Below are positions 1 to 64,000 of a DNA stretch of 64,000 nucleotides, in pieces. Each line of letters opens with the position of its first letter. The stretch's first letter is position 1. Both the position numbers and the translations under genes were made by a program. The DNA lies in the NCBI RefSeq assembly GCF_002563675.1, contig NZ_PDJC01000001.1, forward strand, positions 2,046,001 to 2,110,000, read 5' to 3'. The notes under the pieces are model-generated. The model saw only the letters and a list, made by a program, of their open reading frames with translations, had not been told where the DNA came from and made no database searches. The stretch is from Propionicimonas paludicola. Lineage in GTDB: Bacteria > Actinomycetota > Actinomycetes > Propionibacteriales > Propionibacteriaceae.

Positions 1-517
1 TGTTCGGCGCCAGCTCGGACAGCGAGCCGCCGGCGTTGGTCAGCTGAAGCTGAGCCGGATCCCAGTCGCCATAGCGCGGGTTGACCGTGATCTTGGTGTT
101 CTGAACGACGTCGCTGAAAGCGGTCTTGCCCTCAGCGGACTGCGTGACCAGGTACAGGTCGGCGTAGCGCTGGATGAACGCGGCGGTGGCCGGCTGAGTG
201 GCCATGGCCCCCAGCACCGGGTTGCTCGCGTAGAGCGGCTTGCGGTCGTTGTCGGTGAAGTTGAGCCCGGCCTTCACCATGGCGGCATGGCCCAGCTCGG
301 ACTGGATCAGCAGGCTGATCACCGTCGGGGTGAGCTTGGTCGCGGTTTCCTTGTCGGTTCCGGCAGCCGCAAGCGCTGCGGCGATCGGCGCCACCTCAGC
401 GTCAGTGATCCGATGATCGCCGACTTGAGCCGCCGTCTGCGGGCTTCCCGCACACCCGGCCAGAGCCAGCAATCCGGCGCAGAACAGCGCCACCACCTTC
501 GCCGTGAACTTGCTCAT
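1..517 (-). CDS. SurA-like lipoprotein (partial, C-terminus outside window)
   Basis: The frame runs from an ATG at 517 to the window edge (172 codons seen), so the C-terminus is missing. The N-terminus has a basic start, a hydrophobic stretch and a lipobox (LALAGC), so the mature protein is probably lipid-anchored outside the membrane. The following roughly 150 residues are alanine-rich and helical, with the look of a SurA N-terminal chaperone region; no peptidyl-prolyl isomerase domain is visible in the part present. It lies just downstream of mfd on the same strand. A SurA-type lipoprotein after mfd is a familiar actinobacterial arrangement. The lipoprotein call is seen directly; the chaperone role is inferred from context and composition. 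Confidence 0.7.
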   Translation of the reverse strand, partial: MSKFTAKVVALFCAGLLALAGCAGSPQTAAQVGDHRITDAEVAPIAAALAAAGTDKETATKLTPTVISLLIQSELGHAAMVKAGLNFTDNDRKPLYASNPVLGAMATQPATAAFIQRYADLYLVTQSAEGKTAFSDVVQNTKITVNPRYGDWDPAQLQLTNAGGSLSELAPN

Positions 518-559
518 CTGTCGTCAGCCACCTTCTCGGGAACGTTCGCCGTCGCGATC

Positions 560-3500
560 CTACCTGCTGGCGACCGGGGACGCCGCCGGGGACGGCCCGG
601 CGAAAAGATCGGTCAGCACCTTGCCGGCCCAGGCCAGCAACTCGGCATCGACCAGCGGTTGGCCAGTGATCGGACGGGTCATCGGTCGCGGCACCAGGAT
701 GAAACCGGACGCCTTGCGCACCTGGGAGCCGGGGTACAGCCGGGCCAGCCGGAGCTGGGCGGAGTCGGGCAGATCGGCCGGGGCGAACCGGATGAAGTTC
801 CCTTGGGCGACCACCTCTTGCACCCCGCAGTTCTTCGCGTGCAACCGGAAGGCGGCCACCGCGAGCAGCGCCGCTACCGGATCCGGTAGCGGACCATAGC
901 GGTCCAGCAGCTCTTCGCGGACCGCCTCGATATCGGCCTCGGTGGCCACCGCCGCCAGCCGCTTGTACATCTCGAGGCGCAGCCGCTCGGATTCGACGTA
1001 GTCAGCGGGCAGATGAGCATCGACGGGCAGTTCGATCTTCATCTCCGGCTCAGGCTCGGCCTCTTCGCCGCGGTACTCGGCGACCGCCTCCCCGACCAGC
1101 CGGATGTACAAGTCGAAGCCCACCTCGGCGATGTGCCCGGACTGCTCGCCGCCGAGCAGATTGCCGGCGCCGCGTATCTCCAGGTCCTTCATGGCGATGG
1201 CCATGCCGGCGCCCAGGTCGGTGTGCGCGGCCATGGTGGCCAGCCGATCGTGGGCGGTGTCGGTCAGCGTCCGCTCGCCGGGATAGAAGAAGTAGGCGTA
1301 GCCGCGGTCGCGACTTCGTCCGACCCGGCCCCGCAGCTGGTGCAGCTGGGACAGGCCGAGCAGGTCGGCGCGCTCGATCAGCAAGGTGTTGGCCGTCGAG
1401 ACGTCCAGACCGGCCTCGACGATCGTGGTGCAGACCAGGACGTCGAAGCGCCGTTCCCAGAAGTCGACCATCACCTGCTCGAGGGCGCGTTCGCTCATCT
1501 GTCCGTGGGCCACGGCGACCCGGGCCTCGGGCACCAGCTCAGCGATGTGGGCGGCCGCCTTCTCGATGGTCTGCACTCGGTTGTGAATGAAGAAGGCCTG
1601 GCCCTCTCGAGCCAACTCGCGGCGGATCGCGGCCCGGACCTGGTTGTCGTCGTAGGGCCCGGCGAAGGTGAGCACCGGATGCCGTTCTTCGGGCGGGGTG
1701 GCGATCACGCTCATCTCCCGGATGCCGGTGATCGCCATCTCCAGGGTGCGCGGGATCGGGGTGGCGCTCATGGCCAGCACGTCGACGTTGAGCCGCAGCT
1801 TCTTCAGGGCCTCCTTGTGCTCGACTCCGAAGCGCTGCTCCTCGTCGATGATCACCAAGCCGAGATCCTTGAAAGTCACCGAACCGGCCAGCAGCCCGTG
1901 CGTTCCGACCACGACGTCCACGCTGCCGTCGGCCAGGCCGGCGATCACCTTCTTCTTGTCGGCGTCGGTGGAGAACCGGCTGAGCGAGGCGACCGTAACC
2001 GGGAAGCCGGCATAGCGGTCGGCGAAGGTGGCGTAGTGCTGCTGGACCAGCAGCGTTGTCGGCACCAGGACCGCCACCTGCTTGCCGTCCATCACGGCCT
2101 TGAAGGCAGCCCGCACGGCGATCTCGGTCTTGCCGTAACCGACATCGCCGCAGATCAGCCGATCCATCGGGACGACCTGCTCCATGTCCTGCTTGACCTC
2201 GCTGATCGCGGACAGCTGATCGGGAGTCTCCACGTAGACGAAGGCGTCCTCGAGTTCGGACTGCCAGGGCGAGTCCTGACTGAAGGCGTGGCCGCGGGAT
2301 GCCTGCCGGGCGGCGTACAGCTTGATCAGCTCCGAGGCGATCTCGCGGACGGCCTTGCGGGCCCGTGACTTCCGCTTGGCCCAGTCGCCGCCGCCGAGCT
2401 TGTCCAGGGTCGGCGCCTCGCCACCCACGTAGCGGGTGACCAGGTGCAACTGGTCCATCGGCACGTAGAGCCGGTCGCCGGGCTGGCCGCGCTTGCTGGG
2501 CGCATAGTCGAGGACGAGGTACTCGCGGGTGGCGCCGGCCACGGTCCGCTGGACCATTTCGACGTAGCGGCCCACCCCATGGGTTTCGTGGACGACCGGG
2601 TCGCCTGCAGCCAGCTCGAGCGGATCGATCTGGTTCTTGCGGCGGGCCGGCATCTTGCGGGAGGCCTTGTCGGGCTCACGTTGTCCGGACAGATCGCCGG
2701 CGGTGAAGACGTCCAGCCCGATCCCGGGAATGCTGAAACCGTGCCGCAGGTCCGCACCCACCACGCTGATCAGTCCGGCCGGCGGCGCCTCGGTGAGGTC
2801 GGGCGGACGGCTGACCGGAAGGTCGGCCCCGCCGAGCACCTCGGCCATCCGGGCCACCAGGCCCGGCGAGTCGGCGACCAGCACCACCCGATGGCCGGCC
2901 CCGGCAGCTTCCCGGATGGCGGCAACGGCAGCCTCGGTGTCGCCGCGCCAGACCGGAGCCTCGGTGGCCTCCAGCGACCGGCTGGGCACCGAACTGGCGT
3001 CGGCCGCCATGGCCGGGCCGGCATCGTCCGCGCCGAACGGCGAGAAGCTCCACCACGCCTGACCCCGCTCCAGGGCGTGGGCGCGGACATCGGCCAAGCT
3101 GCGATAGGCGGACGCCCCCAGATCGATCGGCGCCGCTCCCCCGGCCGCCGCCGCGGCCCAGGACGCCTGCAGGAACTCCTCGCTAGTGGCGACCAGTTCC
3201 TTGGCTCGGGAGCGGATCCGCTCCGGGTCCTCGATCAGGATCTGGGTGTTGGCCGGCATGACGTCGATCAGCAGTTCGAGGCCGTCCACCAACACCGGGG
3301 CCAGCGACTCCATACCGTCCACGGCGTGCCCGGCGGCGATCCGCTCGAACAACTCCCCCAGGTTGCCCGGCTCATTGGCCTGCTGGGCGGCCAGCGCGGC
3401 GGCCCGGGCCCGGACCGCGTCGGTGATCAGCAACTCGCGGCAGGGCGAGGCGGTGACCTCGGGCAGGGTCTGGTCGAAGGAGCGCTGGTCGGCTACCGAG

Positions 3501-4135
3501 AACGGTCGGATCTCTTCGACGGTGTCGCCGAAGAAGTCCACCCGGACCGGGTGTTCCAAGGTCGGCGGGAAGATGTCGATGATGCCGCCACGGACGCAGA
3601 ACTCGCCGCGGCGCTCGACCAGGTCGACCCGCAGATAGGCGGCGGCGACCAGCCGCTGGGCCACCTCGTTGAGTTCATACTCCTGGCCGGAGACCAGTTG
3701 GACCGGCAGCAGCTCCCCCAGGCCGACCACCTGCGGCTGGAGCATCGAGCGGATCGGGGCCACCACCACCCGTGGGGCCGGCAGCGGGTCATTGCCAGCC
3801 AGCCGGCGCAGAACGGTCAGTCGGCGTCCCACCGTGTCCGAGCGTGGGCTGAGCCGCTCGTGCGGCAGGGTCTCCCAGGCCGGGTAGTACGCGACCTCGT
3901 CCTCACCCAGCAGCGAGGACAGACTGGCCGTGATGGCTTCCGCCTCCCGGAACGTGGAGGCTACGACCAGCAGCGGCCGTTCGGTCTGGGCGGCGAACGC
4001 GGCCACCAGCAAGGGACGCACCGGGGTCGGGATTGTCAGATCGAGGGTAGGCAGGCGACCGGTCCGGCAATCCGCAATCACCTGGGATAGCACCGGCTCG
4101 GTACCGAGATAGCCGATCAGCCCGCTCAAACTCAC
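560..4135 (-). CDS. mfd: Transcription-repair coupling factor Mfd
   Basis: Full-length Mfd of 1191 residues. It displaces RNA polymerase stalled at DNA lesions and recruits UvrA. The N-terminal third is the UvrB-like module. The RNA polymerase interaction domain contains DPVVHETHGVGRYVEM. The helicase core shows GDVGYGKTE (Walker A), DEEQRFG (DEEQ box), SATPIPRT, TTIVEAGLDV and QLRGRVGRS, followed by a TRCF C-terminal domain. The start is GTG. A TAGGGT box ends 6 nt before that GTG, so the mRNA may be leaderless. The gene is normally close to pth in actinobacteria; here the giant adhesin gene separates the two. A SurA-like lipoprotein gene follows downstream. Confidence 0.98.
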   Translation of the reverse strand: MSLSGLIGYLGTEPVLSQVIADCRTGRLPTLDLTIPTPVRPLLVAAFAAQTERPLLVVASTFREAEAITASLSSLLGEDEVAYYPAWETLPHERLSPRSDTVGRRLTVLRRLAGNDPLPAPRVVVAPIRSMLQPQVVGLGELLPVQLVSGQEYELNEVAQRLVAAAYLRVDLVERRGEFCVRGGIIDIFPPTLEHPVRVDFFGDTVEEIRPFSVADQRSFDQTLPEVTASPCRELLITDAVRARAAALAAQQANEPGNLGELFERIAAGHAVDGMESLAPVLVDGLELLIDVMPANTQILIEDPERIRSRAKELVATSEEFLQASWAAAAAGGAAPIDLGASAYRSLADVRAHALERGQAWWSFSPFGADDAGPAMAADASSVPSRSLEATEAPVWRGDTEAAVAAIREAAGAGHRVVLVADSPGLVARMAEVLGGADLPVSRPPDLTEAPPAGLISVVGADLRHGFSIPGIGLDVFTAGDLSGQREPDKASRKMPARRKNQIDPLELAAGDPVVHETHGVGRYVEMVQRTVAGATREYLVLDYAPSKRGQPGDRLYVPMDQLHLVTRYVGGEAPTLDKLGGGDWAKRKSRARKAVREIASELIKLYAARQASRGHAFSQDSPWQSELEDAFVYVETPDQLSAISEVKQDMEQVVPMDRLICGDVGYGKTEIAVRAAFKAVMDGKQVAVLVPTTLLVQQHYATFADRYAGFPVTVASLSRFSTDADKKKVIAGLADGSVDVVVGTHGLLAGSVTFKDLGLVIIDEEQRFGVEHKEALKKLRLNVDVLAMSATPIPRTLEMAITGIREMSVIATPPEERHPVLTFAGPYDDNQVRAAIRRELAREGQAFFIHNRVQTIEKAAAHIAELVPEARVAVAHGQMSERALEQVMVDFWERRFDVLVCTTIVEAGLDVSTANTLLIERADLLGLSQLHQLRGRVGRSRDRGYAYFFYPGERTLTDTAHDRLATMAAHTDLGAGMAIAMKDLEIRGAGNLLGGEQSGHIAEVGFDLYIRLVGEAVAEYRGEEAEPEPEMKIELPVDAHLPADYVESERLRLEMYKRLAAVATEADIEAVREELLDRYGPLPDPVAALLAVAAFRLHAKNCGVQEVVAQGNFIRFAPADLPDSAQLRLARLYPGSQVRKASGFILVPRPMTRPITGQPLVDAELLAWAGKVLTDLFAGPSPAASPVASR

Positions 4136-4141
4136 CGGGCA

Positions 4142-4147
4142 ACCCTA
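4142..4147 (-). promoter_or_regulatory. Candidate -10 box of mfd (leaderless start)
   Basis: TAGGGT on the minus strand followed by 6 nt and the GTG start codon of mfd. This spacing would place the first transcribed base on the start codon. No purine-rich ribosome binding site precedes the GTG. Read from sequence only. Confidence 0.45.
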
Positions 4148-4303
4148 CTCGGCCGCCCGGACAGGAACCCGGACGGCCACCACACCTGGTCGGTGAGGAG
4201 TTTCGACGGGCTCACCAACGTGATCCCCCAGGCGCTGGGAGCCCGCCGAAACCCGGCGGCCCCCGAAGCCCCCTCGAGTAGAGGCTTCGCAGGACCGGGT
4301 CGG

Positions 4304-4354
4304 CCCTGGACGATGAGTGATCGGGAGCCAGAGCGAGCGGCTCATCGTCCAGGG
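4304..4354. repeat. Perfect 14-bp inverted repeat, 23-bp spacer
   Basis: CCCTGGACGATGAG at 4304-4317 is mirrored exactly by CTCATCGTCCAGGG at 4341-4354. It lies in the mfd leader side of the region. It could be an RNA hairpin, a bidirectional terminator or a two-site operator. Nothing in the sequence decides between these. Confidence 0.7.
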
Positions 4355-4406
4355 TGAGTCAAACGGCCGCGCCGGAGCGACCCCCGTCCGGCGTCAGACA
4401 TGACAG

Positions 4407-4440
4407 TGCGTCGGCCACCGGGGTGCAGGTGGCCGACGCA
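4407..4440. terminator. Hairpin downstream of adhesin gene
   Basis: TGCGTCGGCCAC (4407-4418) pairs perfectly with GTGGCCGACGCA (4429-4440) around a 10-nt loop. It lies about 400 bp after the adhesin stop codon and upstream of mfd. There is no clear T-run, so terminator function is inferred from stem strength alone. Confidence 0.4.
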
Positions 4441-4657
4441 AGGTCGGTTGGCTGGGGCGACTGAGCCGCTGATCGACGGGTGAGCGAAGTGCGCACCAGG
4501 TTGGGATAGGGGACCACGACCAAGGCCTCCTCAGCCAGCTTTCTGTGAACAGACGCGAACCGCTGACCGTTGTTGGGGTCTTCGGCGAGCCGCTACTGCT
4601 CTACTCGAGATAATCCTTATTGCCTACTAATTCTAGAGAAGTCACCTGGATCAGATA

Positions 4658-4700
4658 GTCCCCCCGGGGGTGACCGGGGGAATCACTCACACGGGGGACA
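4658..4700. repeat. GTCCCCC/GGGGGAC palindrome, copy P3
   Basis: Outer arms GTCCCCC (from 4658) and GGGGGAC (4693-4699) enclose a weaker inner pair GTGA (4670-4673) / TCAC (4683-4686). The layout resembles the two elements upstream of the adhesin gene at 17665-17709 and 18011-18050. The inner stem is the least perfect of the three. Confidence 0.5.
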
Positions 4701-4816
4701 CAGCGTCCGACTTGGGGCGACACTCTTGGCGATAAGCCTCGAGAACAATATTCAGTTGTGGATATTGCCGGCGGATCCTGCCCTGGGGGGAAATGGGCAG
4801 GTATCCACCACTTGGG

Positions 4817-4861
4817 GGATTCACATTGCAGGGGGACGCCGTTCAGGCAGCATGTGAATCC
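4817..4861 (-). terminator. Inverted repeat over the adhesin stop codon
   Basis: GGATTCACAT (4817-4826) and ATGTGAATCC (4852-4861) are a perfect 10-bp inverted repeat that spans the TGA stop of the adhesin gene. A second hairpin, CCTGCCC/GGGCAGG, follows within 40 bp. Together they are the best terminator candidates for the 12.7 kb transcript. Confidence 0.5.
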
Positions 4862-7800
4862 TCCTCACGCCGGCGGCGCTTCGGGAGTACCAGAAGCAGT
4901 CCGCCGCCGAGTACAAGGGCGATGGCAACGATCAGCAGGCCGCCGACCTCGACACCGGTGTAGGCCAGATGCCCACCATTCCCACCGCCGTTGTCGCCGT
5001 GGCCGGGATCCTCGGTCGGCTCGACAGTGGTGTTCGCGGCCGGCATGTAGACCCTCGCCTGGGCCTGCGCGCCATTGCCACAGCTGTCGTAGACCGAGTA
5101 GGTCACCCAGCTGCTCCAGCCGCCGAAGCCGGGATTGGGAGTGAACGCCAGACTGCCGTCCGCACTCACCGACCAGATGCCCTCGCTCGGCACGATCAAT
5201 TCGCTGCTCCCCCGGGTCACGGTCGCCGAGATCGACAGTCCGGTGAGGCCGACACTGTGCGGGTCGAGCGTGCAGCCCGCACCGGCGCTGTCGTTGCTGA
5301 GCACCGGCACCGCCACTCCGCCGTACTGCCAGACCTGGACCTGATCGGCTGCCGCGGTCGGCCCGGCACCGATCACCACGGTGATCGTCGCCTCCGCGGC
5401 GGCCCCATTGCGGTCGAGCACCCGATAGCCCACCCGGCCGGTGGCACCAGTGAAGTTCGACTCGGGAGTGAAGGTGACCCGTCCGTCGGCCGCGATCGTC
5501 CAGACGCCTTCGCCGGCCACCTCGAGGCGCTTGCCGGCGTCGGTGGCCGCAGCCGCGGTGAACGTCACCGATGAGGGATCCAGCGGAGCGCTGACATCGC
5601 CGGGCACATCGTTGGCCAGAACGTCGAGGGTCACCGGGTGCCCCAGAGCACCAGTGGTGGCATCGTCGGCCGCGGACGGGGTGACGGCCGAGACCACCAC
5701 ACTGAGCCGAGCCTGAGCGGTGTTGCCGAAGCTGTCGCTGACCTGGTAACCGACGCTGGTGGCCGCGCCCACGAAGCCGGCCAGCGGGGTGAAGGTGATC
5801 TGCCCCGCGGCGTCCGCTCGCCAGGTGCCTTCACCGGCGACCACCAGGGTGCGACCGGCATCGGTGGCCTCGTCGGAGGTGAACGTCACGCTGGCCGGAT
5901 CCAGGGTGCCGCCGACTCCAGCGCCGTCATCGCCGGCGTTGTCGTCGGCGAGCACGTCGATCGTGACTGGCTGGTTGCGCAGCGTGGTGGCTGAGTTGTC
6001 GGTGGCGATCGGGAGCGCACCCACCGTGATCACCAGGGTGGCCGACACCGGAGTGCCGTTGCTGTCACTGACCTGGTAGCTGACCGGATCGGTGGCTCCG
6101 GTGAAGCCGGACGCCGGCGCGAAGCTCACTCGGCCATCGCTGTGGGCCGTCCAGGTGCCCTGGCCGGCGATGCTCAGGCTGAGCCCGTCCGCGCTCGCCC
6201 CGGCCCCGGTCAGCCGGACGCTTCCGGCCACCAGCGGCGTGGTGGCATTACCACCGGCGTCGTTGGCCAAGACGTCCACGCTGACTGCGGTGTTGGCCGC
6301 GGTGTGCCCGGCGTCATCGGACGCGGTGGGCACCACCTGAGTCACATAGCAGCCGACAGTGCCGGTGACCGGATTGCCGAAGCTGTCGGTGACCCGGTAG
6401 CTGAGCGTGGCATGACCGATGAAGCTGGCCTCAGGGGTGAACACCACTCGTCCGCCGGGCTGGACGGTCCAGACTCCCTCGCCGGGCGAGGTGATGCTGG
6501 ACAGGCAGTCCGGGCCCAGGCACACAGTGCCGGGATCGAAGCTGCCGAGCGTGCCGCCGCCGTTATCGCCGGGGACGTCATTGCCCAGCACCGCCAGAGT
6601 GGCCGAGGTGCCCTGGCCGATGGTGGCGGTGTCGGGACGAGTGTGGGAGAGCTGACCGACCGTGACCGTCACCGTCGAGGTGGCGGTGGTGCCGTTGGCA
6701 TCGGCCACCTGGTAGCTGATCGCGCTGGTGGTCCCGACGAAGTCGGCCAGCGGCGTGAAGGTGATGGTGCCGCCGGCATTCACCGTCCAGGTGCCCTGGC
6801 CATCGACGAGCAGCTGAGTGCCGTGTGCAGTGGCCGCCGCGGCGACGATGCTGACCGAGCCGGGCCGCAGTGGCGCACTCGTGGCGCCGGCCTGGTCGTT
6901 GTCCAGCACCGCGACGGTCACTGCCTGGCGCGCCGGTCCGGCACCGTGATCGGTGAAGGCGGACGGCGTGATCGGGGTCACCGTGACGGTGATGGCAGCT
7001 GAGCTGAGGTTTCCGAAGCTGTCGGTGACTTGGTAGTTGGTGACGGCCTGGCCGACGAAGCCGGGGACGGGGTCGAAGCTGACCACACCCGAGCTGTTCA
7101 CCGTCCAGGTGCCCTGCGCAGTGGTGAGTTCGGTGTCGTGGTTCGCGGTGAACATCACGCTGTCGACGACCAGCGAGCCGAAGCCGCCGAAGCCGTCGTC
7201 ACCGGGGAGATCGTCGGAGAGGACGAAGATCGACACATTCTCGTTCTGCGGGGTGCTCACGGCGTCGTCATCGGCCCGCGGCGGAGCGCCGACCGTGATG
7301 GTCAGGGTCGAGTTGGCCGTGGTGCCGTTGGTGTCGGCGATCCGGTAGCCCACGCTCACCTTGCCGCTGACCCCGGCCGCCGGGACGAAGCCGATCCGGC
7401 CCTGGTCGTCCACGGTCCAGACACCGCTGGCATTCGCCAGCCGGCGTCCGCCGTCGGTGGCGGCAGAGTCGACGAACCGCACCGAGTCGGCCACCAGCGG
7501 AGCCGAAGCGGCACCAGGCTGGTCATTGCCGGCCACGTCGGTCAGGCTCGCCGTGCGGAACGGGGTGTGCCCGAAGTCGACGTGCGCCACCGGGACGATC
7601 GGGGTGACCTGCACCGCAGCCGTGCCGTCGGCGGTGTTCCCGAAGCTGTCGGTGACCCGATAGGCCACCGAGGTGGTGCCCAGATAGCCGGGCTCGGGAT
7701 CGAAGCTCAGCGTGCCGTCGGTGGCAACCGTCCAGCTGCCGACGCCGGAGACGGTCAGGCTCTTGCCGTCGGTCGCCGCACCCTGGCCGGTCAGCCGCAA

Positions 7801-10800
7801 GGTGGCCGGATCGATGCTGCCCAGAGTGCCGGTGCCGTCGTCACCAGGGACGTCGTTGGCCAGCGGATGCAGCCCGACGGTCACGTTCTGCGGAGTGACG
7901 GTAGTCGCGTCCGACACTGTTGCCGGCGGGTTGCCGACCGTGATGGTGATGGTCGCGGTCGCGGTCGTGCCATTGACATCAGCGATCCGGTAACCGGTCT
8001 TCGCCTGCCCGGAGAACCCGGCAGCCGGCACGAACCGCACCGAGCCATCCGTGTTCACCGACCAAGTGCCAGCCGCCGTCGCCAACGTCTTGCCGCCATC
8101 AGTAGCAGTGGTCGCAGTGAACCGCACCGAGGTCGGCACCAACGCCGCCGACGCCGCACCGGCCACATCGTTACCGGCCACCGACACACTCACCGGCGTC
8201 CGATACGCGGTATGAGCCGCATCATCAGTCGCGGACGGGACCACCGCAGCCACCACGACCGAGGCCGAGCCGGTCGTCGAGTTGCCGAACGAGTCGGTCA
8301 CCCGATACGACACCGACGCCGAACCCACGAACCCCGGCTCCGGATCCAACCGGACCAAGCCGTCCGCCGTCACCGACCAGGCGCCTACCCCAGCCACTAC
8401 CAACGACTTGCCGTCGCTGGCAGCATCGGCCGAAGTGAACACCACCGAACCCGGAACCAGGCTGCCCACGACCCCGGCGCCATCGTCACCGGCCACATCG
8501 TTGGCCAACGGATCGACAACCACCGCCACACCCTGAGGGGTCGAGCCGGCCGGCTGCACCACCGTGAACGGAGCCGCTCCGATCCGCACCGTCAGCGTCG
8601 ATGACGCGGGGGTTCCGTTGGTGTCCGAGACCCGGTAGGCCACACTCGCCTCGCCAGTGAACCCAGCAGCCGGGGTGAAGCTGACCACGCCACTGGAGTC
8701 TGCGGACCAGACCCCGGCAGCCGTCTGGAGACGACGACCCGTATCGGTGGCGGCCGCATCGGTGAACCGCACCGAACCCGGCACCAAGGCCGCCGACACG
8801 TCACCGGCAACATCATTGGCGACCACGTCGGCCGAAGCCTGGTGAGCGTACGGGGCGTGCGCCGCATCAGGCTTGGCCACCGGGACGATCGGGGTGACGC
8901 TCACCGCAGCCAGCCCGGTCGCGGTGTTCCCGAAGGAGTCCGCGACCCGGTAGGACACCGAGGCGTCACCGGTGAAGCTCGGCACCGGAACGAAGTGGAG
9001 CTCGGCTCCGGACACGGTCCAGGTGCCGACTCCCGCCACGACCAGGGACGACACCGCGTCGCCGGCGACGTTGAGCAGGACCAGGCTCGACGGATCCACC
9101 GAGCCGACCAGGCCGGTCCCGTCGTCGCCGGGCAGGTCATTGGTGGCCGGGGTCAGGCTGGTCGCGATCCCCTGCTTCGTCGTTGCGTGGTCGGTCGCCG
9201 TCACCGGCGCGGTGCCGACCGTGATCCTGATCGTGGCAGTCGCGGTCGCCCCGTTGGCGTCGGCGATCTGGTAGGTCGTGGTCGCTGCTCCGGTGAAGTC
9301 GTTGGCCGGCACGAACCGCACCGAGCCGTCCGGGTTCACCGACCAGGCGCCCTGCGCGGTGACCAGCTTGGTCCCGCCGCTGGTGGCCGTCGGTAGGGGG
9401 AACTGAACCGAGGCGACCACCAGCGGAGCCGAAGCCGCTCCAGGGGTGTCGTTGCCAGCCACAAGGACGCTCACCGGCGTCCGGAAGGGGGTGTGACCGG
9501 CATCGTCGAGAGCGACCGGGACGATCGGAGTGACCCGCACCGCAGCGGTGCCGGTCGCGGTGTTGCCGAAGCTGTCGGCAACCCGGTACGCCACCGAGGC
9601 GGTACCGAGATAGCCGGGCTCCGGATCGAAGCTGAGCGAACCGTCATCGGCCACGCTCCAGGTGCCCACCCCGTCCACAACCAACGTCTTGCCATCGGCA
9701 GACGCCTGCGGATCGGTGAAGACCACGCTGCTGGGCACAATCGTGCCGGCCACGCCGGCTCCATCATCGCCGGCCACATCATTGGCCAACGGATGCAGGG
9801 CAACCGTGACGTTCTGGGGGGTGCTCACGATGGCGTCCGGGACGGTCAGCGGAGCCCGTCCGACGGTCACCGTCACCGACGTTGACGCTGAGGTTCCGTT
9901 GGTGTCCGAGACCCGGTAGCTCACGCTCGTCTCGCCGGTGAACCCGGCGGCCGGAGTGAAGCTGACTACGCCACTGGCATCCACCGACCAGACCCCATCG
10001 GCCGTCTCGAGCCGGCGACCGGCATCGGTGGCAGCCGCATCGGTGAACCGCACCGAACCCGGCACCAACGCTGCCGACACATCACCGGCGACATCATTGG
10101 CAACCACATCGACGCTCACCTGATGAGCGAAAGCAGCATGGCCCTCGTCGGCGACTGCGGTAGGCCGGATCGGAGTGACCGTGGCCGCTGCGGTGCCGTC
10201 CGCGGTGTTGCCGAAGCTGTCGGTCACCCGGTAGGCCACGCTCGCATCGCCGGTGAAGCCGGGCTCGGGGTCGAAGGTGATCGTGCCGTCGAGATTCACC
10301 GTCCAGCTGCCGACGCCGTCCCTGACCAGCTTCTTGCCGTCGGCGGACGCCCCGGCGCCGGTCAGCACCAGGCTGGCCGCGTCGATCGAGCCGAGCACGC
10401 CGGCGCCGTCATCGCCGGCCACGTCATTGGGCAGCGGGTCGAGGGAGACTGTGATGTTCTGCGGGGTCACCACCGCTGCCTGGGGGACGGCATGCGGCGG
10501 CTGGCCGACGGTCACCGCGAGCTGGGCGCCCGCCGTGGTGCCATTGGCATCAGCGATCCGGTAGTCCACGGTGGCCACGCCGGTGAAGGTCGCCGCCGGG
10601 GCGAACCGCACAGAACCGTCCGCGCGCACCGACCAGGTGCCCTCCTCGGTGGCCAGCGTGGTTCCGTGGTCGGTGGCCGCCGCGTCGGCGAACCGCACCG
10701 AGGTCGGCACCAGCGGTGCCGAAGCGGCACCCGGAGCATCGTTGTCGGCCACCGGGACGATCACCGGGGTCCGGAACGGCGTGTGGCCGGCATCGTCGAA

Positions 10801-13800
10801 AGCGACCGGGACGATCGGAGTGACCCGTACCGAGGCCGTGCCGGTCGCGGTGTTGCCGAAGCTGTCGGCGACCCGGTAGGCCACAGAGGTGGTGCCCAGG
10901 TAGCCGGGCTCGGGATCGAAGCTGAGCGAGCCGTCGGTGGCCACGCTCCAGCGGCCGACTCCGTCGATCACCAGCGCCTTGCCGTCGCTCGAAGCCGCGG
11001 CATCGGTGAAGACCAGACTGCTCGGCACGATCGAACCGGCCGCGCCCGCGCCGTCGTCCCCGGCCACGTCATTGGCCAGTGGATGCAGCGAGACAGTGAC
11101 GTTCTGCGGGGTGGTCACGGTGGCGTCCGGGACGGTCACCGGGGCTTGCCCGATGGTCACCGTTGCGGTCGCGGTCGCCGTGTTGTCGAAGCTGTCGCTG
11201 ACCCGGTAGTCCACCGAGGCGGCACCGGAGAAGCCGGCGGCCGGGGCGAAAGTGAGCGCGCCGGTAGTCGGGTTCACGGTCCAGGTGCCGTCCTCGGTGA
11301 CCAACTTCTTGCCCGCGGCGGTGACGGCGTCGGCGTCCAGGACGACACTGGCCGCCACCAGGCCGCCCAGTTCGCCGTCGCCGTCATCGCCTGCGGTGTC
11401 ATTACTCAGTACTCCGACGACCACCGGGTGTCCGAAAGCCCCATGAGCAGAGTCATCAACGGCGGAGGGGGGAAAACCGCTGGTGATTCTGATCAGCGCA
11501 CGCGCGTGGGTGAGATTGCTGTCGGACACCCGGTACTCGACCGGAGTTGTCGGGCCTTGGAAGCCCGACACAGGGGTGAAAGTGACCTTGCCGGTCGACG
11601 AATCGATCCGGTAGGTGCCTTCGCCGGCGACGCTGAGCTCGCGCCGGTCGTTCGTGGCAGCAGCGTCGGTGAAGATGACACTGCTGGACTCCAGCGGAGC
11701 TGACACAGCCCCGGGAGCGTCGTTGGCGATCACGTCGAGGACGACCGAATGGCCGAACGCTCCGTGCGCCGAATCGTCATGGGCGGTCGGGGTGATCGCA
11801 GTCACCGTGACCGAGGCCACCGCGTCCGCGGTGTTGCCGAAGGAGTCGGTGACTCGGTACGCGGCCGCCGAGGTGAGCCCCACGAAGGACGGCAGCGGAT
11901 CGAAGCTGACCGCGCCATCGGCCGCGATGGTCCAGGTGCCCTCACCGGCCACCACCAAGCGCTTGCCCTCGTCCTGCGCAGAGCCGGAGGTGAACACCAC
12001 CGACGCCGGACGCAGCTCGCCGGCCGCACCGAGGCCGTCGTCACCGGCGGAATCATTGGCCAGCAGGCTGAAGCCCACGGTGGTGTTCTGCGGGGTGGTC
12101 GCGGTGTCGTCGAAGGCGTGCGGCGGCAGGCCGACCCGCACCGACAGCGACGCCTGGGCGCTGCGTCCGAGCTCGTCGGAGACCTCGTAGCTCACCCACG
12201 GGACCGAGCCGAAGAAGCCGTCAGCCGGAGTGAAGGTGATCGAACCGTCCGCAGTGACGCTGAAGGTGCCGACACCGTCCAGCACCAGGGTCTTGCCGGC
12301 ATCGCTGACGCCGGAGCCGCTCAGCCGGACCGAACCGGCCTGCAGGGTGGCCAGCGCACCGGCCCGGTCGTTGGCCAGGACGTCCGCCGTGACCGGGGTG
12401 CCGAACGCGGTGTGCACGGCGTCATTGGCCGCGGTCGGGGCAGCAGGAGCGACCACCTCAACCGACAGGACCGCGGTCGCCGAGGTGCCGTTGGCGTCGG
12501 AGACCTGGTAGCCGACCGCACTGGTCGTGCCCTGGAAGCCGGCGGCCGGGGTGAAGGTCACCACGCCGTCGACCAGCTGGTAGCTGCCTTCACCGGGGAC
12601 GGTCAGCTTGGTGCCGTTCTCGGTAGCGCCGGCGGCCAGGAACTTCACGCTGCTCGGCACCAATGCTGCCGAGTCCGCGCCCGGCCGGTCATTGGCCAGC
12701 AGATCGACGCTGACCGCGGTGCGATAGGTGGTGTGCGCCTGATCGTCGGCCGGCTGCGGCCGGATCGGGGTGACCGTCACCGAAGCCAGGGCGGTGGCGG
12801 TGTTCCCGAAGCTGTCGGTGACCCGGTAGGAGGTTGCCGCGGTGCCGAGGAAGGTCACCTCCGGATCGAAGCTGATCCGGCCGTCGCTCTCCACGGTCCA
12901 GGTGCCCTGGCCGTCGACGACCAGCTTCTTGCCGGCTGCGGTCGCCGCGCCCGCAGTGAGTACGACGCTGGCGGCCGCCAGGGTGCCATGGCCGCCCGCG
13001 CCGTCGTCACCGGCGGCGTCGTTGGAGAGTACGTTCAGGACGGCATCCACGTTCTGCTGGGTGCTGGTCGCATCGGCATGGGCCTGGGGAGCCGCCCCGA
13101 CCGTGACGGTCAGGTTCGCGGTGGCCGAGGTGCCGTTACGGTCGCTGATCCGGTAGGCCGCAGTGGCCAGCCCGGAGAAGCCGTCCGCCGGGTCGAAGGT
13201 GATCCGGCCGTCGCTCTCCACGGTCCAGGTGCCCTGACCCGTGCTCAGCCGAGTGCCGGCACCGGTGGCTGCCGGGTCGGTGAGCTTCACGCTGCTGGGG
13301 ACCAGCGGAAGATCATCGGCGCCGGCCGCGTCGTTGCCGATCACAGTGGTGGTCACCGCGGTCTGGAAGGGGGTGTGCCCGGCATCGTCGGCGGCCGTGG
13401 GGGTGACCGCAGCGATGGTGACACTGATCGTGGCCGTGTCGCTGTTCAGCTGATCGTCGGTGACCCGGTAGTCCACCCGGGCCGTGCCGGTGAAGCTCGG
13501 CTCGGGGACGAACTGCACCTGGTGGTCGGTGCCGATGGTCCAGGTGCCCTGGCCGGCGACGACCAGGGTCTTGCCGCCGTCAGTGGCGCCGGGCGCCGTG
13601 AACACCAGGGTGGCCGGGATCAGGCTGCCCGGGGTGCCGGCCCCGTCGTCACCGGCCGTGTCATTGCGCAGCGCGTCCACGCTGACCGGATGGCCCTGGG
13701 TGGTCGCACCGAAGTCGTCGGCGGCGTTCGGTGCCGTCCCGATGGTCACGGTCAGGGTGGCCGTGGTGGTGGTGCCGTTGAGATCGGCCACGCGGTAGCG

Positions 13801-16800
13801 GACCGGGCTCGCTGCACCGGTGAAGCCGGTAGCCGGAGTGAAGGTGATGGCGCCGGAGGTGGCGTCCACGGCGTAGCTGCCGTCCGCGGTGACCAGGGTC
13901 TTGCCGGCGGTCCCGCCGGTGCCGAGCAGGACGACGCTGAAGGCGTCCAGCGGTGCGCTGGGGTCGCCGGCCAGGTCGTTGCCGAGCACCGGAACGGTCA
14001 CCGGGTGGGCGAAGGCACCGTGGCCACGATCATCAGCTGCCACCGGGGTGACCGGGGTGACGGTGAAGGTGACCGTCGAGCTCACCGGGTTCCCGAAGGA
14101 GTCGGCGACCGAGTAGGACGCCGTGGCCTCGCCGACGAAGGAGGGGTCCGGATCGAAGGTGATCCGGCTGTCGGCCTCGACCCGGTAGCTGCCGTGCCCG
14201 CTGGAGGTACCCAGCTGCACCGGGCCGAAGCTGCCCGGGTGCCCGGCGCCATCGCTGCCGGGGACGTCGTTGGCCAGCACGTCGACGGTGATGTCGTGGT
14301 TCTGCAGTCCGGTGCCGGCATCGGCGGTCGCGGACGGAGCCGTCCCGACGCTCACCGAGAGGGTGGCGGTGGCCACGGTGCCGTTGGCGTCGGCCACTCG
14401 GTAGCCGGTGCTGACAGTGCCGCTGAAGCCGGCCACCGGGGTGAAGGTGATCTGGCTGCCCGAGACCTTCCAGGTGCCCTTGCCGGCAACCGCCAGGCTG
14501 CCTGAGGCGGTCGCCGGGTCGGTCAGCGCCAGGCTGCTCGGCACCAGGGCGGCCGACGGGTTGCCCGCGTCGTTGACCAGCGGGCTGAGCGTTGCCACAT
14601 GGAGGTACGCGACGTTGGTGGCGTCGTTGGTCGCGCTCGGCACCACGGCCGCGATCGTGACAGTCACGGTGGCGGTGGCGGTCTGGCCGAGATCGTCGGC
14701 CACCTGGTAGGTGACCGGAGCGCTGGCACCCACGAAGGAGGCTGCCGGATCGAAGGTGATCTTGCCGTCGGTGCCGACCCGCCAGGTGCCGTTGCCGGTG
14801 GCCAGGGTCTTGCCGTCGGCGGAGACACCGCTGCCCTGCAGCCGGACCGAGGTCGGGTCGAGGACGGCGGTCCCGCTGGCGTGGTCATTGGCCAGCACGT
14901 CCACCGTGACGTCCTGATTCTGCAGCCCGGAGCCGGAGTCGTTGGACGCGGTCGGAGCCGGCGGACCGGCCACCGTGATGGTCAGGGTCGCGGTGTCGGT
15001 GGTCTGGTTGGTGTCGGCGATCCGGTACGTGACCGGTCCGGCCGTGCCGACGAAGCCGGCGGCCGGGACGAAGGTGACCACCCCGGCGTTGTTGATGGTG
15101 TAGCTGCCCTGCGCCGTGCTCAGCGACTTGCCGCCATTGGTGGCCGACGCCGAGGTGAAGACCACACTGGAGGGCACCAGCGGAGCCGACGAATCGCCTG
15201 CCGAGTCGTTGGCGACCAAGTCGATGGTGGTGGACGTCCGGTAGTTGGTCGAACCGGCGTCACTCGTGGCGTCCGGGACGATCGCGGTCACGGTCAGCTT
15301 CACCGTGGCGGTCGCGGTCAGCCCGTGGCTGTCGGTGAGTTGGTAGTGCACGGCCGTGGCACTGCCACTGAAGCCGGGCAGCGGATCGAAGGTCAGCACG
15401 CCGGCGGCATCGATCGTGTAGCTGCCCTGGCCGGCCACGGTCAGGCTCTTGCCGTCGGTGGACGCACCGGCGTCGGTGAACTTCAGCGAGGACGGGACCA
15501 GCGTGTACTTCTCACCAGTGCCGGACACCCCCGCGGTGTCGTTGGCCAGCAGGTTGATAGTGGCGTTGACGTTCTGCTTGGTGGTGGCTGCGTCGTCTCC
15601 GGCGGTCGGGACGGTGCCGAGCTTGGTGGTCACCTGGTTGGCCGAGGCGGAGTCGAGCTTGGCCGCGCCGGCGGAGCTGGTGCCGGTGACCCCGGCGGTG
15701 TTGACCACCTTGCCCGCGGTGACGTCCGCGGCCGTGACCGAGTACGGGTTGGCTGAGCAGGTGGTGGAGGCTCCGGGGGCGAGCGTGGTCGCCTGGCAGG
15801 TCTCACCGGCGAGCAGCGGGTCGTCCACGCCGGCTCCGGTGATCTGGACGTTGCCGGTGTTGGTCAGCGTGAAGGCATAAGTCAGCTTGTCACCGACCAC
15901 GAAGGGGTTGCCGCTGGTCAGGGTCTTGACCAGCTTGAGCTGCGGGGTGCGGGTGATGGCGACCTCGACGGTGTCAGTGTCGGTGACCGAGCCGGCCGCG
16001 CCTTCACCGTTCGGCGGGGTCGCCACCACCGAGACGGTGTTGGAGACCTTGCCGGCCTCGACGTCGGACTGCAGCACGGTGTAGGCCGCCGATGCCGTGC
16101 AGGTGGTGGACTTGCCCGGATCCAGCGAGGTGACCGGGCAGCTGATCGTCGCCGGGGCCAGCTTGGGGTCGCTGAGGGCGATCCCGGTCAGGGCCCGGTT
16201 GCCCACATTGGTGACGGTGAAGGTGTACTTCACCTGATCGCCGGCCTTGGTGGGGGTGCCAGTGGCGTTCTTGACGACCTGGATCGCCGCCTTCTTCGCC
16301 TCATTGGTGAAGGTGCAGGTGATGTTGTCGCCCTTGCCGTTGTCGTCCGCGGCTGGGGCGGTCAGGCTGAACGACGTGCCGTTGCCGGCGACGGTTCCGG
16401 TCCGCGATCCGGTGCAGGTGTAGGAGCTGAGATAGTTGCTCAGGTTGGTGGTGCCACTGGCCGCCTCGGCCATCTGGTAGGACTCTCCGGCGATCACCAG
16501 CACCGGGCCGGCCGTCACACTCTGCACGCCGGTCGCGGTGCCGGTCGTGGTGGCCGACTTGCTGACCTTGGTGCCGGTCATCGTCAAGGTGAACTGGTCG
16601 GTGCTGGCCGCACGACTGACCACGTTCTTCTGCAGCGCATAGACCACGGTCGGCGTCGCGCAGGAGCCGAGGTCGGCCAGGCGGGTGCTGTAGCTGGTGG
16701 TGATGGTCTGCTCGACCGCGCCGGTGGACGGACGCGCCTTCTTCAGCGAGGTGCCCGCCGACAGGTACAGGAAGCCGTCGGAAGCGAAGGCCATGCCCGG

Positions 16801-17544
16801 GTAGCCGCCGTTGGAGGCGTCCAGCTTGGACAGGGTCACACCCGGCGGATCAGTGCGGGTCAGAGCGTCCGCCGTGTACAGGCGCACTTCGCCGACCGCA
16901 TTGCTCGGCGACACGGCCAGGTACAGGTTGCCCTGCGAATCGAAGGCCATGTCGGCATTCGAGGAGCCTGGCACGGTGACGTTGAACCGGAAGGTGACGG
17001 CTCGGGTCGACGGGTTGATCGAGTACGCCCAGAAGGTGTTGCCGGACGCCGTGCCGCCCACCCAGTACTGGCCGGTGGTGGGATCGACCGCACCGGCCAG
17101 GAAGGTGCCGATTCCGGTATTGAAGCCGCTCAGCGAAACGGCGGCGTCGCCGGTCCCGGAGGAGTCGCGGTAGAGGTACATGTTCGCGGTGCCGTTGGTG
17201 GCCGGGCCCATCGCGTAGGCCAGGTCGCCGGCCGCGTCGATGCCGAGGGCGTTGATCGAGGTGGTTCCGCTGCCGAAGCTGCCGATCTTGGTCCAAGCGC
17301 CGCTGGGCGCGGTGAACCGGATCAGGGACGCGTTGTCGGCCGACACGGTCTCGCCGGCCCGCAGGCCGTAGACGTACGTGCTACCACAACGAATATCGCC
17401 TGCTGCCGCCTTTGCCGGAGCAGCAGGTCCGTAGACAATCGCCCCGACGGCCAACAGCAGACTCATGAGCAGGGCAAGGCCATTACGCAGACCCGTTGCA
17501 GGGCTGGGCAAGGCAAAGTCACCTGAGGGAATGAGCGCCATCAT
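4843..17544 (-). CDS. Giant CshA-type fibrillar surface adhesin with LAxTG sorting signal
   Basis: A single uninterrupted frame of 4233 residues. Order of parts: signal peptide (hydrophobic core near residues 20-40, cleavage likely after AKA); a region of about 280 residues that looks like a beta-propeller; a short Cys-containing prealbumin-like domain; two DUF7507/DUF11-type conserved repeats (near 425-640); then about 33 repeats of roughly 100-110 residues up to about 4171. Each repeat has an ND..GD..GAG segment, a GTW/GTF strand, FDP/FTP..F.G and Y.V.DS.GN, the pattern of CshA-type fibril repeats. The C-terminus has a Gly/Asn-rich linker, LAYTG, a hydrophobic helix and KRRRR, a class E (LAxTG) sortase signal. 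GAGG precedes the ATG. The protein is probably a wall-linked adhesive fibril; no sortase gene lies in the window. The ligand is unknown. The repeats alternate between two types, discussed in the findings. Confidence 0.93.
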   Translation of the reverse strand: MMALIPSGDFALPSPATGLRNGLALLMSLLLAVGAIVYGPAAPAKAAAGDIRCGSTYVYGLRAGETVSADNASLIRFTAPSGAWTKIGSFGSGTTSINALGIDAAGDLAYAMGPATNGTANMYLYRDSSGTGDAAVSLSGFNTGIGTFLAGAVDPTTGQYWVGGTASGNTFWAYSINPSTRAVTFRFNVTVPGSSNADMAFDSQGNLYLAVSPSNAVGEVRLYTADALTRTDPPGVTLSKLDASNGGYPGMAFASDGFLYLSAGTSLKKARPSTGAVEQTITTSYSTRLADLGSCATPTVVYALQKNVVSRAASTDQFTLTMTGTKVSKSATTTGTATGVQSVTAGPVLVIAGESYQMAEAASGTTNLSNYLSSYTCTGSRTGTVAGNGTSFSLTAPAADDNGKGDNITCTFTNEAKKAAIQVVKNATGTPTKAGDQVKYTFTVTNVGNRALTGIALSDPKLAPATISCPVTSLDPGKSTTCTASAAYTVLQSDVEAGKVSNTVSVVATPPNGEGAAGSVTDTDTVEVAITRTPQLKLVKTLTSGNPFVVGDKLTYAFTLTNTGNVQITGAGVDDPLLAGETCQATTLAPGASTTCSANPYSVTAADVTAGKVVNTAGVTGTSSAGAAKLDSASANQVTTKLGTVPTAGDDAATTKQNVNATINLLANDTAGVSGTGEKYTLVPSSLKFTDAGASTDGKSLTVAGQGSYTIDAAGVLTFDPLPGFSGSATAVHYQLTDSHGLTATATVKLTVTAIVPDATSDAGSTNYRTSTTIDLVANDSAGDSSAPLVPSSVVFTSASATNGGKSLSTAQGSYTINNAGVVTFVPAAGFVGTAGPVTYRIADTNQTTDTATLTITVAGPPAPTASNDSGSGLQNQDVTVDVLANDHASGTAVLDPTSVRLQGSGVSADGKTLATGNGTWRVGTDGKITFDPAASFVGASAPVTYQVADDLGQTATATVTVTIAAVVPSATNDATNVAYLHVATLSPLVNDAGNPSAALVPSSLALTDPATASGSLAVAGKGTWKVSGSQITFTPVAGFSGTVSTGYRVADANGTVATATLSVSVGTAPSATADAGTGLQNHDITVDVLANDVPGSDGAGHPGSFGPVQLGTSSGHGSYRVEADSRITFDPDPSFVGEATASYSVADSFGNPVSSTVTFTVTPVTPVAADDRGHGAFAHPVTVPVLGNDLAGDPSAPLDAFSVVLLGTGGTAGKTLVTADGSYAVDATSGAITFTPATGFTGAASPVRYRVADLNGTTTTATLTVTIGTAPNAADDFGATTQGHPVSVDALRNDTAGDDGAGTPGSLIPATLVFTAPGATDGGKTLVVAGQGTWTIGTDHQVQFVPEPSFTGTARVDYRVTDDQLNSDTATISVTIAAVTPTAADDAGHTPFQTAVTTTVIGNDAAGADDLPLVPSSVKLTDPAATGAGTRLSTGQGTWTVESDGRITFDPADGFSGLATAAYRISDRNGTSATANLTVTVGAAPQAHADATSTQQNVDAVLNVLSNDAAGDDGAGGHGTLAAASVVLTAGAATAAGKKLVVDGQGTWTVESDGRISFDPEVTFLGTAATSYRVTDSFGNTATALASVTVTPIRPQPADDQAHTTYRTAVSVDLLANDRPGADSAALVPSSVKFLAAGATENGTKLTVPGEGSYQLVDGVVTFTPAAGFQGTTSAVGYQVSDANGTSATAVLSVEVVAPAAPTAANDAVHTAFGTPVTADVLANDRAGALATLQAGSVRLSGSGVSDAGKTLVLDGVGTFSVTADGSITFTPADGFFGSVPWVSYEVSDELGRSAQASLSVRVGLPPHAFDDTATTPQNTTVGFSLLANDSAGDDGLGAAGELRPASVVFTSGSAQDEGKRLVVAGEGTWTIAADGAVSFDPLPSFVGLTSAAAYRVTDSFGNTADAVASVTVTAITPTAHDDSAHGAFGHSVVLDVIANDAPGAVSAPLESSSVIFTDAAATNDRRELSVAGEGTYRIDSSTGKVTFTPVSGFQGPTTPVEYRVSDSNLTHARALIRITSGFPPSAVDDSAHGAFGHPVVVGVLSNDTAGDDGDGELGGLVAASVVLDADAVTAAGKKLVTEDGTWTVNPTTGALTFAPAAGFSGAASVDYRVSDSFDNTATATATVTIGQAPVTVPDATVTTPQNVTVSLHPLANDVAGDDGAGAAGSIVPSSLVFTDAAASSDGKALVIDGVGRWSVATDGSLSFDPEPGYLGTTSVAYRVADSFGNTATGTASVRVTPIVPVAFDDAGHTPFRTPVIVPVADNDAPGAASAPLVPTSVRFADAAATDHGTTLATEEGTWSVRADGSVRFAPAATFTGVATVDYRIADANGTTAGAQLAVTVGQPPHAVPQAAVVTPQNITVSLDPLPNDVAGDDGAGVLGSIDAASLVLTGAGASADGKKLVRDGVGSWTVNLDGTITFDPEPGFTGDASVAYRVTDSFGNTADGTAAATVTPIRPTAVADEGHAAFAHQVSVDVVANDVAGDVSAALVPGSVRFTDAAATDAGRRLETADGVWSVDASGVVSFTPAAGFTGETSVSYRVSDTNGTSASTSVTVTVGRAPLTVPDAIVSTPQNVTVALHPLANDVAGDDGAGVAGTIVPSSVVFTDPQASADGKTLVVDGVGTWSVADDGSLSFDPEPGYLGTASVAYRVADSFGNTATGTAAVRVTPIVPVALDDAGHTPFRTPVSVLVAGNDTPGAASAPLVVASVQFPLPTATSGGTKLVTAQGAWSVNPDGSVRFVPANDFTGAATTTYQIADANGATATATIRITVGTAPVTATDHATTKQGIATSLTPATNDLPGDDGTGLVGSVDPSSLVLLNVAGDAVSSLVVAGVGTWTVSGAELHFVPVPSFTGDASVSYRVADSFGNTATGLAAVSVTPIVPVAKPDAAHAPYAHQASADVVANDVAGDVSAALVPGSVRFTDAAATDTGRRLQTAAGVWSADSSGVVSFTPAAGFTGEASVAYRVSDTNGTPASSTLTVRIGAAPFTVVQPAGSTPQGVAVVVDPLANDVAGDDGAGVVGSLVPGSVVFTSADAASDGKSLVVAGVGAWSVTADGLVRLDPEPGFVGSASVSYRVTDSFGNSTTGSASVVVAAVVPSATDDAAHTAYRTPVSVSVAGNDVAGAASAALVPTSVRFTATTATDGGKTLATAAGTWSVNTDGSVRFVPAAGFSGQAKTGYRIADVNGTTATATITITVGNPPATVSDATTVTPQNVTVGLHPLANDVPGDDGTGTLGSIDPATLRLTGQGAATDGKSLTVSGVGSWTVATDGTLSFDPEPGYLGTTSVAYRVTDSFGNTADGTAAVQVTPIVPVAHVDFGHTPFRTASLTDVAGNDQPGAASAPLVADSVRFVDSAATDGGRRLANASGVWTVDDQGRIGFVPAAGVSGKVSVGYRIADTNGTTANSTLTITVGAPPRADDDAVSTPQNENVSIFVLSDDLPGDDGFGGFGSLVVDSVMFTANHDTELTTAQGTWTVNSSGVVSFDPVPGFVGQAVTNYQVTDSFGNLSSAAITVTVTPITPSAFTDHGAGPARQAVTVAVLDNDQAGATSAPLRPGSVSIVAAAATAHGTQLLVDGQGTWTVNAGGTITFTPLADFVGTTSAISYQVADANGTTATSTVTVTVGQLSHTRPDTATIGQGTSATLAVLGNDVPGDNGGGTLGSFDPGTVCLGPDCLSSITSPGEGVWTVQPGGRVVFTPEASFIGHATLSYRVTDSFGNPVTGTVGCYVTQVVPTASDDAGHTAANTAVSVDVLANDAGGNATTPLVAGSVRLTGAGASADGLSLSIAGQGTWTAHSDGRVSFAPASGFTGATDPVSYQVSDSNGTPVSATLVITVGALPIATDNSATTLRNQPVTIDVLADDNAGDDGAGVGGTLDPASVTFTSDEATDAGRTLVVAGEGTWRADAAGQITFTPLAGFVGAATSVGYQVSDSFGNTAQARLSVVVSAVTPSAADDATTGALGHPVTLDVLANDVPGDVSAPLDPSSVTFTAAAATDAGKRLEVAGEGVWTIAADGRVTFTPESNFTGATGRVGYRVLDRNGAAAEATITVVIGAGPTAAADQVQVWQYGGVAVPVLSNDSAGAGCTLDPHSVGLTGLSISATVTRGSSELIVPSEGIWSVSADGSLAFTPNPGFGGWSSWVTYSVYDSCGNGAQAQARVYMPAANTTVEPTEDPGHGDNGGGNGGHLAYTGVEVGGLLIVAIALVLGGGLLLVLPKRRRREEDSHAA
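5032..15620 (-). repeat. About 33 tandem CshA-type coding repeats (~0.32 kb each)
   Basis: Coding repeats of about 105 codons, counted by eye from the translated protein. Two types alternate. Type A carries QN..GDDGAG and ends in DSFGNT. Type B carries DDAGHT..SAPLVPSSV and ends in D.NGT. A four-repeat block of about 1.28 kb recurs: repeats 15-18 (about 9880-11157) resemble 19-22 (about 8595-9880) closely, and 23-26 more loosely. Coordinates of single units are approximate. Confidence 0.85.
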
Positions 17545-17664
17545 CCGACCTCAATGGGGCCGTGAAACCAGGGATCGTGCCGACCTGCCTACGGCCCCTC
17601 CGAGCAGGTCAACGAGCTGGAGCCTAAGTGATTCCTCAGCAATCCGAAATCACCGAATTCAGCA

Positions 17665-17709
17665 GTCCCCCAAATGAGTGACAGGACATTTGTCACCCTG
17701 TCGGGGGAC
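17665..17709. repeat. GTCCCCC/GGGGGAC nested palindrome, copy P1
   Basis: Outer arms GTCCCCC (17665-17671) and GGGGGAC (17703-17709) are perfect. Inside, GTGACA (17678-17683) pairs with TGTCAC (17691-17696) around a 7-nt loop. The core CATTTGTC is shared with copy P2, and the inner stem differs from P2 by a paired T-A to C-G change. Confidence 0.7.
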
Positions 17710-18010
17710 AGTTTTCGACCTGATCTGCGGACCCCTTTCGAGGCATCCAGCTAGCCCATTCGGACGCATTCCAGCAGCGCAACCACCCTGACCAAGGCAG
17801 GCCGGACGACCGGTCAACACCACCTTGACTACGTCTTATATCGCGCCAGTTGCGGTGGGCGCGACTCCCCGCCGGACGCCCGAGCGACACCAAAGGAGCT
17901 CAGTGCAACACCAGCGCAGATCACTCCGTCGGATGCCTCTTACGACCCGAAGTTCACCAAAACGCGATTTTGCGGACTCTAGAGCAGATGTTGAGAGATT
18001 GTGTTTGTAG

Positions 18011-18050
18011 CCCCCACGAGCGACGCCATTTGTCGCCTAAAAGGGGGACA
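18011..18050. repeat. CCCCC/GGGGG nested palindrome, copy P2
   Basis: CCCCC (18011-18015) and GGGGG (18043-18047) enclose GCGAC (18020-18024) and GTCGC (18032-18036). It begins 8 nt after the pth stop codon, so it may end pth transcription. It shares CCCCCA, GAG.GAC, CATTTGTC and GGGGGACA with copy P1. Confidence 0.65.
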
Positions 18051-18057
18051 CGAAAGT

Positions 18058-18657
18058 TCAGGAGTTGAACCGGTTCTGGGCGACATCGAGGCCCTCATTG
18101 AGGAGCACCTCGACCGCATCGGCGCAGCGCGCCACCTCGACGCCGAGGTCTTCAGCCTGGGCGGAGGGAAAAGGAGTCAAGACGAAATCGGCGGGCTGCT
18201 GGCGTCCGGGGGGACGTCCGATGCCGAATCGGGCCCGATAGAAGTCACCACTGCCGATGCTGGCCCGGATCGACTTCAGCCCGTTGTGGCCGTTGTCGCC
18301 ACCGCCCAGCTTCAGCCGGAGCTGGCCGAAGTCCAGGTCGAGTTCGTCGTGGACGACCAACAGCCGGGCGGGAGTCGTCTTGTAGTAGGCCAGCGCCTTG
18401 CCGACGGCCAGCCCGGTCTCGTTCATGAAGGTGCGCGACTTCAGCAGGACGACCTGCTCGGCCGGCGCGCCGACCGCACCGATCCCGGCGGGAGTGATCC
18501 GGGTCTGGGCGGTCTCGGCGCGGAGTCCGATCGCCCGGCTGAACCGCACGGCGGCCCGACGGGCCAGCTCGTCCACCACCAGGTAGCCGACGTTGTGCCG
18601 GTGATGTGCGTAGGTCGGACCCGGATTCCCGAGTCCGACCAACAGCCAAGGCGCCAT
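18058..18657 (-). CDS. pth: Peptidyl-tRNA hydrolase
   Basis: 199 residues, normal for the family. It cleaves peptidyl-tRNA released from stalled ribosomes and recycles the tRNA. Visible marks are GLGNPGPTY at the N-terminus, RHNVGY with the catalytic histidine (about residue 22), SRTFMNETG, VVHDELDLDFG and GGGDNGHNGLKSI. It follows rplY after 8 nt, so the two are probably cotranscribed, as in many actinobacteria. The ATG has no strong purine-rich site, which suggests coupling to rplY translation. A palindrome directly after the stop codon may end the operon. Confidence 0.97.
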   Translation of the reverse strand: MAPWLLVGLGNPGPTYAHHRHNVGYLVVDELARRAAVRFSRAIGLRAETAQTRITPAGIGAVGAPAEQVVLLKSRTFMNETGLAVGKALAYYKTTPARLLVVHDELDLDFGQLRLKLGGGDNGHNGLKSIRASIGSGDFYRARFGIGRPPGRQQPADFVLTPFPSAQAEDLGVEVARCADAVEVLLNEGLDVAQNRFNS

Positions 18658-18665
18658 AGGGAGGA

Positions 18666-19286
18666 TCAGGCCTCTTCGGCCGACCCTTCTTCGGTGGCCT
18701 CAGCCGACGCGGCTTCGCCGCCCAGGGACGCGTCCAGCGCCGCCTGCGACGGGGTGGCCGCGATCGACAGGATCAGGTGACCCGGATCGCCGGTGAACAC
18801 CGCACCCTTGGGCAGCTTCAGGTCCTTGACGGTGACCGTGGAGCCAACCTCGAGCCCGGTCACATCGACCTCGATGTCCGCGGGGATGTGGGTGGCCTCG
18901 ACCTCGAGGCTGACCGACTGGGCGTCCATCACGATCATGCCCTCGGAGACATGCTCGCCGACGACCTGGATGGCGACCTCGACGGTCACCTTCTCGCCCT
19001 TGCGGACGATGACCAGGTCGAGGTGCTCGATGTCGCCCTTGATCGGGTTCTTCTGGATCTGCTTGGCCAGCGCCAGCTGCGACTTGCCCTCATCGACGGT
19101 GATTTCCAGCACGGCGTTCGCGGTGCGCAGAGCGAGCTGGACCTCGTGGCCGGGCAGGGCCAGATGTACCGGATCGGTGCCATGACCGTAGAGAACCGCA
19201 GGCACCAGGCCCGCACGACGGGCCCGACGGGCCGCACCCTTGCCGAATTCGGTACGCGACTGGGCCGCGATCTTGTTCTCAGACAC
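18666..19286 (-). CDS. rplY: 50S ribosomal protein L25 (CTC/TL5 form)
   Basis: The long form of L25: an N-terminal L25 domain that binds 5S rRNA, then a TL5-type beta domain and an acidic tail (EEGSAEEA). I chose the GTG at 19286 (206 residues, beginning SENKIAAQSRTEFGKGAARR) because family members begin with this motif. An upstream ATG at 19373 would add 29 residues with no counterpart. AGGGAG lies upstream of the GTG. Its place between prs and pth is conserved, although here two glycosyltransferase genes intervene on the prs side. Confidence 0.95.
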   Translation of the reverse strand: MSENKIAAQSRTEFGKGAARRARRAGLVPAVLYGHGTDPVHLALPGHEVQLALRTANAVLEITVDEGKSQLALAKQIQKNPIKGDIEHLDLVIVRKGEKVTVEVAIQVVGEHVSEGMIVMDAQSVSLEVEATHIPADIEVDVTGLEVGSTVTVKDLKLPKGAVFTGDPGHLILSIAATPSQAALDASLGGEAASAEATEEGSAEEA

Positions 19287-19448
19287 TTTGCCTACCAACT
19301 CCCTAACTTCGTCAGCTTCCGCCTCGACGACTCCAGGACCGGCGGCGCGCACTGCGCGCACCTTGTCGATCACGGGCTCCTGGCCCCTCGCCGAGGCAAC
19401 CTCGGGATCTTATCGCGTCTGCGGCTCCGCAGCTAAATCGAGAGACGC

Positions 19449-20711
19449 TCAGGGCTGTGCGTCATGCACGCCGTCGCCCAGGTGCCAGAGCACGGCGAGA
19501 TAGACGATCTGCGACGCCGCTCCCGCGAGCACCAACAACCAGCGGTACGCGCGGCTCGACGATGCCCCGGCCGCTGCCGCCGCCAGCGGGAACGCAGCAC
19601 CGAGCAGCCGCGGCAGCGAGGTGGACACCGGGGCCACCAGAACCAGGTAGCCGAGCACCATCCCGACCCACGTCCACACCACCAGCCCCAACCGGAGCAC
19701 CGGCCGGCTGAGCATCACCGCTGCCACCGCCAGCACACCGACCACCGCCGCGAACGCGGAGAACGGCCCGAGCAGCGCCGCGAGAGAGCCCACGTACGCA
19801 TCCAGCGGGCGCAGAATGAGGCCGCCCCGCCACGCTGCCTCCGTGGCCAGGTAGGCGTTCGGGACGCCGGTGACCACGGCGGCGATCACCGGCCAGGCGA
19901 CGGCGGACACTCCCCCGGCCAGCACCAGCACGGCCAGGCCACCCAGCCGCAGCGGACGTCCGGAGCGTCGGGCCGTCCAGATCGAGGTCACTGCAACGAC
20001 CAGAGTCAGCCCGAACAACGGGGCGCCGAGCGGACGGGTGAGCGCGGCGAGCAGGACCACCGGCGCGGCCAGCAGGTAGTGCTGTTGGCTGATCAGCAGC
20101 AACGCGCCGGCGACCAGCAGGAAGGCCAGGGACTCGGCGTAGGCGAACTGCAGCACCGGCGCGGTCGTCGCGAAGGAGATGATCGCGACCGCCGTGAGTG
20201 CGGCGGCGTGGTCGGCACGCAGCCGGAAGAACCGGTAGGCGACCAACAGGAAGCCCAGGCAGGCCAGCGCAGAGACGGACGTGGCCGCGACCGGCCAGCT
20301 CAGCCCGGTGACCGCGGTGATCCCCCGCACCAGGAACGGGTAGACCGGCAGGAATGCCCACTGGCTACCCCCGATCTGGCCACTCTCGGTGATCGGCAGC
20401 ACGCTCGGGTAGCCCTCGTCGTGGATCCGCTGGTACAGGCCGCCGTCCCAGATGCTGGCGTAGTCGAAGTACGTCCCCGGGTTCGGCAGGGCCGGCAACG
20501 GCTCCTGGTGCTGCAGCACGATCAGCGTCCACACCAGCACGTGCAGTCGTCCGAGCAGCCAGACCAGACCGACCTGGGCCCACCACGGCAGACCAATGAG
20601 CCCGGACCACAGTCGTCGCCCGGCGCGGACGCCGCGGTCGGCAAAGCCGCTCAGCGCCTCAAGAGGGCCGTCGATCTCGGCCAGACCACCCTGTGCCGCC
20701 CGCCCGGTCAT
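19449..20711 (-). CDS. PIG-V-like membrane mannosyltransferase, copy 2
   Basis: About 420 residues with roughly ten hydrophobic segments. The first outside loop carries WDGGLYQRIHDEGYP, and FLPVYPFLVRG follows. This WD..Y..I...GY pattern marks the PIG-V (GPI mannosyltransferase II) fold of GT-C enzymes, which use polyprenyl-phosphate sugars at the outer membrane face. The bacterial acceptor is unknown. I use the ATG at 20711; a start at 20762 would overlap the upstream gene by 17 bp. It is a diverged tandem duplicate of the gene immediately upstream, with the same order of motifs and similar length. Both sit between prs and rplY, which are usually neighbours. Confidence 0.8.
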   Translation of the reverse strand: MTGRAAQGGLAEIDGPLEALSGFADRGVRAGRRLWSGLIGLPWWAQVGLVWLLGRLHVLVWTLIVLQHQEPLPALPNPGTYFDYASIWDGGLYQRIHDEGYPSVLPITESGQIGGSQWAFLPVYPFLVRGITAVTGLSWPVAATSVSALACLGFLLVAYRFFRLRADHAAALTAVAIISFATTAPVLQFAYAESLAFLLVAGALLLISQQHYLLAAPVVLLAALTRPLGAPLFGLTLVVAVTSIWTARRSGRPLRLGGLAVLVLAGGVSAVAWPVIAAVVTGVPNAYLATEAAWRGGLILRPLDAYVGSLAALLGPFSAFAAVVGVLAVAAVMLSRPVLRLGLVVWTWVGMVLGYLVLVAPVSTSLPRLLGAAFPLAAAAAGASSSRAYRWLLVLAGAASQIVYLAVLWHLGDGVHDAQP

Positions 20712-20745
20712 CGTCCCGCCTGGCTGTGCTGGTCGCGCCGCGACC

Positions 20746-22014
20746 TCACGGAGCCTGCACATTCGAGCCGGTCCAGCGCCACACGAAGACCATCCAGACC
20801 ACTTGGCTGATCGCGGCGCCCAACAGCAGCAGCCCGCGATAGGCGCGGCTTCGGGAAGCCCCAGCCGCGGCGAGAGCGAGCGGGAAGGCCGGGGCCAGCA
20901 GCCGAATCAGGCTGGTGTTCACCGGAACCACCACGGCCAGATAGGCCACGCAGCTGAGCACCCACGTCCACATCACCACTCCCAGGCTCATCACAGCCCT
21001 GGCCAGCAGAGCTCGGATCACGACGAGGGCAGCCACGATACCGACGACCACCCCGACGATGGGGCCGAAGTAGGTGACCATCGAACGCACATAGAGCTTG
21101 AACGGGAACTGGCTCTCCCCACCGTGCCAGGCGGCCTCGGTGAGCAGGTACGCGTTCGGCACGCCGGTGACCGCCGCCGCGATCGCCGGCCACAGCCCGA
21201 TGGCCGCCACCGACACTACGGCCAGTGCGGCCAGCGAGACCCACCGGCCCCGGGACAGCCGGACGCCGTTGCGCCACTGCCACCAGGCCGAGACGATCAG
21301 CAGCAGGCTGGCCAGCGCCAACGGGGCGGCCAGTGGGCGGGTCAGTCCGGCCAGCAGCACCAGCGGAATGCTGAGCAGATAACGCTCCCGGGACCAGGCC
21401 AGCAGGATCGCCGCCACCAGCACTAGCGCCACCGACTCGGAGTACGGGATCTGGAAGATCGCCGAGGCCGGCGCGAACGACAGTGCGGCCAGCGCGACCA
21501 GCGCCGTCGAGTGGCCGAACCGTGGAGTGAACAGCCGGTAGGCCAGCAGGAAGAAGCCCAGCGAGGCCAGCAGCGAGACCATCGGTGCGGCCACCAGCCA
21601 GTCGAGTCCGGTGATGGCACTGACGCCGCGGACCAGGAACGGGTATCCCGGCAGGAAGGCCCACGGGTTGTTGTCGACCAGGCCGGCCGCGTCGCGGGGC
21701 AGCACGGCCGGATATCCGTTCTGGTAGATCTCGCGGAAGAAGCCGGCGTCCCAGCCGTTGCTGTACTCCAGGTAGCCGGGCTGGGCCGACGACCACGGAG
21801 TGGAGTCCTGGCGATTGGCCACGATCACGAACAGCCAGGCCGTGAAGAGCCGTCCGAGCAGCCAGATGGCACCGACCTGCAGCCACCACGGCCAGCTCGC
21901 AAGCCAGCGCACCAGCGGATCGACGCGGCGCAACTGGCGCCGGATCGCGACTCCGGCCTGCTCGAGCAGGCGGTCGGCAGCGTTCGTGGTCATTGTCGAT
22001 TCGCTGCCGATCAT
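20746..22014 (-). CDS. PIG-V-like membrane mannosyltransferase, copy 1
   Basis: 422 residues with an N-terminal cytoplasmic helix and about ten hydrophobic segments. WDAGFFREIYQNGYP and AFLPGYPFLVRG correspond to the PIG-V marks of its downstream neighbour. AGGGG stands 6 nt before the ATG at 22014. A second ATG at 21993 is possible. The gene lies 12 bp after prs and overlaps the frame of the downstream copy, so prs and both glycosyltransferases are likely one transcript. The sugar and acceptor cannot be read from sequence. Confidence 0.8.
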   Translation of the reverse strand: MIGSESTMTTNAADRLLEQAGVAIRRQLRRVDPLVRWLASWPWWLQVGAIWLLGRLFTAWLFVIVANRQDSTPWSSAQPGYLEYSNGWDAGFFREIYQNGYPAVLPRDAAGLVDNNPWAFLPGYPFLVRGVSAITGLDWLVAAPMVSLLASLGFFLLAYRLFTPRFGHSTALVALAALSFAPASAIFQIPYSESVALVLVAAILLAWSRERYLLSIPLVLLAGLTRPLAAPLALASLLLIVSAWWQWRNGVRLSRGRWVSLAALAVVSVAAIGLWPAIAAAVTGVPNAYLLTEAAWHGGESQFPFKLYVRSMVTYFGPIVGVVVGIVAALVVIRALLARAVMSLGVVMWTWVLSCVAYLAVVVPVNTSLIRLLAPAFPLALAAAGASRSRAYRGLLLLGAAISQVVWMVFVWRWTGSNVQAP

Positions 22015-22026
22015 CGCTGCCCCTAT

Positions 22027-23004
22027 CTAGTGGCTGCCGTGGAACAGAGAGGCGACCGATCCGTCCTCGAAGACCGCCTGAATGGCGGCCGCAATCAACG
22101 GTGCCATCGACAACACGGTGAGCTTCGGGATGGTGATGTCCTCGCTGATCGGCAGAGTGTTGGTGACGATCACTTCTTCGAACTCGGACTCATTGAGCCG
22201 TTGCGGGGCCGGCCCGGACAGAATCGGGTGGGTGGCGGCCGCGATGACGGCCTTGGCCCCGAAACTCTTCAGCGCGGCTGCCGCCTGGCAGATCGTCCCG
22301 GCCGTATCGATCATGTCGTCGACCAGCAGACAGACCCGCCCGGCCACATCACCGACCACCTCACCGACGGCCACCTCATTGGCCTTGTTCGGGTCGCGGC
22401 GCTTGTGGATGATGGCCAGCGGGGTGCCGAGTTCGTCCGACCACATGTCGGCCAGCCGGACTCGTCCGGCGTCGGGCGAGACCACGGTCATCTCGGAGAC
22501 GTCGTAGTGGGCCTTGATGTACTCGACCAGGACGGGCAGAGCCAGCAGGTGGTCCACCGGGCCGTCGAAGAAGCCCTGGATCTGGGCGGCGTGCAGGTCG
22601 ATCGACATCAGCCGGTCGGCGCCGGCGGTCTTGTACAGGTCGGCGATCAGCCGGGCCGAGATCGGCTCCCGGCCGGCATGCTTCTTGTCCTGGCGGCCGT
22701 AGGGGTAGAACGGCGACACCACGGTGATCCGCTTGGCCGAGGCCCGCTTCAGGGCGTCGATCATGATCAGCTGTTCCATCAGCCACTCGTTGACCGGGGC
22801 CGGATGCGACTGGATCACGAAGGCGTCCGCGCCACGCACCGACTCTTCGAACCGGACGTAGATCTCGGAGTTGGCGTAGGTCAGCGAGCGGGTTGGCACC
22901 AGGCCCACGCCGAGCAGGTTCGCCACCTCCTCGGCAAGTTCGGGGAAGGCCCGTCCGGTGCACAGCATCAGGTGCTTGTTGTTCGGACGAGTGATGCCGC
23001 TCAC
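22027..23004 (-). CDS. prs: Ribose-phosphate pyrophosphokinase
   Basis: 325 residues. It makes PRPP from ribose 5-phosphate and ATP for nucleotide, His and Trp synthesis and, in actinobacteria, for decaprenyl-phosphoryl ribose. Visible marks are NSEIYVRFEESVRG, the ATP-binding flexible loop region PFYPYGRQDKKH, DLHAAQIQGFF and the PRPP loop VDDMIDTAGT. The GTG start overlaps the glmU stop codon by four bases (GTGA), so the two are translationally coupled. Confidence 0.98.
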   Translation of the reverse strand: MSGITRPNNKHLMLCTGRAFPELAEEVANLLGVGLVPTRSLTYANSEIYVRFEESVRGADAFVIQSHPAPVNEWLMEQLIMIDALKRASAKRITVVSPFYPYGRQDKKHAGREPISARLIADLYKTAGADRLMSIDLHAAQIQGFFDGPVDHLLALPVLVEYIKAHYDVSEMTVVSPDAGRVRLADMWSDELGTPLAIIHKRRDPNKANEVAVGEVVGDVAGRVCLLVDDMIDTAGTICQAAAALKSFGAKAVIAAATHPILSGPAPQRLNESEFEEVIVTNTLPISEDITIPKLTVLSMAPLIAAAIQAVFEDGSVASLFHGSH

Positions 23005-24464
23005 TGCGCGCGCTCCTCGGCCGCACGTGCGGCCAGGGCGGCGTTCGCGGCCGCCTCAGTCTTGGTGCCGGCCCGCTTGCGGGCCACCCAGCCGGCGATG
23101 TTGCGCTGCTGGCCACGAGCCACCGCCAGCTCCCCCGGCCCGACCGGACCGGTGATCGTCGAGCCGGCCGCCACGTAGGCGCCGTCGGCGATGTCGACCG
23201 GCGCCACCAGCACCGAGTCGCTGCCCACGAAGCTCTGGGCGCCGACGTGGGTGGTCGACTTGGTGACCCCGTCGTAGTTGGCGAAGATCGTCCCAGCGCC
23301 GATGTTGGCGCCCTCTCCGATCACCGCGTCGCCGCAGTAGGTCAGGTGCGGCACCTTGGCGCCGGCGCCGATGATCGCCTTCTTGGTCTCGACGAAAGCG
23401 CCGATCTTGCCGCTGTCGCCGAGCTCGGTGCCCGGCCGCAGGTAGCTGAACGGGCCGACCGTGGCGCCGGCCCCGATGTTGGCCAGCTCGGCATGCGTCC
23501 TGGTCACGTGGGCTCCGGCGCCGACTTCGACGTCGATCAAGGTGGTGTCCGGGCCGATCACGGCACCGGACTCGACTGAGGTAGCGCCTTCCAGTGAGGT
23601 GCCCGGGAGCAGGGTAACGTCCTGAGCCAGGTCGACTCCCGCGTGCACCCAGGTGGTGGCCGGATCGATCACGGTGACCCCGGCCAGCATCCACTTGCGC
23701 AGGATCCGGCGGTTCAGTTCGGCATTGCGTTCGGCCAGCTGGACCCGGTCGTTGACGCCTTCGGTCTGCAGGTGGTCGTCCAGCAGCCAGGCTCCGACCG
23801 TCCGTCCATTGCTCCGGGCGAAGGCGACCACGTCGGTGAGGTAGAGCTCGCCTTGGGCATTGGCCGAGCTGAGCGAGGCGATGCCGGCAGTGAGCACCTC
23901 GGCGTCGAAGACATAGATGCCGGAGTTGATCTCAGCGATCGCCTTGGTGGCCGGGTCCGCGTCGCGCTCCTCGACGATCCGCTGCACTCCCTCGGAGTCG
24001 CGGACGATCCGTCCGTAGCCGGTGGGGTCGGGGACCTCGGCGGTGAGGACGGTGACGGCATTGCCCGCGGCCCGATGCTCAGCGACCAGGGCCTGCAGCG
24101 ACTCCCCCGCCAGCAGCGGGACGTCGCCGGAAGTGACCACGACTTCGCCGCTGATCCCGGGCAGGACGGCCAGCCCGGAGCGAACCGCATCACCGGTGCC
24201 GAGCAGTTGTTCCTGGACGGCCAGCCGTGCGTGCGGGGCGATCTCGGCCAGATGAGCGCTGACTTGCTCCCGCTGGTGACCGACCACCACGACCAGATGT
24301 TCGGGCGCGAGAGCGTCCGCAGTATCGACGGCCAGGGAGATCATCGAACGGCCAGCCACCTTGTGCAGGACCTTGGCGGTGTCCGACTTCATCCTGGTGC
24401 CAGCACCGGCGGCCATGATCACCACTGCCGCAACCGGTTCGACGACGTTGTCCTGTTCAGCCAC
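23001..24464 (-). CDS. glmU: Bifunctional GlmU (uridyltransferase/acetyltransferase)
   Basis: Makes UDP-GlcNAc for peptidoglycan by acetylating glucosamine-1-P and then uridylating it. The N-terminal domain has MAAGAGTRMKSDTAK (nucleotide loop) and TSGDVPLL. The C-terminal half is a left-handed beta helix of hexapeptide repeats with GPFSYLRPG and YCGDAVIGEGANIGAG. I prefer the GTG at 24464 (487 residues) because GGGGAG stands 7 nt before it. A GTG at 24494 would add ten residues. It is first in the glmU-prs set. Confidence 0.97.
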   Translation of the reverse strand: MAEQDNVVEPVAAVVIMAAGAGTRMKSDTAKVLHKVAGRSMISLAVDTADALAPEHLVVVVGHQREQVSAHLAEIAPHARLAVQEQLLGTGDAVRSGLAVLPGISGEVVVTSGDVPLLAGESLQALVAEHRAAGNAVTVLTAEVPDPTGYGRIVRDSEGVQRIVEERDADPATKAIAEINSGIYVFDAEVLTAGIASLSSANAQGELYLTDVVAFARSNGRTVGAWLLDDHLQTEGVNDRVQLAERNAELNRRILRKWMLAGVTVIDPATTWVHAGVDLAQDVTLLPGTSLEGATSVESGAVIGPDTTLIDVEVGAGAHVTRTHAELANIGAGATVGPFSYLRPGTELGDSGKIGAFVETKKAIIGAGAKVPHLTYCGDAVIGEGANIGAGTIFANYDGVTKSTTHVGAQSFVGSDSVLVAPVDIADGAYVAAGSTITGPVGPGELAVARGQQRNIAGWVARKRAGTKTEAAANAALAARAAEERAQ

Positions 24465-24590
24465 TGGCGCTCCCCGCTTGTTTTTCAGCTCCACGCTCCC
24501 GATGGCCCGCGGACAGGATCAGTGATCGAGCGCACGCACCTCCGAAGGGCGACTCTCACGATATCCGAGCCGACCCCCCAGCGCTCGCCG

Positions 24591-24610
24591 TGTAGGTCAA
24601 AGCCCCTACA
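24591..24610 (-). terminator. Small hairpin after the FRG gene
   Basis: TGTAGG (24591-24596) pairs with CCTACA (24605-24610). It lies about 20 nt beyond the stop of the FRG-domain gene. The stem is short and lacks a long T-run. Confidence 0.3.
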
Positions 24611-24627
24611 TCTGGTGCGTGGCTTGG

Positions 24628-25518
24628 CTACCCCAGGGGACGCGAGTAGACCTCACCGAGGCCGGCGAAGTCGGGGAAGATCGAGGCGCGGCTAAAGCCG
24701 AAGTTGTGGCGCAGCATGTCGGAGAGCACCGGCTTGACCGCGGCCGGAACCAGGATGCCGAGCATGTCGGGGAACTGGAACTGCGGACGTCCGAGGTCTT
24801 CGGTGAGCGGATCGGACCCGCACACCCGCGCCAGATACTCCTGATGCTTGGCCGGCCACGCCTTCGACGGTGGCAGAACTGGACCCAGCTCAGAGGCCGG
24901 TGACGCTTCGGCACTGAGCGGCTGGCTGTGCAGCACGAACAGGCCGCGCTGGGCGGCGATCCGAGGATCGATCGGCGGGGTCGAGTAGATCAGCGCGGCC
25001 GGCGGCTTCCTCAGCATCTCCGGATAGCTGTCAGTGCGGTAGGGCTGCTGAATCTCGGTGAAGGTGCTGCGCTGGATGGCCAACAGCAGGCCGTCCGCCT
25101 CCTTCGCCTGCGCCGAACCGTCCTCGCACAGGAACCACAAGGCGATAAACGGGTCAGTGGTGGCATCGATCAGCCGGGTGATGGCCCCGTGATGCCGCAG
25201 CCGGGCCAGGATCTCCCAGTCGCCCATCCGCTGGGCACCGTCCACTCCGAGCCGGCGGGCCTCGCGCAGCATCTCCTGCTCGCGGGCGGCCACCTCATCG
25301 GGGCTCAACTGCTCCCGGGACGCCTTGGACTCCAGCCGCCAGGCGACATCGGCGTGCCCCCGCCAGACAACGCCGGACTTGGGGCCGAGCAGCGCCGTCC
25401 CACTGATGGCGGCGAGCACCTGGCGGGCCCCGTCCCTCAGTGAGTTCGGACGCCGGCTGCGAAAGCCGGGCGTGGCCGAAGCCGGGATCTGGTAGATCAT
25501 CCACTCCGGCCAGCGCAT
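24628..25518 (-). CDS. FRG domain-containing protein
   Basis: 296 residues from the ATG at 25518. A start at 25590 would begin beside the tRNA 3' end and add unrelated residues. The FRG domain is clear: WRGHADVAWRLESKASRE near residue 50, DWEILARLRHHGAITRLID near 120-140, DPFIALWFLCE, and RGLFVLH near 215. The family's biochemical activity is not established, and members often occur in accessory regions. No signal peptide or membrane segment is seen. It stands 78 bp after tRNA-Gln on the same strand. Function unknown. Confidence 0.8.
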   Translation of the reverse strand: MRWPEWMIYQIPASATPGFRSRRPNSLRDGARQVLAAISGTALLGPKSGVVWRGHADVAWRLESKASREQLSPDEVAAREQEMLREARRLGVDGAQRMGDWEILARLRHHGAITRLIDATTDPFIALWFLCEDGSAQAKEADGLLLAIQRSTFTEIQQPYRTDSYPEMLRKPPAALIYSTPPIDPRIAAQRGLFVLHSQPLSAEASPASELGPVLPPSKAWPAKHQEYLARVCGSDPLTEDLGRPQFQFPDMLGILVPAAVKPVLSDMLRHNFGFSRASIFPDFAGLGEVYSRPLG

Positions 25519-25583
25519 GACTTCATCGTGCCAGGCGAAGGCGACACATCGCAGGACCAAGACATGGCCGAACCGCGGGTTAT

Positions 25584-25599
25584 GGAGCAACTTTGCTCC
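25584..25599 (-). terminator. Hairpin at the tRNA-Gln 3' end
   Basis: GGAGCAA and TTGCTCC form a tight stem with a two-base centre that uses the last bases of the tRNA gene. It may end or process the tRNA transcript before the FRG gene. Confidence 0.4.
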
Positions 25600-25674
25600 C
25601 CGGGCAGGAGTCGAACCTGCGTCGCTAGTCCTGATTCAAAGTCAGGCGGGCCCTGCCGGCAGACCAACCGGGGA
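25596..25674 (-). tRNA. tRNA-Gln(UUG)
   Basis: Acceptor arms TCCCCGG and CCGGGGA pair fully. The anticodon stem CCTGA/TCAGG holds the loop CTTTGAA, giving anticodon TTG. The T arm is GCAGG-TTCGACT-CCTGC. The first pair is U-A with a G discriminator, as usual for tRNA-Gln. CCA is not encoded. The stretch between anticodon and T stems is a little long. Confidence 0.88.
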
Positions 25675-25809
25675 ACGGCCACAGCGAGGTGGCCGGCCCC
25701 AACTCTACGGGTGAGCGACGGTGCTCGCGACTCGACAGCCGTGACGCGCTGAGCGCGACACGTGCGAGAGAGATTCGCCAAGGCGCGGACGGCGGTCCAG
25801 ACTTGGCCT

Positions 25810-26484
25810 ATGTCCCAGGCAGTACCGGCGAACCAGCGTGCGCGGCGAAGTCGCGTCCGAATGACCCGGAACGAGCGCCGAGAACAACTGATCGACGTGG
25901 CCCGGGCACTGTTCGCCGAGCGCGGCCTGGACGGCACCTCGGTCGAGGAGATCGCGTCCCATGCCGGGGTCAGCAAGCCGGTGATCTACGAGCACTTCGG
26001 TGGCAAGGAAGGCCTCTACGCGGTCGTCGTGGACCGCGAGGTGCGCACCCTGCACGACGCCATTCACGCCGCGATCACCACCCCGAAGGCCACCCCGCGC
26101 ACCCTGATCGAGCTGGGCACCCTGGCCCTGCTGGACTACATCGACGACCACCCCAACGGCTTCCGGATTCTGTCCCGGGACTCCTCGGCAACCTCGCCGG
26201 AGGGGTCATTCGCGACAATCCTGTCCGACGTCGCCTCCCGGGTGGAGGACCTACTGGCCGATGAGTTCACCAAGCGCTCGCTGAACCCGGCCAGCGCACC
26301 CCTGTACTCGCAGATGCTGGTCGGCCTGGTCGGGCTGGCTGGGCAGTGGTGGATGGACACCCGGGACGAGTTGGGCCTAGCCAAGCCCGTGATGGCCGCG
26401 CATCTGGTGAACCTGGCCTGGTATGGGATGCGCAACCTGCGCCCCGACCCGAAGCTGCTCACCCACCCACCAGAGAACGCCTGA
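25810..26484 (+). CDS. TetR-family transcriptional regulator
   Basis: 224 residues from the ATG at 25810. Upstream in-frame starts exist but lack family similarity, and an ATG at 25861 is also possible. The N-terminal helix-turn-helix reads GTSVEEIASHAGVSKPVIYEHFGGKEGLY. The C-terminal ligand domain has an aromatic region QWWMD near residue 180. It is transcribed toward the MFS gene 57 bp downstream, which is a plausible target. No TetR-type palindrome is obvious before it. Confidence 0.88.
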   Translation: MSQAVPANQRARRSRVRMTRNERREQLIDVARALFAERGLDGTSVEEIASHAGVSKPVIYEHFGGKEGLYAVVVDREVRTLHDAIHAAITTPKATPRTLIELGTLALLDYIDDHPNGFRILSRDSSATSPEGSFATILSDVASRVEDLLADEFTKRSLNPASAPLYSQMLVGLVGLAGQWWMDTRDELGLAKPVMAAHLVNLAWYGMRNLRPDPKLLTHPPENA

Positions 26485-26494
26485 CCCAATCCAC

Positions 26495-26508
26495 TGAGAG
26501 CGCTTGCA
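26495..26508 (+). promoter_or_regulatory. LacI-type operator-like site in MFS promoter
   Basis: TGAGAGCGCTTGCA has the TGnnAGCGCTnnCA symmetry of LacI-family operators, including the CebR-type sites of streptomycetes. It overlaps a possible -35 (TTGCAT, 26504-26509), paired with TACAGT (26529-26534). No LacI gene lies in the window. Confidence 0.35.
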
Positions 26509-26541
26509 TAACTGTCGGGGGGCACCACTACAGTCGTTCAG

Positions 26542-27732
26542 GTGAACTCCCTGACTTCCGGCAAAGCCGCCGCGGCTGTCGTCTCCCTCTTCGCCTACAA
26601 CGGCCTGGTGATCGGCGCCTACGCGGCTTCAATCCCGACCCTGAAGGCCCGCTTCGACCTATCGGCGCAGTTCCTCTCGGTGTTCTTCATCACCATGGGC
26701 CTGTCGGCGATCGCGTCCATGCAGGTGGTCGGACGGCTCTCTGACCGGTTCGGAGCCCGCCGGATCAGCCTGGCAATGATCCCGCTGCAGGCGATCGGTG
26801 TGGCCCTGATCGGCTGGTCGCCGAGCCTTCCGGTGATGTTCGCCGGTGGCGTCATCCTCGGCCTCGGCAACGGCGGGGTGGACGTGGCCATGAACGCGGT
26901 CGGGGTCCAGGTCGAGAAGCAGCGGCCTCGTCCGATCATGAGCTTCTTCCACGGCACCTGGTCGATCGGCAACTTCCTGGGTGCCGGCCTGCTGGTGGTG
27001 CTGTCCCCGCTGCTGGCCGGGCAGGCTGACCCGACCGTCCATGCCGCCACCGCTATCGCCGCGGCCGTCGGCATCCCGGCGCTGATCGTTGGCTGGATGA
27101 TCGTCCCCGAGACCGCCCCGGTGAGCCACGAGACCGCGGACGGCCCCAAGACCAAGCTGCCCCCGGTGGTGTGGCTGTTCGGGCTGATGGCCATCGCCTT
27201 CGGGATCGGTGAAGGCACCGCCATGGACTGGTCCGGCCTGCACGTGGCCACCGTGACCGGAGCCGATGCCGGTACCGCCGCCCTGGGCGTGACGATGCTG
27301 GCCGGTGCCATGGTGATCATCCGACTGCTCGGCGATTTCCTGGTGGCCCGGTTCGGCCGCCGCGCGGTCACCCGCTTCGGCGGCGCCTGCTCGGCGACGG
27401 GCTACCTGATCGCCGCGCTGGCCACGCCGCTGCCGGTGGTCCTGCTCGGCTGGGGCCTGGTTGGGCTGGGCATCGGCATGATCGCCCCGCAGGTCTATGC
27501 CTCGGCCGGCCATCTCGCCGGCGGACGCGGCCTGGCCGTGGTGGTCACCTTCGGCTACGCCACCTTCCTGATCGCGCCGGCCATCATGGGTGCCCTGGTC
27601 GGTGGGATCGGCGTGCAGCACACCATGTTCGTCCCGGCCGTCCTGCTGTTGGGGTTGTTGTTCCTGGCCCGGATCCTGCCCGGACGGGAGTTCGATCACG
27701 CGGCCGAGGTGGCCGAGCCGGTCAGCAGCTGA
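26542..27732 (+). CDS. MFS transporter
   Basis: 396 residues with about twelve hydrophobic segments. GRLSDRFGARR between segments 2 and 3 is the MFS motif A (G...DR.G.R). NGGVDVAMNAVGV and FFHGTWSIGNFLGAG resemble the FucP/YbjJ-like subgroup. The GTG start follows TACAGT by 7 nt, so the transcript may be leaderless. The substrate cannot be assigned. Its stop codon lies within an inverted repeat shared with the convergent ispE gene. Confidence 0.9.
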   Translation: MNSLTSGKAAAAVVSLFAYNGLVIGAYAASIPTLKARFDLSAQFLSVFFITMGLSAIASMQVVGRLSDRFGARRISLAMIPLQAIGVALIGWSPSLPVMFAGGVILGLGNGGVDVAMNAVGVQVEKQRPRPIMSFFHGTWSIGNFLGAGLLVVLSPLLAGQADPTVHAATAIAAAVGIPALIVGWMIVPETAPVSHETADGPKTKLPPVVWLFGLMAIAFGIGEGTAMDWSGLHVATVTGADAGTAALGVTMLAGAMVIIRLLGDFLVARFGRRAVTRFGGACSATGYLIAALATPLPVVLLGWGLVGLGIGMIAPQVYASAGHLAGGRGLAVVVTFGYATFLIAPAIMGALVGGIGVQHTMFVPAVLLLGLLFLARILPGREFDHAAEVAEPVSS

Positions 27733-27759
27733 GCCGAGGCTCGTCCCCGACGGCTCAGC
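27728..27759. terminator. Bidirectional terminator-like hairpin between MFS and ispE
   Basis: GCTGAGCCG (27728-27736) pairs perfectly with CGGCTCAGC (27751-27759). The arms cover the stop regions of both convergent genes. Confidence 0.5.
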
Positions 27760-28678
27760 CGAGCAGCCGGGCTCCGGGCACCGGGCCGGTGACCCGCCGG
27801 ACGCCATGGCAGGCGCCCGATCCGGACAGCGCCACCGAGAGATCGACCGCAGCCGACTCGTTGGGCGCCAGGAAGGCCACGGTGGGGCCGGACCCGGAGA
27901 TGATCGAGCCGATCGCTCCGAGTTCGAGGCCGGTCTCGATCACCCGGCCGAGATCGGGACGCAGTGCCAGCGCGGCCTCACTGAGGTCATTGGCCAGCGC
28001 CTTACCCAACGCCACCGGATCGCCGGACACCAGTGCGTTGAGAAGATCCTCGGGCGGCTCCAGGGTGCCCGCGCCGCAGCCCAGCTCGTCGAACTTGCCG
28101 AACACCGCCGGCGTGGACAGCCCGCGATCGCTGAAGGCCAGTACCCAGTGGTAGCTGCCGCGGCTCAGCACCGGCACCAGCCGATCGCCCCGATCGGTGC
28201 CCAGGGCGGTCCCTCCGGCCAGGCAGAACGGGACGTCGGCGCCCAGCTGCGCTCCGAAGACCCGCAGCTCATCAGGGGTGATGTCCAGATCCCAGAGCAC
28301 TGAGCAGGCGAGAAGGGCGCCGGCCGCGTCCGCGGATCCACCGGCCATGCCACCGGTGACCGGGATCGACTTGCGAATCACCAGGTTCACCCCGGCGTCC
28401 TCGTGGTCGACTTCCTTGGCCAGCAGCCGGGCGGCCCGGATCGCCAAGTTGTCGGCCCCGGTGGGCACCTGATCAGCCTGGTCACCGTGCATGGTGACGG
28501 TGAACTCCCCCGGCTCGGCCGGGGCGGCTTCGATCTCGTCGAACAACGAGACCGCCTGGAAGACCGTGGCCAACGAGTGGTAGCCGTCGGCCCGTCGGGG
28601 TCCGCTGCGCAAGGTCAGATTGATCTTGCCCGCGACGCGGACCCGGACCGACTGGTCCTCGATCGCCGGTGATGCCAT
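27755..28678 (-). CDS. ispE: 4-diphosphocytidyl-2-C-methyl-D-erythritol kinase
   Basis: 307 residues, a GHMP kinase of the non-mevalonate isoprenoid pathway. It phosphorylates CDP-ME at the 2-position with ATP. Marks are VRVAGKINLTL at the N-terminus with the catalytic lysine, the glycine-rich loop PVTGGMAGGSADAAG near residue 110, and a C-terminal GSGPTVAFL. It lies 9 bp after rsmA, the usual partner in actinobacteria (rsmA-ispE), and is the last gene of the rsmI-tatD-rsmA-ispE run. Confidence 0.97.
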   Translation of the reverse strand: MASPAIEDQSVRVRVAGKINLTLRSGPRRADGYHSLATVFQAVSLFDEIEAAPAEPGEFTVTMHGDQADQVPTGADNLAIRAARLLAKEVDHEDAGVNLVIRKSIPVTGGMAGGSADAAGALLACSVLWDLDITPDELRVFGAQLGADVPFCLAGGTALGTDRGDRLVPVLSRGSYHWVLAFSDRGLSTPAVFGKFDELGCGAGTLEPPEDLLNALVSGDPVALGKALANDLSEAALALRPDLGRVIETGLELGAIGSIISGSGPTVAFLAPNESAAVDLSVALSGSGACHGVRRVTGPVPGARLLG

Positions 28679-28687
28679 GCCGCGAGG

Positions 28688-29545
28688 CTACCGCAGCCGC
28701 TGGGCCGCAGCCTCAGCGATCCTGGCGAAATCTGCGATGCCCAAAACCTCGCCGCGAGCTTGCGGATCTACCCCGGCTGCGGCTAGCACTTCCTCTGCTG
28801 CCGCGGACGAGCCGAAGCGGCCGGCCAGCGCCGAACGCAGCATCTTGCGCCGCTGCGAGAACGCGGCATCGATCACCGCGAACACGTCCTCCCGGCTGGC
28901 CGCGGAGGCCGGCGGCTCACGGCGCACCAGCTCAACCAGGCCGGAGTCGACATTCGGGATCGGCCAGAACACCTTGGGCGGCACGCTGCCCACCCGGCGT
29001 GCGGACGCATACCAGGCCAACTTGGCCGACGGCACGCCGTAGGTCCGCGAGCCGGGGCCGGCCACCAGCCGGTCGGCCACCTCGGACTGGACCATCACCA
29101 GGCCGGCATTCAGGCTCGGGAACCGGGTCAGCACATGCAGCAGCACCGGGACGCTGACGTTGTACGGCAGGTTCGCCACCACTCGGGTCGGCTGCGGGTC
29201 GTCCAGGACGTCCACGCTCAGGGCGTCCGCCTCGATCACCCGGAATCGGTCGGCGGCCTGCGGCAGTCGCTCGGCGACCGTCCGCGGCAGCCGCTGAGCC
29301 AGCGCGGAGTCGATCTCGATGGCGACCACCTGCGCTCCGGCTTCGAGCAGGCCCAAGGTGAGCGAGCCCAGCCCAGGGCCGATCTCAAGCACCACATCGC
29401 CGGAGGTCACCCCGGCCGCAGCGACGATCCGGCGCACCGTGTTGGCGTCGTGGACGAAGTTCTGCCCACGCTGCTTGGTCGGACGCAGCCCGATCTCGTC
29501 GGCCAACTCGCGAATCGTCCGCGGATCCAGCAGTCCCTCAGCCAT
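28688..29545 (-). CDS. rsmA: 16S rRNA dimethyladenosine transferase RsmA (KsgA)
   Basis: 285 residues. It dimethylates two adjacent adenines in helix 45 of 16S rRNA late in 30S assembly, using SAM. Marks are GQNFVHD near the start, the SAM loop [19 protein letters not shown], and the catalytic NLPYNVS. The start overlaps the end of the TatD-like gene by 8 bp, so the genes are coupled. Confidence 0.97.
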
Positions 29546-30380
29546 CCTCGCCCCATTCCCCGAACAGCGCGGACGCGTTGTCGGCCAGTGTCCGGCACAG
29601 CTCGGTCAGGTCAGCGCCGCGGCGCTCGGCGATGAATCGCACGGTGTGCGGCAGCAGATAGCTCGAGTTCGGCTTGCCCCGGTGCGGCAGCGGGGTCAGG
29701 TAAGGGGCATCGGTCTCGACCAGCAGCCGGTCGTCCGGGGTGAGATCGAGCGCCTCACGCAGCGCCTCATTGGCCTTGAAGGTGATCGTGCCGGGAAACG
29801 ACAAGTAGTAGCCACGATCCAGGCAGGCCCGGGCGAAGTCGGCATCACCGGAGAAGCAGTGCAACTGGACCCGCTGCGGCGAACCCTCGGCGGTCAGCAC
29901 ATCCAGGACATCGGCGTGGGCGTCCCGGTCGTGGATGACCAGCGCCAGATCGTGGGCCTTGGCCCAGGCGATGTGGGCGGCGAATGCCTCCCGCTGCCGA
30001 CCCCGCCCCTCAGCGTCGGTGGTCCGGAAGTAGTCCAGCCCGGTTTCACCCACTCCGCGGATCCGATCGGAGGTGCCCAGCAGAGACTCCAGCTCGGCCA
30101 GCTGCGCGGGCAGGTCGGCTCCGGCCCGGGCGGCATCATTGGGGTGGATGGCCACCGAGGCCACCACCTGCGGGTACGCCTCGGCCAGCGCCACCGCCGC
30201 CCGCGAGGACGCCACATCGGTGCCGACCTCGACCAGCCGGGTCACGTTCACCGCTGCGGCAGCGGCGAGCGCGTCCGCCTCGGTCAGGCCCGAGTACTCA
30301 ACCACTGACCCGGCGTGGGTGTGCGCGTCCGTGGTCGGGGCCGGCAGCGGCTCCGGGGACGCGGGTAGCTGCTGACTCAC
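29538..30380 (-). CDS. TatD-family metal-dependent hydrolase
   Basis: 280 residues. Members are DNases or related amidohydrolase-fold enzymes. The metal site is visible: DAHTHAG near residue 18, GETGLDYF near 113, [16 protein letters not shown] and ETDAPYL. The stretch HRGKPNSS matches the family's conserved R.G..N.P region approximately. Its position between rsmI and rsmA is conserved in actinobacteria. It overlaps rsmI by four bases and rsmA by eight. Confidence 0.94.
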
Positions 30381-31231
30381 TTGGCCTCCTTCCGGGCGGC
30401 CAGGGCCGCCGCGTACAGGGCCTTGCGGGCCACCCCGGTCTCCACGGCCACCGCGGCCACCGCAGCCGAGAGCGGCTCCCCGCCGGCGATCCGTTCGGTG
30501 ACCAGTTCGACTGCGTCGGCCACCGACAGCTCAGGCTGGGCGGCGCCGGCCACCACCACGGTGATTTCGCCACGCACTCCGTCCGCAGCCCAGTCGGCCA
30601 GCTCGGCCAGACCGCCGCGGCGGGTCTCCTCGTAGGTCTTGGTGAGTTCACGGCTGATCGCAGCAGGACGGTCGTCGCCGAAGGCGCCGCGGGCATCGGC
30701 GAGGAACTCCGAGATCCGATGCGGCGCTTCGAAGAACACCATGGTGCGCGGCTCCGCGGCCAGTTCGGCGAGCCGGCGGCGACGCTGCTCCCCCTTGCGG
30801 GGCAAGAAGCCCTCGAAGCAGAACCGATCGGTGGCCAGCCCGGACAATGCCAGCGCCACCAGCACCGCGGACGGTCCCGGCACCACACTGATCGGGTAGC
30901 CGGCCGCCACCGCAGCGACCACCGCGCGATAGCCGGGATCAGAGACAGTCGGCATGCCGGCGTCGGAGACCACCACGACGGTTCGTCCGTCGGCGATGGC
31001 GCGCAGCAGCTCGTCCACCCGGGACGCCTCGTTGCCGTCGAAGTAGGAGATCACCTTGGCCGAGGTGCTCAGCTCGAGACGGGCGAGCAACGACTGGAGC
31101 CGCCGGGTGTCTTCGGCCGCGATCAGATCGGCGCTGGTCAGCGCCGCACGAAGGGCGGGTGAGGCGTCTGCGGGATTGCCGATGGGGGTGCCGGCAAGGA
31201 CCAGTCGGCCGTCGCCGGATTGAGTTTCCAC
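30377..31231 (-). CDS. rsmI: 16S rRNA (cytidine-1402 2'-O) methyltransferase
   Basis: 284 residues. RsmI adds the 2'-O-methyl group on C1402 in the decoding centre. Marks are GTPIGNPADASPALRAALT at the N-terminus, AEDTRR, VVSDAGMPTVSDPGYR and VVPGPSAVLVALALSG, then FEGFLPRK. The GTG start follows a GATACT box by 7 nt, compatible with a leaderless message. It heads the rsmI-tatD-rsmA-ispE transcript and diverges from pmt. Confidence 0.96.
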   Translation of the reverse strand: METQSGDGRLVLAGTPIGNPADASPALRAALTSADLIAAEDTRRLQSLLARLELSTSAKVISYFDGNEASRVDELLRAIADGRTVVVVSDAGMPTVSDPGYRAVVAAVAAGYPISVVPGPSAVLVALALSGLATDRFCFEGFLPRKGEQRRRRLAELAAEPRTMVFFEAPHRISEFLADARGAFGDDRPAAISRELTKTYEETRRGGLAELADWAADGVRGEITVVVAGAAQPELSVADAVELVTERIAGGEPLSAAVAAVAVETGVARKALYAAALAARKEAK

Positions 31232-31285
31232 GCAGGTCAGTATCCCCGATCAGACTGTCTCCGCCATGTTCTGGCCCGGTCCGCC

Positions 31286-31297
31286 TAGGATGACCGC
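31286..31297 (+). promoter_or_regulatory. Candidate -10 box and leaderless start of pmt
   Basis: TAGGAT at 31286-31291 is followed by 6 nt and the GTG start codon at 31298. No ribosome binding site lies in between. Confidence 0.5.
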
Positions 31298-32980
31298 GTG
31301 GCAGATGTCCAGGTGAGCCCTGACTCCGAGGCTGAGCAAGCGCTCGATGAACCGGCCGTATCTGCCACTCCCCGTCGGCTGATTCCGCTGCCCCGGCTAC
31401 GCCGCAGCGTCGAGCAGCCGCAGTTGAGCACCATCGAACGGCTGCGGGACGGCCAGGAACAGCTGCGCGACCGGCTCGGGAGCTGGATCATCACCCTGGC
31501 CATCACTGCCTTGGCCTTCGTCCTTCGGTTCGTGAACCTGGGCTACCCGAAGAACCTCGTGTTCGACGAGACCTACTACGCCAAAGACGGCTGGACGCTG
31601 TGGAAGTACGGCTTCGAGAAGCAGTGGCCGGACAAGATCAACGACAAGGTGGTCGCCGGGCAGACCGACATCTACCTGAACCAGCCCGAGTTCGTGGTGC
31701 ACCCGCCGCTGGGCAAGTGGCTGATCGGCCTGGGCGAGCAGTGGTTCGGGATGAACTCCTTCGGCTGGCGCTTCCTGCCGCTGATCTTCGGCACCCTACT
31801 GGTGCTGATCACGATCCGGATGGCCCGCCGGCTGTCCCGCTCGACCTTGATCGGTGCGATTGCCGGCATCCTGCTCACCTTCGACGGCCTCGCCTTCGTG
31901 ATGTCCCGGATCGCTCTGCTGGACATCTTCCAGGCCTTCTTCCTGGTGGCGGCGGTGACGGCGGTGCTCGTCGACCGCGACTACTACCGCGGCTGGCTGG
32001 CCGACCAGCTGGAGGCTCGCGGCATCCCTGACTTCGGCGGACGGTTCGGGCCGGTGCGGTGGTGGCGTCCCTGGCGGGTGGTCGCCGGCGTGATGTTCGG
32101 CCTGGCCATGGGCTGCAAGTGGAACTCGATCTTCGTGCTGGCCGCCATCGGCGTGCTCGGCGTCTTCTGGGATGTCGGTGCCCGACGCCTGGCCGGTTCC
32201 GACTGGCAGGCCTGGTGGGCGGCCCTGATCGACGGCGGCTTGGCCTTCGCCAAGCTGGTGCTGATCGGCGTGCTGGTCTACGTGCTCACCTGGTGGGGCT
32301 GGCTGACCACCTCCGGCGGCTGGGACCGGGACTGGGCGGCCAAGCACCCCGACGATCCGCTGGCCATCCACCTGGGCTCGATGTGGGGCTCCTTCGTCCG
32401 CTTCCACCTCGACATCTACAACTTCCACACCGGCGACTACATCAAGAACCAGACCCACCCGTACGACGCCCACCCGATCGGCTGGCTGGTGATGGCCCGT
32501 CCGATCGGCATCGATGCGGTCAACGGGATTCAGCCTGGTGCGGACGGCTGCCCTGCCACTGGTCAGGACACCTGCCTGCGGGTGATCTCGGCCATGGGCA
32601 CTCCCGTCTTGTGGTGGATGGCGTTCATCGCCCTCCTGGCCGCTTTCGTCTGGTGGATCGCCGGGCGCGACTGGCGGTTCGGTGTGCCGATCGTCGCGGC
32701 CATGGCCACCTACCTGCCGTGGTTCCCGAACGCGGATCGGCCGGTCTTCTTCTTCTACGCGATCTGCATCATCCCGTTCACGGTCACCTTGCTGGCCATG
32801 ATGCTCGGCCTGATCCTCGGCCCGGCCGACGGCCCACATCGACGCCGCGGCGCGATCATCGTCGGAGTGGCTGTGGCGCTGGTGGCGCTGAACTTCGCCT
32901 ACATCTACCCGGTGCTGACCGATCAGCTGCTGGTGTACCGGGACTGGCTGTCCCGGATGTGGCTGCGTTCCTGGATCTAG
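31298..32980 (+). CDS. pmt: Polyprenyl-phosphate-mannose protein O-mannosyltransferase
   Basis: 560 residues, a GT-C membrane enzyme that transfers mannose from a polyprenyl-phosphate carrier to Ser/Thr of exported proteins. It corresponds to the mycobacterial Pmt (Rv1002c type). The first outside loop contains VFDETYYAKDGW with the catalytic DE pair. About eleven hydrophobic segments follow. The C-terminal half has NFHTGDYIKNQTHPYDAHP and RPVFFFYAICIIPF, as in the family. It diverges from rsmI, an arrangement also known in mycobacteria. Exported proteins of this region, such as the adhesin and the GH3 enzyme, are possible acceptors, but that is only inference. Confidence 0.93.
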   Translation: MADVQVSPDSEAEQALDEPAVSATPRRLIPLPRLRRSVEQPQLSTIERLRDGQEQLRDRLGSWIITLAITALAFVLRFVNLGYPKNLVFDETYYAKDGWTLWKYGFEKQWPDKINDKVVAGQTDIYLNQPEFVVHPPLGKWLIGLGEQWFGMNSFGWRFLPLIFGTLLVLITIRMARRLSRSTLIGAIAGILLTFDGLAFVMSRIALLDIFQAFFLVAAVTAVLVDRDYYRGWLADQLEARGIPDFGGRFGPVRWWRPWRVVAGVMFGLAMGCKWNSIFVLAAIGVLGVFWDVGARRLAGSDWQAWWAALIDGGLAFAKLVLIGVLVYVLTWWGWLTTSGGWDRDWAAKHPDDPLAIHLGSMWGSFVRFHLDIYNFHTGDYIKNQTHPYDAHPIGWLVMARPIGIDAVNGIQPGADGCPATGQDTCLRVISAMGTPVLWWMAFIALLAAFVWWIAGRDWRFGVPIVAAMATYLPWFPNADRPVFFFYAICIIPFTVTLLAMMLGLILGPADGPHRRRGAIIVGVAVALVALNFAYIYPVLTDQLLVYRDWLSRMWLRSWI

Positions 32981-33070
32981 CGCAGCGAGAGGCTTCCGCC
33001 CGGAGGCCCGGGCAGCTCCGACCGCCGATCTCGTCGTTATCGAGGCCGTAGGCGGACCGCCTTCACGTTC

Positions 33071-33180
33071 GAGCGCCAATGTTGTCGTTATCTGGTCGCT
33101 AGAGGGCCCGCATTTCGACAACATCGGCGCTCGCATCGGATCGTCGCCGCAGCAGGCCGCTGATAACGACAACATTGGCG
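33071..33180. repeat. Overlapping inverted repeats before the GH13 gene
   Basis: CGCCAATGTTGTCGTTATC (33074-33092) is mirrored exactly at 33162-33180. A third arm, CGACAACATCGGCGCTC (33116-33132), pairs with GAGCGCCAATGTTGTCG (33071-33087) at 16 of 17 positions. The left arm can therefore pair with either of two partners, giving two exclusive hairpins. GTCGTTATC occurs once more at about 33032. The 273-bp gap between pmt and the GH13 gene holds no gene. Confidence 0.75.
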
Positions 33181-33253
33181 GTGACATCAGGCTCGAACGA
33201 GGAGCAGGCACCGGTAGCGGCTGCGTGGGGGCCGGCGCAGCTACATTGGTCCG

Positions 33254-35404
33254 GTGATTCGCGCCGAAGGCCCCAGCGCCCGTCCCCGCGTGCAGCGCCG
33301 TCCACCCGTCTTCACCGAGCCGGACGGGCCCGCGCAGGCCGACAATCCGGCCTACCTGGCGTGGCTAGAGGGCCAGTCGATGCTGCGTGACGCGACCGAC
33401 TTGTCCCGGCAGTTGGCCGGCCATCCGGCCTTGTGGACGAAGTCCTTCGCGCGACCGGACCCGCGCCGCGCCGTCCAGCGGGCCGGCGTCTGGTTCACCG
33501 CCTACCCGCTGTCCCAGATCACCGCCGACGGGCAGAGCTTCCTCGGCGCTCTGGGCGATCCCGCGCTGTGGGAGGTCTTCGCACGGATCGGGATCCAGGC
33601 CGTCCACACCGGACCGCTGAAGAGCTCCGGCGGGATCCGGGGCTGGGCGCACACCCCCAGCATCGACGGCTCGTTCGACCGGATCAGCATGAGCATCGAC
33701 CCGGCCTTCGGCACCGATGCCGAGTTCCGCGACCTGTGCGCCACAGCCGCAACCAACGGGGCCACCGTGATCGACGACATCATCCCCGGCCACACCGGCA
33801 AGGGGGCCGACTTCCGGCTGGCCGAGCAGGGCTACGCCGACTACCCGGGCATCTACCACCTGATCGAACTCCCCCGCGAAACCTGGAGTTGGCTGCCGCC
33901 GCTGGCCGAGGGAGCCGACTCGGTGAACCTCGATCCGGATACCGAGGCCCGGCTGGCCGAGGCCGGCTACCTGATCGGCGCCCTGCAGCGGGTGATCTTC
34001 TTCGAGCCCGGGATCAAGGACACCAACTGGTCGGTGACCGGCGAGGTGATGGGCGTGGACGGCGTCGTCCGCCGCTGGGCCTATCTGCACTACTTCAAGG
34101 ACGGCCAGCCGAGCATCAACTGGCTCGACCCCAGCCTGGCCGGCCCTCGGCTGATTCTGGGCGATGCCGTGCACTCGCTGCTCGAACTCGGCTCCGGCGG
34201 CCTGCGGCTGGACGCCAACGGCTTCCTGGGCCTGGAGCCCACCGAGGACGGCCCGGCCTGGTCGGAGGGCCACCCGTTGTCCCGGGCGGCGAACCAGTTG
34301 ATCGGCTCCATGGTCCGCAAACTGGGCGGCTTCACCTTCCAGGAACTGAACCTGGGCATCGACGACATCCGGGCGACCGGGGCGGACGGTCCGGATCTGT
34401 CCTACGACTTCGTGACCCGACCGGCCTACCAACTGGCCTTGTGCACCGGCGATACCGAGTTCCTTCGACTCACCCTGGCCGAGGCGCGGGCGATCGGTAT
34501 CGACCAGGCGTCCCTGGTGCACGCGCTGCAGAACCACGACGAGCTGACCTACGAACTGGTCCACTTCGAGCACAACCGGGCCGACGATCACTACCGACTG
34601 TCCGGCCAGGAGTTCCGAGGACGGGAGTTGGCCGAACACGTCCGCCAGCAGCTGCGCGATGTCCTGCTCGGGCCCGGCATCGGCTACAACGCCCGCTTCG
34701 TCGAGAACGGCATCGCCTGCACCACGGCTTCGGTGATCGCGGCGGGGCTCGGCATCACCGATCTGGACGCGATCGGCCCGTCTCAGGCGGAGCTGATCCG
34801 CCGGGCGCACCTGCTGGCCTGCCGGTTCAACGCCTGGCAGCCGGGCGTCTTCGCGCTGTCCGGCTGGGATCTGGTCGGCGCACTGCCGCTGGCCTCGGCC
34901 CAAGTGGACGACCTGGTCGCCGACGGCGACACCCGCTGGCTGGAGCGCGGCGCCTACGACCTGCTCGGCACCAACCCGGACGCCACCGCGTCCAGCTCCG
35001 GGCTGCCCCGGGCGCGGAGCCTCTACGGCCCGCTGCCGGACCAGCTGGCCGACCCGGCCTCCTTCGCCTCGCAGCTGGCCGGAATCCTGGACGTCCGACG
35101 GGAGTCCGGCGTAGCCACCGGCGAGTTGGTGGACGTCCCCGAGCCGCCGCACCCGGGTCTACTCGTCCTGCTCAGCCGGACCGAGCACGGCACCATGCTG
35201 GCCGCCGTCCTCAACTTCACCGCTGGCCCGCAGAGCCTGGACCTGACCGAGCTTCCCGGGTTCCCACCCGGCCACTACAGCTCCCTGTCCGGCGGCGACG
35301 ACTCCTACTTCGTCCCGGCGCTGCCCACCGAGAGCTCCCCCGAGCCGGCCACGACCGTTGTGAACCTCGATCCGTTCGGTGGCGTCCTGCTGCGCCGCGC
35401 CTGA
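33254..35404 (+). CDS. TreS-like GH13 glycosidase/glucosyltransferase
   Basis: 716 residues with an alpha-amylase barrel. Region II reads [14 protein letters not shown] (nucleophile about Asp320), region III FQELNLG (acid/base about Glu364) and region [13 protein letters not shown] (Asp429). NHDELT.E is typical of trehalose synthase, which interconverts maltose and trehalose. Region I is [15 protein letters not shown]: the usual Asn of D...NH is Gly. The C-terminal about 90 residues form a beta domain (FGGVLLRR end). The GTG start follows TACATT by 6 nt. No maltokinase or glgE gene lies nearby. The GH13 call is firm; the substrate is inferred. Confidence 0.8.
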
Positions 35405-35546
35405 CTCCGCAGGCCGGGCCGGACGGCACAGCCGGCGCATAGCCGATCCGGATGACCCGCGCAGGCGAATCGAGAAAGTGAACATTCCCCCAACAACGTC
35501 CCGGTCTCAATAGGCTGCGCTCGGCCGCTGGCGAAAGGGAACTCAC

Positions 35547-36941
35547 ATGGCTGCATGGAAGCTGCATGGAAACGGGACGATCCAACTTGGTGAAGTTGTC
35601 GGACCCGACGAACGACTCGGCTGGGGCAAGATGTTCGGGCTCGGCGCCCAGCACGTGGTGGCCATGTTCGGCGCCACCTTCCTGGTGCCGCTGATCACCG
35701 GTTTCCCGGTCACCACCACCTTGTTCTTCAGTGGTCTGGGGACGCTGCTGTTCCTGCTGATCACCGGGAACCGCCTGCCCAGCTACCTGGGCTCGTCCTT
35801 CGCCTTCATCTCTCCGGTGATCGCCGCCAGTTCCGGCAAGGATTTCAGCCGGGCACTGTTCGGCATCATGCTCACCGGCATCTTGTTGGCCATCGTCGGC
35901 ACCGTGGTGCACCTGGCCGGCTCGGCCTGGATCGACGCTCTGATGCCGCCGGTGATGACCGGCACCATCGTCATGCTGATCGGCTTCAACCTGGCCAGCG
36001 CGGCCTGGATGAGCAGCTCACAGAAGGTCGTCCTGGACGCCGCCGGCAAGTGCGTCCCTGACCCGGCCACGGGCTGCCAGATCACCACCACGATCACCGG
36101 CGGCTTCGCGGCCGCGCCGCTGACCGGCTGGATCACGGTAATCGCGATCGTGCTGATCGCGGTGCTGTTCAAGGGCCTGATCGGACGCCTGTCGATCCTG
36201 CTCGGAGTGCTGGTCGGCTACGTCGCCGCCCTGCTCCAGGGCCAGGTCGACTTCAAGACCGTGGGCGAGGCCGCCTGGTTCGGCCTGCCGGCCTTCAGCC
36301 TGCCGACCGTCGACTTCGGGGTCGCCGCGCTGTTCCTGCCGGTGGTCTTGGTCCTCATCGCCGAGAACGTCGGTCACGTGAAGTCGGTCTCGCTGATGAC
36401 CGGCAAGAACTACGACAAGACCATGGGTCGGGCCCTGCTGGCCGACGGTGTGGCCACCACCCTGGCCGGCCTGGGCGGCGGCTCGGGTACCACCACCTAC
36501 GCCGAGAACATCGGCGTGATGGCGGCCACCAAGGTCTACTCCACGGCGCTGTACTGGATCGCGGGTTGCTTCGCGATCCTGCTCTCGTTCATCCCGAAGT
36601 TCGGGGCGGCGATCTTCACCATTCCGGGCGGAGTGATCGGCGCGGCCGGCACCGTCCTGTACGGCATGATCGGCCTCCTCGGCGCCCGGATCTGGATCGA
36701 GAACAAGGTGGTCTTCACCAACCCGGTGAACCTGATCCCGGCTGCGGTCGGTCTGATCATGGGCATCGCGAACTTCACCTTCACCCTGGGCGGGATGACC
36801 TTCGGTGGCGTCACCGTCGGCACGGTGACCGCTCTGGTGCTCTACCACCTGATGCGCGGCATCGCGAAGGCTCGCGGAACCGACATCAGCGAGAAGGCCG
36901 ACGTCAGCTTCCCCGACTACGAGCCGGAGCCGCTGGCCTGA
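35547..36941 (+). CDS. Uracil/xanthine permease (NCS2 family)
   Basis: 464 residues with about fourteen membrane segments. Marks of the UraA group are FGLGAQHVVAMFGATFLVP near residue 30, LGSSFAFISPV, VLIAENVGHVKSV with the substrate-site glutamate, and GGSGTTTYAENIGVMAATKV. It is probably a proton-coupled uracil importer. GAAAGGGA stands 8 nt before the ATG. No pyrimidine genes are adjacent. Its 3' end overlaps the convergent oxidase gene by 25 bp. Confidence 0.93.
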   Translation: MAAWKLHGNGTIQLGEVVGPDERLGWGKMFGLGAQHVVAMFGATFLVPLITGFPVTTTLFFSGLGTLLFLLITGNRLPSYLGSSFAFISPVIAASSGKDFSRALFGIMLTGILLAIVGTVVHLAGSAWIDALMPPVMTGTIVMLIGFNLASAAWMSSSQKVVLDAAGKCVPDPATGCQITTTITGGFAAAPLTGWITVIAIVLIAVLFKGLIGRLSILLGVLVGYVAALLQGQVDFKTVGEAAWFGLPAFSLPTVDFGVAALFLPVVLVLIAENVGHVKSVSLMTGKNYDKTMGRALLADGVATTLAGLGGGSGTTTYAENIGVMAATKVYSTALYWIAGCFAILLSFIPKFGAAIFTIPGGVIGAAGTVLYGMIGLLGARIWIENKVVFTNPVNLIPAAVGLIMGIANFTFTLGGMTFGGVTVGTVTALVLYHLMRGIAKARGTDISEKADVSFPDYEPEPLA

Positions 36942-37573
36942 GCCTGGGTCAACTGAAGAACCGAAGCCGGAACATCGATCCCCAGCCCCAGATCGGGGTT
37001 GGGGATCGGTGCTTCCCAGACAGTCCGCAGCGGCACCACGCCGGCCCAGCCGCCGGCGGCGATGTCCTCGGGCTCATCGGACGGGAAGCCGTCGGCCGTC
37101 TTCACCGACCACTCCTCGATCGGCAAGGTGAGCACCATGGTGGCGGCCAGCTCCTTCTTGGTGGAGCGGCGCACCTCCGCCGTCCGCCCGGGGAGGTAAC
37201 GGTCCAGGTAGACGTCCAGTGCGCGCTCCTTCTCGGCATCGTCGAGCCGGGAGCAGGCCCCGAACAGCACCGCACTGCGGTAGCGCATGCCGGTGCCTTC
37301 GCCGGTGCGGGAGATCTTCAGGGCCTCCATCACCGAGACGGTGAAGCAGACCTGGGCGCCAGAGGAGATGGCCCGCATCCGGTGCGAGCCGGTCGACCCG
37401 TGGAACAGCACCCGGTCACCGTCGCGGGCGTAGCTGACAGGGAGCACCAGCGGCCCCTCGTCCAGGCTGATCCCGAGGTAGCCGACCAGCGCCTCGTCCA
37501 GGACGGCGTCCAGCACGCTGCGGTTATCGCTCATCCGATCGGCCATCCGGGACGGGGTGAGGTTGCGGGTCAT
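36917..37573 (-). CDS. Pyridoxamine 5'-phosphate oxidase-fold flavoprotein
   Basis: 218 residues of the split-barrel FMN-binding fold (PNPOx-like, putative flavin oxidoreductases). VGYLGISLDEGPLVLPVSYARDG and LFHGSTGSHRMRAI form the first barrel strands. FTVSVMEALKISRTGEGTGMRYRSAVLFG is the typical central block. AGGAG stands 7 nt before the ATG. The substrate is unknown. The last 25 bp overlap uraA in the opposite direction, and the coding sequence contains a hairpin that may be the permease terminator. Confidence 0.85.
   Translation of the reverse strand: MTRNLTPSRMADRMSDNRSVLDAVLDEALVGYLGISLDEGPLVLPVSYARDGDRVLFHGSTGSHRMRAISSGAQVCFTVSVMEALKISRTGEGTGMRYRSAVLFGACSRLDDAEKERALDVYLDRYLPGRTAEVRRSTKKELAATMVLTLPIEEWSVKTADGFPSDEPEDIAAGGWAGVVPLRTVWEAPIPNPDLGLGIDVPASVLQLTQAQASGSGS
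36976..37008 (+). terminator. Strong hairpin after the uracil permease gene
   Basis: CGATCCCCAGCCCC (36976-36989) and GGGGTTGGGGATCG (36995-37008) form a 14-pair stem with one G-U wobble on the plus-strand RNA and a 5-nt loop. It starts 35 bp after the permease stop codon, inside the convergent oxidase gene. Confidence 0.55.
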
Positions 37574-37693
37574 GACGTCTCCTGAAGCTTGGCTGGCTCG
37601 ATTCTGACCGAATCAGAGCGCGACGGTAAGGCCGCTGACCGCGCCCTGAACCGCGTCGCCGACCAGGTGACTCGATGCGCTAGCTTGGCTCGG

Positions 37694-38386
37694 GTGCCGA
37701 AAACACTCGCCGGGAAGCTCACTCCCGCGACCCGGATGGGCCTGTCGATCGCTATCGCGGTCGGGGTCTACGGAATCTCGTTCGGCGCCTTGTCCGTCAC
37801 GGCCGGACTCACCGTCTGGGAGACCTGCCTGCTCAGCGCTTTGATGTTCACCGGCGGCTCCCAGTTCGCCTTCATCGGCGTGATCGGCGGCGGTGGGACC
37901 GGCGCCGCAGCCTGGGCGGCGGCCACCTTGTTGAGTGTGCGCAACGGCATCTACGGCATGCAGCTGAAGGCCCTGATCCGGCCACCGTCCCGGCTGATCC
38001 CGGTGATGGCCCAGCTCACCATCGACGAGTCGACGGCGACCGCCACCGCACAGGACGACCGCGATGAGCGGGTCCGAGGCTTCTGGACGGCCGGGCTCGG
38101 CGTGTGGCTGACCTGGAACGCGTTCACCCTGGTCGGCGCTCTAGCCGGGGACGCCCTGGGCGACCCGAAGCAGTGGGGCCTGGACGGAGCCGCGGTCGCC
38201 GCCTTCCTGGGCCTGCTGTGGCCTCGGCTGACGGCGAAGGATCCGATCGCGACCGCCATCGTGGCGGCATTGGTGACGATCATCACGGTTCCGCTGGTTC
38301 CCCCGGGCATCCCGGTGCTGATCGCGGCCGCGGTCACTGCGGCGGTCTGGGCCATCCGACGTCGACGGACGGCAGTGGCGAAATGA
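37694..38386 (+). CDS. azlC: AzlC-family amino acid exporter subunit
   Basis: 230 residues from a GTG at 37694. TAGCTT ends 7 nt before it, suggesting a leaderless start. An upstream start at 37589 would add a hydrophilic tail unlike the family. GVYGISFGALSVTAGLTVWE and LMFTGGSQFAFIGVIG are AzlC hallmarks, with about seven membrane segments. Together with AzlD it exports branched-chain amino acids or analogues. The stop overlaps the azlD start (ATGA). Confidence 0.92.
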   Translation: MPKTLAGKLTPATRMGLSIAIAVGVYGISFGALSVTAGLTVWETCLLSALMFTGGSQFAFIGVIGGGGTGAAAWAAATLLSVRNGIYGMQLKALIRPPSRLIPVMAQLTIDESTATATAQDDRDERVRGFWTAGLGVWLTWNAFTLVGALAGDALGDPKQWGLDGAAVAAFLGLLWPRLTAKDPIATAIVAALVTIITVPLVPPGIPVLIAAAVTAAVWAIRRRRTAVAK

Positions 38387-38694
38387 GCATCCTGGCCTGG
38401 GTCCTGGTCGGTGCGGCCACCGCGTTCGCCATCAAGTTGGCCGGCTATCTGTTGCCGCAGTCGCTGCTGGATCGTCCGCCGGTCACCGAGCTGGCCGCCG
38501 CCATGACGGTCGGCCTACTGGCGTCGCTGACCGTGATGAACACCGTCGCCAACGGCCAGTCGCTGGCCTTCGACTCACGGCTACTGGCCCTCGGCGCGGC
38601 CGCGATCGCGCTGAAGCTGAAGGCTCCCTACCTGGTGGTCGTGCTGGCCGGCGGTCTCGCCTCGGCCCTCGGACGGCTCTGCGGCCTGCCCTGA
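38383..38694 (+). CDS. azlD: AzlD-family amino acid exporter subunit
   Basis: 103 residues beginning MSILAWVLVGAATAF, with three to four membrane segments. KLAGYLLPQ and the repeated ALKLKAPYLVVVLAGG match AzlD. It overlaps azlC by four bases, so the two subunits are translated together. It ends 4 bp before the convergent GT2 gene. Confidence 0.92.
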   Translation: MSILAWVLVGAATAFAIKLAGYLLPQSLLDRPPVTELAAAMTVGLLASLTVMNTVANGQSLAFDSRLLALGAAAIALKLKAPYLVVVLAGGLASALGRLCGLP

Positions 38695-38698
38695 TCAG

Positions 38699-39952
38699 TC
38701 AGCTGGTGCGGCCGGGCAGCGAGCTGAGCTGCGCGGACTCGGCCAGCGAGAGGTTCTCTGTGTGGTTGACGATGTGCCAGGTCGGGTCGCGGTAGAACAG
38801 CACCACCACGTTGATGATCGACCAGGCGAACAGCCAGACCGGGAAGCCGAGGACGGCCTTGGACATGCCGGTCCAGCGGGCCCGCTCCAGCCGGACCACC
38901 AGCAGGCTGAAGGCCAGGAGCACCAGGTAGCCGACCACGGTTCCGACCAGCAGGGTGACCAGCGTGTTCGCCACACCGGCCCCGCTGGCCAGGCCGAGCA
39001 CGACGCTGGCCAGCCACAGGATGCTGGAGAGCCCACCGACTGTGACGCCGATGATGTAGAGGGCACCGTCCATGGCGCTCAGCTGGCCGCGGCGGACGCT
39101 GGCCAGCAGCTGCGGGACGGCGGTGCGGACCAGCTGCACGGTTCCGACCGACCAGCGGTAGCGCTGGATCAGCGACTGGCTGAAGGTCAGCGGCTGCTCG
39201 TCGAAGAACAGCGCGTCCTCGGCGAAGGCCACATGCCATCCGTTGGCGATCGCCTTCAGGGTGAACTCGATGTCCTCGCAGGCGCTGCTGGTCTGCCAGC
39301 CGTTGTTGCCCAGGACGCTGAGGGAGAACATGAAGCCGGTGCCGCCGACCGTGGTGCACGGCAGGTTCCACATCGCCCGCGGCAGGTGGATGAACCGGGA
39401 CTGCATCAGCCAGAAGATCGTGTTGGCGCCGGCCACCCAGGAACTCGACGGGTTCTTGCCCATCCGGTAGCCGACCGCGATCGGGTTTCCGGCGGCCAGC
39501 TGGCGGTTCATGGCGGCCAGGTAGCCCGGATCGACGACGTTGTCGGCGTCGAAGACCACACAGGCGTCGAAGCCCTCCGGGAAGTGCTCTTGGAAGAACC
39601 AGGTGAGAGCCGCGCCCTTACCGGCCGGGCCACCGCTGGACCGCTCGTAGACCACGGCCCCGGCCTCCCGGGCGATCTCGGCGGTGCGGTCGGTGCAGTT
39701 GTCCGCGGTCACGAAGACCTGGAAAGCATCGGACGGGTAGTCCTGATCGTTCAGGCTGTTCAGCAACTGGCCGATGACGACCTCTTCGTTGCGTGCGAAG
39801 ACCAGAACGGCGAACTTGTGGGCCGGACCCTCGGCGTCAGGCAGGGTCGGAAGCTTGCCTCCGAAGCGGATGCTCACCGCCACCTGGTACACCCCATAGA
39901 GCCCACTGATGACCAGCCCGACAGTGCAGACCGTCAGCAGCACCGCAATCAA
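38699..39952 (-). CDS. GT2 family processive-type glycosyltransferase
   Basis: 417 residues from a TTG at 39952, chosen because AGGAAGGGG stands 6 nt before it. An ATG at 40000 would add 16 residues without such a site. The layout is one N-terminal membrane helix, a GT-A domain with ARNEEVVIGQLL, FDADN (metal DxD-like), EDIEFTL and QRYRW (the Q..RW motif), then four to five C-terminal helices. This architecture belongs to NodC/cellulose-synthase-like enzymes that transfer sugars across or at the membrane. It diverges from a CrtO-like acyltransferase gene, which suggests a shared glycolipid or glycosylated carotenoid product. Confidence 0.85.
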   Translation of the reverse strand: MIAVLLTVCTVGLVISGLYGVYQVAVSIRFGGKLPTLPDAEGPAHKFAVLVFARNEEVVIGQLLNSLNDQDYPSDAFQVFVTADNCTDRTAEIAREAGAVVYERSSGGPAGKGAALTWFFQEHFPEGFDACVVFDADNVVDPGYLAAMNRQLAAGNPIAVGYRMGKNPSSSWVAGANTIFWLMQSRFIHLPRAMWNLPCTTVGGTGFMFSLSVLGNNGWQTSSACEDIEFTLKAIANGWHVAFAEDALFFDEQPLTFSQSLIQRYRWSVGTVQLVRTAVPQLLASVRRGQLSAMDGALYIIGVTVGGLSSILWLASVVLGLASGAGVANTLVTLLVGTVVGYLVLLAFSLLVVRLERARWTGMSKAVLGFPVWLFAWSIINVVVLFYRDPTWHIVNHTENLSLAESAQLSSLPGRTS

Positions 39953-40060
39953 GGCGCACCCCTTCCTGAGCCGTCCGCGTTCGCAGCCGCTCTCACCCAT
40001 TGTGCTCTCATCTGCGCCGAAAACCAGGACGACCTAGGATGGAGCGAAGAGGTGATCGGC

Positions 40061-40576
40061 ATGTTCTCGATGTTTGACCAGCTGTTCTGGTTCAACTTCA
40101 TGCTCTATTGGGCGGGCACGGTGGTACGCATCGTGATCGATCCCTACCTGCCGGCATCCTGGTTCGACCCCGAGCGTCCGGTCTACCGCACCCGCAACTG
40201 GGAAGAACACGGCCGCATCTACCGGCGGCTGCAGATCGATCGCTGGAAGGATCGCCTGCCCGCGTTCACCCGGCGCGGCTCCATGTCGAAGAAGCGGCTG
40301 CTGACCTCCGATCCGGAGTATCTGGGCGAGTTCGTGGTGGCGACCTGCCGGGCCGAGTCGCATCACGTCCGCGCGGTGCTCTCGGTGGTGGTGATGAAGT
40401 TGTGGACGCCGCTGCCGTCGTGGCTGTTCGTGTTCGCCATCGCGCTGACCGGGAATCTTCCGTTCATCCTGATCCAGCGCTACAACCGTCCGCGTCTCCA
40501 GCGGGCACTCGAGGCGGCTCGGCGACGCTCGGTTGGCGAGCTCTACGGCGGCTCCTGGCAGCCAAACCCGGCCTGA
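40061..40576 (+). CDS. CrtO-like glycosyl-carotenoid acyltransferase family protein
   Basis: 171 residues from the ATG at 40061; GAAGAGGTG precedes it. Hydrophobic segments lie at both ends. The middle reads NWEEHGRIYRRLQIDRWKDRLP, then a basic stretch with SKKRLL, CRAESHHV, and near the end NLPFILIQRYNRPRL. This matches the family of glycosyl-4,4'-diaponeurosporenoate acyltransferase (CrtO of staphyloxanthin synthesis). No carotenoid genes are in the window. The acyl acceptor is therefore open, possibly the product of the divergent GT2 enzyme. Confidence 0.75.
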   Translation: MFSMFDQLFWFNFMLYWAGTVVRIVIDPYLPASWFDPERPVYRTRNWEEHGRIYRRLQIDRWKDRLPAFTRRGSMSKKRLLTSDPEYLGEFVVATCRAESHHVRAVLSVVVMKLWTPLPSWLFVFAIALTGNLPFILIQRYNRPRLQRALEAARRRSVGELYGGSWQPNPA

Positions 40577-40792
40577 TCGCGGTAACATCCGCCGTTTCGG
40601 TCTCGCAATGGTCACAAATTGACACCCATCGGCTGCATTTCTCCCCATTTGGCGACCCGACCGGTATCGTGAGCCCGGTAGTCGATGTACCGGTGGAGTC
40701 CCGAGGCGGGATGAAGCCAGGCTTTAGCAAGGGTGCGGAGACGACAGGCGGTCTCGGCAGTCGGGGCCGCACCCATAAGAAGGAGTTGTTGC

Positions 40793-40996
40793 ATGGCCAC
40801 TGGCACTGTTAAGTGGTTCAACGCGGAGAAGGGCTTCGGCTTCATCGCCCCCGATGGCGGTGGACCCGATGTGTTCGCTCACTACTCGGCGATTTCGAGC
40901 TCGGGCTTCCGTAGCTTGGACGAGAACCAGAAGGTGCAGTTCGAGATCACGCAGGGCCCGAAGGGCCCGCAGGCTTCGAACATCACCCCCCTGTAA
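40793..40996 (+). CDS. cspA: Cold-shock protein CspA family
   Basis: 67 residues, a single OB-fold cold-shock domain. RNP1 is KGFGFIAP and RNP2 is VFAHYSAI, with the basic [11 protein letters not shown] start. It binds single-stranded RNA and DNA. AAGGAG stands 7 nt before the ATG. A 216-bp gap upstream may contain a long 5' leader, a common trait of csp genes; TTGACA occurs at 40619-40624 without a well-placed -10. A strong terminator follows. Confidence 0.96.
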
Positions 40997-41007
40997 GCCT
41001 CTAGATC

Positions 41008-41046
41008 CAGATCGGCCCCGCTCGCCTGGCGAGCGGGGCCGATCTG
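41008..41046 (+). terminator. Perfect terminator hairpin after cspA
   Basis: CAGATCGGCCCCGCTCGCC pairs with its exact mirror up to 41046, leaving a minimal loop. It lies 12 bp after the cspA stop codon. It is the strongest hairpin in the window and could also serve the convergent YdcF-like gene. Confidence 0.85.
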
Positions 41047-41074
41047 CGTCTCAGGCCAAAACGGACCACGCACC

Positions 41075-41824
41075 TCAGCTTGGCTGCAACAAGCTCCACA
41101 GCGCAGCCACGGTCTCGCGGGAGTAGTTGGCCGACCAGAAGTACCACGGCGAATGGCAGCTCAGGTGAGTGGGCACCAGGCCGGCGCTCCGTGCCGTCCG
41201 CTCGGCCCGGAAGACGTGAAAGTCGTCGGTGACGAACGCGATCCGATACCTGGAACCCAGCTGACTGTCGAGCAGTCGCTTGGCGAACGCAAAGTTCTCT
41301 TCGGTGGAGGTGGACAACTCGTCGCGCAGGATCTGACCATCGGGGACGCCCCGGCTCAGCAGATAGGTGGCCGCTGCCTTCGCCTCCGAGATGTCCTCCT
41401 GGGCGCCTTGACCGCCGGTGACCACGATCCAGGCCTTCGGATTCTGCTGGTGGTAGGCCAGAGCGGTGTCCAGGCGCGCCTGGAGGGTGCTCGACACCGT
41501 GGTGCCGTGGACCGCCGCACCCAGCACGATCACGGCGTCCTCGTGGTAATCGACGTTGTCGGAACTGCCGTACCAGGCCAGGAGTCCGGACGAGACCAGC
41601 ACCGCCGCCAGCACCCCGATGATGGCACCGTTGGCAAGCTTGGGCAGATCGGCGAACACGAAAGCCCAGACCAGAAGGCCAACGGCCAGCGCGCCAGCCA
41701 GGAAGTTGCCCAGACTGAGGTTGGCGACCGCGGCGAGCCAGAGCGCATTGACACCCAACGCCAGGGCCATCCCGAGCAGGATCGCCCGGACCACCGGATG
41801 CCGGTTGCGATCGATTGCCCTCAC
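41075..41824 (-). CDS. YdcF/SanA-like DUF218 membrane protein
   Basis: 249 residues from a GTG at 41824, preceded by TAGCCT and 7 nt. An ATG at 41872 would add 16 residues. Three hydrophobic segments at the N-terminus precede a DUF218 domain: DAVIVLGAAVHGTT, WIVVTGGQGAQEDISEA, STSTEENF and VTDDFHVFRAE. The family includes ElyC and SanA, linked to envelope integrity and lipid-carrier metabolism. The exact reaction is unknown. Confidence 0.85.
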   Translation of the reverse strand: MRAIDRNRHPVVRAILLGMALALGVNALWLAAVANLSLGNFLAGALAVGLLVWAFVFADLPKLANGAIIGVLAAVLVSSGLLAWYGSSDNVDYHEDAVIVLGAAVHGTTVSSTLQARLDTALAYHQQNPKAWIVVTGGQGAQEDISEAKAAATYLLSRGVPDGQILRDELSTSTEENFAFAKRLLDSQLGSRYRIAFVTDDFHVFRAERTARSAGLVPTHLSCHSPWYFWSANYSRETVAALWSLLQPS

Positions 41825-41884
41825 ACAGGTCAGGCTAGGCGTGCCAACAAGTCTTCGCCCATCCCACGCCAAGACTCGCGGACA

Positions 41885-44404
41885 TCACTCCTGGTGAAGG
41901 GCGGTAACGACGGCAAGTCGGGACGCGTTGCGAGCCGGGCCGCGGGCGGCCAGCACGCCGAAGACCAGCCCGACAACCACCGCAACCGCAATGCCGGTCC
42001 ACGGGAAGCTGAACGGCATCTGCCAGCCGACCGATCCCATGGCCAACACCATGGCGAAGCCCAGCCACAGGCCGGCCGCGACTCCCAGCACCGTCCCAAT
42101 CACCGAGAGCAGCACCGACTCGGCCGTGATCATCCGGCGAACCTGGCGCCTCGTGGCACCCACGGCCCGGAGCATGCCGATCTCCCGGGTCCTGGCCAGC
42201 ACACTGATCGCCATCGTGTTGATCAGGGCCAGCAGGGACGGCAACGCCAGCGCCGCGATCAGCACGTCGAAGAAGATCATCGACGTGTTGAAGATCGCGA
42301 GCTGGTCGGCCTTCCAGGCCGAGGACTGGTACAGCCGGAAGGCGGGGTAGGCGTCGGTGATCCGCTGCAGCGCGGCCTGAACCTGCGTCGGGTCCGCGGC
42401 GGCGTCCTGGTTGGCCATCACCATCAGATCGGAACCGACGTTGAAGTCGCGGGCCAGGTTGGCCTGGGACGTGTAGAGGGTGGCCAGCTTGGCGTTGAGG
42501 TAGTCGTTGCCGATGCCCGCCAGCAAGTAGCTGCGGGTTCCGTTCGGGGTCTCCAGGCTCAGCTCCTGGCCGAGGACGAGCTGGTGAGCGGCTGCGTAGA
42601 CCCCGTTGGCGATCACCCAGCGTCCGCTGCGCAGCTGGCTGACCGCCTGATCCGAGGAGCCGGCATTCCAGTCGAAGTCGCCGACCTTGAGGTAGCTGGC
42701 CGGGTCGATGCCGATCACCTGGACGTCCCCGCCGTCGGAGCGGGCCTGACCCAGCCGCAGCGTGGTGACTGCCGAGACCCCCGGAACGTCCGCCACACGG
42801 CTGGCCAGCTGGGGGCCGGCCGCGACGTTGCCCTGAGAGAGCACGATCGACTGCGGAATGATCAGGTAGTTCGCCGACATCGAGCGATCCAGGTAGCCGA
42901 CGAAGCCGACCGTGATCGAGTTCACCACGGTGACCATCGCCACGATCGCGGCCAGTCCGAGCATGACCACGGTCACCGTGATCCCGCTGCGGGACGGGTT
43001 GCGCTGCAGGTTGCCGGCCGCGATCGGCCCCTCCCGCGGGTAGCGCAGGGCAAGTAGCGGACTGAACCAGCGACCCACCGGAACCACTACGGCCGATGCC
43101 ACCAGGGCGATCCCAACCAGGAACAGCACCGCGCCGAAGCCGACCATGGCGCTGGTACCGGCGAACAGTCCGAAGGTCGCCACCAGCAGCGCCCCCAGAC
43201 CGATCCAGGTGCTGACCCCGATCCGATGCCCACTCACCTCGGCCACCGGCGGACGCATCGCCTCCAGCGGGGACACCCGGGCCGCAGCCCGAGCCGGGAC
43301 CAGGGCGGCCACCACGGTCACGCCGAGGCCGAGCAGGACGGCCGTGGCCCAGGTCTGCGGGGTGAACAGCGGCCCGGCGATCTGCAGGTGCATCATCGAG
43401 CTGGCCATTGGCTCGATCGCTGACAGGAAGCCGGCAGCCATCCCCCATCCCAGCAGCAGCCCGAGGCCGGTGCCGACGATGCCTTGGAGCAGTGACTCGG
43501 CCAGGAACAGGCCCAGGATGGTTCGGCGTCGGGCCCCGATGGCCCGCAGCATGCCGATGTCGCGCCGGCGCTGGGCCACCACCGTGCGGAAGCTGTTCAG
43601 GATGATGAAGCCGGCTGTGGCCAGGGCGAACAGAGAGAACATCAGGAAGGTCAGGTTGGCCACCTGAAGTGAGGCCAGCAGGCTGGTGTTCGCCGAGAGC
43701 CCGCCAACGGTGAAGTCGGTGCCGAGCTCGTCCTTGACGGCGTTCTCCAGCGCGACCCGATCGGAGCCCTCTACCGCGCGGGCCTGGACCGAGGTGATCC
43801 GGCCGGACAGTGAGAAGAGCTGTTGGGCCTCGGCCAGCGGGATGACCCCCTGATCCTCGCCGGGGACCCCACTGCCGGCCAGGAGACCGACCAGTCGCAG
43901 CTTCGTGCTGCCGGTTGCCGAGGGCACCGCCAAGCTGTCGCCGACGGTCAGATTGAGACGTCCGGCCAGGTCTGCCGTGACCAGCATCACCGCCCGGTCC
44001 CCCGCGGCCAGCCCACGACCGGCGTCAACGGTGAGGTCGCGCACTCCGGAGGCCAGGTTGGGATCGACTCCGATCAGGGTCAGCTGATCGACGCTGCCAC
44101 CGCTGGTGTCGGGCAGGATCACCATCCGCTGGAGTTCGGGGCTGACTGCGGCGACTCCGGGCGTCCGGGCCACCCGGTCGGCGATGTCGGCAGCGAACGG
44201 TTGGCCGGACGCATCAGCGACCGAGAGATCGACGGCTCCGGCGCTGGACAGCAGGTTGCGAGTGAACGCGTCCTGCATGGCCGGAGTGATCCCGTTGAGC
44301 CCGAAGGTGAGCATCACCCCGAGCGAGACCGCCAAAGTGGTCAGCAGCGAGCGAGCGCCCCTGCCGAACAGGTAGCGCCAAGCCAGGGTCAAGGTGAGTC
44401 TCAC
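41885..44404 (-). CDS. ABC permease, MacB/FtsX type, operon copy 1
   Basis: 839 residues from a GTG at 44404 that overlaps the ATPase stop codon (GTGA). It starts [15 protein letters not shown], followed by a membrane helix and a large outside domain, then two FtsX domains. The first carries RRRDIGMLRAIGARRR near residue 300 and the second TREIGMLRAVGATRR near 750. This layout is of the MacB/LolCE class, which moves substrates by mechanical transmission rather than through a channel. It works with the ATPase and fusion protein encoded upstream. A collinear paralog lies at 48135-50657. Confidence 0.93.
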   Translation of the reverse strand: MRLTLTLAWRYLFGRGARSLLTTLAVSLGVMLTFGLNGITPAMQDAFTRNLLSSAGAVDLSVADASGQPFAADIADRVARTPGVAAVSPELQRMVILPDTSGGSVDQLTLIGVDPNLASGVRDLTVDAGRGLAAGDRAVMLVTADLAGRLNLTVGDSLAVPSATGSTKLRLVGLLAGSGVPGEDQGVIPLAEAQQLFSLSGRITSVQARAVEGSDRVALENAVKDELGTDFTVGGLSANTSLLASLQVANLTFLMFSLFALATAGFIILNSFRTVVAQRRRDIGMLRAIGARRRTILGLFLAESLLQGIVGTGLGLLLGWGMAAGFLSAIEPMASSMMHLQIAGPLFTPQTWATAVLLGLGVTVVAALVPARAAARVSPLEAMRPPVAEVSGHRIGVSTWIGLGALLVATFGLFAGTSAMVGFGAVLFLVGIALVASAVVVPVGRWFSPLLALRYPREGPIAAGNLQRNPSRSGITVTVVMLGLAAIVAMVTVVNSITVGFVGYLDRSMSANYLIIPQSIVLSQGNVAAGPQLASRVADVPGVSAVTTLRLGQARSDGGDVQVIGIDPASYLKVGDFDWNAGSSDQAVSQLRSGRWVIANGVYAAAHQLVLGQELSLETPNGTRSYLLAGIGNDYLNAKLATLYTSQANLARDFNVGSDLMVMANQDAAADPTQVQAALQRITDAYPAFRLYQSSAWKADQLAIFNTSMIFFDVLIAALALPSLLALINTMAISVLARTREIGMLRAVGATRRQVRRMITAESVLLSVIGTVLGVAAGLWLGFAMVLAMGSVGWQMPFSFPWTGIAVAVVVGLVFGVLAARGPARNASRLAVVTALHQE

Positions 44405-45147
44405 AGCAGGCCGGCTCTCTCCAGCGCCAGCCGCGGGGCCTGCAGCGTGCCGTCCAGGGCCAGATCGTCGAGGATCCGGCCGTCGCGCATGAGTACCAGC
44501 CGGGTGGCGTGGCTGGCGATCACCGGATCGTGGGTGACCATCAGCACCGTCCGGTTCCATTCCACGCTGATCTGGCGCAGCAGCCCGGCGATCTCGGCCG
44601 CCGACTTGGAGTCGAGGTTGCCGGTGGGCTCGTCGGCCAGCAGCAGGACCGGGTCGGTGGCCAGCGCCCGGGCCACCGCGACCCGCTGCTGCTGACCTCC
44701 GGAGAGCTGGTCGGGACGGGCGTTCGCACGTCCACCCAGGCCGACCCGGTCCAGCCAGTGGCGGGCCAGTTCGTCGGCGTCGTTGCGTCCGTCCAGGCGG
44801 AGCGGAAGGGCCGCGTTCTCCACCGCGGTGAGCACCGGAATCAGGTTGAAGAACTGGAACACGAAGCCGATCTCGCGGCGACGCAGCTCGGTGAGGCGAT
44901 CGTCGTCCAGGCTGCCCAGCTCGGTTCCGGCCAGCCGCACCGTGCCGGCGTCGGCGGCGTCCAGTCCGCCGATCAGGTTCAGCAGCGTCGACTTGCCGCA
45001 GCCGCTGGGCCCCATCACTGCGACGAACTCCCCCTCCTGCAGACTCAGATCGACCCCGTCCAGCGCCGTCACCGCGGTGGTGCCGCTGCCGTAGACCCGC
45101 CGCAGGCCGCGCAGTTCGAGGACGGGGACGTCCGGCTGCTGGCTCAC
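44401..45147 (-). CDS. ABC ATP-binding protein, LolD/MacB type, operon copy 1
   Basis: 248 residues. Walker [14 protein letters not shown]-loop region [12 protein letters not shown], signature [15 protein letters not shown], Walker [14 protein letters not shown] and switch MVTHD are all intact. It energises the neighbouring FtsX-type permease. Four-base overlaps link it to the genes on both sides, so expression is coupled. Most of the chain is the same in the copy at 50654-51400. Confidence 0.96.
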   Translation of the reverse strand: MSQQPDVPVLELRGLRRVYGSGTTAVTALDGVDLSLQEGEFVAVMGPSGCGKSTLLNLIGGLDAADAGTVRLAGTELGSLDDDRLTELRRREIGFVFQFFNLIPVLTAVENAALPLRLDGRNDADELARHWLDRVGLGGRANARPDQLSGGQQQRVAVARALATDPVLLLADEPTGNLDSKSAAEIAGLLRQISVEWNRTVLMVTHDPVIASHATRLVLMRDGRILDDLALDGTLQAPRLALERAGLL

Positions 45148-46400
45148 TGGACGACCTTCACCGACTGGCCGTCGGCCAGGCTGCTGGCACCGGTGCTGAC
45201 GACCTGGTCTCCGGCGCTGAGGCCCTCAACGATCTGGATGGCCGTGTCGGTCTCGGCTCCGATCCGCACCGCCGTCCGGTGCACCACGCCGTCGGCCACC
45301 ACGAAGACATAGCGCTGCTCACCGTTGCTGACCACCGCAGCAGCCGGGACGGTCAGGGCATCGGCCAGGTCCTTGACGGTGATTGCCACCGACCCGCCCA
45401 TGCCGGCCAGTGGCTGCACTGAGCCGGCCGGCAGGCTGATCTTGGTGATGAAGGCCACCCCACCGGTGGCGGTGGTCGAGGCACTCTGACTACGGCTGAG
45501 CACCTTCCCGGTCAGGCCCTGCCCGGCGAAGGCATCCAAACTCACCGTCGCGGCTTGCCCGGCCGTGATCGAGGAGATGTCGGATTGGTCGACGCTGGCC
45601 TCGAAGACCAGCCCGGACGGCTCACTCACGCTCACCACCGGGACTCCGGGGGTCACTCCGGCGCCCGCCTCGACGGTGCTGGGCACCACGACGGTCCCGT
45701 CCACCGGAGCGGTGAGCTCGGCGGCCTCCAGGTTGGCCTTGGCTTGAGCAAGGGCCAGCTTGGCGGCCGCGATCGAGAGCGACCCGGCGTGGGTGGCCAA
45801 CCCGTTCTGGCCCGAACGGGATAGCCGGTCGCGGTTCGCTCTGGCCACAGCCAGCGTGGCCGAGGCCTGATCCCGCGCGCTGCGCAGCGTGCGCAGCGTC
45901 GGCCGCATCGCGTCCTGGTCGGTCGGGCTGGCCGCGTTGTAGTCGGCCAGGTAGTCCGCATAGTTCTTCTTGGCCGTACTCAGCGCCGAGTTCGCCGCGC
46001 TGATCGCCCGACTGGCGGCGGAAAGCTCGCTGCCGGTCGGCGCCGCGTTCGACGCCGCTCCGGCCTGGGCGCGGGCCGTGGCCAGGGCAGCCTCGGCCTG
46101 GGCAACGGCCAGCTTCAGCGGGCCGGTGTGCAACCGGACCAGCACCTGGCCGGCGCTCACCCGGTCACCGTCGGCTACCTCGAGCTTGGCGATCGTCGCA
46201 GCCGTGGGCGGATAGACCCCGCGCCGGCCGACCGCGGTGACCGTCCCGGGCGCATCCACGGTCACGGCAAGGATCTTCGCGCTTGCGGTGGCCACCTTCA
46301 CCTGGACGGTGTTGTTCAGGCTGGCGTAGGCGATGCCGCCCCCGGCGGCAACCAACACGGCGGCGCCCACAACGATCGTGATGACTCGTTTGCGGTTCAC
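45144..46400 (-). CDS. HlyD/MacA-like membrane fusion protein, operon copy 1
   Basis: 418 residues. An N-terminal membrane helix (RVITIVVGAAVLVAAGGG) is followed by a split lipoyl-like domain (TIAKLEVADGDRVSAGQV and LTAPVDGTVVVP), an alpha-helical hairpin of about 110 residues, and beta-barrel domains. It is the adaptor of a tripartite-like export system in a monoderm cell. Its GTG start overlaps the tetR stop codon. The paralog at 51397-52653 has the same length with no gaps. Confidence 0.9.
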   Translation of the reverse strand: MNRKRVITIVVGAAVLVAAGGGIAYASLNNTVQVKVATASAKILAVTVDAPGTVTAVGRRGVYPPTAATIAKLEVADGDRVSAGQVLVRLHTGPLKLAVAQAEAALATARAQAGAASNAAPTGSELSAASRAISAANSALSTAKKNYADYLADYNAASPTDQDAMRPTLRTLRSARDQASATLAVARANRDRLSRSGQNGLATHAGSLSIAAAKLALAQAKANLEAAELTAPVDGTVVVPSTVEAGAGVTPGVPVVSVSEPSGLVFEASVDQSDISSITAGQAATVSLDAFAGQGLTGKVLSRSQSASTTATGGVAFITKISLPAGSVQPLAGMGGSVAITVKDLADALTVPAAAVVSNGEQRYVFVVADGVVHRTAVRIGAETDTAIQIVEGLSAGDQVVSTGASSLADGQSVKVVQ

Positions 46401-47104
46401 TTCATGACCTCCAGCAACTCGGCATAGATCGGTGCGAACAAGACTTCGGCGTTCGGTGGCATGGGGACGGCGAAGCTACCCTCGGGAACGCCCAGGAGCC
46501 GCTCCTGGGCGGCCCACAAAGCGGCGGTGTCTCGCTGAAGCACCGTCACGAAGCCGGCCACATCGGGCTCGGCGACGGCGCGGTCCAGGACCCGCTGCGA
46601 GGTGTCGAACCACAGCGAGATGAGCACGTCCGTGGCGAACTCGACCGACCCCACATGGAAGCTGCCCTCAGCGACGCCGTCGGCCACCACCGGAGCGATG
46701 ATGCTGCGAACGGCCCGCTCCCAGCGCTCGAAGAGCCGATGGCGCAGCGCGTAGTTCTCGGGGCGATACAGGCTGGCCGAAGACAGGTAGTTGGGCAACT
46801 GCATGGCCTTGTACTCACCGGACGCCTCGAGGATGGCCCGCAGCTTGGCGATGGCATCACCGTCGACCGCCGCTCGGCGCGCCTCCAGGCTGGCGAACAG
46901 CCCGTCCATCAGCCGGTCGAGGAGCTGACCCAGCATGTCCTCCTTGGATGAGAAGTAGTGGTAGAAGGTGCCCTTGGCGACCTGGGCGGCCTGAGTGACC
47001 GCCTCCACCGACATCGCCTCGTAGCCGACCTCGGCAACCAGTCTCTGGGCGATGTCGAGCAGCTCATCGCGCCGCACCTCCGGATCTTTCACGACTCGTG
47101 CCAT
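46397..47104 (-). CDS. TetR/AcrR-family regulator of the ABC operon
   Basis: 235 residues. The helix-turn-helix reads MSVEAVTQAAQVAKGTFYHYFSSKEDML. The rest is a helical ligand domain. GAGAGGTGGAG precedes the ATG. It is the first gene of the operon and overlaps the fusion-protein gene by four bases. A perfect palindrome 13 bp upstream is the likely operator, so the repressor probably controls itself and the efflux genes. Its last codons resemble a relic before operon copy 2. Confidence 0.93.
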   Translation of the reverse strand: MARVVKDPEVRRDELLDIAQRLVAEVGYEAMSVEAVTQAAQVAKGTFYHYFSSKEDMLGQLLDRLMDGLFASLEARRAAVDGDAIAKLRAILEASGEYKAMQLPNYLSSASLYRPENYALRHRLFERWERAVRSIIAPVVADGVAEGSFHVGSVEFATDVLISLWFDTSQRVLDRAVAEPDVAGFVTVLQRDTAALWAAQERLLGVPEGSFAVPMPPNAEVLFAPIYAELLEVMK

Positions 47105-47116
47105 GCTCCACCTCTC

Positions 47117-47137
47117 ACTGACCGACCGTCGGTCAGT
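47117..47137. promoter_or_regulatory. TetR-type operator, perfect palindrome
   Basis: Arms ACTGACCGAC and GTCGGTCAGT flank one central base. The TGACCGAC/GTCGGTCA pattern is typical of TetR/AcrR operators. It overlaps TAGACT (47135-47140, minus strand), a -10 that pairs with TTGCCA (47157-47162) over 16 nt. Binding here would block the operon promoter. Confidence 0.85.
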
Positions 47138-47221
47138 CTACGCTTTGCGGCGTTCATGGCAAGTACTCCCCCGCTCTGGCCCGCATGATTTCCTCGACAG
47201 GCCGCGACCGCCGGCAATAGC

Positions 47222-47710
47222 GTGGACGCATCCGAACTGAGCAAGGAGGCCGAGGTGGCCGGAGTCGATCCCCACTTCGAAGAACTGGACGCCTGGGTCA
47301 GCGCCGGCGTCCGCCAGGTCGTCCCGATCGCCGAGCTGGCCGGGCTGTTCACCCCGGTCTACGACCAGGTGAGCGCGGCCATCACCCAGGCCGGCGCGGT
47401 CATGGTCGGACCGGCCTATGCGGAGTACTTCGCGATGCCCGAGGACACCGTGGACGTCGAGATCGGCTTCGGGATCGCCGAGCCGACAGCCATCGACGGC
47501 CTGAACGTCCGGCAGCGCCCGGCGACCACGGCCGTGGTCGGCACCCACTTCGGCGGCTACGACAGCCTCGACGAGAGCTACGCCGAGCTCATGCCCTGGC
47601 TCGAAAGCCAGGACGTCGCGCTGGGCGACTCGATGTTCGAGTGGTACCTCAGCGAGCCGGACGAGGCCCCGGAGAACACCGTGACCAAGCTGGTGTTCCC
47701 GCTGGCCTGA
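47222..47710 (+). CDS. GyrI-like small-molecule binding protein
   Basis: 162 residues from a GTG. No DNA-binding domain is present. After about 15 residues the chain has the two-fold pattern of GyrI-like/AraC effector-binding domains: AELAGLFTPVYDQV, VGPAYAEYF, DVEIGFGI, TAVVGTHFGGYDSLDESYAEL and FEWYLSEPDEAPENTVTKLVFPL. Such proteins bind lipophilic or cationic drugs, and some hydrolyse or sequester them. It diverges from the tetR-ABC operon across the palindromic operator, so it is probably controlled by the same repressor. Confidence 0.85.
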   Translation: MDASELSKEAEVAGVDPHFEELDAWVSAGVRQVVPIAELAGLFTPVYDQVSAAITQAGAVMVGPAYAEYFAMPEDTVDVEIGFGIAEPTAIDGLNVRQRPATTAVVGTHFGGYDSLDESYAELMPWLESQDVALGDSMFEWYLSEPDEAPENTVTKLVFPLA

Positions 47711-47789
47711 GCCCTGATCGACTCCTCGCCAGCCAGTTTTCTCACTCCGGTTGCCGGATGCTAATCTGGTCGGGCTCTTCGGGGCACCT

Positions 47790-47865
47790 GGGGCTATGGC
47801 GCAGTTGGTAGCGCGTCTCGTTCGCAATGAGAAGGTCAGGGGTTCGAATCCCCTTAGCTCCACCA
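47790..47865 (+). tRNA. tRNA-Ala(CGC), CCA encoded
   Basis: Acceptor GGGGCTA pairs with TAGCTCC and includes the G3-U70 wobble, the alanine identity element. The anticodon stem TCTCG/TGAGA holds TTCGCAA, giving anticodon CGC. The T arm is AGGGG-TTCGAAT-CCCCT. The final ACCA is encoded (CCA at 47863-47865). Confidence 0.95.
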
Positions 47866-48040
47866 GATCCAAGCAGCCGGCGACTAGGCGTCACCGCCAG
47901 GCCGGGATCACTATCCAGAATCGAACAACTGTTGGCGACGGGCCCTTCGACGTCGCAGAGCTTCGGTCGCCGCCTGCGCATCTCCCGGCTGCCATTGTCC
48001 TGTCCCCCGAGTGCGCGTCCGCGCTGGGCGAGTCCCGCCA

Positions 48041-48103
48041 TCGCACGCTGTGACTTCGGCGGCGATGTCGCCGCGCAACTCACAGCTTGCGGGCCAGGTC
48101 AGA
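48041..48103. repeat. REP-like palindromic element, copy 1
   Basis: GCACGCTGTGACTT (48043-48056) faces AACTCACAGCTTGC (48077-48090), with a central GCGGCGA-TG-TCGCCGC hairpin. The sequence closely matches copy 2 at 55365-55426. It lies between tRNA-Ala and the convergent permease gene of operon copy 2. The 269-bp gap (47866-48134) contains no gene. Confidence 0.75.
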
Positions 48104-48134
48104 CCGGGCCATCCACGCCAGGTGCAGTCCTGCG

Positions 48135-50657
48135 TCACTCCTGGTGCAGAGCCACGACCACCTGCAGCCGGGACGCGCTGCGGGCCGGTCCACGGGCGGC
48201 CATCACTCCGAAGACCAGGCCGACGACGACCGCTACCGCGATGCCGGCCCAGGGGAAGCTGAACGGCATCTGCCAGCCGACAGCTCTCATGGCCAGCACC
48301 ATGGCGAAGCCGAGCCACAGGCCCGCCACGACGCCCAGCACTGTGCCGATGACGGCCAGCAAGACCGACTCGGCGGTGATGACTCGACGGATCTGCCGTC
48401 TGGTGGCACCCACTGCCCGGAGCATGCCGATCTCTCGAGTCCGGGCCAGGACGCTGATCGCCATGGTGTTGATCAGGGCCAACAGCGACGGCAGCGCCAA
48501 AGCGGCGATGAGCGCGTCGAAGACGATCATCGAGGAGTCGTAGAGCTGGAGTTGCTCGGCCTTCCAGGCCGCAGACTGATACAGCTTGAACGCGGGGTAG
48601 GCGTCGGTGACGCGCTGCAGCGCCGCCTCGACCTGAGCCGGGTCTGCGCCGGCCTCCTGGTTGGCCATCACCATCAGGTCGGCGGTCGTGTTGAAGTCCC
48701 GAGCCAGGTTCGCATGGGAGGTGTAGACGGTGGACAGCTCCGCGTTCAGGTAGTCGTTGCCGATCCCGGCCACCAGATAGCTGCGGACTCCGTTCGGCGT
48801 CTCCAGCGCAACCTGCTGGCCGGGGACGAGCTGATGCGCGGCCGCATAGACCCCGTTGGCAATCACCCAGCGTCCGCTGCGCAGTTGACTGATCGCCTGG
48901 TCGGAGGAGCCGGCACTCCAGTCGAAATCGCCCACCTTGAGGTAGCTGGACGGATCGATGCCGATCACCTGGACGTCCCCACCACCGTGGGTGCGCACCT
49001 GGCTCAGGCGCAGCGTGGTCACGGCCGCCACTCCCGGGACGTCCGCAACCCGGCGGGCAAGCTCCGGCCCGGCAGCGACATTGCCCTGACCGAGGACGAT
49101 CGACTGCGGGATGATCAGGTAGTCCGCCGACATCGAGCGGTCCAGATAGCCCATGAAACCGTTCGTGTTCGAGTCCACCACGGTGACCAACGCCACGATC
49201 GCGGACAGCCCCAGCATGACCACGGTGACCGTGACGCCGCTGCGGCCCGGACTGCGCTGCAGGTTGCCGGCCGCGATCGGCCCCTCCCGCGGGTAGCGCA
49301 GGGCGAGCAACGGGGCCAACCAACGGCCGGCGGGTGCCACCACGGCCGAGGCCAGCAGCGCGATCGCGACCAGGAACAACACTGCACCGACGCAGACCAG
49401 GCCGGTGTTCCGGCTGAACAGCCCGAAGGTTGCCGCCAGCAGCATCCCCAGCCCGACCCAGGTGGACACCCCCGACCGGCGTCCGCTCACCTCGGCTGCG
49501 GGCGGACGAATCGCTTCCAGTGGTGAGACCCGCGCAGCGGATCGGGCCGGGATGAGCGCCGCCGCGACCGTCACTCCGACACCGAGCACGATCGCCGCGC
49601 CCCAGGTCTGCGGCGTGAACACTGGCCCATCAACCTGCATGTGCATCGCCTGATAGACGGTCGACTCGACCACGGCGAGCGCCCCCACAGCCATCCCCCA
49701 GCCGAGCAACAGGCCCAGCCCGGTGCCGACCACGCCCTGGAGCAGTGATTCGGCCAGGAACAGGCCGAGGATCGTGCGGCGCCGAGCACCGATGGCCCGC
49801 AGCATGCCGATGTCACGGCGCCGCTGGGCGACCACGGTGCGGAAGCTGTTCAGAATGATGAAACCCGCCGTGGCCAGGGCGAACAGCGAGAACATCAGGA
49901 AGGCCATCTTGGACACCTGGAGCGAGGCCAGCAGGCTGGCGTTCGACGAGAGCCCTCCCACCGTGAAGCTCGATCCCAGGTCGTCCTGGACCGTGCGCTC
50001 AAGGGAGCCCCGGTCGGCTCCGTCGTCGGCGCGAGCCTGCACGGTGGTGATCCGCCCACCCAGCGAGAACAGCTGCTGCGCCTGGGCCAGCGGAATGAAT
50101 GCCTGGTCCTGCCCGGGAACCCCGCTGCCAGCCAGCAGCCCGATCAGGCGCAGCTTGGTGCTGCCCGTCGCCGAGGGGACGGCCAGGGTGTCGCCGATGG
50201 TCAGGTCGAGTCGTCCGGCCAGGTCAGCGGTGACCAACATGACTGCCCGGTCTCCGGGGGCGAGACCGCGTCCGGCGTCCACCGTGAGGTCGCGCACCTG
50301 CGGAGCCAGCGCGGGATCCACGCCCACCACAGTGAGCTGCCCCGGGCTGCCGACGGCCCGGTCGGAGAGGATGACCGTTCGCTGCAGTTCGGGGCTGACT
50401 GCGGCGACTCCGGGCGTCCGGGCCACCCGGTCGGCGACGTCGACGGCGAACGGTTGGCCGGACGCGTCCGCGACCGTGAGATCCACAGCACCGGCGCTGG
50501 ACAGCAGGTTCCTGGTGAACGCAGCTTCCATGGCCGGGCTGATCCCGTTGAGCCCGAAGGTGAGCATCACCCCCAGTGAGACCGCCAAGGTGGTCAGCAG
50601 CGAGCGAGCGCCGCGACCGAACAGGTAGCGCCAAGCCAAGGTCAGAGTGAGTCTCAC
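48135..50657 (-). CDS. ABC permease, MacB/FtsX type, operon copy 2
   Basis: 840 residues, collinear with the permease at 41885-44404 and very similar through the N-terminal helix, the outside domain and both FtsX domains (RRRDIGMLRAIGARRR, TREIGMLRAVGATRR). Differences cluster in the outside domain, for example around residues 95-110 and 210-240, which may alter substrate choice. The start is coupled to the upstream ATPase gene by a four-base overlap. Confidence 0.93.
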   Translation of the reverse strand: MRLTLTLAWRYLFGRGARSLLTTLAVSLGVMLTFGLNGISPAMEAAFTRNLLSSAGAVDLTVADASGQPFAVDVADRVARTPGVAAVSPELQRTVILSDRAVGSPGQLTVVGVDPALAPQVRDLTVDAGRGLAPGDRAVMLVTADLAGRLDLTIGDTLAVPSATGSTKLRLIGLLAGSGVPGQDQAFIPLAQAQQLFSLGGRITTVQARADDGADRGSLERTVQDDLGSSFTVGGLSSNASLLASLQVSKMAFLMFSLFALATAGFIILNSFRTVVAQRRRDIGMLRAIGARRRTILGLFLAESLLQGVVGTGLGLLLGWGMAVGALAVVESTVYQAMHMQVDGPVFTPQTWGAAIVLGVGVTVAAALIPARSAARVSPLEAIRPPAAEVSGRRSGVSTWVGLGMLLAATFGLFSRNTGLVCVGAVLFLVAIALLASAVVAPAGRWLAPLLALRYPREGPIAAGNLQRSPGRSGVTVTVVMLGLSAIVALVTVVDSNTNGFMGYLDRSMSADYLIIPQSIVLGQGNVAAGPELARRVADVPGVAAVTTLRLSQVRTHGGGDVQVIGIDPSSYLKVGDFDWSAGSSDQAISQLRSGRWVIANGVYAAAHQLVPGQQVALETPNGVRSYLVAGIGNDYLNAELSTVYTSHANLARDFNTTADLMVMANQEAGADPAQVEAALQRVTDAYPAFKLYQSAAWKAEQLQLYDSSMIVFDALIAALALPSLLALINTMAISVLARTREIGMLRAVGATRRQIRRVITAESVLLAVIGTVLGVVAGLWLGFAMVLAMRAVGWQMPFSFPWAGIAVAVVVGLVFGVMAARGPARSASRLQVVVALHQE

Positions 50658-51400
50658 AGCAGCCCGGCCCTTTCCAGCGCCAGCCGAGGCGCCTGCAGCG
50701 AGCCATCAAGCTGCAGATCATCCATGATCCGGCCGTCGCGCATCAGCACCAGCCGGGTCGCGTGGCTGGCGATCACCAGATCGTGGGTCACCATCAACAC
50801 CGTCCGATTCCATTCCTGGCTGGTCTGACGAAGTAGATCGGCGACCTCACCCGCGGACTTGGAGTCCAGGTTGCCGGTTGGTTCATCGGCCAACAGCAGG
50901 GCCGGATCGGTGGCCAGCGCCCGGGCCACCGCCACCCGCTGCTGCTGCCCGCCCGACAGCTGATCAGGACGGGCGTGCACCCGCCCCCCCAGGCCGACCT
51001 GTTCCAGCCAGCGTTCGGCCAACTCGTCGGCGTCGGCGCGTCCGTCCAGACGCAGTGGCAAGGCGGCGTTCTCCCGCGCAGTAAGCACTGGAATCAGATT
51101 GAAGAACTGAAAGACGAAACCGATCTCGCGACGACGCAGTTCGGTGAGCCGGTCGTCGTCCAGGCTGCCCAGCTCCGTCCCGGCCAGCCGGACGCTGCCG
51201 GCGTCGGCGGCGTCCAGGCCGCCGATCAGGTTCAGCAGCGTCGACTTGCCGCAGCCGCTCGGCCCCATCACCGCGACGAACTCGCCCTGATCCAGGCTCA
51301 GATCGACCCCATCCAAGGCCGTCACGGCCGTAACCCCGCTGCCGTAGACCCGCCGCAAGCCGGTGATTTCGAGGACGGGGACGTCCGGCTGCTGGCTCAC
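50654..51400 (-). CDS. ABC ATP-binding protein, LolD/MacB type, operon copy 2
   Basis: 248 residues with intact Walker A ([12 protein letters not shown]), signature ([15 protein letters not shown]), Walker B ([13 protein letters not shown]) and switch MVTHD. It is nearly the same as the copy 1 ATPase, with the same length and few substitutions. Four-base overlaps couple it to the fusion protein upstream and the permease downstream. Confidence 0.96.
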
Positions 51401-52653
51401 CGGGAGACCCTCACCGACTGGCCATCAGACAGGCTGCTGGCCCCGGTCACCACCACCTGAGCGCCGGCGGTCACACCGTCGGTGATCTGGATGGCCGTGT
51501 CGGTCTCGGCTCCGATGCGCACCACCGTCCGGTGCACCCGTCCGTCGGCGAGCACGAACACGAAGCGCTGTTCCCCGTTACTCACCACCGCAGCAGCCGG
51601 AACTGTGATCGCGTCGGGAAGCTCCTTGACCGTGATCGACACCGACCCACCCATGCCGGCCAGCGGCTGCACCGAGCCCGCGGCCAGGCTGACCTTGGTG
51701 ACGAAGGCCACGCCCCCGGTCGCCGTAGTCGACGCGCTCTGGCTTCGACTGAGCACCTTCCCGACCAGAGTCTGCCCGGCGAACGCATCCAGCGTCACCG
51801 TGGCCGGCTGACCAGGCGCAACCGAGGCGATGTCAGCCTGGTCGACACTGGCCTCAAAGACCAGACTTCTCGGCTCGTCCACACTCACTACGGCCATGCC
51901 AGGGCTCACCCCGGCACCAGACTCCACCCCGCTCGGCACCGACACCGTCCCGCCGACCGGAGCGGTCAGCACAGCCCCACCGAGGTCGGCTTTCGCCTGG
52001 GCCACGGCCAGCTTGGCCGCCGCCACGGAGAGGGACCCGGCATCCTTGGCCAGGCCGTTCTGACCCGAACGCGACAGCCGGTCCCGGTTTGCCTTGGCCA
52101 GAGCCAGTGTGGCTGAGGCCTGATCGCGCGCGCTGCCGAGAGTGCGCAGAGTCGGACGCATGGCGTCCTGCTCGACCGGACTGGCCGCATTGAACTCGGC
52201 CAGATAGTCGGCATAGTTCCGCTTCGCGGTGCCCAAGGCAGAGCGTGCCGCACTGATCGCCCGATTCGCCGCGGCGTACTCACTGCCCGTCGGAGACGCG
52301 GTGGCGATCGAGTTCGCCTGAGCTCGGGCCGTTGCCAGTGCGGCCTCCGCCTGCGCGAGGGCCAGCTTCAGCGGAGCCGTGTTCAGCCGCACCAGCACCT
52401 GTCCGGCACTCACCCGGTCGCCATCGGCAACCTCGACCTTGGCGATCGTGGCTGCCGTCGGCGGGTAGACCCCGCGCTGGTTGGCTGCGGCGACCGTGCC
52501 CGGGGCGTCCACGGTGACGGCCAGCCGGCCGAGGCCGGCCGTGGTTACCTTCACCAGCGCAGTGCTGTTCAGACTCGCGTAGGCAGCCCCACCCCCAGCC
52601 GCGATCACCGCCGCTGCAACGATCGCGATCATCACCACTCGCTTGCGGTTCAC
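51397..52653 (-). CDS. HlyD/MacA-like membrane fusion protein, operon copy 2
   Basis: 418 residues, collinear with the copy 1 fusion protein without gaps. It has an N-terminal helix, lipoyl halves (TIAKVEVADGDRVSAGQV and LTAPVGGTVSVP), a helical hairpin and barrel domains. The GTG start overlaps the stop of a 22-codon frame that resembles the end of TetR. No complete regulator gene accompanies this copy. Confidence 0.9.
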   Translation of the reverse strand: MNRKRVVMIAIVAAAVIAAGGGAAYASLNSTALVKVTTAGLGRLAVTVDAPGTVAAANQRGVYPPTAATIAKVEVADGDRVSAGQVLVRLNTAPLKLALAQAEAALATARAQANSIATASPTGSEYAAANRAISAARSALGTAKRNYADYLAEFNAASPVEQDAMRPTLRTLGSARDQASATLALAKANRDRLSRSGQNGLAKDAGSLSVAAAKLAVAQAKADLGGAVLTAPVGGTVSVPSGVESGAGVSPGMAVVSVDEPRSLVFEASVDQADIASVAPGQPATVTLDAFAGQTLVGKVLSRSQSASTTATGGVAFVTKVSLAAGSVQPLAGMGGSVSITVKELPDAITVPAAAVVSNGEQRFVFVLADGRVHRTVVRIGAETDTAIQITDGVTAGAQVVVTGASSLSDGQSVRVSR

Positions 52654-52718
52654 TTCCTGACCTCCAGCACCTCGGCGCAGGCAGGCTCAACGCCCGACGG
52701 GATCCTCACAACTCGCAT
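52650..52718 (-). pseudogene. 22-codon relic of a tetR 3' end before operon copy 2
   Basis: An ATG frame of 22 codons ends PACAEVLEVRK and overlaps the fusion-protein GTG by four bases. The complete TetR of copy 1 ends PIYAELLEVMK at the same junction with its fusion-protein gene. The bases around the junction also match (GCTGGAGGTCA.GAAGTGAACC). I read it as what is left of a deleted tetR. It may now act as a coupling leader peptide. Confidence 0.55.
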
Positions 52719-52740
52719 CTCATGCCATCCTGCCATCGGT

Positions 52741-52781
52741 TTTGCGTAATACTCTCACGCTACTACGATCGTACGAGTATT
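52741..52781. promoter_or_regulatory. Nested palindrome in divergent promoter (operon copy 2 / VIT1)
   Basis: AATACTC (52748-52754) and GAGTATT (52775-52781) enclose TACGATCGTA (52764-52773), a perfect palindrome. TTTGCG (52741-52746) and TACGAT (52764-52769), 17 nt apart, form a candidate promoter for the VIT1 gene. The AT-rich site is a good operator candidate for one or both directions. Confidence 0.5.
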
Positions 52782-52796
52782 TAACAGAAATGAGGG

Positions 52797-53519
52797 ATGA
52801 TGACTGATCTGGTGGATGCCCCCGAAGTGGTCGGCTTCGGTGGACTCGGGGCCCGGCTGAACTGGCTGCGAGCGGGAGTGCTCGGGGCCAACGACGGGCT
52901 GGTCTCTGGCGCAGGCCTGTGCATTGGCGTGGCAGCCGCCGACCCCGGGAACAGCCCGGCAATCCTCACCGCCGGTGTGGCCGGCCTCCTGGCCGGGGCA
53001 TGCGCCATGGCGATGGGTGAGTACGTGTCGGTATCAAGCCAGCGGGACACCGAGGTGGCTCTGATCGAGCGGGAGCGCCGGGATCTGAGCGAGACTCCCG
53101 AGCTGGAGTTCGACGAACTGGTCGAGGTCTACCGGGGCCAGGGGCTCACCGAGGCGACGGCTCGCCAGGTCGTCGAAGAGCTCTCCGCTCATGATGCGCT
53201 GGCCGCACATCTGCGCGCCGAGTATGGAATCCACCAGCACGAGCTGACCAACCCCTGGCACGCGGCCGCCGCCTCGGCGATCGCCTTCACTTCGGGCTTC
53301 GTCCTGCCACTGCTGGCCATGATGCTCTTGCCGATCGGCCTACGAATCCCGCTGACCTTGGGCGTCGCGGCGCTCGGGCTGTTTGCCACCGGCTGGGTCA
53401 GCGGACATGTCAGCGAGTCGGCGAAGTATCAGCCGATCATTCGCAACGTCCTGGGCGGCAGCGCCGCCATGGCCCTCACCTGGGCGATCGGGCATCTGTT
53501 CGGAGTGGTCACCGGCTAG
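52797..53519 (+). CDS. VIT1/CCC1-family metal transporter
   Basis: 240 residues of the VIT family, which moves Fe(II) or Mn(II). LRAGVLGANDGLVSGAGLCIGV is the first helix, and AMAMGEYVSVSSQRDTE ends helix 2. A cytoplasmic helical insertion with Glu-rich segments (residues 85-145) is the metal-binding region of the family. Three more helices follow. GAGGG precedes tandem ATGs at 52797 and 52800. It converges on an ArsR regulator gene with 9 bp between them. Confidence 0.9.
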   Translation: MMTDLVDAPEVVGFGGLGARLNWLRAGVLGANDGLVSGAGLCIGVAAADPGNSPAILTAGVAGLLAGACAMAMGEYVSVSSQRDTEVALIERERRDLSETPELEFDELVEVYRGQGLTEATARQVVEELSAHDALAAHLRAEYGIHQHELTNPWHAAAASAIAFTSGFVLPLLAMMLLPIGLRIPLTLGVAALGLFATGWVSGHVSESAKYQPIIRNVLGGSAAMALTWAIGHLFGVVTG

Positions 53520-53528
53520 CGGCGACGG

Positions 53529-53858
53529 TCACCGCTCGCGCAGGCGCAGATCCGCGTGATGCTCCACCGACTGACGGGCGAGCTCAATCAGATGCGGGTC
53601 CTCCACGGAGTAGACCTGGCGGCGCCCGTCGGCACGAGAGGTAATCAGCCCGGCGGCCCGCATCCGGCGCAGGTGATGGCTGGTCGTAGTCAACGGCTGA
53701 CCGATCGCCTCGGCCAGTCCAGTGACGTCGCGCGGACCGTCACTGAGTACCCACATCAGCTGGATCCGGATCGGCGATCCGAGCATCGCCAGAGTCTCCG
53801 CGGCCTCAACGAAGTCGCTGGGCGACACCACGAGATGGCCCGAGGCCTCCTGCTCCAT
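53529..53858 (-). CDS. ArsR-family winged-helix regulator
   Basis: 109 residues. A winged helix: LAMLGSPIRIQLMWVL, DVTGLAEAIGQPLTTTSHHLRRMRAAGLI, then the wing RADGRRQVYSV. Cysteine metal ligands of the classic ArsR type are absent; histidines occur near the C-terminus (VEHHADL), so metal sensing is possible but unproven. TAGGAT stands 7 nt before the ATG, suggesting a leaderless mRNA. It is convergent with the VIT1 transporter. Confidence 0.9.
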   Translation of the reverse strand: MEQEASGHLVVSPSDFVEAAETLAMLGSPIRIQLMWVLSDGPRDVTGLAEAIGQPLTTTSHHLRRMRAAGLITSRADGRRQVYSVEDPHLIELARQSVEHHADLRLRER

Positions 53859-54052
53859 GAGAGCGATCCTACGACATCACGTCCGGCCACCCCGGACCCG
53901 AGGCGCCGGTGCGGATGACCCCGGCCCGGTCGTCGGTACCGGCGCGCCGCAAGACTCCCACCCGGTGATGCTCCGGCGGATATCCTGGGCTGCTCTGCAC
54001 GCTCGGCACCGAGCATCAGGCACCCCAGTTCCCACGGCACAAGGAATGCGAC

Positions 54053-55348
54053 ATGAGCCAGCTGCGACACGACGCCGAGTTCGACCCGACCATGGTCACT
54101 GAGATCACCGACCGCGGCTACACCGTCCAGCGGGCTAACGTCAGCCGCGAGCTGATGGACGCCTGGCGCAGCGTGGTGAGCCGCGGGTTCCTGGACAGCG
54201 AGCCCACCGACGAGCAGCTTGCGGCCTTCTTCGACCGGAACAAGGACTACCGGCTGATCGGCATCTACGACCCGCAGGCTGCGGTTCCCGAGATGCCGGT
54301 GGCGACTCTGGGCGCTTGGGGAGCAAGACTCACCGTCCCGGGCGGTGAGCTGGAGAGCTTCGCGGTCAGCGCGGTCACCGTGGCACCCACCCATCGGCGC
54401 CGCGGCCTGCTGCGCAGCCTGCTGGGCGGTGAGCTGCGCGCCGCGGCCCACGCCGGCTTCCCGATCGCCTCGCTGACGGTCAGCGAGTCCAGCATCTACG
54501 GGCGCTTCGGCTTCGCGCCGGCCGCGCTCGCCGCCGACGCAGAGATCTCGGTCCGCCAGGCCGGCTGGATCGGTCCGGAACCGGACGGAAGGATCGACTT
54601 CCTGACCAGGGAGCAGGGCCGGGCCGTCGCCGACGAGCTCCACGAACGGGTGCGCGCCGGACGTCCTGGCGAGGTGGATCACCGCGCCGGCGCCTGGGAC
54701 TACACCTTCGGCACGATGCCGGCTGTGGAGAAGGCCGGTGCCATTCGGGTCGTCCAGTACCGCTCCCCCGCCGGCCAAGTGGACGGGCTGGCGGTGTACA
54801 CGGTCACCGAGAATGAGACGAACTTCCCGGACTCGACGCTGAACCTTCAGCGGTTCATCGCGGCCACCGATGATGCCTATCCAGCACTGTGGCGGTTCTT
54901 GCTCTCCCTCGACCTGATCGGCACCATCCGAGCGAGCGAACTCAGCATCGACGAGCCACTGTGGTGGATGATCGCCGATCGCCGGGCCGCCCGAGTCTCG
55001 GTCCTCGATCATCACTACCTACGGGTTCTGGACGTTGCCGCGGCGCTGGAGGCCCGTCGCTACGACCGGACGGACGAGCTGGTGCTCGACGTGAGCGATC
55101 CGCTGGGCATCGCCGGCGGACGGTTCCACCTGACTACCGCCGAGTCCGGCGCGGCCACGGTGCGTCCGGCCGAGAGCTCGGCCACCCCGGACGTGGAGCT
55201 GGGCATCGCCGAACTGTCAGCCATGCTGCTGGGCGGGGTCTCTGCGGTCACTCTGGCTCGAGCCGGACGGCTACGCAGCCCCGACCCGGAGCGGGTGGCG
55301 CGGCTCTTCGCCGGCACCGTCACGCCGCAACTGAGCTTCTGGTACTGA
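54053..55348 (+). CDS. Eis-like GNAT acetyltransferase
   Basis: 431 residues, as in Eis (enhanced intracellular survival) proteins: an N-terminal GNAT domain, a second GNAT-like domain, and a C-terminal SCP-like domain. The acetyl-CoA loop is VTVAPTHRRRGLLRSLL, and SESSIYGRFGFAPA follows. The chain ends in FWY with the aromatic C-terminus near the active site that is typical of the family. Eis enzymes acetylate aminoglycosides or peptide lysines; the substrate here is unknown. AAGGA stands 7 nt before the ATG. Confidence 0.88.
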   Translation: MSQLRHDAEFDPTMVTEITDRGYTVQRANVSRELMDAWRSVVSRGFLDSEPTDEQLAAFFDRNKDYRLIGIYDPQAAVPEMPVATLGAWGARLTVPGGELESFAVSAVTVAPTHRRRGLLRSLLGGELRAAAHAGFPIASLTVSESSIYGRFGFAPAALAADAEISVRQAGWIGPEPDGRIDFLTREQGRAVADELHERVRAGRPGEVDHRAGAWDYTFGTMPAVEKAGAIRVVQYRSPAGQVDGLAVYTVTENETNFPDSTLNLQRFIAATDDAYPALWRFLLSLDLIGTIRASELSIDEPLWWMIADRRAARVSVLDHHYLRVLDVAAALEARRYDRTDELVLDVSDPLGIAGGRFHLTTAESGAATVRPAESSATPDVELGIAELSAMLLGGVSAVTLARAGRLRSPDPERVARLFAGTVTPQLSFWY

Positions 55349-55364
55349 GCTGGATCGGCCCTCC

Positions 55365-55426
55365 ACGCACGCAAGCTGTGAGTTCGGCGGCGATGTCGCC
55401 TGGTAACTCACAGCGTGCAGGTCAGA
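55365..55426. repeat. REP-like palindromic element, copy 2
   Basis: GCTGTGAGTT (55375-55384) pairs perfectly with AACTCACAGC (55405-55414) around GGCGA-TG-TCGCC. It matches copy 1 at 48041-48103, including the flanking GCACGC/GCAAGC steps and GGTCAGA. It lies between the convergent Eis-like and DUF1304 genes. Confidence 0.75.
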
Positions 55427-55805
55427 TCAGGCCGATCAGCAGACCCACCACGGCCAGCAGCGGCAGCAGGCCCTGCTTCACCGCCGCCGCCCGGTGATCG
55501 GCGGACGAGACCAGCAGCACCAGAGCTGCGGCGAGCATCGAGCCGACCCCGGCGAAGACCAGGGTCAGGCCGACGACTACTGCACCCGCGGCGAACGCGA
55601 CGATCCCACCGAAGGCCAGCAGCGCCAGGAACAGGTTGTAGAAGCCCTGGTTGAAGGCCATCGACTTGGTCACTTGAGCCTCCTCCGGAGTTGTTCCGAA
55701 GGTGGCCCGGGCCCGCGAGCTCGTCCAGGCCACGGACTCCAGATAGAAGATGAACACGTGCAATGCCGCCGCCAGTGCGGCTAACACCAGACCGGCGATC
55801 AGCAC
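55422..55805 (-). CDS. DUF1304 membrane protein
   Basis: 127 residues from a GTG with GGGGAG upstream. Four hydrophobic segments are seen. ALHVFIFYLESVAW near the N-terminus and NQGFYNLFLALLA in the middle are the conserved DUF1304 blocks. Function unknown. Confidence 0.88.
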   Translation of the reverse strand: MLIAGLVLAALAAALHVFIFYLESVAWTSSRARATFGTTPEEAQVTKSMAFNQGFYNLFLALLAFGGIVAFAAGAVVVGLTLVFAGVGSMLAAALVLLVSSADHRAAAVKQGLLPLLAVVGLLIGLI

Positions 55806-55905
55806 CGTGACTCCCCACGCTCAGCGAAGCTCATGACCCCAGGCTAGAGCGAGTTCCCGCCCACGGGCCGGATCCGCCCGTCCCCGGGCCTGCCGGGAGA
55901 CGACA

Positions 55906-55949
55906 AAGTGGGGTGCGGAACCGGAATGCTCCGGCCCCGCACCCCACTT
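55906..55949 (-). terminator. Terminator hairpin after the GH3 gene
   Basis: AAGTGGGGTGCGG (55906-55918) pairs perfectly with CCGCACCCCACTT (55937-55949), and an inner CCGG/CCGG extends the stem. It lies 9 bp after the GH3 stop codon. Confidence 0.8.
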
Positions 55950-55958
55950 GGTGTCGTG

Positions 55959-58900
55959 CTACTTGACGGTGACCTTCCAGGTCTTCGTCTTGCCACCGGC
56001 CTTGATGGTGATCGTCACGGTGCCCTTGCCCACCGCAGTGAGGCGGCCCACGCGATCGACATCAACAACGGCGTACCGCGAGGACGAGTAGGTGACCTTC
56101 ACCCCGGTCGCCTTCGACGAGGCGTACCGGGCGCCGGCGAATGCCACCTGGCCCACCGTCATCGTCTTCGGAACCGAAGCGGTGATGCTGGTCACCTTCG
56201 ACTTCGGCTTCGACCCGACGACATTCACCGTGATCTTGACCGACAGGGTCTTGCCAGCGGCAGTCTTGTCGATCGTGGTCGCAGTGATCGTGGCACTTCC
56301 CGAACCCTTGCCGGTCACCTCACCGCGGGACGACACCGTCGCCACCTTGGTGTTCGACGAGGTCCAGATGACCTTGCCGGAGTAGGCGGACGGCAGACCG
56401 TCGGCGTAGTCCACGGCCTCATCGAGGTCGAGGGTCTTCCCCTTCACCACCCGAGCCTGAACCTGATTCAGAGTCAGCTTGGTGACGGTCGGGGGAACCA
56501 CGACGGGTACCTCGACCTCCTTGGGCGGGTTCAGAACCAGTCCGGCGATGGCCGCGTTCAGGCTGGAGACAGCCTCGTCCACGTCGTCCTGCGTTGCCGA
56601 GCTGTCGTCAGCGACCTGCCGGGCGTTGGTGAGCGCCTGCTGGAGCGTTGCCCACGATGCCGCGGTGTAGCGGTCATCGGCATTGGACATCGTCCCTGCG
56701 ACCGAGGTCGCGTTCCTCAGCACGCCCGTGTTCACCGGCACCGGCTTGAGCACCAGCCCCGACAGTGCCGTGGTCACGGCGCTGGTGGCCTGGTCGATCT
56801 CCACCTGGGTCGCCGCGGCCTTGTCCAGCACGGTTTCAGCACTGGCCAGGCTCGACTGCAGAGCCGACCAGGACGTCGCCGTGTAGACATCGCCGGCATT
56901 CGAGACCGCAGCCGCAGCATCGTGGACGTTCCGGAGCACCGACTTGTCCGGTACCGCCGGGGCGACCTCAAGGCCGGACAGGGCTGTCGCCAACTCCTTG
57001 GCGGCCTGGTCCACCTCCGCCTGGGTAGCGGAGGCGTTCTCCAGGACCGTCGAGGCCTGGGAGATCTCGGTCTGCAGGGCATCCCACGTCGTCGACGTGT
57101 AGCGTCCCGACGAGTTCGACAACTCACGGGCCTCGTCGTAGACGTGCTTGAGGATGCTCTTGTCGATGACCGGAGCCTTCACCTCGAGGCCCGACATCGC
57201 GGTGCGCAGGGCGTCCGCAGCCGTCTTGAGCTTGTCGGGGGTCTGGTTCTGATCAGCAAGAACCGTCTTCGCCGCCGCCAACGCGTCGGTGAATGCCGAC
57301 ACTGAAGCCGTGGTGTAGCCACCGAGCTTGCCGGCCAGGCCGTCCGCCACTGCGACCAGCGCCTGCAGCACCGACGGATCGGCACTCGCCTTGACGGTCA
57401 CCGGGATCGACTCCGACACCGCGTTTCGGGTGCCATCGGTGATCGTCACCGTCAGATTGGCGGTGGCGTCGGATCGAAGACCGGTGTTCACGACTCCGTC
57501 ATCGCTGATGACCTGCTGGTTGCTGGACTTCAGCGACATGGTGTAGCCGTGCGGCACCGGAATGTCGAGGTCGGCGTCGGAGTGGATCTCGGCGGGGATA
57601 TCCGCCGCGACGTAGTCGCGCACATTATCGACAGCGTCCTGCAGCATCTGCTGATAGGACTTCTGCTGAACACCGTTGAGATCGGTCACCGTGAGGTACT
57701 CGAAGTAGGTGTTCATCTGGGTTGCGGTCGAGTTCTGGGTCGCGAACAGACCGATCTTCGGATCACGGAAGTTCACCCCGGAGACCGGGTTGCCGATCTG
57801 GGTGTAGTTCTCACCGTCCTGGGAGTACCCCAGCGTGTAGGTGGTGTTGTTCTTGATGATCCTGAGATACAGCGTCACCGAGCCGTCGGCACTGGCAACG
57901 GGGTTAGCGCTGCCGAGGCCACTGAACGAGCCGTTGTTCTCCCAGCCGGGCTGGATCTGGAGCGAACTGGTCTGGCTGTTCAGCCGGATGTAGTTGTCCT
58001 CGTCCTGCCAGACCAGCAGCATTGCCTGCTGGTAGTTGGCCGTCGGCTTCTGCGGGTAGAACAGCTTGGCGACAACCTCCCAGTTACCCATTGCCGGTTG
58101 AGTGACCACGTTCTCCCAGGCCGGACCGGCCGCCCCGTAGATGTCGTAGCGCTGCGTCGGCAGTCGGAGACCAAGACCCTTCTCGGTGGAGTAGGTGGCC
58201 TGGTTCTCGCGCAACACCGTCCAGTTCGAGCTCTTCGTGCCATCGGCGAAGTAATCCGAGCGCGGACCGGAGTTGAAGCTCACCGTGTAGGTGACGCTTG
58301 TTGCACCGGTGGAAACCGTCACTGCGGCGGTACCACGGGGGGTGGTCATCTGGTTGTAGGTCACCGAGAAGGCCGGGTCCGTCACCGTTGCGGCGATCAC
58401 CGGCACCTCGGTGGCGTCGGCGCTCACCTCCTGGTTGTAGCTGAACACCTCCGGATCGAAGCCTGCCACCGGAGAGCCATTCACGCTCAGCGAGGACAGC
58501 CGTGGGTACAGCTCCGACAGCGTGAAGATCGACACCTTGGCGTAGGTGGCCGAGATGGCCGCTGCCGCGGTGTCCCCGCTGGTGGCGTACAGGCCCAGCT
58601 GCGGCAATGCGTAGTACGCGGAGACCGACGTGGCCAGGCTGGACCAGGTACTGCCGTTCGTCGAGTACTTGTAGGTATAGGAGTCACCCTGCTTGACGAC
58701 CTGGAAGTAGACCGAGGTCTGCGAGGCCAGGTTCGCCGAAGCGGTCTGGGTCTGCACACCGTTGACCACGCTGTACACGCGGACGACGTTGGTCGAGCCC
58801 GAGGTCGGCCGCTCGTAGACGAACCGGGTGTAGTTGGTGTCGGTGTCGTACACCACCACGCCAGCCTGCTGGTTGCTGGCCGTCGGAGTGGCGGCAAGCT

Positions 58901-61900
58901 TCACCTGCGTCTGGGCAACCCAGTCACCGGCAGCTGCGTTGAGCAGGACGTTCTGCGGTGGCGTGGCCGTGCCGAACGCTCCCCTCTCCGTGGTGATCGT
59001 CAACCCACCAGGCCCATAGGCCGCCTGGGTGGACGGATTCTTCATCGTCCAGCCCGCACTGGTGGCGCCAGTTTCACCTTGGGTGAGGTCGACGGTTGTC
59101 GGCCGATACCCGATTCCCACCCGGTAGGTGGCGGTGGCCCCACTGACGTTGTTGGTCGCCACGATCGTGGTGACACCCGGCAGCGAGGACGGCGGGGTGA
59201 CCACGGTGGTGACATCCGAGTTGGCGTTCACAACGCTGACGTTCGGAATGGTCGTCGTGCCTGCCGGGACCTCGATCGAGTAGTTCAGGCGATCGGGCTT
59301 GAAGTTGGCGACCGAGTTGCCGTCCACCTTGATGCCGTCGATGTACGGCGTCGAGACGACGTAGACCACGAACTCCCCAGAGGCCGACTTACCGTTGTAG
59401 GTCGCCGTTGCGGTGATGGTCGCCACGCCGGGGGCGTTGGTCGTGATCACTCCATTGGTGACCGAGGCGACCGAGGGACGGTTGGAGCTGTAGCTGAAGG
59501 TCATGCCGTCGGGGAACGGGGTGCTGGCCTTCTTCATGATCTTGCTGCTCTGCTGCTTGATGATGTAGCCCCACAGGCTTTCATCGCTCAGCGAGACAGT
59601 CAGCTTGGGATCAACGGTCTCGCCACGATCGAAGATGAGTCGCTCCTCGATACCCAGCTCGGCATCGCCGGTCTGGCTCGGCTTGGCGGTGACCACAGCC
59701 GGGACAGCCGTCATCGCACCGGACACGCTGAAGTTGCCGGAGAGCGGGACGGAGGCGCTGTTGCCACCGACCTGGACCTGGTAACCACCCTTGTCAACGA
59801 CGTTTCGGTCGGTCGCCTCGTCGTAGAACGCCAGATCGGCGACCTTGACGTCGAGGGTGACGGTCTTGGTCTCGCCCGGGGCGAGCTCCACCTTGTCGAA
59901 GCCCTCAAGGCGCTTGATCGGGCGCTTCAGTTCGGCCGGGGCGTCCGGCTGCGCGACGTAGAGCTGCGCAGTTTCCTTGCCGCGGACCGAGCCGGTGTTC
60001 TTCACATCGAAGGAGACCGTCACGGTGTCGTCAGCAGTGAAGTCGCTGGTGGCGGATGCGCCCTTGGCGATCTTCAGGTTGGAGTACTCGAAGGTCGAGA
60101 AGCTCAGCCCATAGCCGAACGGGTACGACGACGGCCCCGTGTAGTACATGTAGGTGCGTCCCTGCTTGCCCTCCGACGGGTACAGGTCGTAGTCGAGGAT
60201 GCTCGGGATATCGGACGCTCCGGTGTCACTGACCGTCTGGTACCAGGTGTCAGTGATCTTGCCCGAGGGGTTGACCTTGCCGGTGATCACATCGCCGAAG
60301 CCAACCTTGCGGTTGCCGAGGAAGCTGGACCACAAGATGGCCGACACGTCATCAGCGAACTTGGTGACCTGCATCGGGCCGGCGGTCTCCATGACCGCAA
60401 CCGTCTTCGGGTTCAGCTTGCCCACGTTGGAGATCAGGGTGTCCTGCCCGTTCGGGAGCGCGGTGCTGGTGCGGTCGCCATCCTCCTTGGAGTAGCTCTC
60501 GTTGGTGCCGGTCACGACAATCACAGCATCCGCGGCGGAGATCGTGGCCTTGTCGGCATCCGACAGGGTGTAGGAGCTTGCCGAGGTGGAGTTGCCGTAG
60601 GTGGTCAGGTAGCTGAAGGTCGCGCCCGGGTTCTTCTCGGTGATGTTGCTGGCGATCCGCTGCTGGATGTTGATCCGGTTGGTGGAGTCGCTCTGGCTCG
60701 CCGAGTACAGACCGAGGTAGCCGTTGGTCTGCCAGGCCCCCACGATGGCCACCTTGTAGTCACCGGTGGAGGGCACTGCGAGCGGCAGGATCGAGGTCGA
60801 GGAACCGGACGGGGCCGCGTTCTTCAGCATCACGACCGCTTCGGCGTTGACATCGTCGATCATCTTCAGACGCTCAGGGGTCTGCCAGCCGATGCTGCCG
60901 GACTGGGCCGCAACTCGCTGGGCAGCCTGCGAGGTGTAGGCGTTGTTGGCATCCCACTCACCGGTCTCCATGCGGGCTTGCATCAGCCGCTGCAGGGAGA
61001 TGTCCACCTGGTTCTCGGTGAACGTGCCCTTGTCGGTCGTGACGCCCTGGGCGAGCATGTTCGCCATGTTCGTGTTGTAGGTCCCGGTGCCGCTGGTGTA
61101 GCCGCCGCTGCACTCCAGGTCCATGGCATGCGCCATGGCCTGTGACAACTGCTCGATGGTGGTGAGCACCTTGCCGGTGTACGGGTTGGTGAAGTTGTGA
61201 CGCTTGATCGTCGAGACGGAGTCGCAGTCACCAGTGGTGTACCCGTTGAGGCCATAGGTCTGGCGCAACAGGGTGTCGTTGAGGTAGCTGCTCCAGGAGC
61301 TCGGATCGCCGTTGAGGGTGCTGTAGGCGCCCATCACCGACGAGGCGTTGGCGTCCTGAATGATGTCGCGGTAGGGCACCGCGTAGTACTCACGCAACGC
61401 CCGCATCGACGTCTTGGCTCCGCCATCCAGGCGGTTGCGCTCGCTGTTGTTGGCGACGTAGTGCTTGATGGTCGCGTTGACCTTCTTCATCCCGTTCACC
61501 AGGGGGACGCCATTGCGGTCGGCTCCCTGGATGCCCTGGACGAAGGCACTGCCCATCTTGCTCATCAGGAACGGATCCTCGGAGTAGGACTCCTCGTTGC
61601 GTCCCCAGCGCGGGTCGCGGTGCAGGTTGACCGTCGGCGAGTACATGGTGAGGTTCACCGCGTTGCCGAGGTTGGGCGCCCCAGCCGTGGTGATCTTGTT
61701 GGCCCGCTCGCGGACCTCGTCGCCGATCAGGCTGGCCTCGCGGTAGTACAGCTCCGGATTCCAGGTGTTACCCACCGAGGTGCTCTGCGGGTAGGAGTTC
61801 GAGTTCGTGACGTTGCCGCGCGCGTAGCCGTGCAGCGCTTCCTGCCACCAGTTGTAGCCATTGATGCCCGTCGTGGCGGGGACGCCTGTAGCGCCGACGC

Positions 61901-62138
61901 CAAGAGCGGCCGCGCCGATCGCAGGGGCATTCTCGCTGTACATCTGGGAGCCCTTTTGGGTGGCGGTCATCCGGCCAACCAGGTCAGCTGCACGCTCCGC
62001 GTAGCTGTAGCTCGAGTCCATGTAGATGGGAGTTGCCGGCGTGCCGCCGCCGTCCTCCGCCTGCGCCAGCTGCGTCGGGATCAGCCCCACGCACAAGCTG
62101 AGCGCAAGGGCCATCGAGACCCTCTTGAAATTCTTCAC
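55959..62138 (-). CDS. Secreted multi-domain GH3 glycosidase with lectin and FIVAR modules
   Basis: 2059 residues from a GTG at 62138, chosen because KNFKR plus a hydrophobic core and AQA-ED form a complete signal peptide and GGAGG lies upstream. ATGs at 62174 and 62228 are alternatives. Order: GH3 N-domain with GYTTGDCDSV (nucleophile about Asp304), GH3 C-domain with KEDGDRTSTALPNGQ, Fn3-like domain (about 700-800), an Ig-like domain (about 880-930), beta-sandwich domains, two concanavalin-like modules (about 1016-1206 and 1291-1486), four FIVAR-type helical repeats (about 1590-1880), and two Big2-like domains to the end. GDCDSV resembles GH3 beta-xylosidases. No LPxTG is present; retention may depend on FIVAR/Ig modules. 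Substrate uncertain: a plant or host glycan is likely. Confidence 0.92.
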   Translation of the reverse strand: MKNFKRVSMALALSLCVGLIPTQLAQAEDGGGTPATPIYMDSSYSYAERAADLVGRMTATQKGSQMYSENAPAIGAAALGVGATGVPATTGINGYNWWQEALHGYARGNVTNSNSYPQSTSVGNTWNPELYYREASLIGDEVRERANKITTAGAPNLGNAVNLTMYSPTVNLHRDPRWGRNEESYSEDPFLMSKMGSAFVQGIQGADRNGVPLVNGMKKVNATIKHYVANNSERNRLDGGAKTSMRALREYYAVPYRDIIQDANASSVMGAYSTLNGDPSSWSSYLNDTLLRQTYGLNGYTTGDCDSVSTIKRHNFTNPYTGKVLTTIEQLSQAMAHAMDLECSGGYTSGTGTYNTNMANMLAQGVTTDKGTFTENQVDISLQRLMQARMETGEWDANNAYTSQAAQRVAAQSGSIGWQTPERLKMIDDVNAEAVVMLKNAAPSGSSTSILPLAVPSTGDYKVAIVGAWQTNGYLGLYSASQSDSTNRINIQQRIASNITEKNPGATFSYLTTYGNSTSASSYTLSDADKATISAADAVIVVTGTNESYSKEDGDRTSTALPNGQDTLISNVGKLNPKTVAVMETAGPMQVTKFADDVSAILWSSFLGNRKVGFGDVITGKVNPSGKITDTWYQTVSDTGASDIPSILDYDLYPSEGKQGRTYMYYTGPSSYPFGYGLSFSTFEYSNLKIAKGASATSDFTADDTVTVSFDVKNTGSVRGKETAQLYVAQPDAPAELKRPIKRLEGFDKVELAPGETKTVTLDVKVADLAFYDEATDRNVVDKGGYQVQVGGNSASVPLSGNFSVSGAMTAVPAVVTAKPSQTGDAELGIEERLIFDRGETVDPKLTVSLSDESLWGYIIKQQSSKIMKKASTPFPDGMTFSYSSNRPSVASVTNGVITTNAPGVATITATATYNGKSASGEFVVYVVSTPYIDGIKVDGNSVANFKPDRLNYSIEVPAGTTTIPNVSVVNANSDVTTVVTPPSSLPGVTTIVATNNVSGATATYRVGIGYRPTTVDLTQGETGATSAGWTMKNPSTQAAYGPGGLTITTERGAFGTATPPQNVLLNAAAGDWVAQTQVKLAATPTASNQQAGVVVYDTDTNYTRFVYERPTSGSTNVVRVYSVVNGVQTQTASANLASQTSVYFQVVKQGDSYTYKYSTNGSTWSSLATSVSAYYALPQLGLYATSGDTAAAAISATYAKVSIFTLSELYPRLSSLSVNGSPVAGFDPEVFSYNQEVSADATEVPVIAATVTDPAFSVTYNQMTTPRGTAAVTVSTGATSVTYTVSFNSGPRSDYFADGTKSSNWTVLRENQATYSTEKGLGLRLPTQRYDIYGAAGPAWENVVTQPAMGNWEVVAKLFYPQKPTANYQQAMLLVWQDEDNYIRLNSQTSSLQIQPGWENNGSFSGLGSANPVASADGSVTLYLRIIKNNTTYTLGYSQDGENYTQIGNPVSGVNFRDPKIGLFATQNSTATQMNTYFEYLTVTDLNGVQQKSYQQMLQDAVDNVRDYVAADIPAEIHSDADLDIPVPHGYTMSLKSSNQQVISDDGVVNTGLRSDATANLTVTITDGTRNAVSESIPVTVKASADPSVLQALVAVADGLAGKLGGYTTASVSAFTDALAAAKTVLADQNQTPDKLKTAADALRTAMSGLEVKAPVIDKSILKHVYDEARELSNSSGRYTSTTWDALQTEISQASTVLENASATQAEVDQAAKELATALSGLEVAPAVPDKSVLRNVHDAAAAVSNAGDVYTATSWSALQSSLASAETVLDKAAATQVEIDQATSAVTTALSGLVLKPVPVNTGVLRNATSVAGTMSNADDRYTAASWATLQQALTNARQVADDSSATQDDVDEAVSSLNAAIAGLVLNPPKEVEVPVVVPPTVTKLTLNQVQARVVKGKTLDLDEAVDYADGLPSAYSGKVIWTSSNTKVATVSSRGEVTGKGSGSATITATTIDKTAAGKTLSVKITVNVVGSKPKSKVTSITASVPKTMTVGQVAFAGARYASSKATGVKVTYSSSRYAVVDVDRVGRLTAVGKGTVTITIKAGGKTKTWKVTVK

Positions 62139-62403
62139 AGTGCCCAAGACCTCCGTCTGAGTGATTGCTGCCATGCCGGAAACCCATGACGCCGGCACCA
62201 CGGCGAGATCTCCTGCGGGCACGCGCAATGGCCGCTGGCGATCGATGACGTGATGCGAGTTGGCCTCTTCTCCGCTGAAGTGGTCAGGGTGTTCGCGAGC
62301 AGTTGCCGAGTGCCCTCTGTTGGGCAGACAACCCTCTACGACCGAGCGTCAGTGCCATGAAATCCTCACCCCAGAAAACGGGGTGCAATTAGGGCACGGC
62401 CCT

Positions 62404-62433
62404 AGATTGCGGCTTGGTACTCGAATATGTCAA
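62404..62433 (-). promoter_or_regulatory. Promoter of the GH3 gene
   Basis: TTGACA (62428-62433, minus strand) and CAATCT (62404-62409) are 18 bp apart. The -35 is a perfect consensus. Transcription would begin near 62397 and leave a leader of about 260 nt. Confidence 0.55.
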
Positions 62434-63021
62434 GCCGCCAAACAAATCTCACTGTAGCCAACCCCTCGTCGGCCCGCAGGCCCCTTCGGCCGCGACCCGC
62501 AGGAGGTCAACCGCAGGCCCACTCGGCGCGCCGGATCCACCCTAATGCCTAGTCAGATGGGATTTTAGGACGGGCTGAGCCAGGCGGACGCGGCATGCCG
62601 GCGGCAGGCCCACAGCCTGGCCAACCGTTGTAAATTCCGTATGAAGTCAGTACTAAATCGGGACGTAAAAAGCAGGATTAAAGGTGCACTGCTCGCACCT
62701 TCCCAGGCGATTAGCAGATTGAGGGCGGCCAGCATTGTTCCGACCCCCGATGCGAGCCGACGAGACGGGGCGCGCCAGGATCACGGACTAGGCCAGACCA
62801 CCCCTCCCGCGGGCACCACCGAGCGCCCGGCGTGACGAGCGCACCGACTCTGCAGCAGGAAGCCGGGACTGCAGGCCAGTGCAGGACGGACGGATCCGGA
62901 TCGGCGGAGAGCCGACCGAGGCGTCCAGATAGCGACCACCCCGCAATTCATCGAGAAGCGATCTGGACGGCCCCAATGGATACCGCACACCGCAAACCAA
63001 CACGCACCCTGCGGGTCACCC

Positions 63022-63039
63022 CGCAATCTGTGGATTGCG
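63022..63039 (-). terminator. Hairpin downstream of ferritin
   Basis: CGCAATC (63022-63028) and GATTGCG (63033-63039) with loop TGTG, about 100 bp after the ferritin stop codon. Confidence 0.35.
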
Positions 63040-63141
63040 CCGCCCAGCCACCAGGGCCGCGGAACGCGGCGCGATGGCGCGCAGACGCGCCCGGCCGAGG
63101 CGAAGGAGCTCGGCCGAGGTTCGACAGACAGGGGCCGGCTG

Positions 63142-63669
63142 CTACAGCGCTCCACCGGCCGCCGGCGGCGCGGACGCGTCCTGCCCGCCGTCGCCGATGC
63201 TCTCCCGGGCCACGTAGTTCTCCAGGTCAAACCAGTTCTCGCCGGCTCGTTCGGCGATGTTCAGCAGAGTGGTCATCGAGGAGACCTCCTCCACCTGCTC
63301 CTTGAGGAACCACAACATGAACTGCTCCCCCAAGGGGTCGCCCTCGGCGCGAGCGGCCTCGAACAGCGCCTTGATGTCGGCGGTCACCTGCTTCTCCTGG
63401 GCCAGTGCCAGGCTGATCGGATCGGTGGGGCTGGTGAAGCTGTTGCGCACCGGATCGATGCCGGGAATCGTGACCTGAAGATCACGGTCGAGCATGTACT
63501 GAACCATCATCATCGCGTGGTTCCGCTCTTCCAAGGACTGCCGGTAGAAGTAGCGAGCCAGCTGCGGAAGGTCCTGGGAGTCGAACCAGACCGCGACCGC
63601 CGCGTACTGCTGGGAGGCCGCGAACTCGTTGCGGACCTGGGTGGCGAGGAGTTCGGTGAAGGTGCTCAT
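63142..63669 (-). CDS. Ferritin (non-heme, BfrB/Ftn type)
   Basis: 175 residues forming the four-helix ferritin core. Ferroxidase-centre segments are NEFAASQQYAAVAVW (helix A), SLEERNHAMMM (helix B) and the long helix with KEQVEEVSSM (C/D). NWFDLENYVA follows, then a short Gly/Ala tail. No Met is placed like a bacterioferritin heme ligand. It oxidises and stores iron. It is divergent from the heme oxygenase gene with an iron box between them, 101 bp upstream of its start. Confidence 0.95.
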   Translation of the reverse strand: MSTFTELLATQVRNEFAASQQYAAVAVWFDSQDLPQLARYFYRQSLEERNHAMMMVQYMLDRDLQVTIPGIDPVRNSFTSPTDPISLALAQEKQVTADIKALFEAARAEGDPLGEQFMLWFLKEQVEEVSSMTTLLNIAERAGENWFDLENYVARESIGDGGQDASAPPAAGGAL

Positions 63670-63769
63670 GACTCCAGGCTAGGTGGGTTGTCCAGCGAGC
63701 AGCATCGGCAATCACTCCACCTCAGCGGACGTCCGGATACCGGCGAGACCCTCCCCGGAGGAGATTTGG

Positions 63770-63788
63770 TTAGGTTAGCCTTACCTAA
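63770..63788. promoter_or_regulatory. DtxR/IdeR iron box
   Basis: TTAGGTTAGCCTTACCTAA is nearly symmetric and closely fits the DtxR/IdeR consensus. It lies 60 bp before the heme oxygenase start and 101 bp from the ferritin start. It probably represses heme oxygenase when iron is plentiful; it might also influence ferritin. Confidence 0.88.
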
Positions 63789-63848
63789 ATGACCGCAAGG
63801 AGGCGAGTACCGGACTCGCCGTGTGCGAGCCGACGAAGGGACCAGCAG

Positions 63849-64000
63849 ATGACCGCCGTGACCAGCATGACCTTGTCCGAACAGCTGCGCTCTGGCTCAG
63901 CTGCCGAGCACCGTCGCGCGGAGTCGTCCAGCTTCATGGCTGCCCTGGCCGAGGGCCGGGTCAACGCGGCCGGGTACGCCGCCTACCTCGGTCGGCTGCT
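63849..64000 (+). CDS. Heme oxygenase, biliverdin-producing (partial, 5' end)
   Basis: The first 50 codons are present; the rest lies beyond the window. The sequence has SEQLRSGSAAEHRRAESSSF, with the His that should be the heme ligand, then FMAALAEGRVNAAGYAAYL, the typical N-terminus of HmuO-type heme oxygenases. AAGGGA stands 9 nt before the ATG. It would release iron from heme. The iron box upstream indicates induction under iron limitation. Confidence 0.85.
   Translation, partial: MTAVTSMTLSEQLRSGSAAEHRRAESSSFMAALAEGRVNAAGYAAYLGRL

Follow-up and report, generated by a model that had tools for sequence, protein, structure and literature searches.

The window, a 64,000-nucleotide stretch of the Propionicimonas paludicola genome, carries one very long gene built largely of repeats, which raises the question of what kind of protein it encodes and how the repeat array came to its present length and order. 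The ORF list and the translation gave a single intact frame of 4233 residues at exactly 4843..17544, starting with ATG at 17544 and ending with the stop codon at 4843–4845. The earlier note had described the same uninterrupted frame; its strand was corrected to minus, and all features given below lie on the minus strand.

Domain layout of the protein

By reading the sequence, we located a putative signal peptide at residues ~1–47 (17404..17544), with a hydrophobic stretch and a cleavage-like site (AKA-A). A region of ~240 residues behind it (residues ~55–296; 16657..17382) was modelled by AlphaFold2 with a pLDDT of 84.6, and VIA-align matched the model to E. coli YjiK (Z 14.4), the nidogen propeller (13.8), LRP6 (13.3) and designed six-blade SAKe proteins (12.9), predicting that this N-terminal head is a six-bladed beta-propeller. 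The head is followed by a SpaA_3 prealbumin-like domain at residues 303–415 (16300..16638; Pfam PF20674, E 6e-21) and by two DUF7507 (DUF11-like) domains, matched by PF24346 in two stretches of the protein and also by TIGR01451. The first covers residues 419–514 (16003..16290); the second has approximate limits at residues ~535–635 (15640..15942), with a TIGR01451 stretch at 548–580.

The C-terminal end (4846..4968) reads HLAYTG, then a hydrophobic stretch and then KRRRR, with the LAYTG motif at 4954–4968. LAxTG is the signal of class E sortases. A class E sortase is encoded in the same genome (NF033747, 255 bits versus a cut-off of 160) and was found in most of the genus; the C-terminal tail matched the LAXTG model NF058583 weakly, under its cut-off. 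The LAYTG motif, the transmembrane stretch and the basic tail likely constitute a cell-wall anchor recognized by a sortase.

A Pfam scan of the whole protein gave no match to known adhesin head families and no CshA_NR2 domain (PF18651). PF18651 was absent from the genome as well, in a search in which the control genomes gave no match either. The structural model suggests that the beta-propeller takes the place of NR2, the adhesive head of CshA. The identification as a CshA orthologue, or as CshA proper, was rejected because the fibronectin-binding NR2 head is lacking, and the name "CshA-type fibril protein" given in the earlier note fits the stalk only, whose repeats are indeed of the CshA type.

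Two alternating classes of stalk repeats

The stalk spans residues 645–4168 (5041..15612). It was matched by PF19076 with 1051.8 bits (cut-off 27) in 33 stretches and by TIGR04225 with 1077 bits (cut-off 60) in 32 stretches, and segmentation gave 33 repeats (R1–R33) of 96–110 residues. When the repeats were compared by offset, the mean protein identities were 0.43–0.48 at even offsets and 0.38–0.41 at odd offsets, and every even offset up to 16 exceeded any odd one. Shuffling of the repeat order never reached the observed even-odd difference (0.061 versus a shuffle sd of 0.006, p ≤ 0.0002), indicating a two-repeat periodicity and a building unit of ~210 residues, as had been proposed from the sequence.

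Two main classes underlie this periodicity. In A repeats the GDDGAGxxG loop is extended, a QN motif is present and the end reads DSFGN; B repeats contain SAPL, YRT/FxTPV and a DxNGT end. R3 and R11 have a short loop and form a third type (C). R14 (A') combines a B-like start with an A-like loop and an A-like end and was labelled a hybrid, and R33 (5041..5367) is a distinct terminal type that is C-like. The labels C and hybrid come from inspection of the alignment, as the automatic A/B score alone puts these repeats near zero. The class order is A B C B A B A B A B C A B A' in R1–R14 and strictly A B in R15–R32, with R33 at the end. Of the claim that about 33 repeats alternate between A and B, the number and the alternation held, and the alternation is imperfect. 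Neighbouring repeats had a mean protein identity of 0.38 and a maximum of 0.52. Direct neighbours were not clearly more dissimilar than their difference in class explains, since offset 1 lay hardly below distant A–B pairs.

Structure prediction for four repeats gave an extended chain of beta-sandwiches, confident for each domain (pLDDT 95.5) and only moderately so for the relative placement of A and B (pTM 0.74). A Foldseek search with this model found an RTX adhesin tetra-tandem (E 7e-18) as well as cadherin and titin arrays. By these models and analogies the stalk is likely a rod, most likely one that projects the propeller head from the wall.

Alternation was also found in Kribbella-like arrays (five, p ≤ 0.001) and in Nocardioidaceae-like ones (two, p 0.005 and 0.0015), both being inferred family labels within the order of the window genome. 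One array (L117) was excluded for poor segmentation, and two others (L120 and L121) had too few repeats for the alternation test. A and B profiles made from this genus scored the foreign repeats alternately in seven arrays of 11–17 repeats (p 0.0004–0.0072). On a tree built from 102 repeats, each of the two classes needed 4 label changes versus 28–30 in shuffles, so the per-repeat phylogeny suggested in the earlier note does separate the two classes. These comparisons strongly support the view that the alternation is ancient and common to at least three (inferred) families of the order. For the origin of A and B in this genus and Kribbella, an AU test rejected neither a single nor a double origin (p 0.82 and 0.65).

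Six streptococcal-type CshA arrays of Bacilli, five of them with an LPxTG end in the retrieved DNA, showed no significant alternation (p 0.06–0.92); thus, alternation is not general to CshA-type stalks. In three of the six, similarity peaked at offset 4, which is a different mode of block growth. Wider matches of an N-terminal search (Nocardioides, Amycolatopsis, Streptomyces and others) had no such CshA arrays in the retrieved DNA, and a TIGR04225 search at E ≤ 1e-17, a threshold too strict to inform, matched only the own genome among 396 of the phylum. An account of A/B alternation in stalks of the CshA type did not turn up in the literature searched, whose coverage was incomplete. The public models PF19076 and TIGR04225 describe the CshA repeat as a single unit, whereas in this order there are two alternating classes.

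A conserved frame and an expanded region

In relatives whose retrieved DNA covered the flanks, pth was located upstream and/or mfd downstream of the gene, supporting vertical inheritance. Two complete relatives in the same genus (G011 and G013) have 17 repeats each, a third (G007) has at least 19, spread over two broken contigs, and the sister species (G001) has 29 on two contigs, orthologous to R1–R14 and R19–R33. The class order of repeats 1–14 is identical in all four, including the C repeats (3 and 11) and the hybrid (14), and same-position repeats were more alike than expected within their class (p = 1e-4), indicating positional orthology of R1–R14 (11149..15612), the conserved N-terminal part of the stalk. 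In the two 17-repeat relatives, the conserved 14 are followed by A, B and the terminal type at positions 15, 16 and 17. R32 corresponds to position 16 and R33 to position 17, the latter with a centred similarity of 1.54.

Between these parts lies an expanded region of nine A–B dyads, R15–R32 (5368..11148), at a place where the two complete relatives have a single A–B pair. With 18 repeats in place of one pair, 16 are extra, that is, eight dyads. Class order and per-repeat scores, on which this layout rests, strongly support a conserved frame with inserted dyads; an automatic 33-to-17 alignment with a simple gap score placed R13–R14 poorly. Array length, which had been expected to vary, differs between species (17, 17, at least 19, 29 in a split assembly, and 33; one genome per species), and the odd counts are consistent with the prediction of dyad steps from 17.

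Within the expanded region, the best four-repeat block match was that of R15–R18 (9859..11148) to R19–R22 (8578..9858), with a mean DNA identity of 0.741 (p = 0.002, shuffles preserving odd and even positions); blocks of 5, 6 or 8 repeats were no better than chance. The four pairs had DNA identities of 0.82, 0.75, 0.61 and 0.79, and R17 was closer to R15, R19 and R25 than to R21. The block seen in the earlier note is real in that it exceeds chance; its two halves are not the close copies they were taken for, as one pair shares only 0.61. R23–R26 (7288..8577) is a more weakly similar third block, as was also stated there, with DNA identities of 0.65 to R19–R22 and 0.67 to R15–R18.

The age of the block was judged from third codon positions. 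Between the window and the sister species, R19–R22 had an identity of 0.85 at positions 1 and 2 and 0.60 at position 3, the most divergent one; between R15–R18 and R19–R22, third-position identity was 0.65, near the value for the sister species. No exact direct repeat in the gene is longer than 37 bp, and a TRF run allowing periods up to 500 found nothing. On the grounds of identity, third-position divergence and the length of exact repeats, we rejected the proposed recent duplication of four repeats. With exact direct repeats this short, slippage should not be frequent at present.

The block is a mosaic. Over the middle part (from the end of R15 through R17), R19–R22 is nearer to the sister species than to R15–R18, so the duplication of that part predates the species split. 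At the block edges (R15/R19 and R18/R22), it is the two window copies that are nearer to each other, pointing to later gene conversion. R19–R22 is kept in the sister species, which has one four-repeat block fewer than the window; its two contigs meet exactly at the border of this block with a 62-bp overlap, so the block may have been lost or collapsed there. In that split assembly no extra R15–R18 copy was found elsewhere, the best matches falling in the known array and on no further contig. These data support the earlier idea of unequal, block-wise growth of the array, with recombination itself as the presumed cause; near-identical DNA repeats are now absent, so there is no direct sign that it is ongoing.

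Interpretation and comparison with known systems

We consider it probable that the gene encodes a fibrillar adhesin-like protein with a class E sortase anchor, whose stalk, built from dyads and lengthened by dyad insertion, carries a propeller head. The protein would be secreted to the surface and attached to the cell wall by the sortase, and a rod of 33 Ig-like CshA-type domains would hold the beta-propeller head and the SpaA/DUF11-type neck off the cell. Of the fibrillar-adhesin plan, the long beta-repeat stalk and a sortase-type anchor can be read in the sequence, and the head is a predicted propeller; adhesion, ligand binding and fibril formation would be putative properties of the protein. 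The stalk is made of two ancient, distinct classes, and because these alternate, the heritable building unit would be the A–B dyad. The conserved frame consists of the first 14 repeats and the last A–B–terminal triplet, between which eight dyads were presumably inserted in this lineage by intragenic unequal recombination and gene conversion. Such growth steps would have kept neighbouring repeats dissimilar, and the alternation may serve to avoid misfolding between like neighbours, to form a dyad interface, or both.

Could the long frame or the repeat number be an assembly artefact, as the earlier note allowed? Repeat arrays often break assemblies, and the sister genome is split precisely at the R14/R15 border with its 62-bp overlap. 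Against this, the window's genome is a single contig of 3.26 Mb, the repeats differ enough for unique assembly (no exact repeat beyond 37 bp), and the frame runs without interruption, with the sister species independently encoding orthologs of R1–R14 and R19–R33; an artefact is thus very improbable. A Periscope-type protein, whose length would change often between strains through repeats of high identity, in line with the recent amplification put forward in the earlier note, also deserves attention, since CshA has been named among the Periscope proteins (PMC8201768), repeat number varies between species, and R15–R18/R19–R22 is a real block. This explanation is unlikely: the block copies are 74% identical in DNA and 65% at third positions, the longest exact repeat is again the short one given above, and neighbours are 38% identical in protein versus 82–100% in the SHIRT Periscope array (PMC8201768). 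The DNA identity of its repeats (best neighbours 0.61, best pair at any distance 0.82) is too low for a Periscope protein.

It is possible that the alternation is a mere trace of dyad duplication with no structural or folding role: dyad duplication alone preserves alternation, on the tree the additional A and B repeats of this lineage group with one another, and direct neighbours have no clear extra dissimilarity. Yet the classes are distinct across three (inferred) families, with the same signatures in the same order, which argues for constraint, and they were not homogenized despite conversion-like tracts. We only tentatively suggest, as a somewhat doubtful extension, that actinobacterial CshA-type stalks have the A–B dyad as their true unit of folding and assembly, with the classes kept distinct by selection and placed alternately, and with length gained or lost in dyad steps at one expansion site so that no like neighbours arise. 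Large multidomain proteins usually keep adjacent domains less than 50% identical, which limits misfolding (PMC8201768; PMC4660218). The neighbour identities found here (mean 0.38, maximum 0.52) fit the published rule (PMC8201768), and whole-dyad addition could keep it while length changes. We offer this as a hypothesis, because neighbours show no clear dissimilarity beyond class. If the dyad reading is true, it would be an answer to the misfolding problem posed by the rule that Periscope proteins are said to break. The A/B stalks offer a natural test of why giant tandem-domain proteins keep neighbours dissimilar and yet change length, and the conserved frame with its single expanded region gives a simple rule for where stalk length should be expected to vary.

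Streptococcal CshA, a fibronectin-binding fibrillar adhesin with an LPxTG anchor, has an NR1-NR2-NR3 plan with 17 repeats (PMC10952558). The window protein resembles it in the PF19076/TIGR04225 repeats of ~100 residues and in the plan of head, stalk and sortase anchor; unlike CshA, it has no CshA_NR2, a predicted propeller head and a LAYTG anchor. The six Bacilli arrays differ from it in having no significant A/B alternation and neighbours up to 0.6 identical. RTX adhesins, cadherins and titin share the predicted extended architecture of tandem Ig-like beta-sandwiches but belong to other sequence families with other anchoring, and the common fold shows no common function. Periscope proteins (Sgo_0707, SasG, Rib; PMC8201768) likewise have a tandem-domain rod whose repeat number varies between relatives; however, their DNA repeats are highly similar and change quickly, whereas here the repeats are divergent and the <50% rule for neighbours is obeyed. 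The Kribbella-like and Nocardioidaceae-like proteins share the repeat family, the A/B alternation and sortase-like C-terminal signals. They differ in length, with 11–17 repeats in the arrays read versus 33 in the window, and those of the Kribbella-like group also differ in their N-terminal region, which has a GEVED-like motif.

Atypical repeats R14 and R21

R14 (window 11149-11475, minus strand) is a hybrid repeat, with a B-like start and an A-like loop and end, and this type is kept at the same position in relatives. R14 looks like the product of an ancient within-domain recombination. R21 (window 8893-9213, minus strand; VTATDHATTKQGIATSLTPATND) is a divergent A repeat that the sister species retains, although the repeats on either side of it resemble the first block (R15-R18).

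In the split assembly of the sister species (G001), contigs C11 and C21 break exactly at the R14/R15 border, where array piece L021 ends and L022 starts. An identical overlap of 62 bp between the two contigs at this border hints that the sister genome holds a repeat which its assembly did not resolve.

Sortase gene and second large protein

In one relative, G011 of the same genus, a sortase gene (C17, 26585-26989) was found directly upstream of the orthologous adhesin; the sortase was not class E by cut-off. The window also encodes another giant surface-type protein of 2089 aa (55959-62228, minus strand), which contains a GH3 glycosidase domain, an Fn3-like domain, two GH43_C2/DUF1349 concanavalin-like stretches, and four FIVAR plus Big_2 domains.

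Comparison with Bacilli arrays

Significant A/B alternation was found in none of the Bacilli CshA-type arrays L126, L127 and L130. Their repeat similarity peaked at offset 4 (0.67-0.73 vs 0.53-0.63 at offsets 1-3); these three arrays have a four-repeat superperiod.

Follow-up and report, generated by a model that had tools for sequence, protein, structure and literature searches.

The locus

The window, a stretch of 64,000 nucleotides of Propionicimonas paludicola (contig NZ_PDJC01000001.1, positions 2,046,001 to 2,110,000), carries between a POMT and a GH13 gene a palindromic array of 164 bp (33020–33183), one of seven in this genome (G000). It is composed of four sites of 22 bp, the inner ends of which lie 51, 19 and 51 bp apart:

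33020–33041, minus strand: site 1 (outer), GATAACGACGAGATCGGCGGTC read on the minus strand
33042–33070: spacer between sites 1 and 2, 29 bp, constant in length, unconserved in sequence
33071–33092, minus strand: site 2 (inner), the first arm of the initial annotation
33093–33110: centre between sites 2 and 3, 18 bp here, 17 or 18 bp in the 62 copies measured
33111–33132, plus strand: site 3 (inner), including the previously described arm 33116–33132
33133–33161: spacer between sites 3 and 4, 29 bp, constant in length, unconserved in sequence
33162–33183, plus strand: site 4 (outer), including the previously described arm 33162–33180
33242–33247, plus strand: TACATT, −10-like, just 5′ of the GTG of the GH13 gene and outside the array (assigned by eye)

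The initial annotation had described a three-arm inverted repeat cluster; the repeats are real, but the sites number four rather than three. The proposed pairing of the first arm with 33162–33180 was borne out, since 33074–33092 and 33162–33180 are 100% complementary over 19 bp, and the further motif copy noted at about 33032 is site 1 of the array (repeat copy at 33019–33041). A second pair, 33070–33100 with 33103–33133, is 77% complementary. The pattern of two sites spaced by 51 bp occurs twice in the window, once on each strand, and in none of 100 shuffles.

A gene-specific role at the GH13 gene was rejected. The sole relative in which both flanks, POMT and GH13, were found side by side is the nearest species (G008), and in its POMT–GH13 gap the window array is absent, which leaves a link to the GH13 gene unsupported: the orthologous gene is there without an upstream array. 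The G008 gap has the TACATT motif despite lacking the array, and this motif is likely the leaderless promoter of the GH13-like gene (window 33242–33256), independent of the array.

A dispersed family of arrays with a fixed frame

In G000 the 14-mer CGACAACATNGGCG has 15 exact matches genome-wide, compared with 0 for a backwards control, and the 19-mer with at most three mismatches has 27 matches against one for the control, all but one of them within the seven arrays. One exact 14-mer, at G000:1730546, sits by eye in an apparent NADH-dehydrogenase coding sequence and was judged a chance match. The first 19-mers of the seven arrays start at 271869, 277901, 413552, 1853714, 2008374, 2079023 (window 33023) and 2999530, and the 19-mer offsets are identical throughout (0, 51, 88, 139).

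A sequence model built from these seven copies was searched against 30 genomes of the genus and found full-length arrays in five further genomes. From the 58 stretches fetched, 63 arrays in six genomes were kept, with the weak R1 hits L105 and L131 excluded; L118 was also excluded from the geometry count, leaving 62, of which 57 have inner-end distances of exactly 51, 18 or 19, and 51 bp. The sites are common to the copies and the spacers diverge; within each site the inner part is near-constant (ATAACNNC) and the outer part varies between species, and two genomes (G109 and G050) each carry several array types at once. In the wider family a covariance model with nested pairs detected arrays in 27 of 198 genomes and 4 of 29 genera, most of the genomes surveyed being draft MAGs. 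An order-wide scan with model R2 gave matches in the array's own family only (6/196 genomes), and a pattern scan of named genomes returned 11 loci, all complete arrays in Actinomycetota MAGs, several of them labelled Propionibacteriaceae and three belonging to G050. Searching the family with the single 19-mer yielded mostly background.

Probable sites for a DNA reader

The initial annotation allowed for an attenuator or a small RNA on account of its alternative hairpins. Indeed, a reading of the array as an RNA attenuator, riboswitch or small RNA could draw on the strong predicted fold of 33019–33184 (z = −6.3) and on the covariation of arm pairs across array types. However, the fold value is not diagnostic of RNA, since any palindromic array would score in this way. 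In the genomes with a single array type (G000, G110 and G103) the arms are as alike within an array as between arrays, which indicates that the constraint is a trans-acting reader and not base pairing inside the array; intra-array arms are likewise no more complementary than inter-array arms, so that the covariation reflects shared site types. For the multi-type genomes G109 and G050 arm likeness is 0.71–0.79 within arrays versus 0.52–0.58 between them. Moreover, sites 1 and 2 are alike although pairing would not need that, copies occur on both strands of unrelated genes, and no Rfam family matches at threshold, the one match reaching 22.5 bits against a threshold of 67. The attenuator or hairpin candidate was rejected on the arm comparison together with the Rfam result, and RNA function of any of the three kinds appears very improbable. 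The other role proposed at the outset, that of a DNA operator array, holds in so far as the sites behave as protein sites at fixed spacing, but not as an operator specific to GH13.

The probable partner nuclease

When the reading frames around the arrays were clustered, one protein family proved to adjoin arrays in 11 genomes. Its member in the window's genome is:

G000:2998569–2999519: nuclease gene, 317 aa, with its own array 4 bp past the stop codon

DUF559 of Pfam scores above cut-off in 5/5 proteins, AbiEi domains and REase_MTES_1575 match weakly, and the AbiEi models of PADLOC match with a best E of 7e-11 for the G000 protein. No NCBIfam family reached cut-off in the four proteins scanned, and a search of solved structures by sequence gave nothing significant. 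In an AlphaFold2 model made from an alignment of 28 members (pLDDT 94.2; L192, L197, L204, L209 and L216 were left out of alignment A3), residues ~1–213 are AbiEi-like (6y8q, Foldseek E 4.3e-6, Z 9.6, 178 aligned), and residues 214–317 resemble the homing endonuclease I-Bth0305I (3r3p, Z 9.9) and Vsr (1cw0, Z 8.1). Residues E217, E221, D252, E262, D264 and K268 are invariant in 28/28 proteins. The predicted structure suggests that the partner is probably a DNA-cutting enzyme in which an AbiEi-type DNA-binding part is joined to a nuclease domain of the homing-endonuclease/Vsr type. Viral carriage was rejected as an explanation for the arrays, with 0 hits for the three-module array pattern in IMG/VR and no tblastn match of the nuclease to phage or plasmid records at 1e-5.

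Pairing of gene and array

The close subfamily of the nuclease, fragments included, occurs in 29 of the 198 genomes and in the same four genera as the arrays; beyond it, full-length relatives drop from ~400 to 174 bits. Gene and array are found together in 25 genomes, the array only in 2, the gene only in 4 and neither in 167 (Fisher 2e-25). The two array-only genomes are 84% and 89% complete, and in two of the gene-only genomes (G105 and G112) the gene is adjoined by an array whose type scores weakly with model R2. Within the genus, gene and arrays are both missing from several relatives whose genomes are nearly complete.

The association extends to immediate adjacency. It was measured with a scan that knew the geometry and not the sequence, the 51-bp frame used on the genes having been derived from the dispersed arrays. 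An array adjoins the nuclease gene in 31 of 33 genus loci, 3′ of it in 30 and 5′ in one (L189). The de novo scan 3′ of the stop accounts for 26 of the 33 (score at least 74; offset −33 to +165 from the stop), and model R2 adds L184, L186, L197 and L209 on the 3′ side as well as L189 on the 5′ side; L182 and L214 gave no significant array in either scan. The split gene of G100 (L196) has no array, and counting it makes the ratio 31/34, in which L190 and L204, from two genomes and with nearly the same array, are both included. In other genera 8 of 11 loci have a gene-adjacent array (score at least 73), with no significant array in the scans at L268, L272 and L274, and among distant homologues in the same family the figure is 0/14. 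Shuffled sequences reached a maximum of 70 among 580, and one of 151 other gene 3′ ends was positive; with a score of 100, this single control probably represents a further array. At L208 (G110) the nuclease gene is flanked on either side by an array of its own type. G000 has a third nuclease gene (L216, G000:681351–682303), which is apparently split into two frames and has kept a four-site array (score 92).

Nearly every nuclease gene has its own site sequence, and the dispersed arrays follow these types. The arrays of the three nuclease genes of G050 match the three dispersed types of that genome, and for two of the four dispersed types of G109 a matching gene is present. Of 57 dispersed arrays in total, 42 find their best match in a gene-array of the same genome (mean 6.0 and maximum 36 in 10,000 permutations). 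The deviations comprise 9 of 20 dispersed arrays of G110, for which the G000 gene-array is a slightly better match than that of G110 itself, 5 of 10 in the incomplete genome G109, for which no matching gene was found, and one of six in G050, which ties with a G109 gene.

Across 27 gene-array pairs, sites tend to be the more alike the more similar the winged helices (residues 1–50) are (Mantel r = 0.485, p = 0.0005), in part through shared ancestry; the partial correlation is 0.448 given the nuclease domain, and that of the nuclease domain with the site is 0.031 given the AbiEi part. Sister proteins in the tree (L185/L211, L186/L202 and L203/L205) have, by eye, similar sites. Taken as genomic evidence, the pairing of gene and array is well supported. 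In three species the nuclease genes lie beside OsmC (L188, L191 and L201) and their sites are unrelated; in four species, nuclease-array units (L183, L186, L202 and L203) recur around a THAP4/DUF4184/Dtd neighbourhood and have mostly different sites. Such recurrent neighbourhoods reflect either descent from a shared ancestor with rapidly changing specificity or hotspots of insertion.

One might suppose that the array is the operator of the nuclease gene only, by autoregulation of the AbiEi type, and that the dispersed copies are decayed relics of lost nuclease genes. Antitoxins of the AbiEi family bind 23-bp repeats in their own promoters (PMC7319586), which would favour this explanation. However, at 30 of 31 loci the array follows the stop codon and does not lie in a promoter, and nuclease remnants within 1.5 kb are present at none of the 58 dispersed arrays, nuclease sequence being found at the 5 gene-adjacent arrays only. 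Autoregulation with relics is thus an improbable account of the family.

Placement, copying and constraint

The array copies occupy diverse intergenic places with varied neighbour genes. Around the 63 arrays gene orientation is convergent in 21 cases, codirectional in 31, divergent in 9 and unknown in 2, figures that are approximate as they come from a home-made codon-score gene finder. The initial annotation had regarded scattered intergenic copies as the mark of a REP family; many such copies do exist, but they belong to a nuclease-linked four-site array and not to an ordinary REP family.

Several copies are related to one another over their whole length. The G000 arrays at 271869 and 277901 (A271/B277) are 83% identical over 163 bp, with homologous spacers and non-homologous flanks, and the same holds for L076/L088, L084/L086 and L080/L083/L085, in which the spacers are common and the flanks unrelated. 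Homologous spacers in unrelated flanks indicate that whole arrays were copied to new places. Among 62 copies, most of them old, there is no target-site duplication above background and there are no conserved terminal bases; nor is a clean empty site found at the POMT–GH13 gap of G008, which holds ~150 bp of unrelated sequence.

Copying of this sort could also be the work of a non-autonomous transposon (MITE) with two transposase sites per end (IR/DR), mobilized by some DDE transposase, with the nuclease gene as a frequent passenger or hitch-hiker. The two sites in each half, their inverted orientation and the duplicates that end near the outer sites and sit in unrelated flanks would fit such an element. 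Tentatively, given that most copies are old, the candidate was set aside on the missing target-site duplications; conserved terminal bases are missing too. A constant centre of 17/18 bp would be unexpected in deletion derivatives, a matching array of its own accompanies each nuclease gene, and no transposase gene with a half-element around it turned up incidentally, so that we rate a MITE as improbable.

At six orthologous positions (G000/G008 and G109/G050) the sites are 75% identical (397/528) and the spacers 55% (252/456; p = 5e-11), the sites being the more conserved in 6/6 pairs. This difference suggests that resident copies are under selection and, as far as sequence comparison reaches, argues for a role of these copies beyond passive spread. 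In the orthologous copies of G008 the outer site module is GGAGCT/GGCGCC, compared with GGCGGT in G000, a change as expected if the reader changed. Some array copies decay, and G008 also has a decayed array part (L108:150–215) ~1.9 kb from an intact array.

Conservation in place is, however, what a host-domesticated array would show as well. The AbiEi-nuclease would then be a chromosomal regulator, a roadblock or terminator, or a nucleoid anchor, and arrays would be maintained at gene 3′ ends for the benefit of the host, for example as insulation of convergent genes, and not for spread. Besides the conservation of sites over spacers, the orientation counts given above and the retention of all four sites at strict spacing speak for domestication. 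Against it stand the diversity of neighbour genes, the absence of the window array in G008, the nearly complete genus relatives that do without gene and arrays, the copying of whole arrays into unrelated contexts, and the PD-(D/E)XK core invariant in 28/28 proteins, which a roadblock would not need. Domestication by the host is therefore a minority reading, unlikely on balance but to be kept in view.

A candidate enzyme-plus-repeat system

Our favoured reading, which we consider probable, is that 33020–33183 is a dispersed copy of the binding array for a sequence-specific nuclease in a REPIN-RAYT-like two-component system. It builds on geometry, co-occurrence, adjacency, type matching, co-divergence of winged helix and site, array duplication and the conservation of sites over spacers, all of them documented in the genomes compared. 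The AbiEi-like part would bind each 22-bp site, such that four nuclease molecules would sit on one array with two-fold symmetry. The constant unit would be the gene with its 3′ array, arrays of the same type also being scattered in intergenic DNA, and enzyme specificity and site sequence would evolve together. The nuclease domain may cut at or near the array, so that the enzyme, or the repair of its cuts, would duplicate and spread arrays; alternatively it may stay parked until triggered. The arrays would be retained for the sake of the nuclease. We prefer the REPIN-like reading on the grounds that arrays are duplicated as a whole and move independently of the gene, no remnant of which lies near the 58 dispersed arrays.

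The system shares the logic of REPIN-RAYT. In REPIN-RAYT (PMC3116915), an extragenic population of palindromic repeats goes together with a dedicated, repeat-flanked enzyme gene, the repeats are species-specific, and several enzyme/repeat classes per genome are possible. An enzyme gene flanked by its repeat, with dispersed copies, is likewise found here (31/33 loci; six genomes), a likeness of logic only, as the enzyme is another one: an AbiEi winged helix-turn-helix with an EDxHD/Vsr-type nuclease as opposed to the Y1 HUH RAYT. Furthermore, the arrays have four 22-bp sites at fixed distances without a hairpin constraint, unlike REPINs. PF01797 (Y1_Tnp) occurs in G000 at 2707373, far from every array, and was not found in the array-bearing genomes G110, G050, G107 and G109 (the last 89% complete); a RAYT-driven REPIN was rejected because Y1_Tnp is missing in several array-bearing genomes.

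AbiE provides the closest parallel for the DNA-binding part. In S. agalactiae, AbiEi binds a pair of inverted repeats of 23 bp, and the promoter of Rv2827c of M. tuberculosis has four repeats, all of which are bound (PMC7319586). The likeness lies in the AbiEi fold of the DNA-binding part (6y8q, Z 9.6) and in inverted sites of 22/23 bp, two or four in number. However, the array described here stands at the 3′ end of a gene and is dispersed genome-wide, whereas the AbiE operator is that of one promoter; in addition, a nuclease is fused here to the AbiEi-like part. No AbiEii nucleotidyltransferase domain was found (E ≤ 1e-5) in 20 of the 23 neighbour reading frames listed for 12 loci, and one ABC ATPase among the neighbour frames matched PF13304, the title of which mentions AbiEii. 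Lacking RAYT and hairpin on the one side and an AbiEii partner on the other, the array family is filed under neither REPIN-RAYT nor AbiE.

The nuclease domain is linked to I-Bth0305I (3r3p) and Vsr by the fold of residues 214–317 and the invariant acids, on which the EDxHD assignment rests. Homing enzymes generally cleave the empty allele, whereas here cognate sites are intact beside the gene and elsewhere.

In the literature searched, no paper was found that combines an AbiEi-type nuclease with a dispersed four-site array, and the enzyme-plus-repeat system is apparently undescribed. Whether it constitutes a class of two-component element of its own we regard as an evenly balanced question: an AbiEi-type nuclease with a 3′ array of 2+2 sites would seed and maintain a genome-wide population of arrays, and enzyme and site would co-diversify fast enough that genes with the same neighbours have unrelated sites. 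If so, this would be a second, independent invention of the strategy of dedicated enzyme and dispersed repeat known from REPIN-RAYT, here assembled out of a DNA reader of the antitoxin type and a nuclease of the homing type. The ~30 naturally occurring enzyme/site pairs, which differ in specificity but share one constant frame, offer a data set for the evolution of winged-helix recognition, and AbiEi-DUF559 proteins of unknown function gain a testable role. For annotation the warning is that an array of this kind near a promoter should not be taken for a gene-specific regulator.

Finally, the first two arrays of G000 (L009:5867–6030 and L009:11899–12062) enclose ~6 kb that seem to be missing in G008 (L109), where a single array lies between homologues of the genes outside this two-array segment. 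Arrays may thus act as recombination points.
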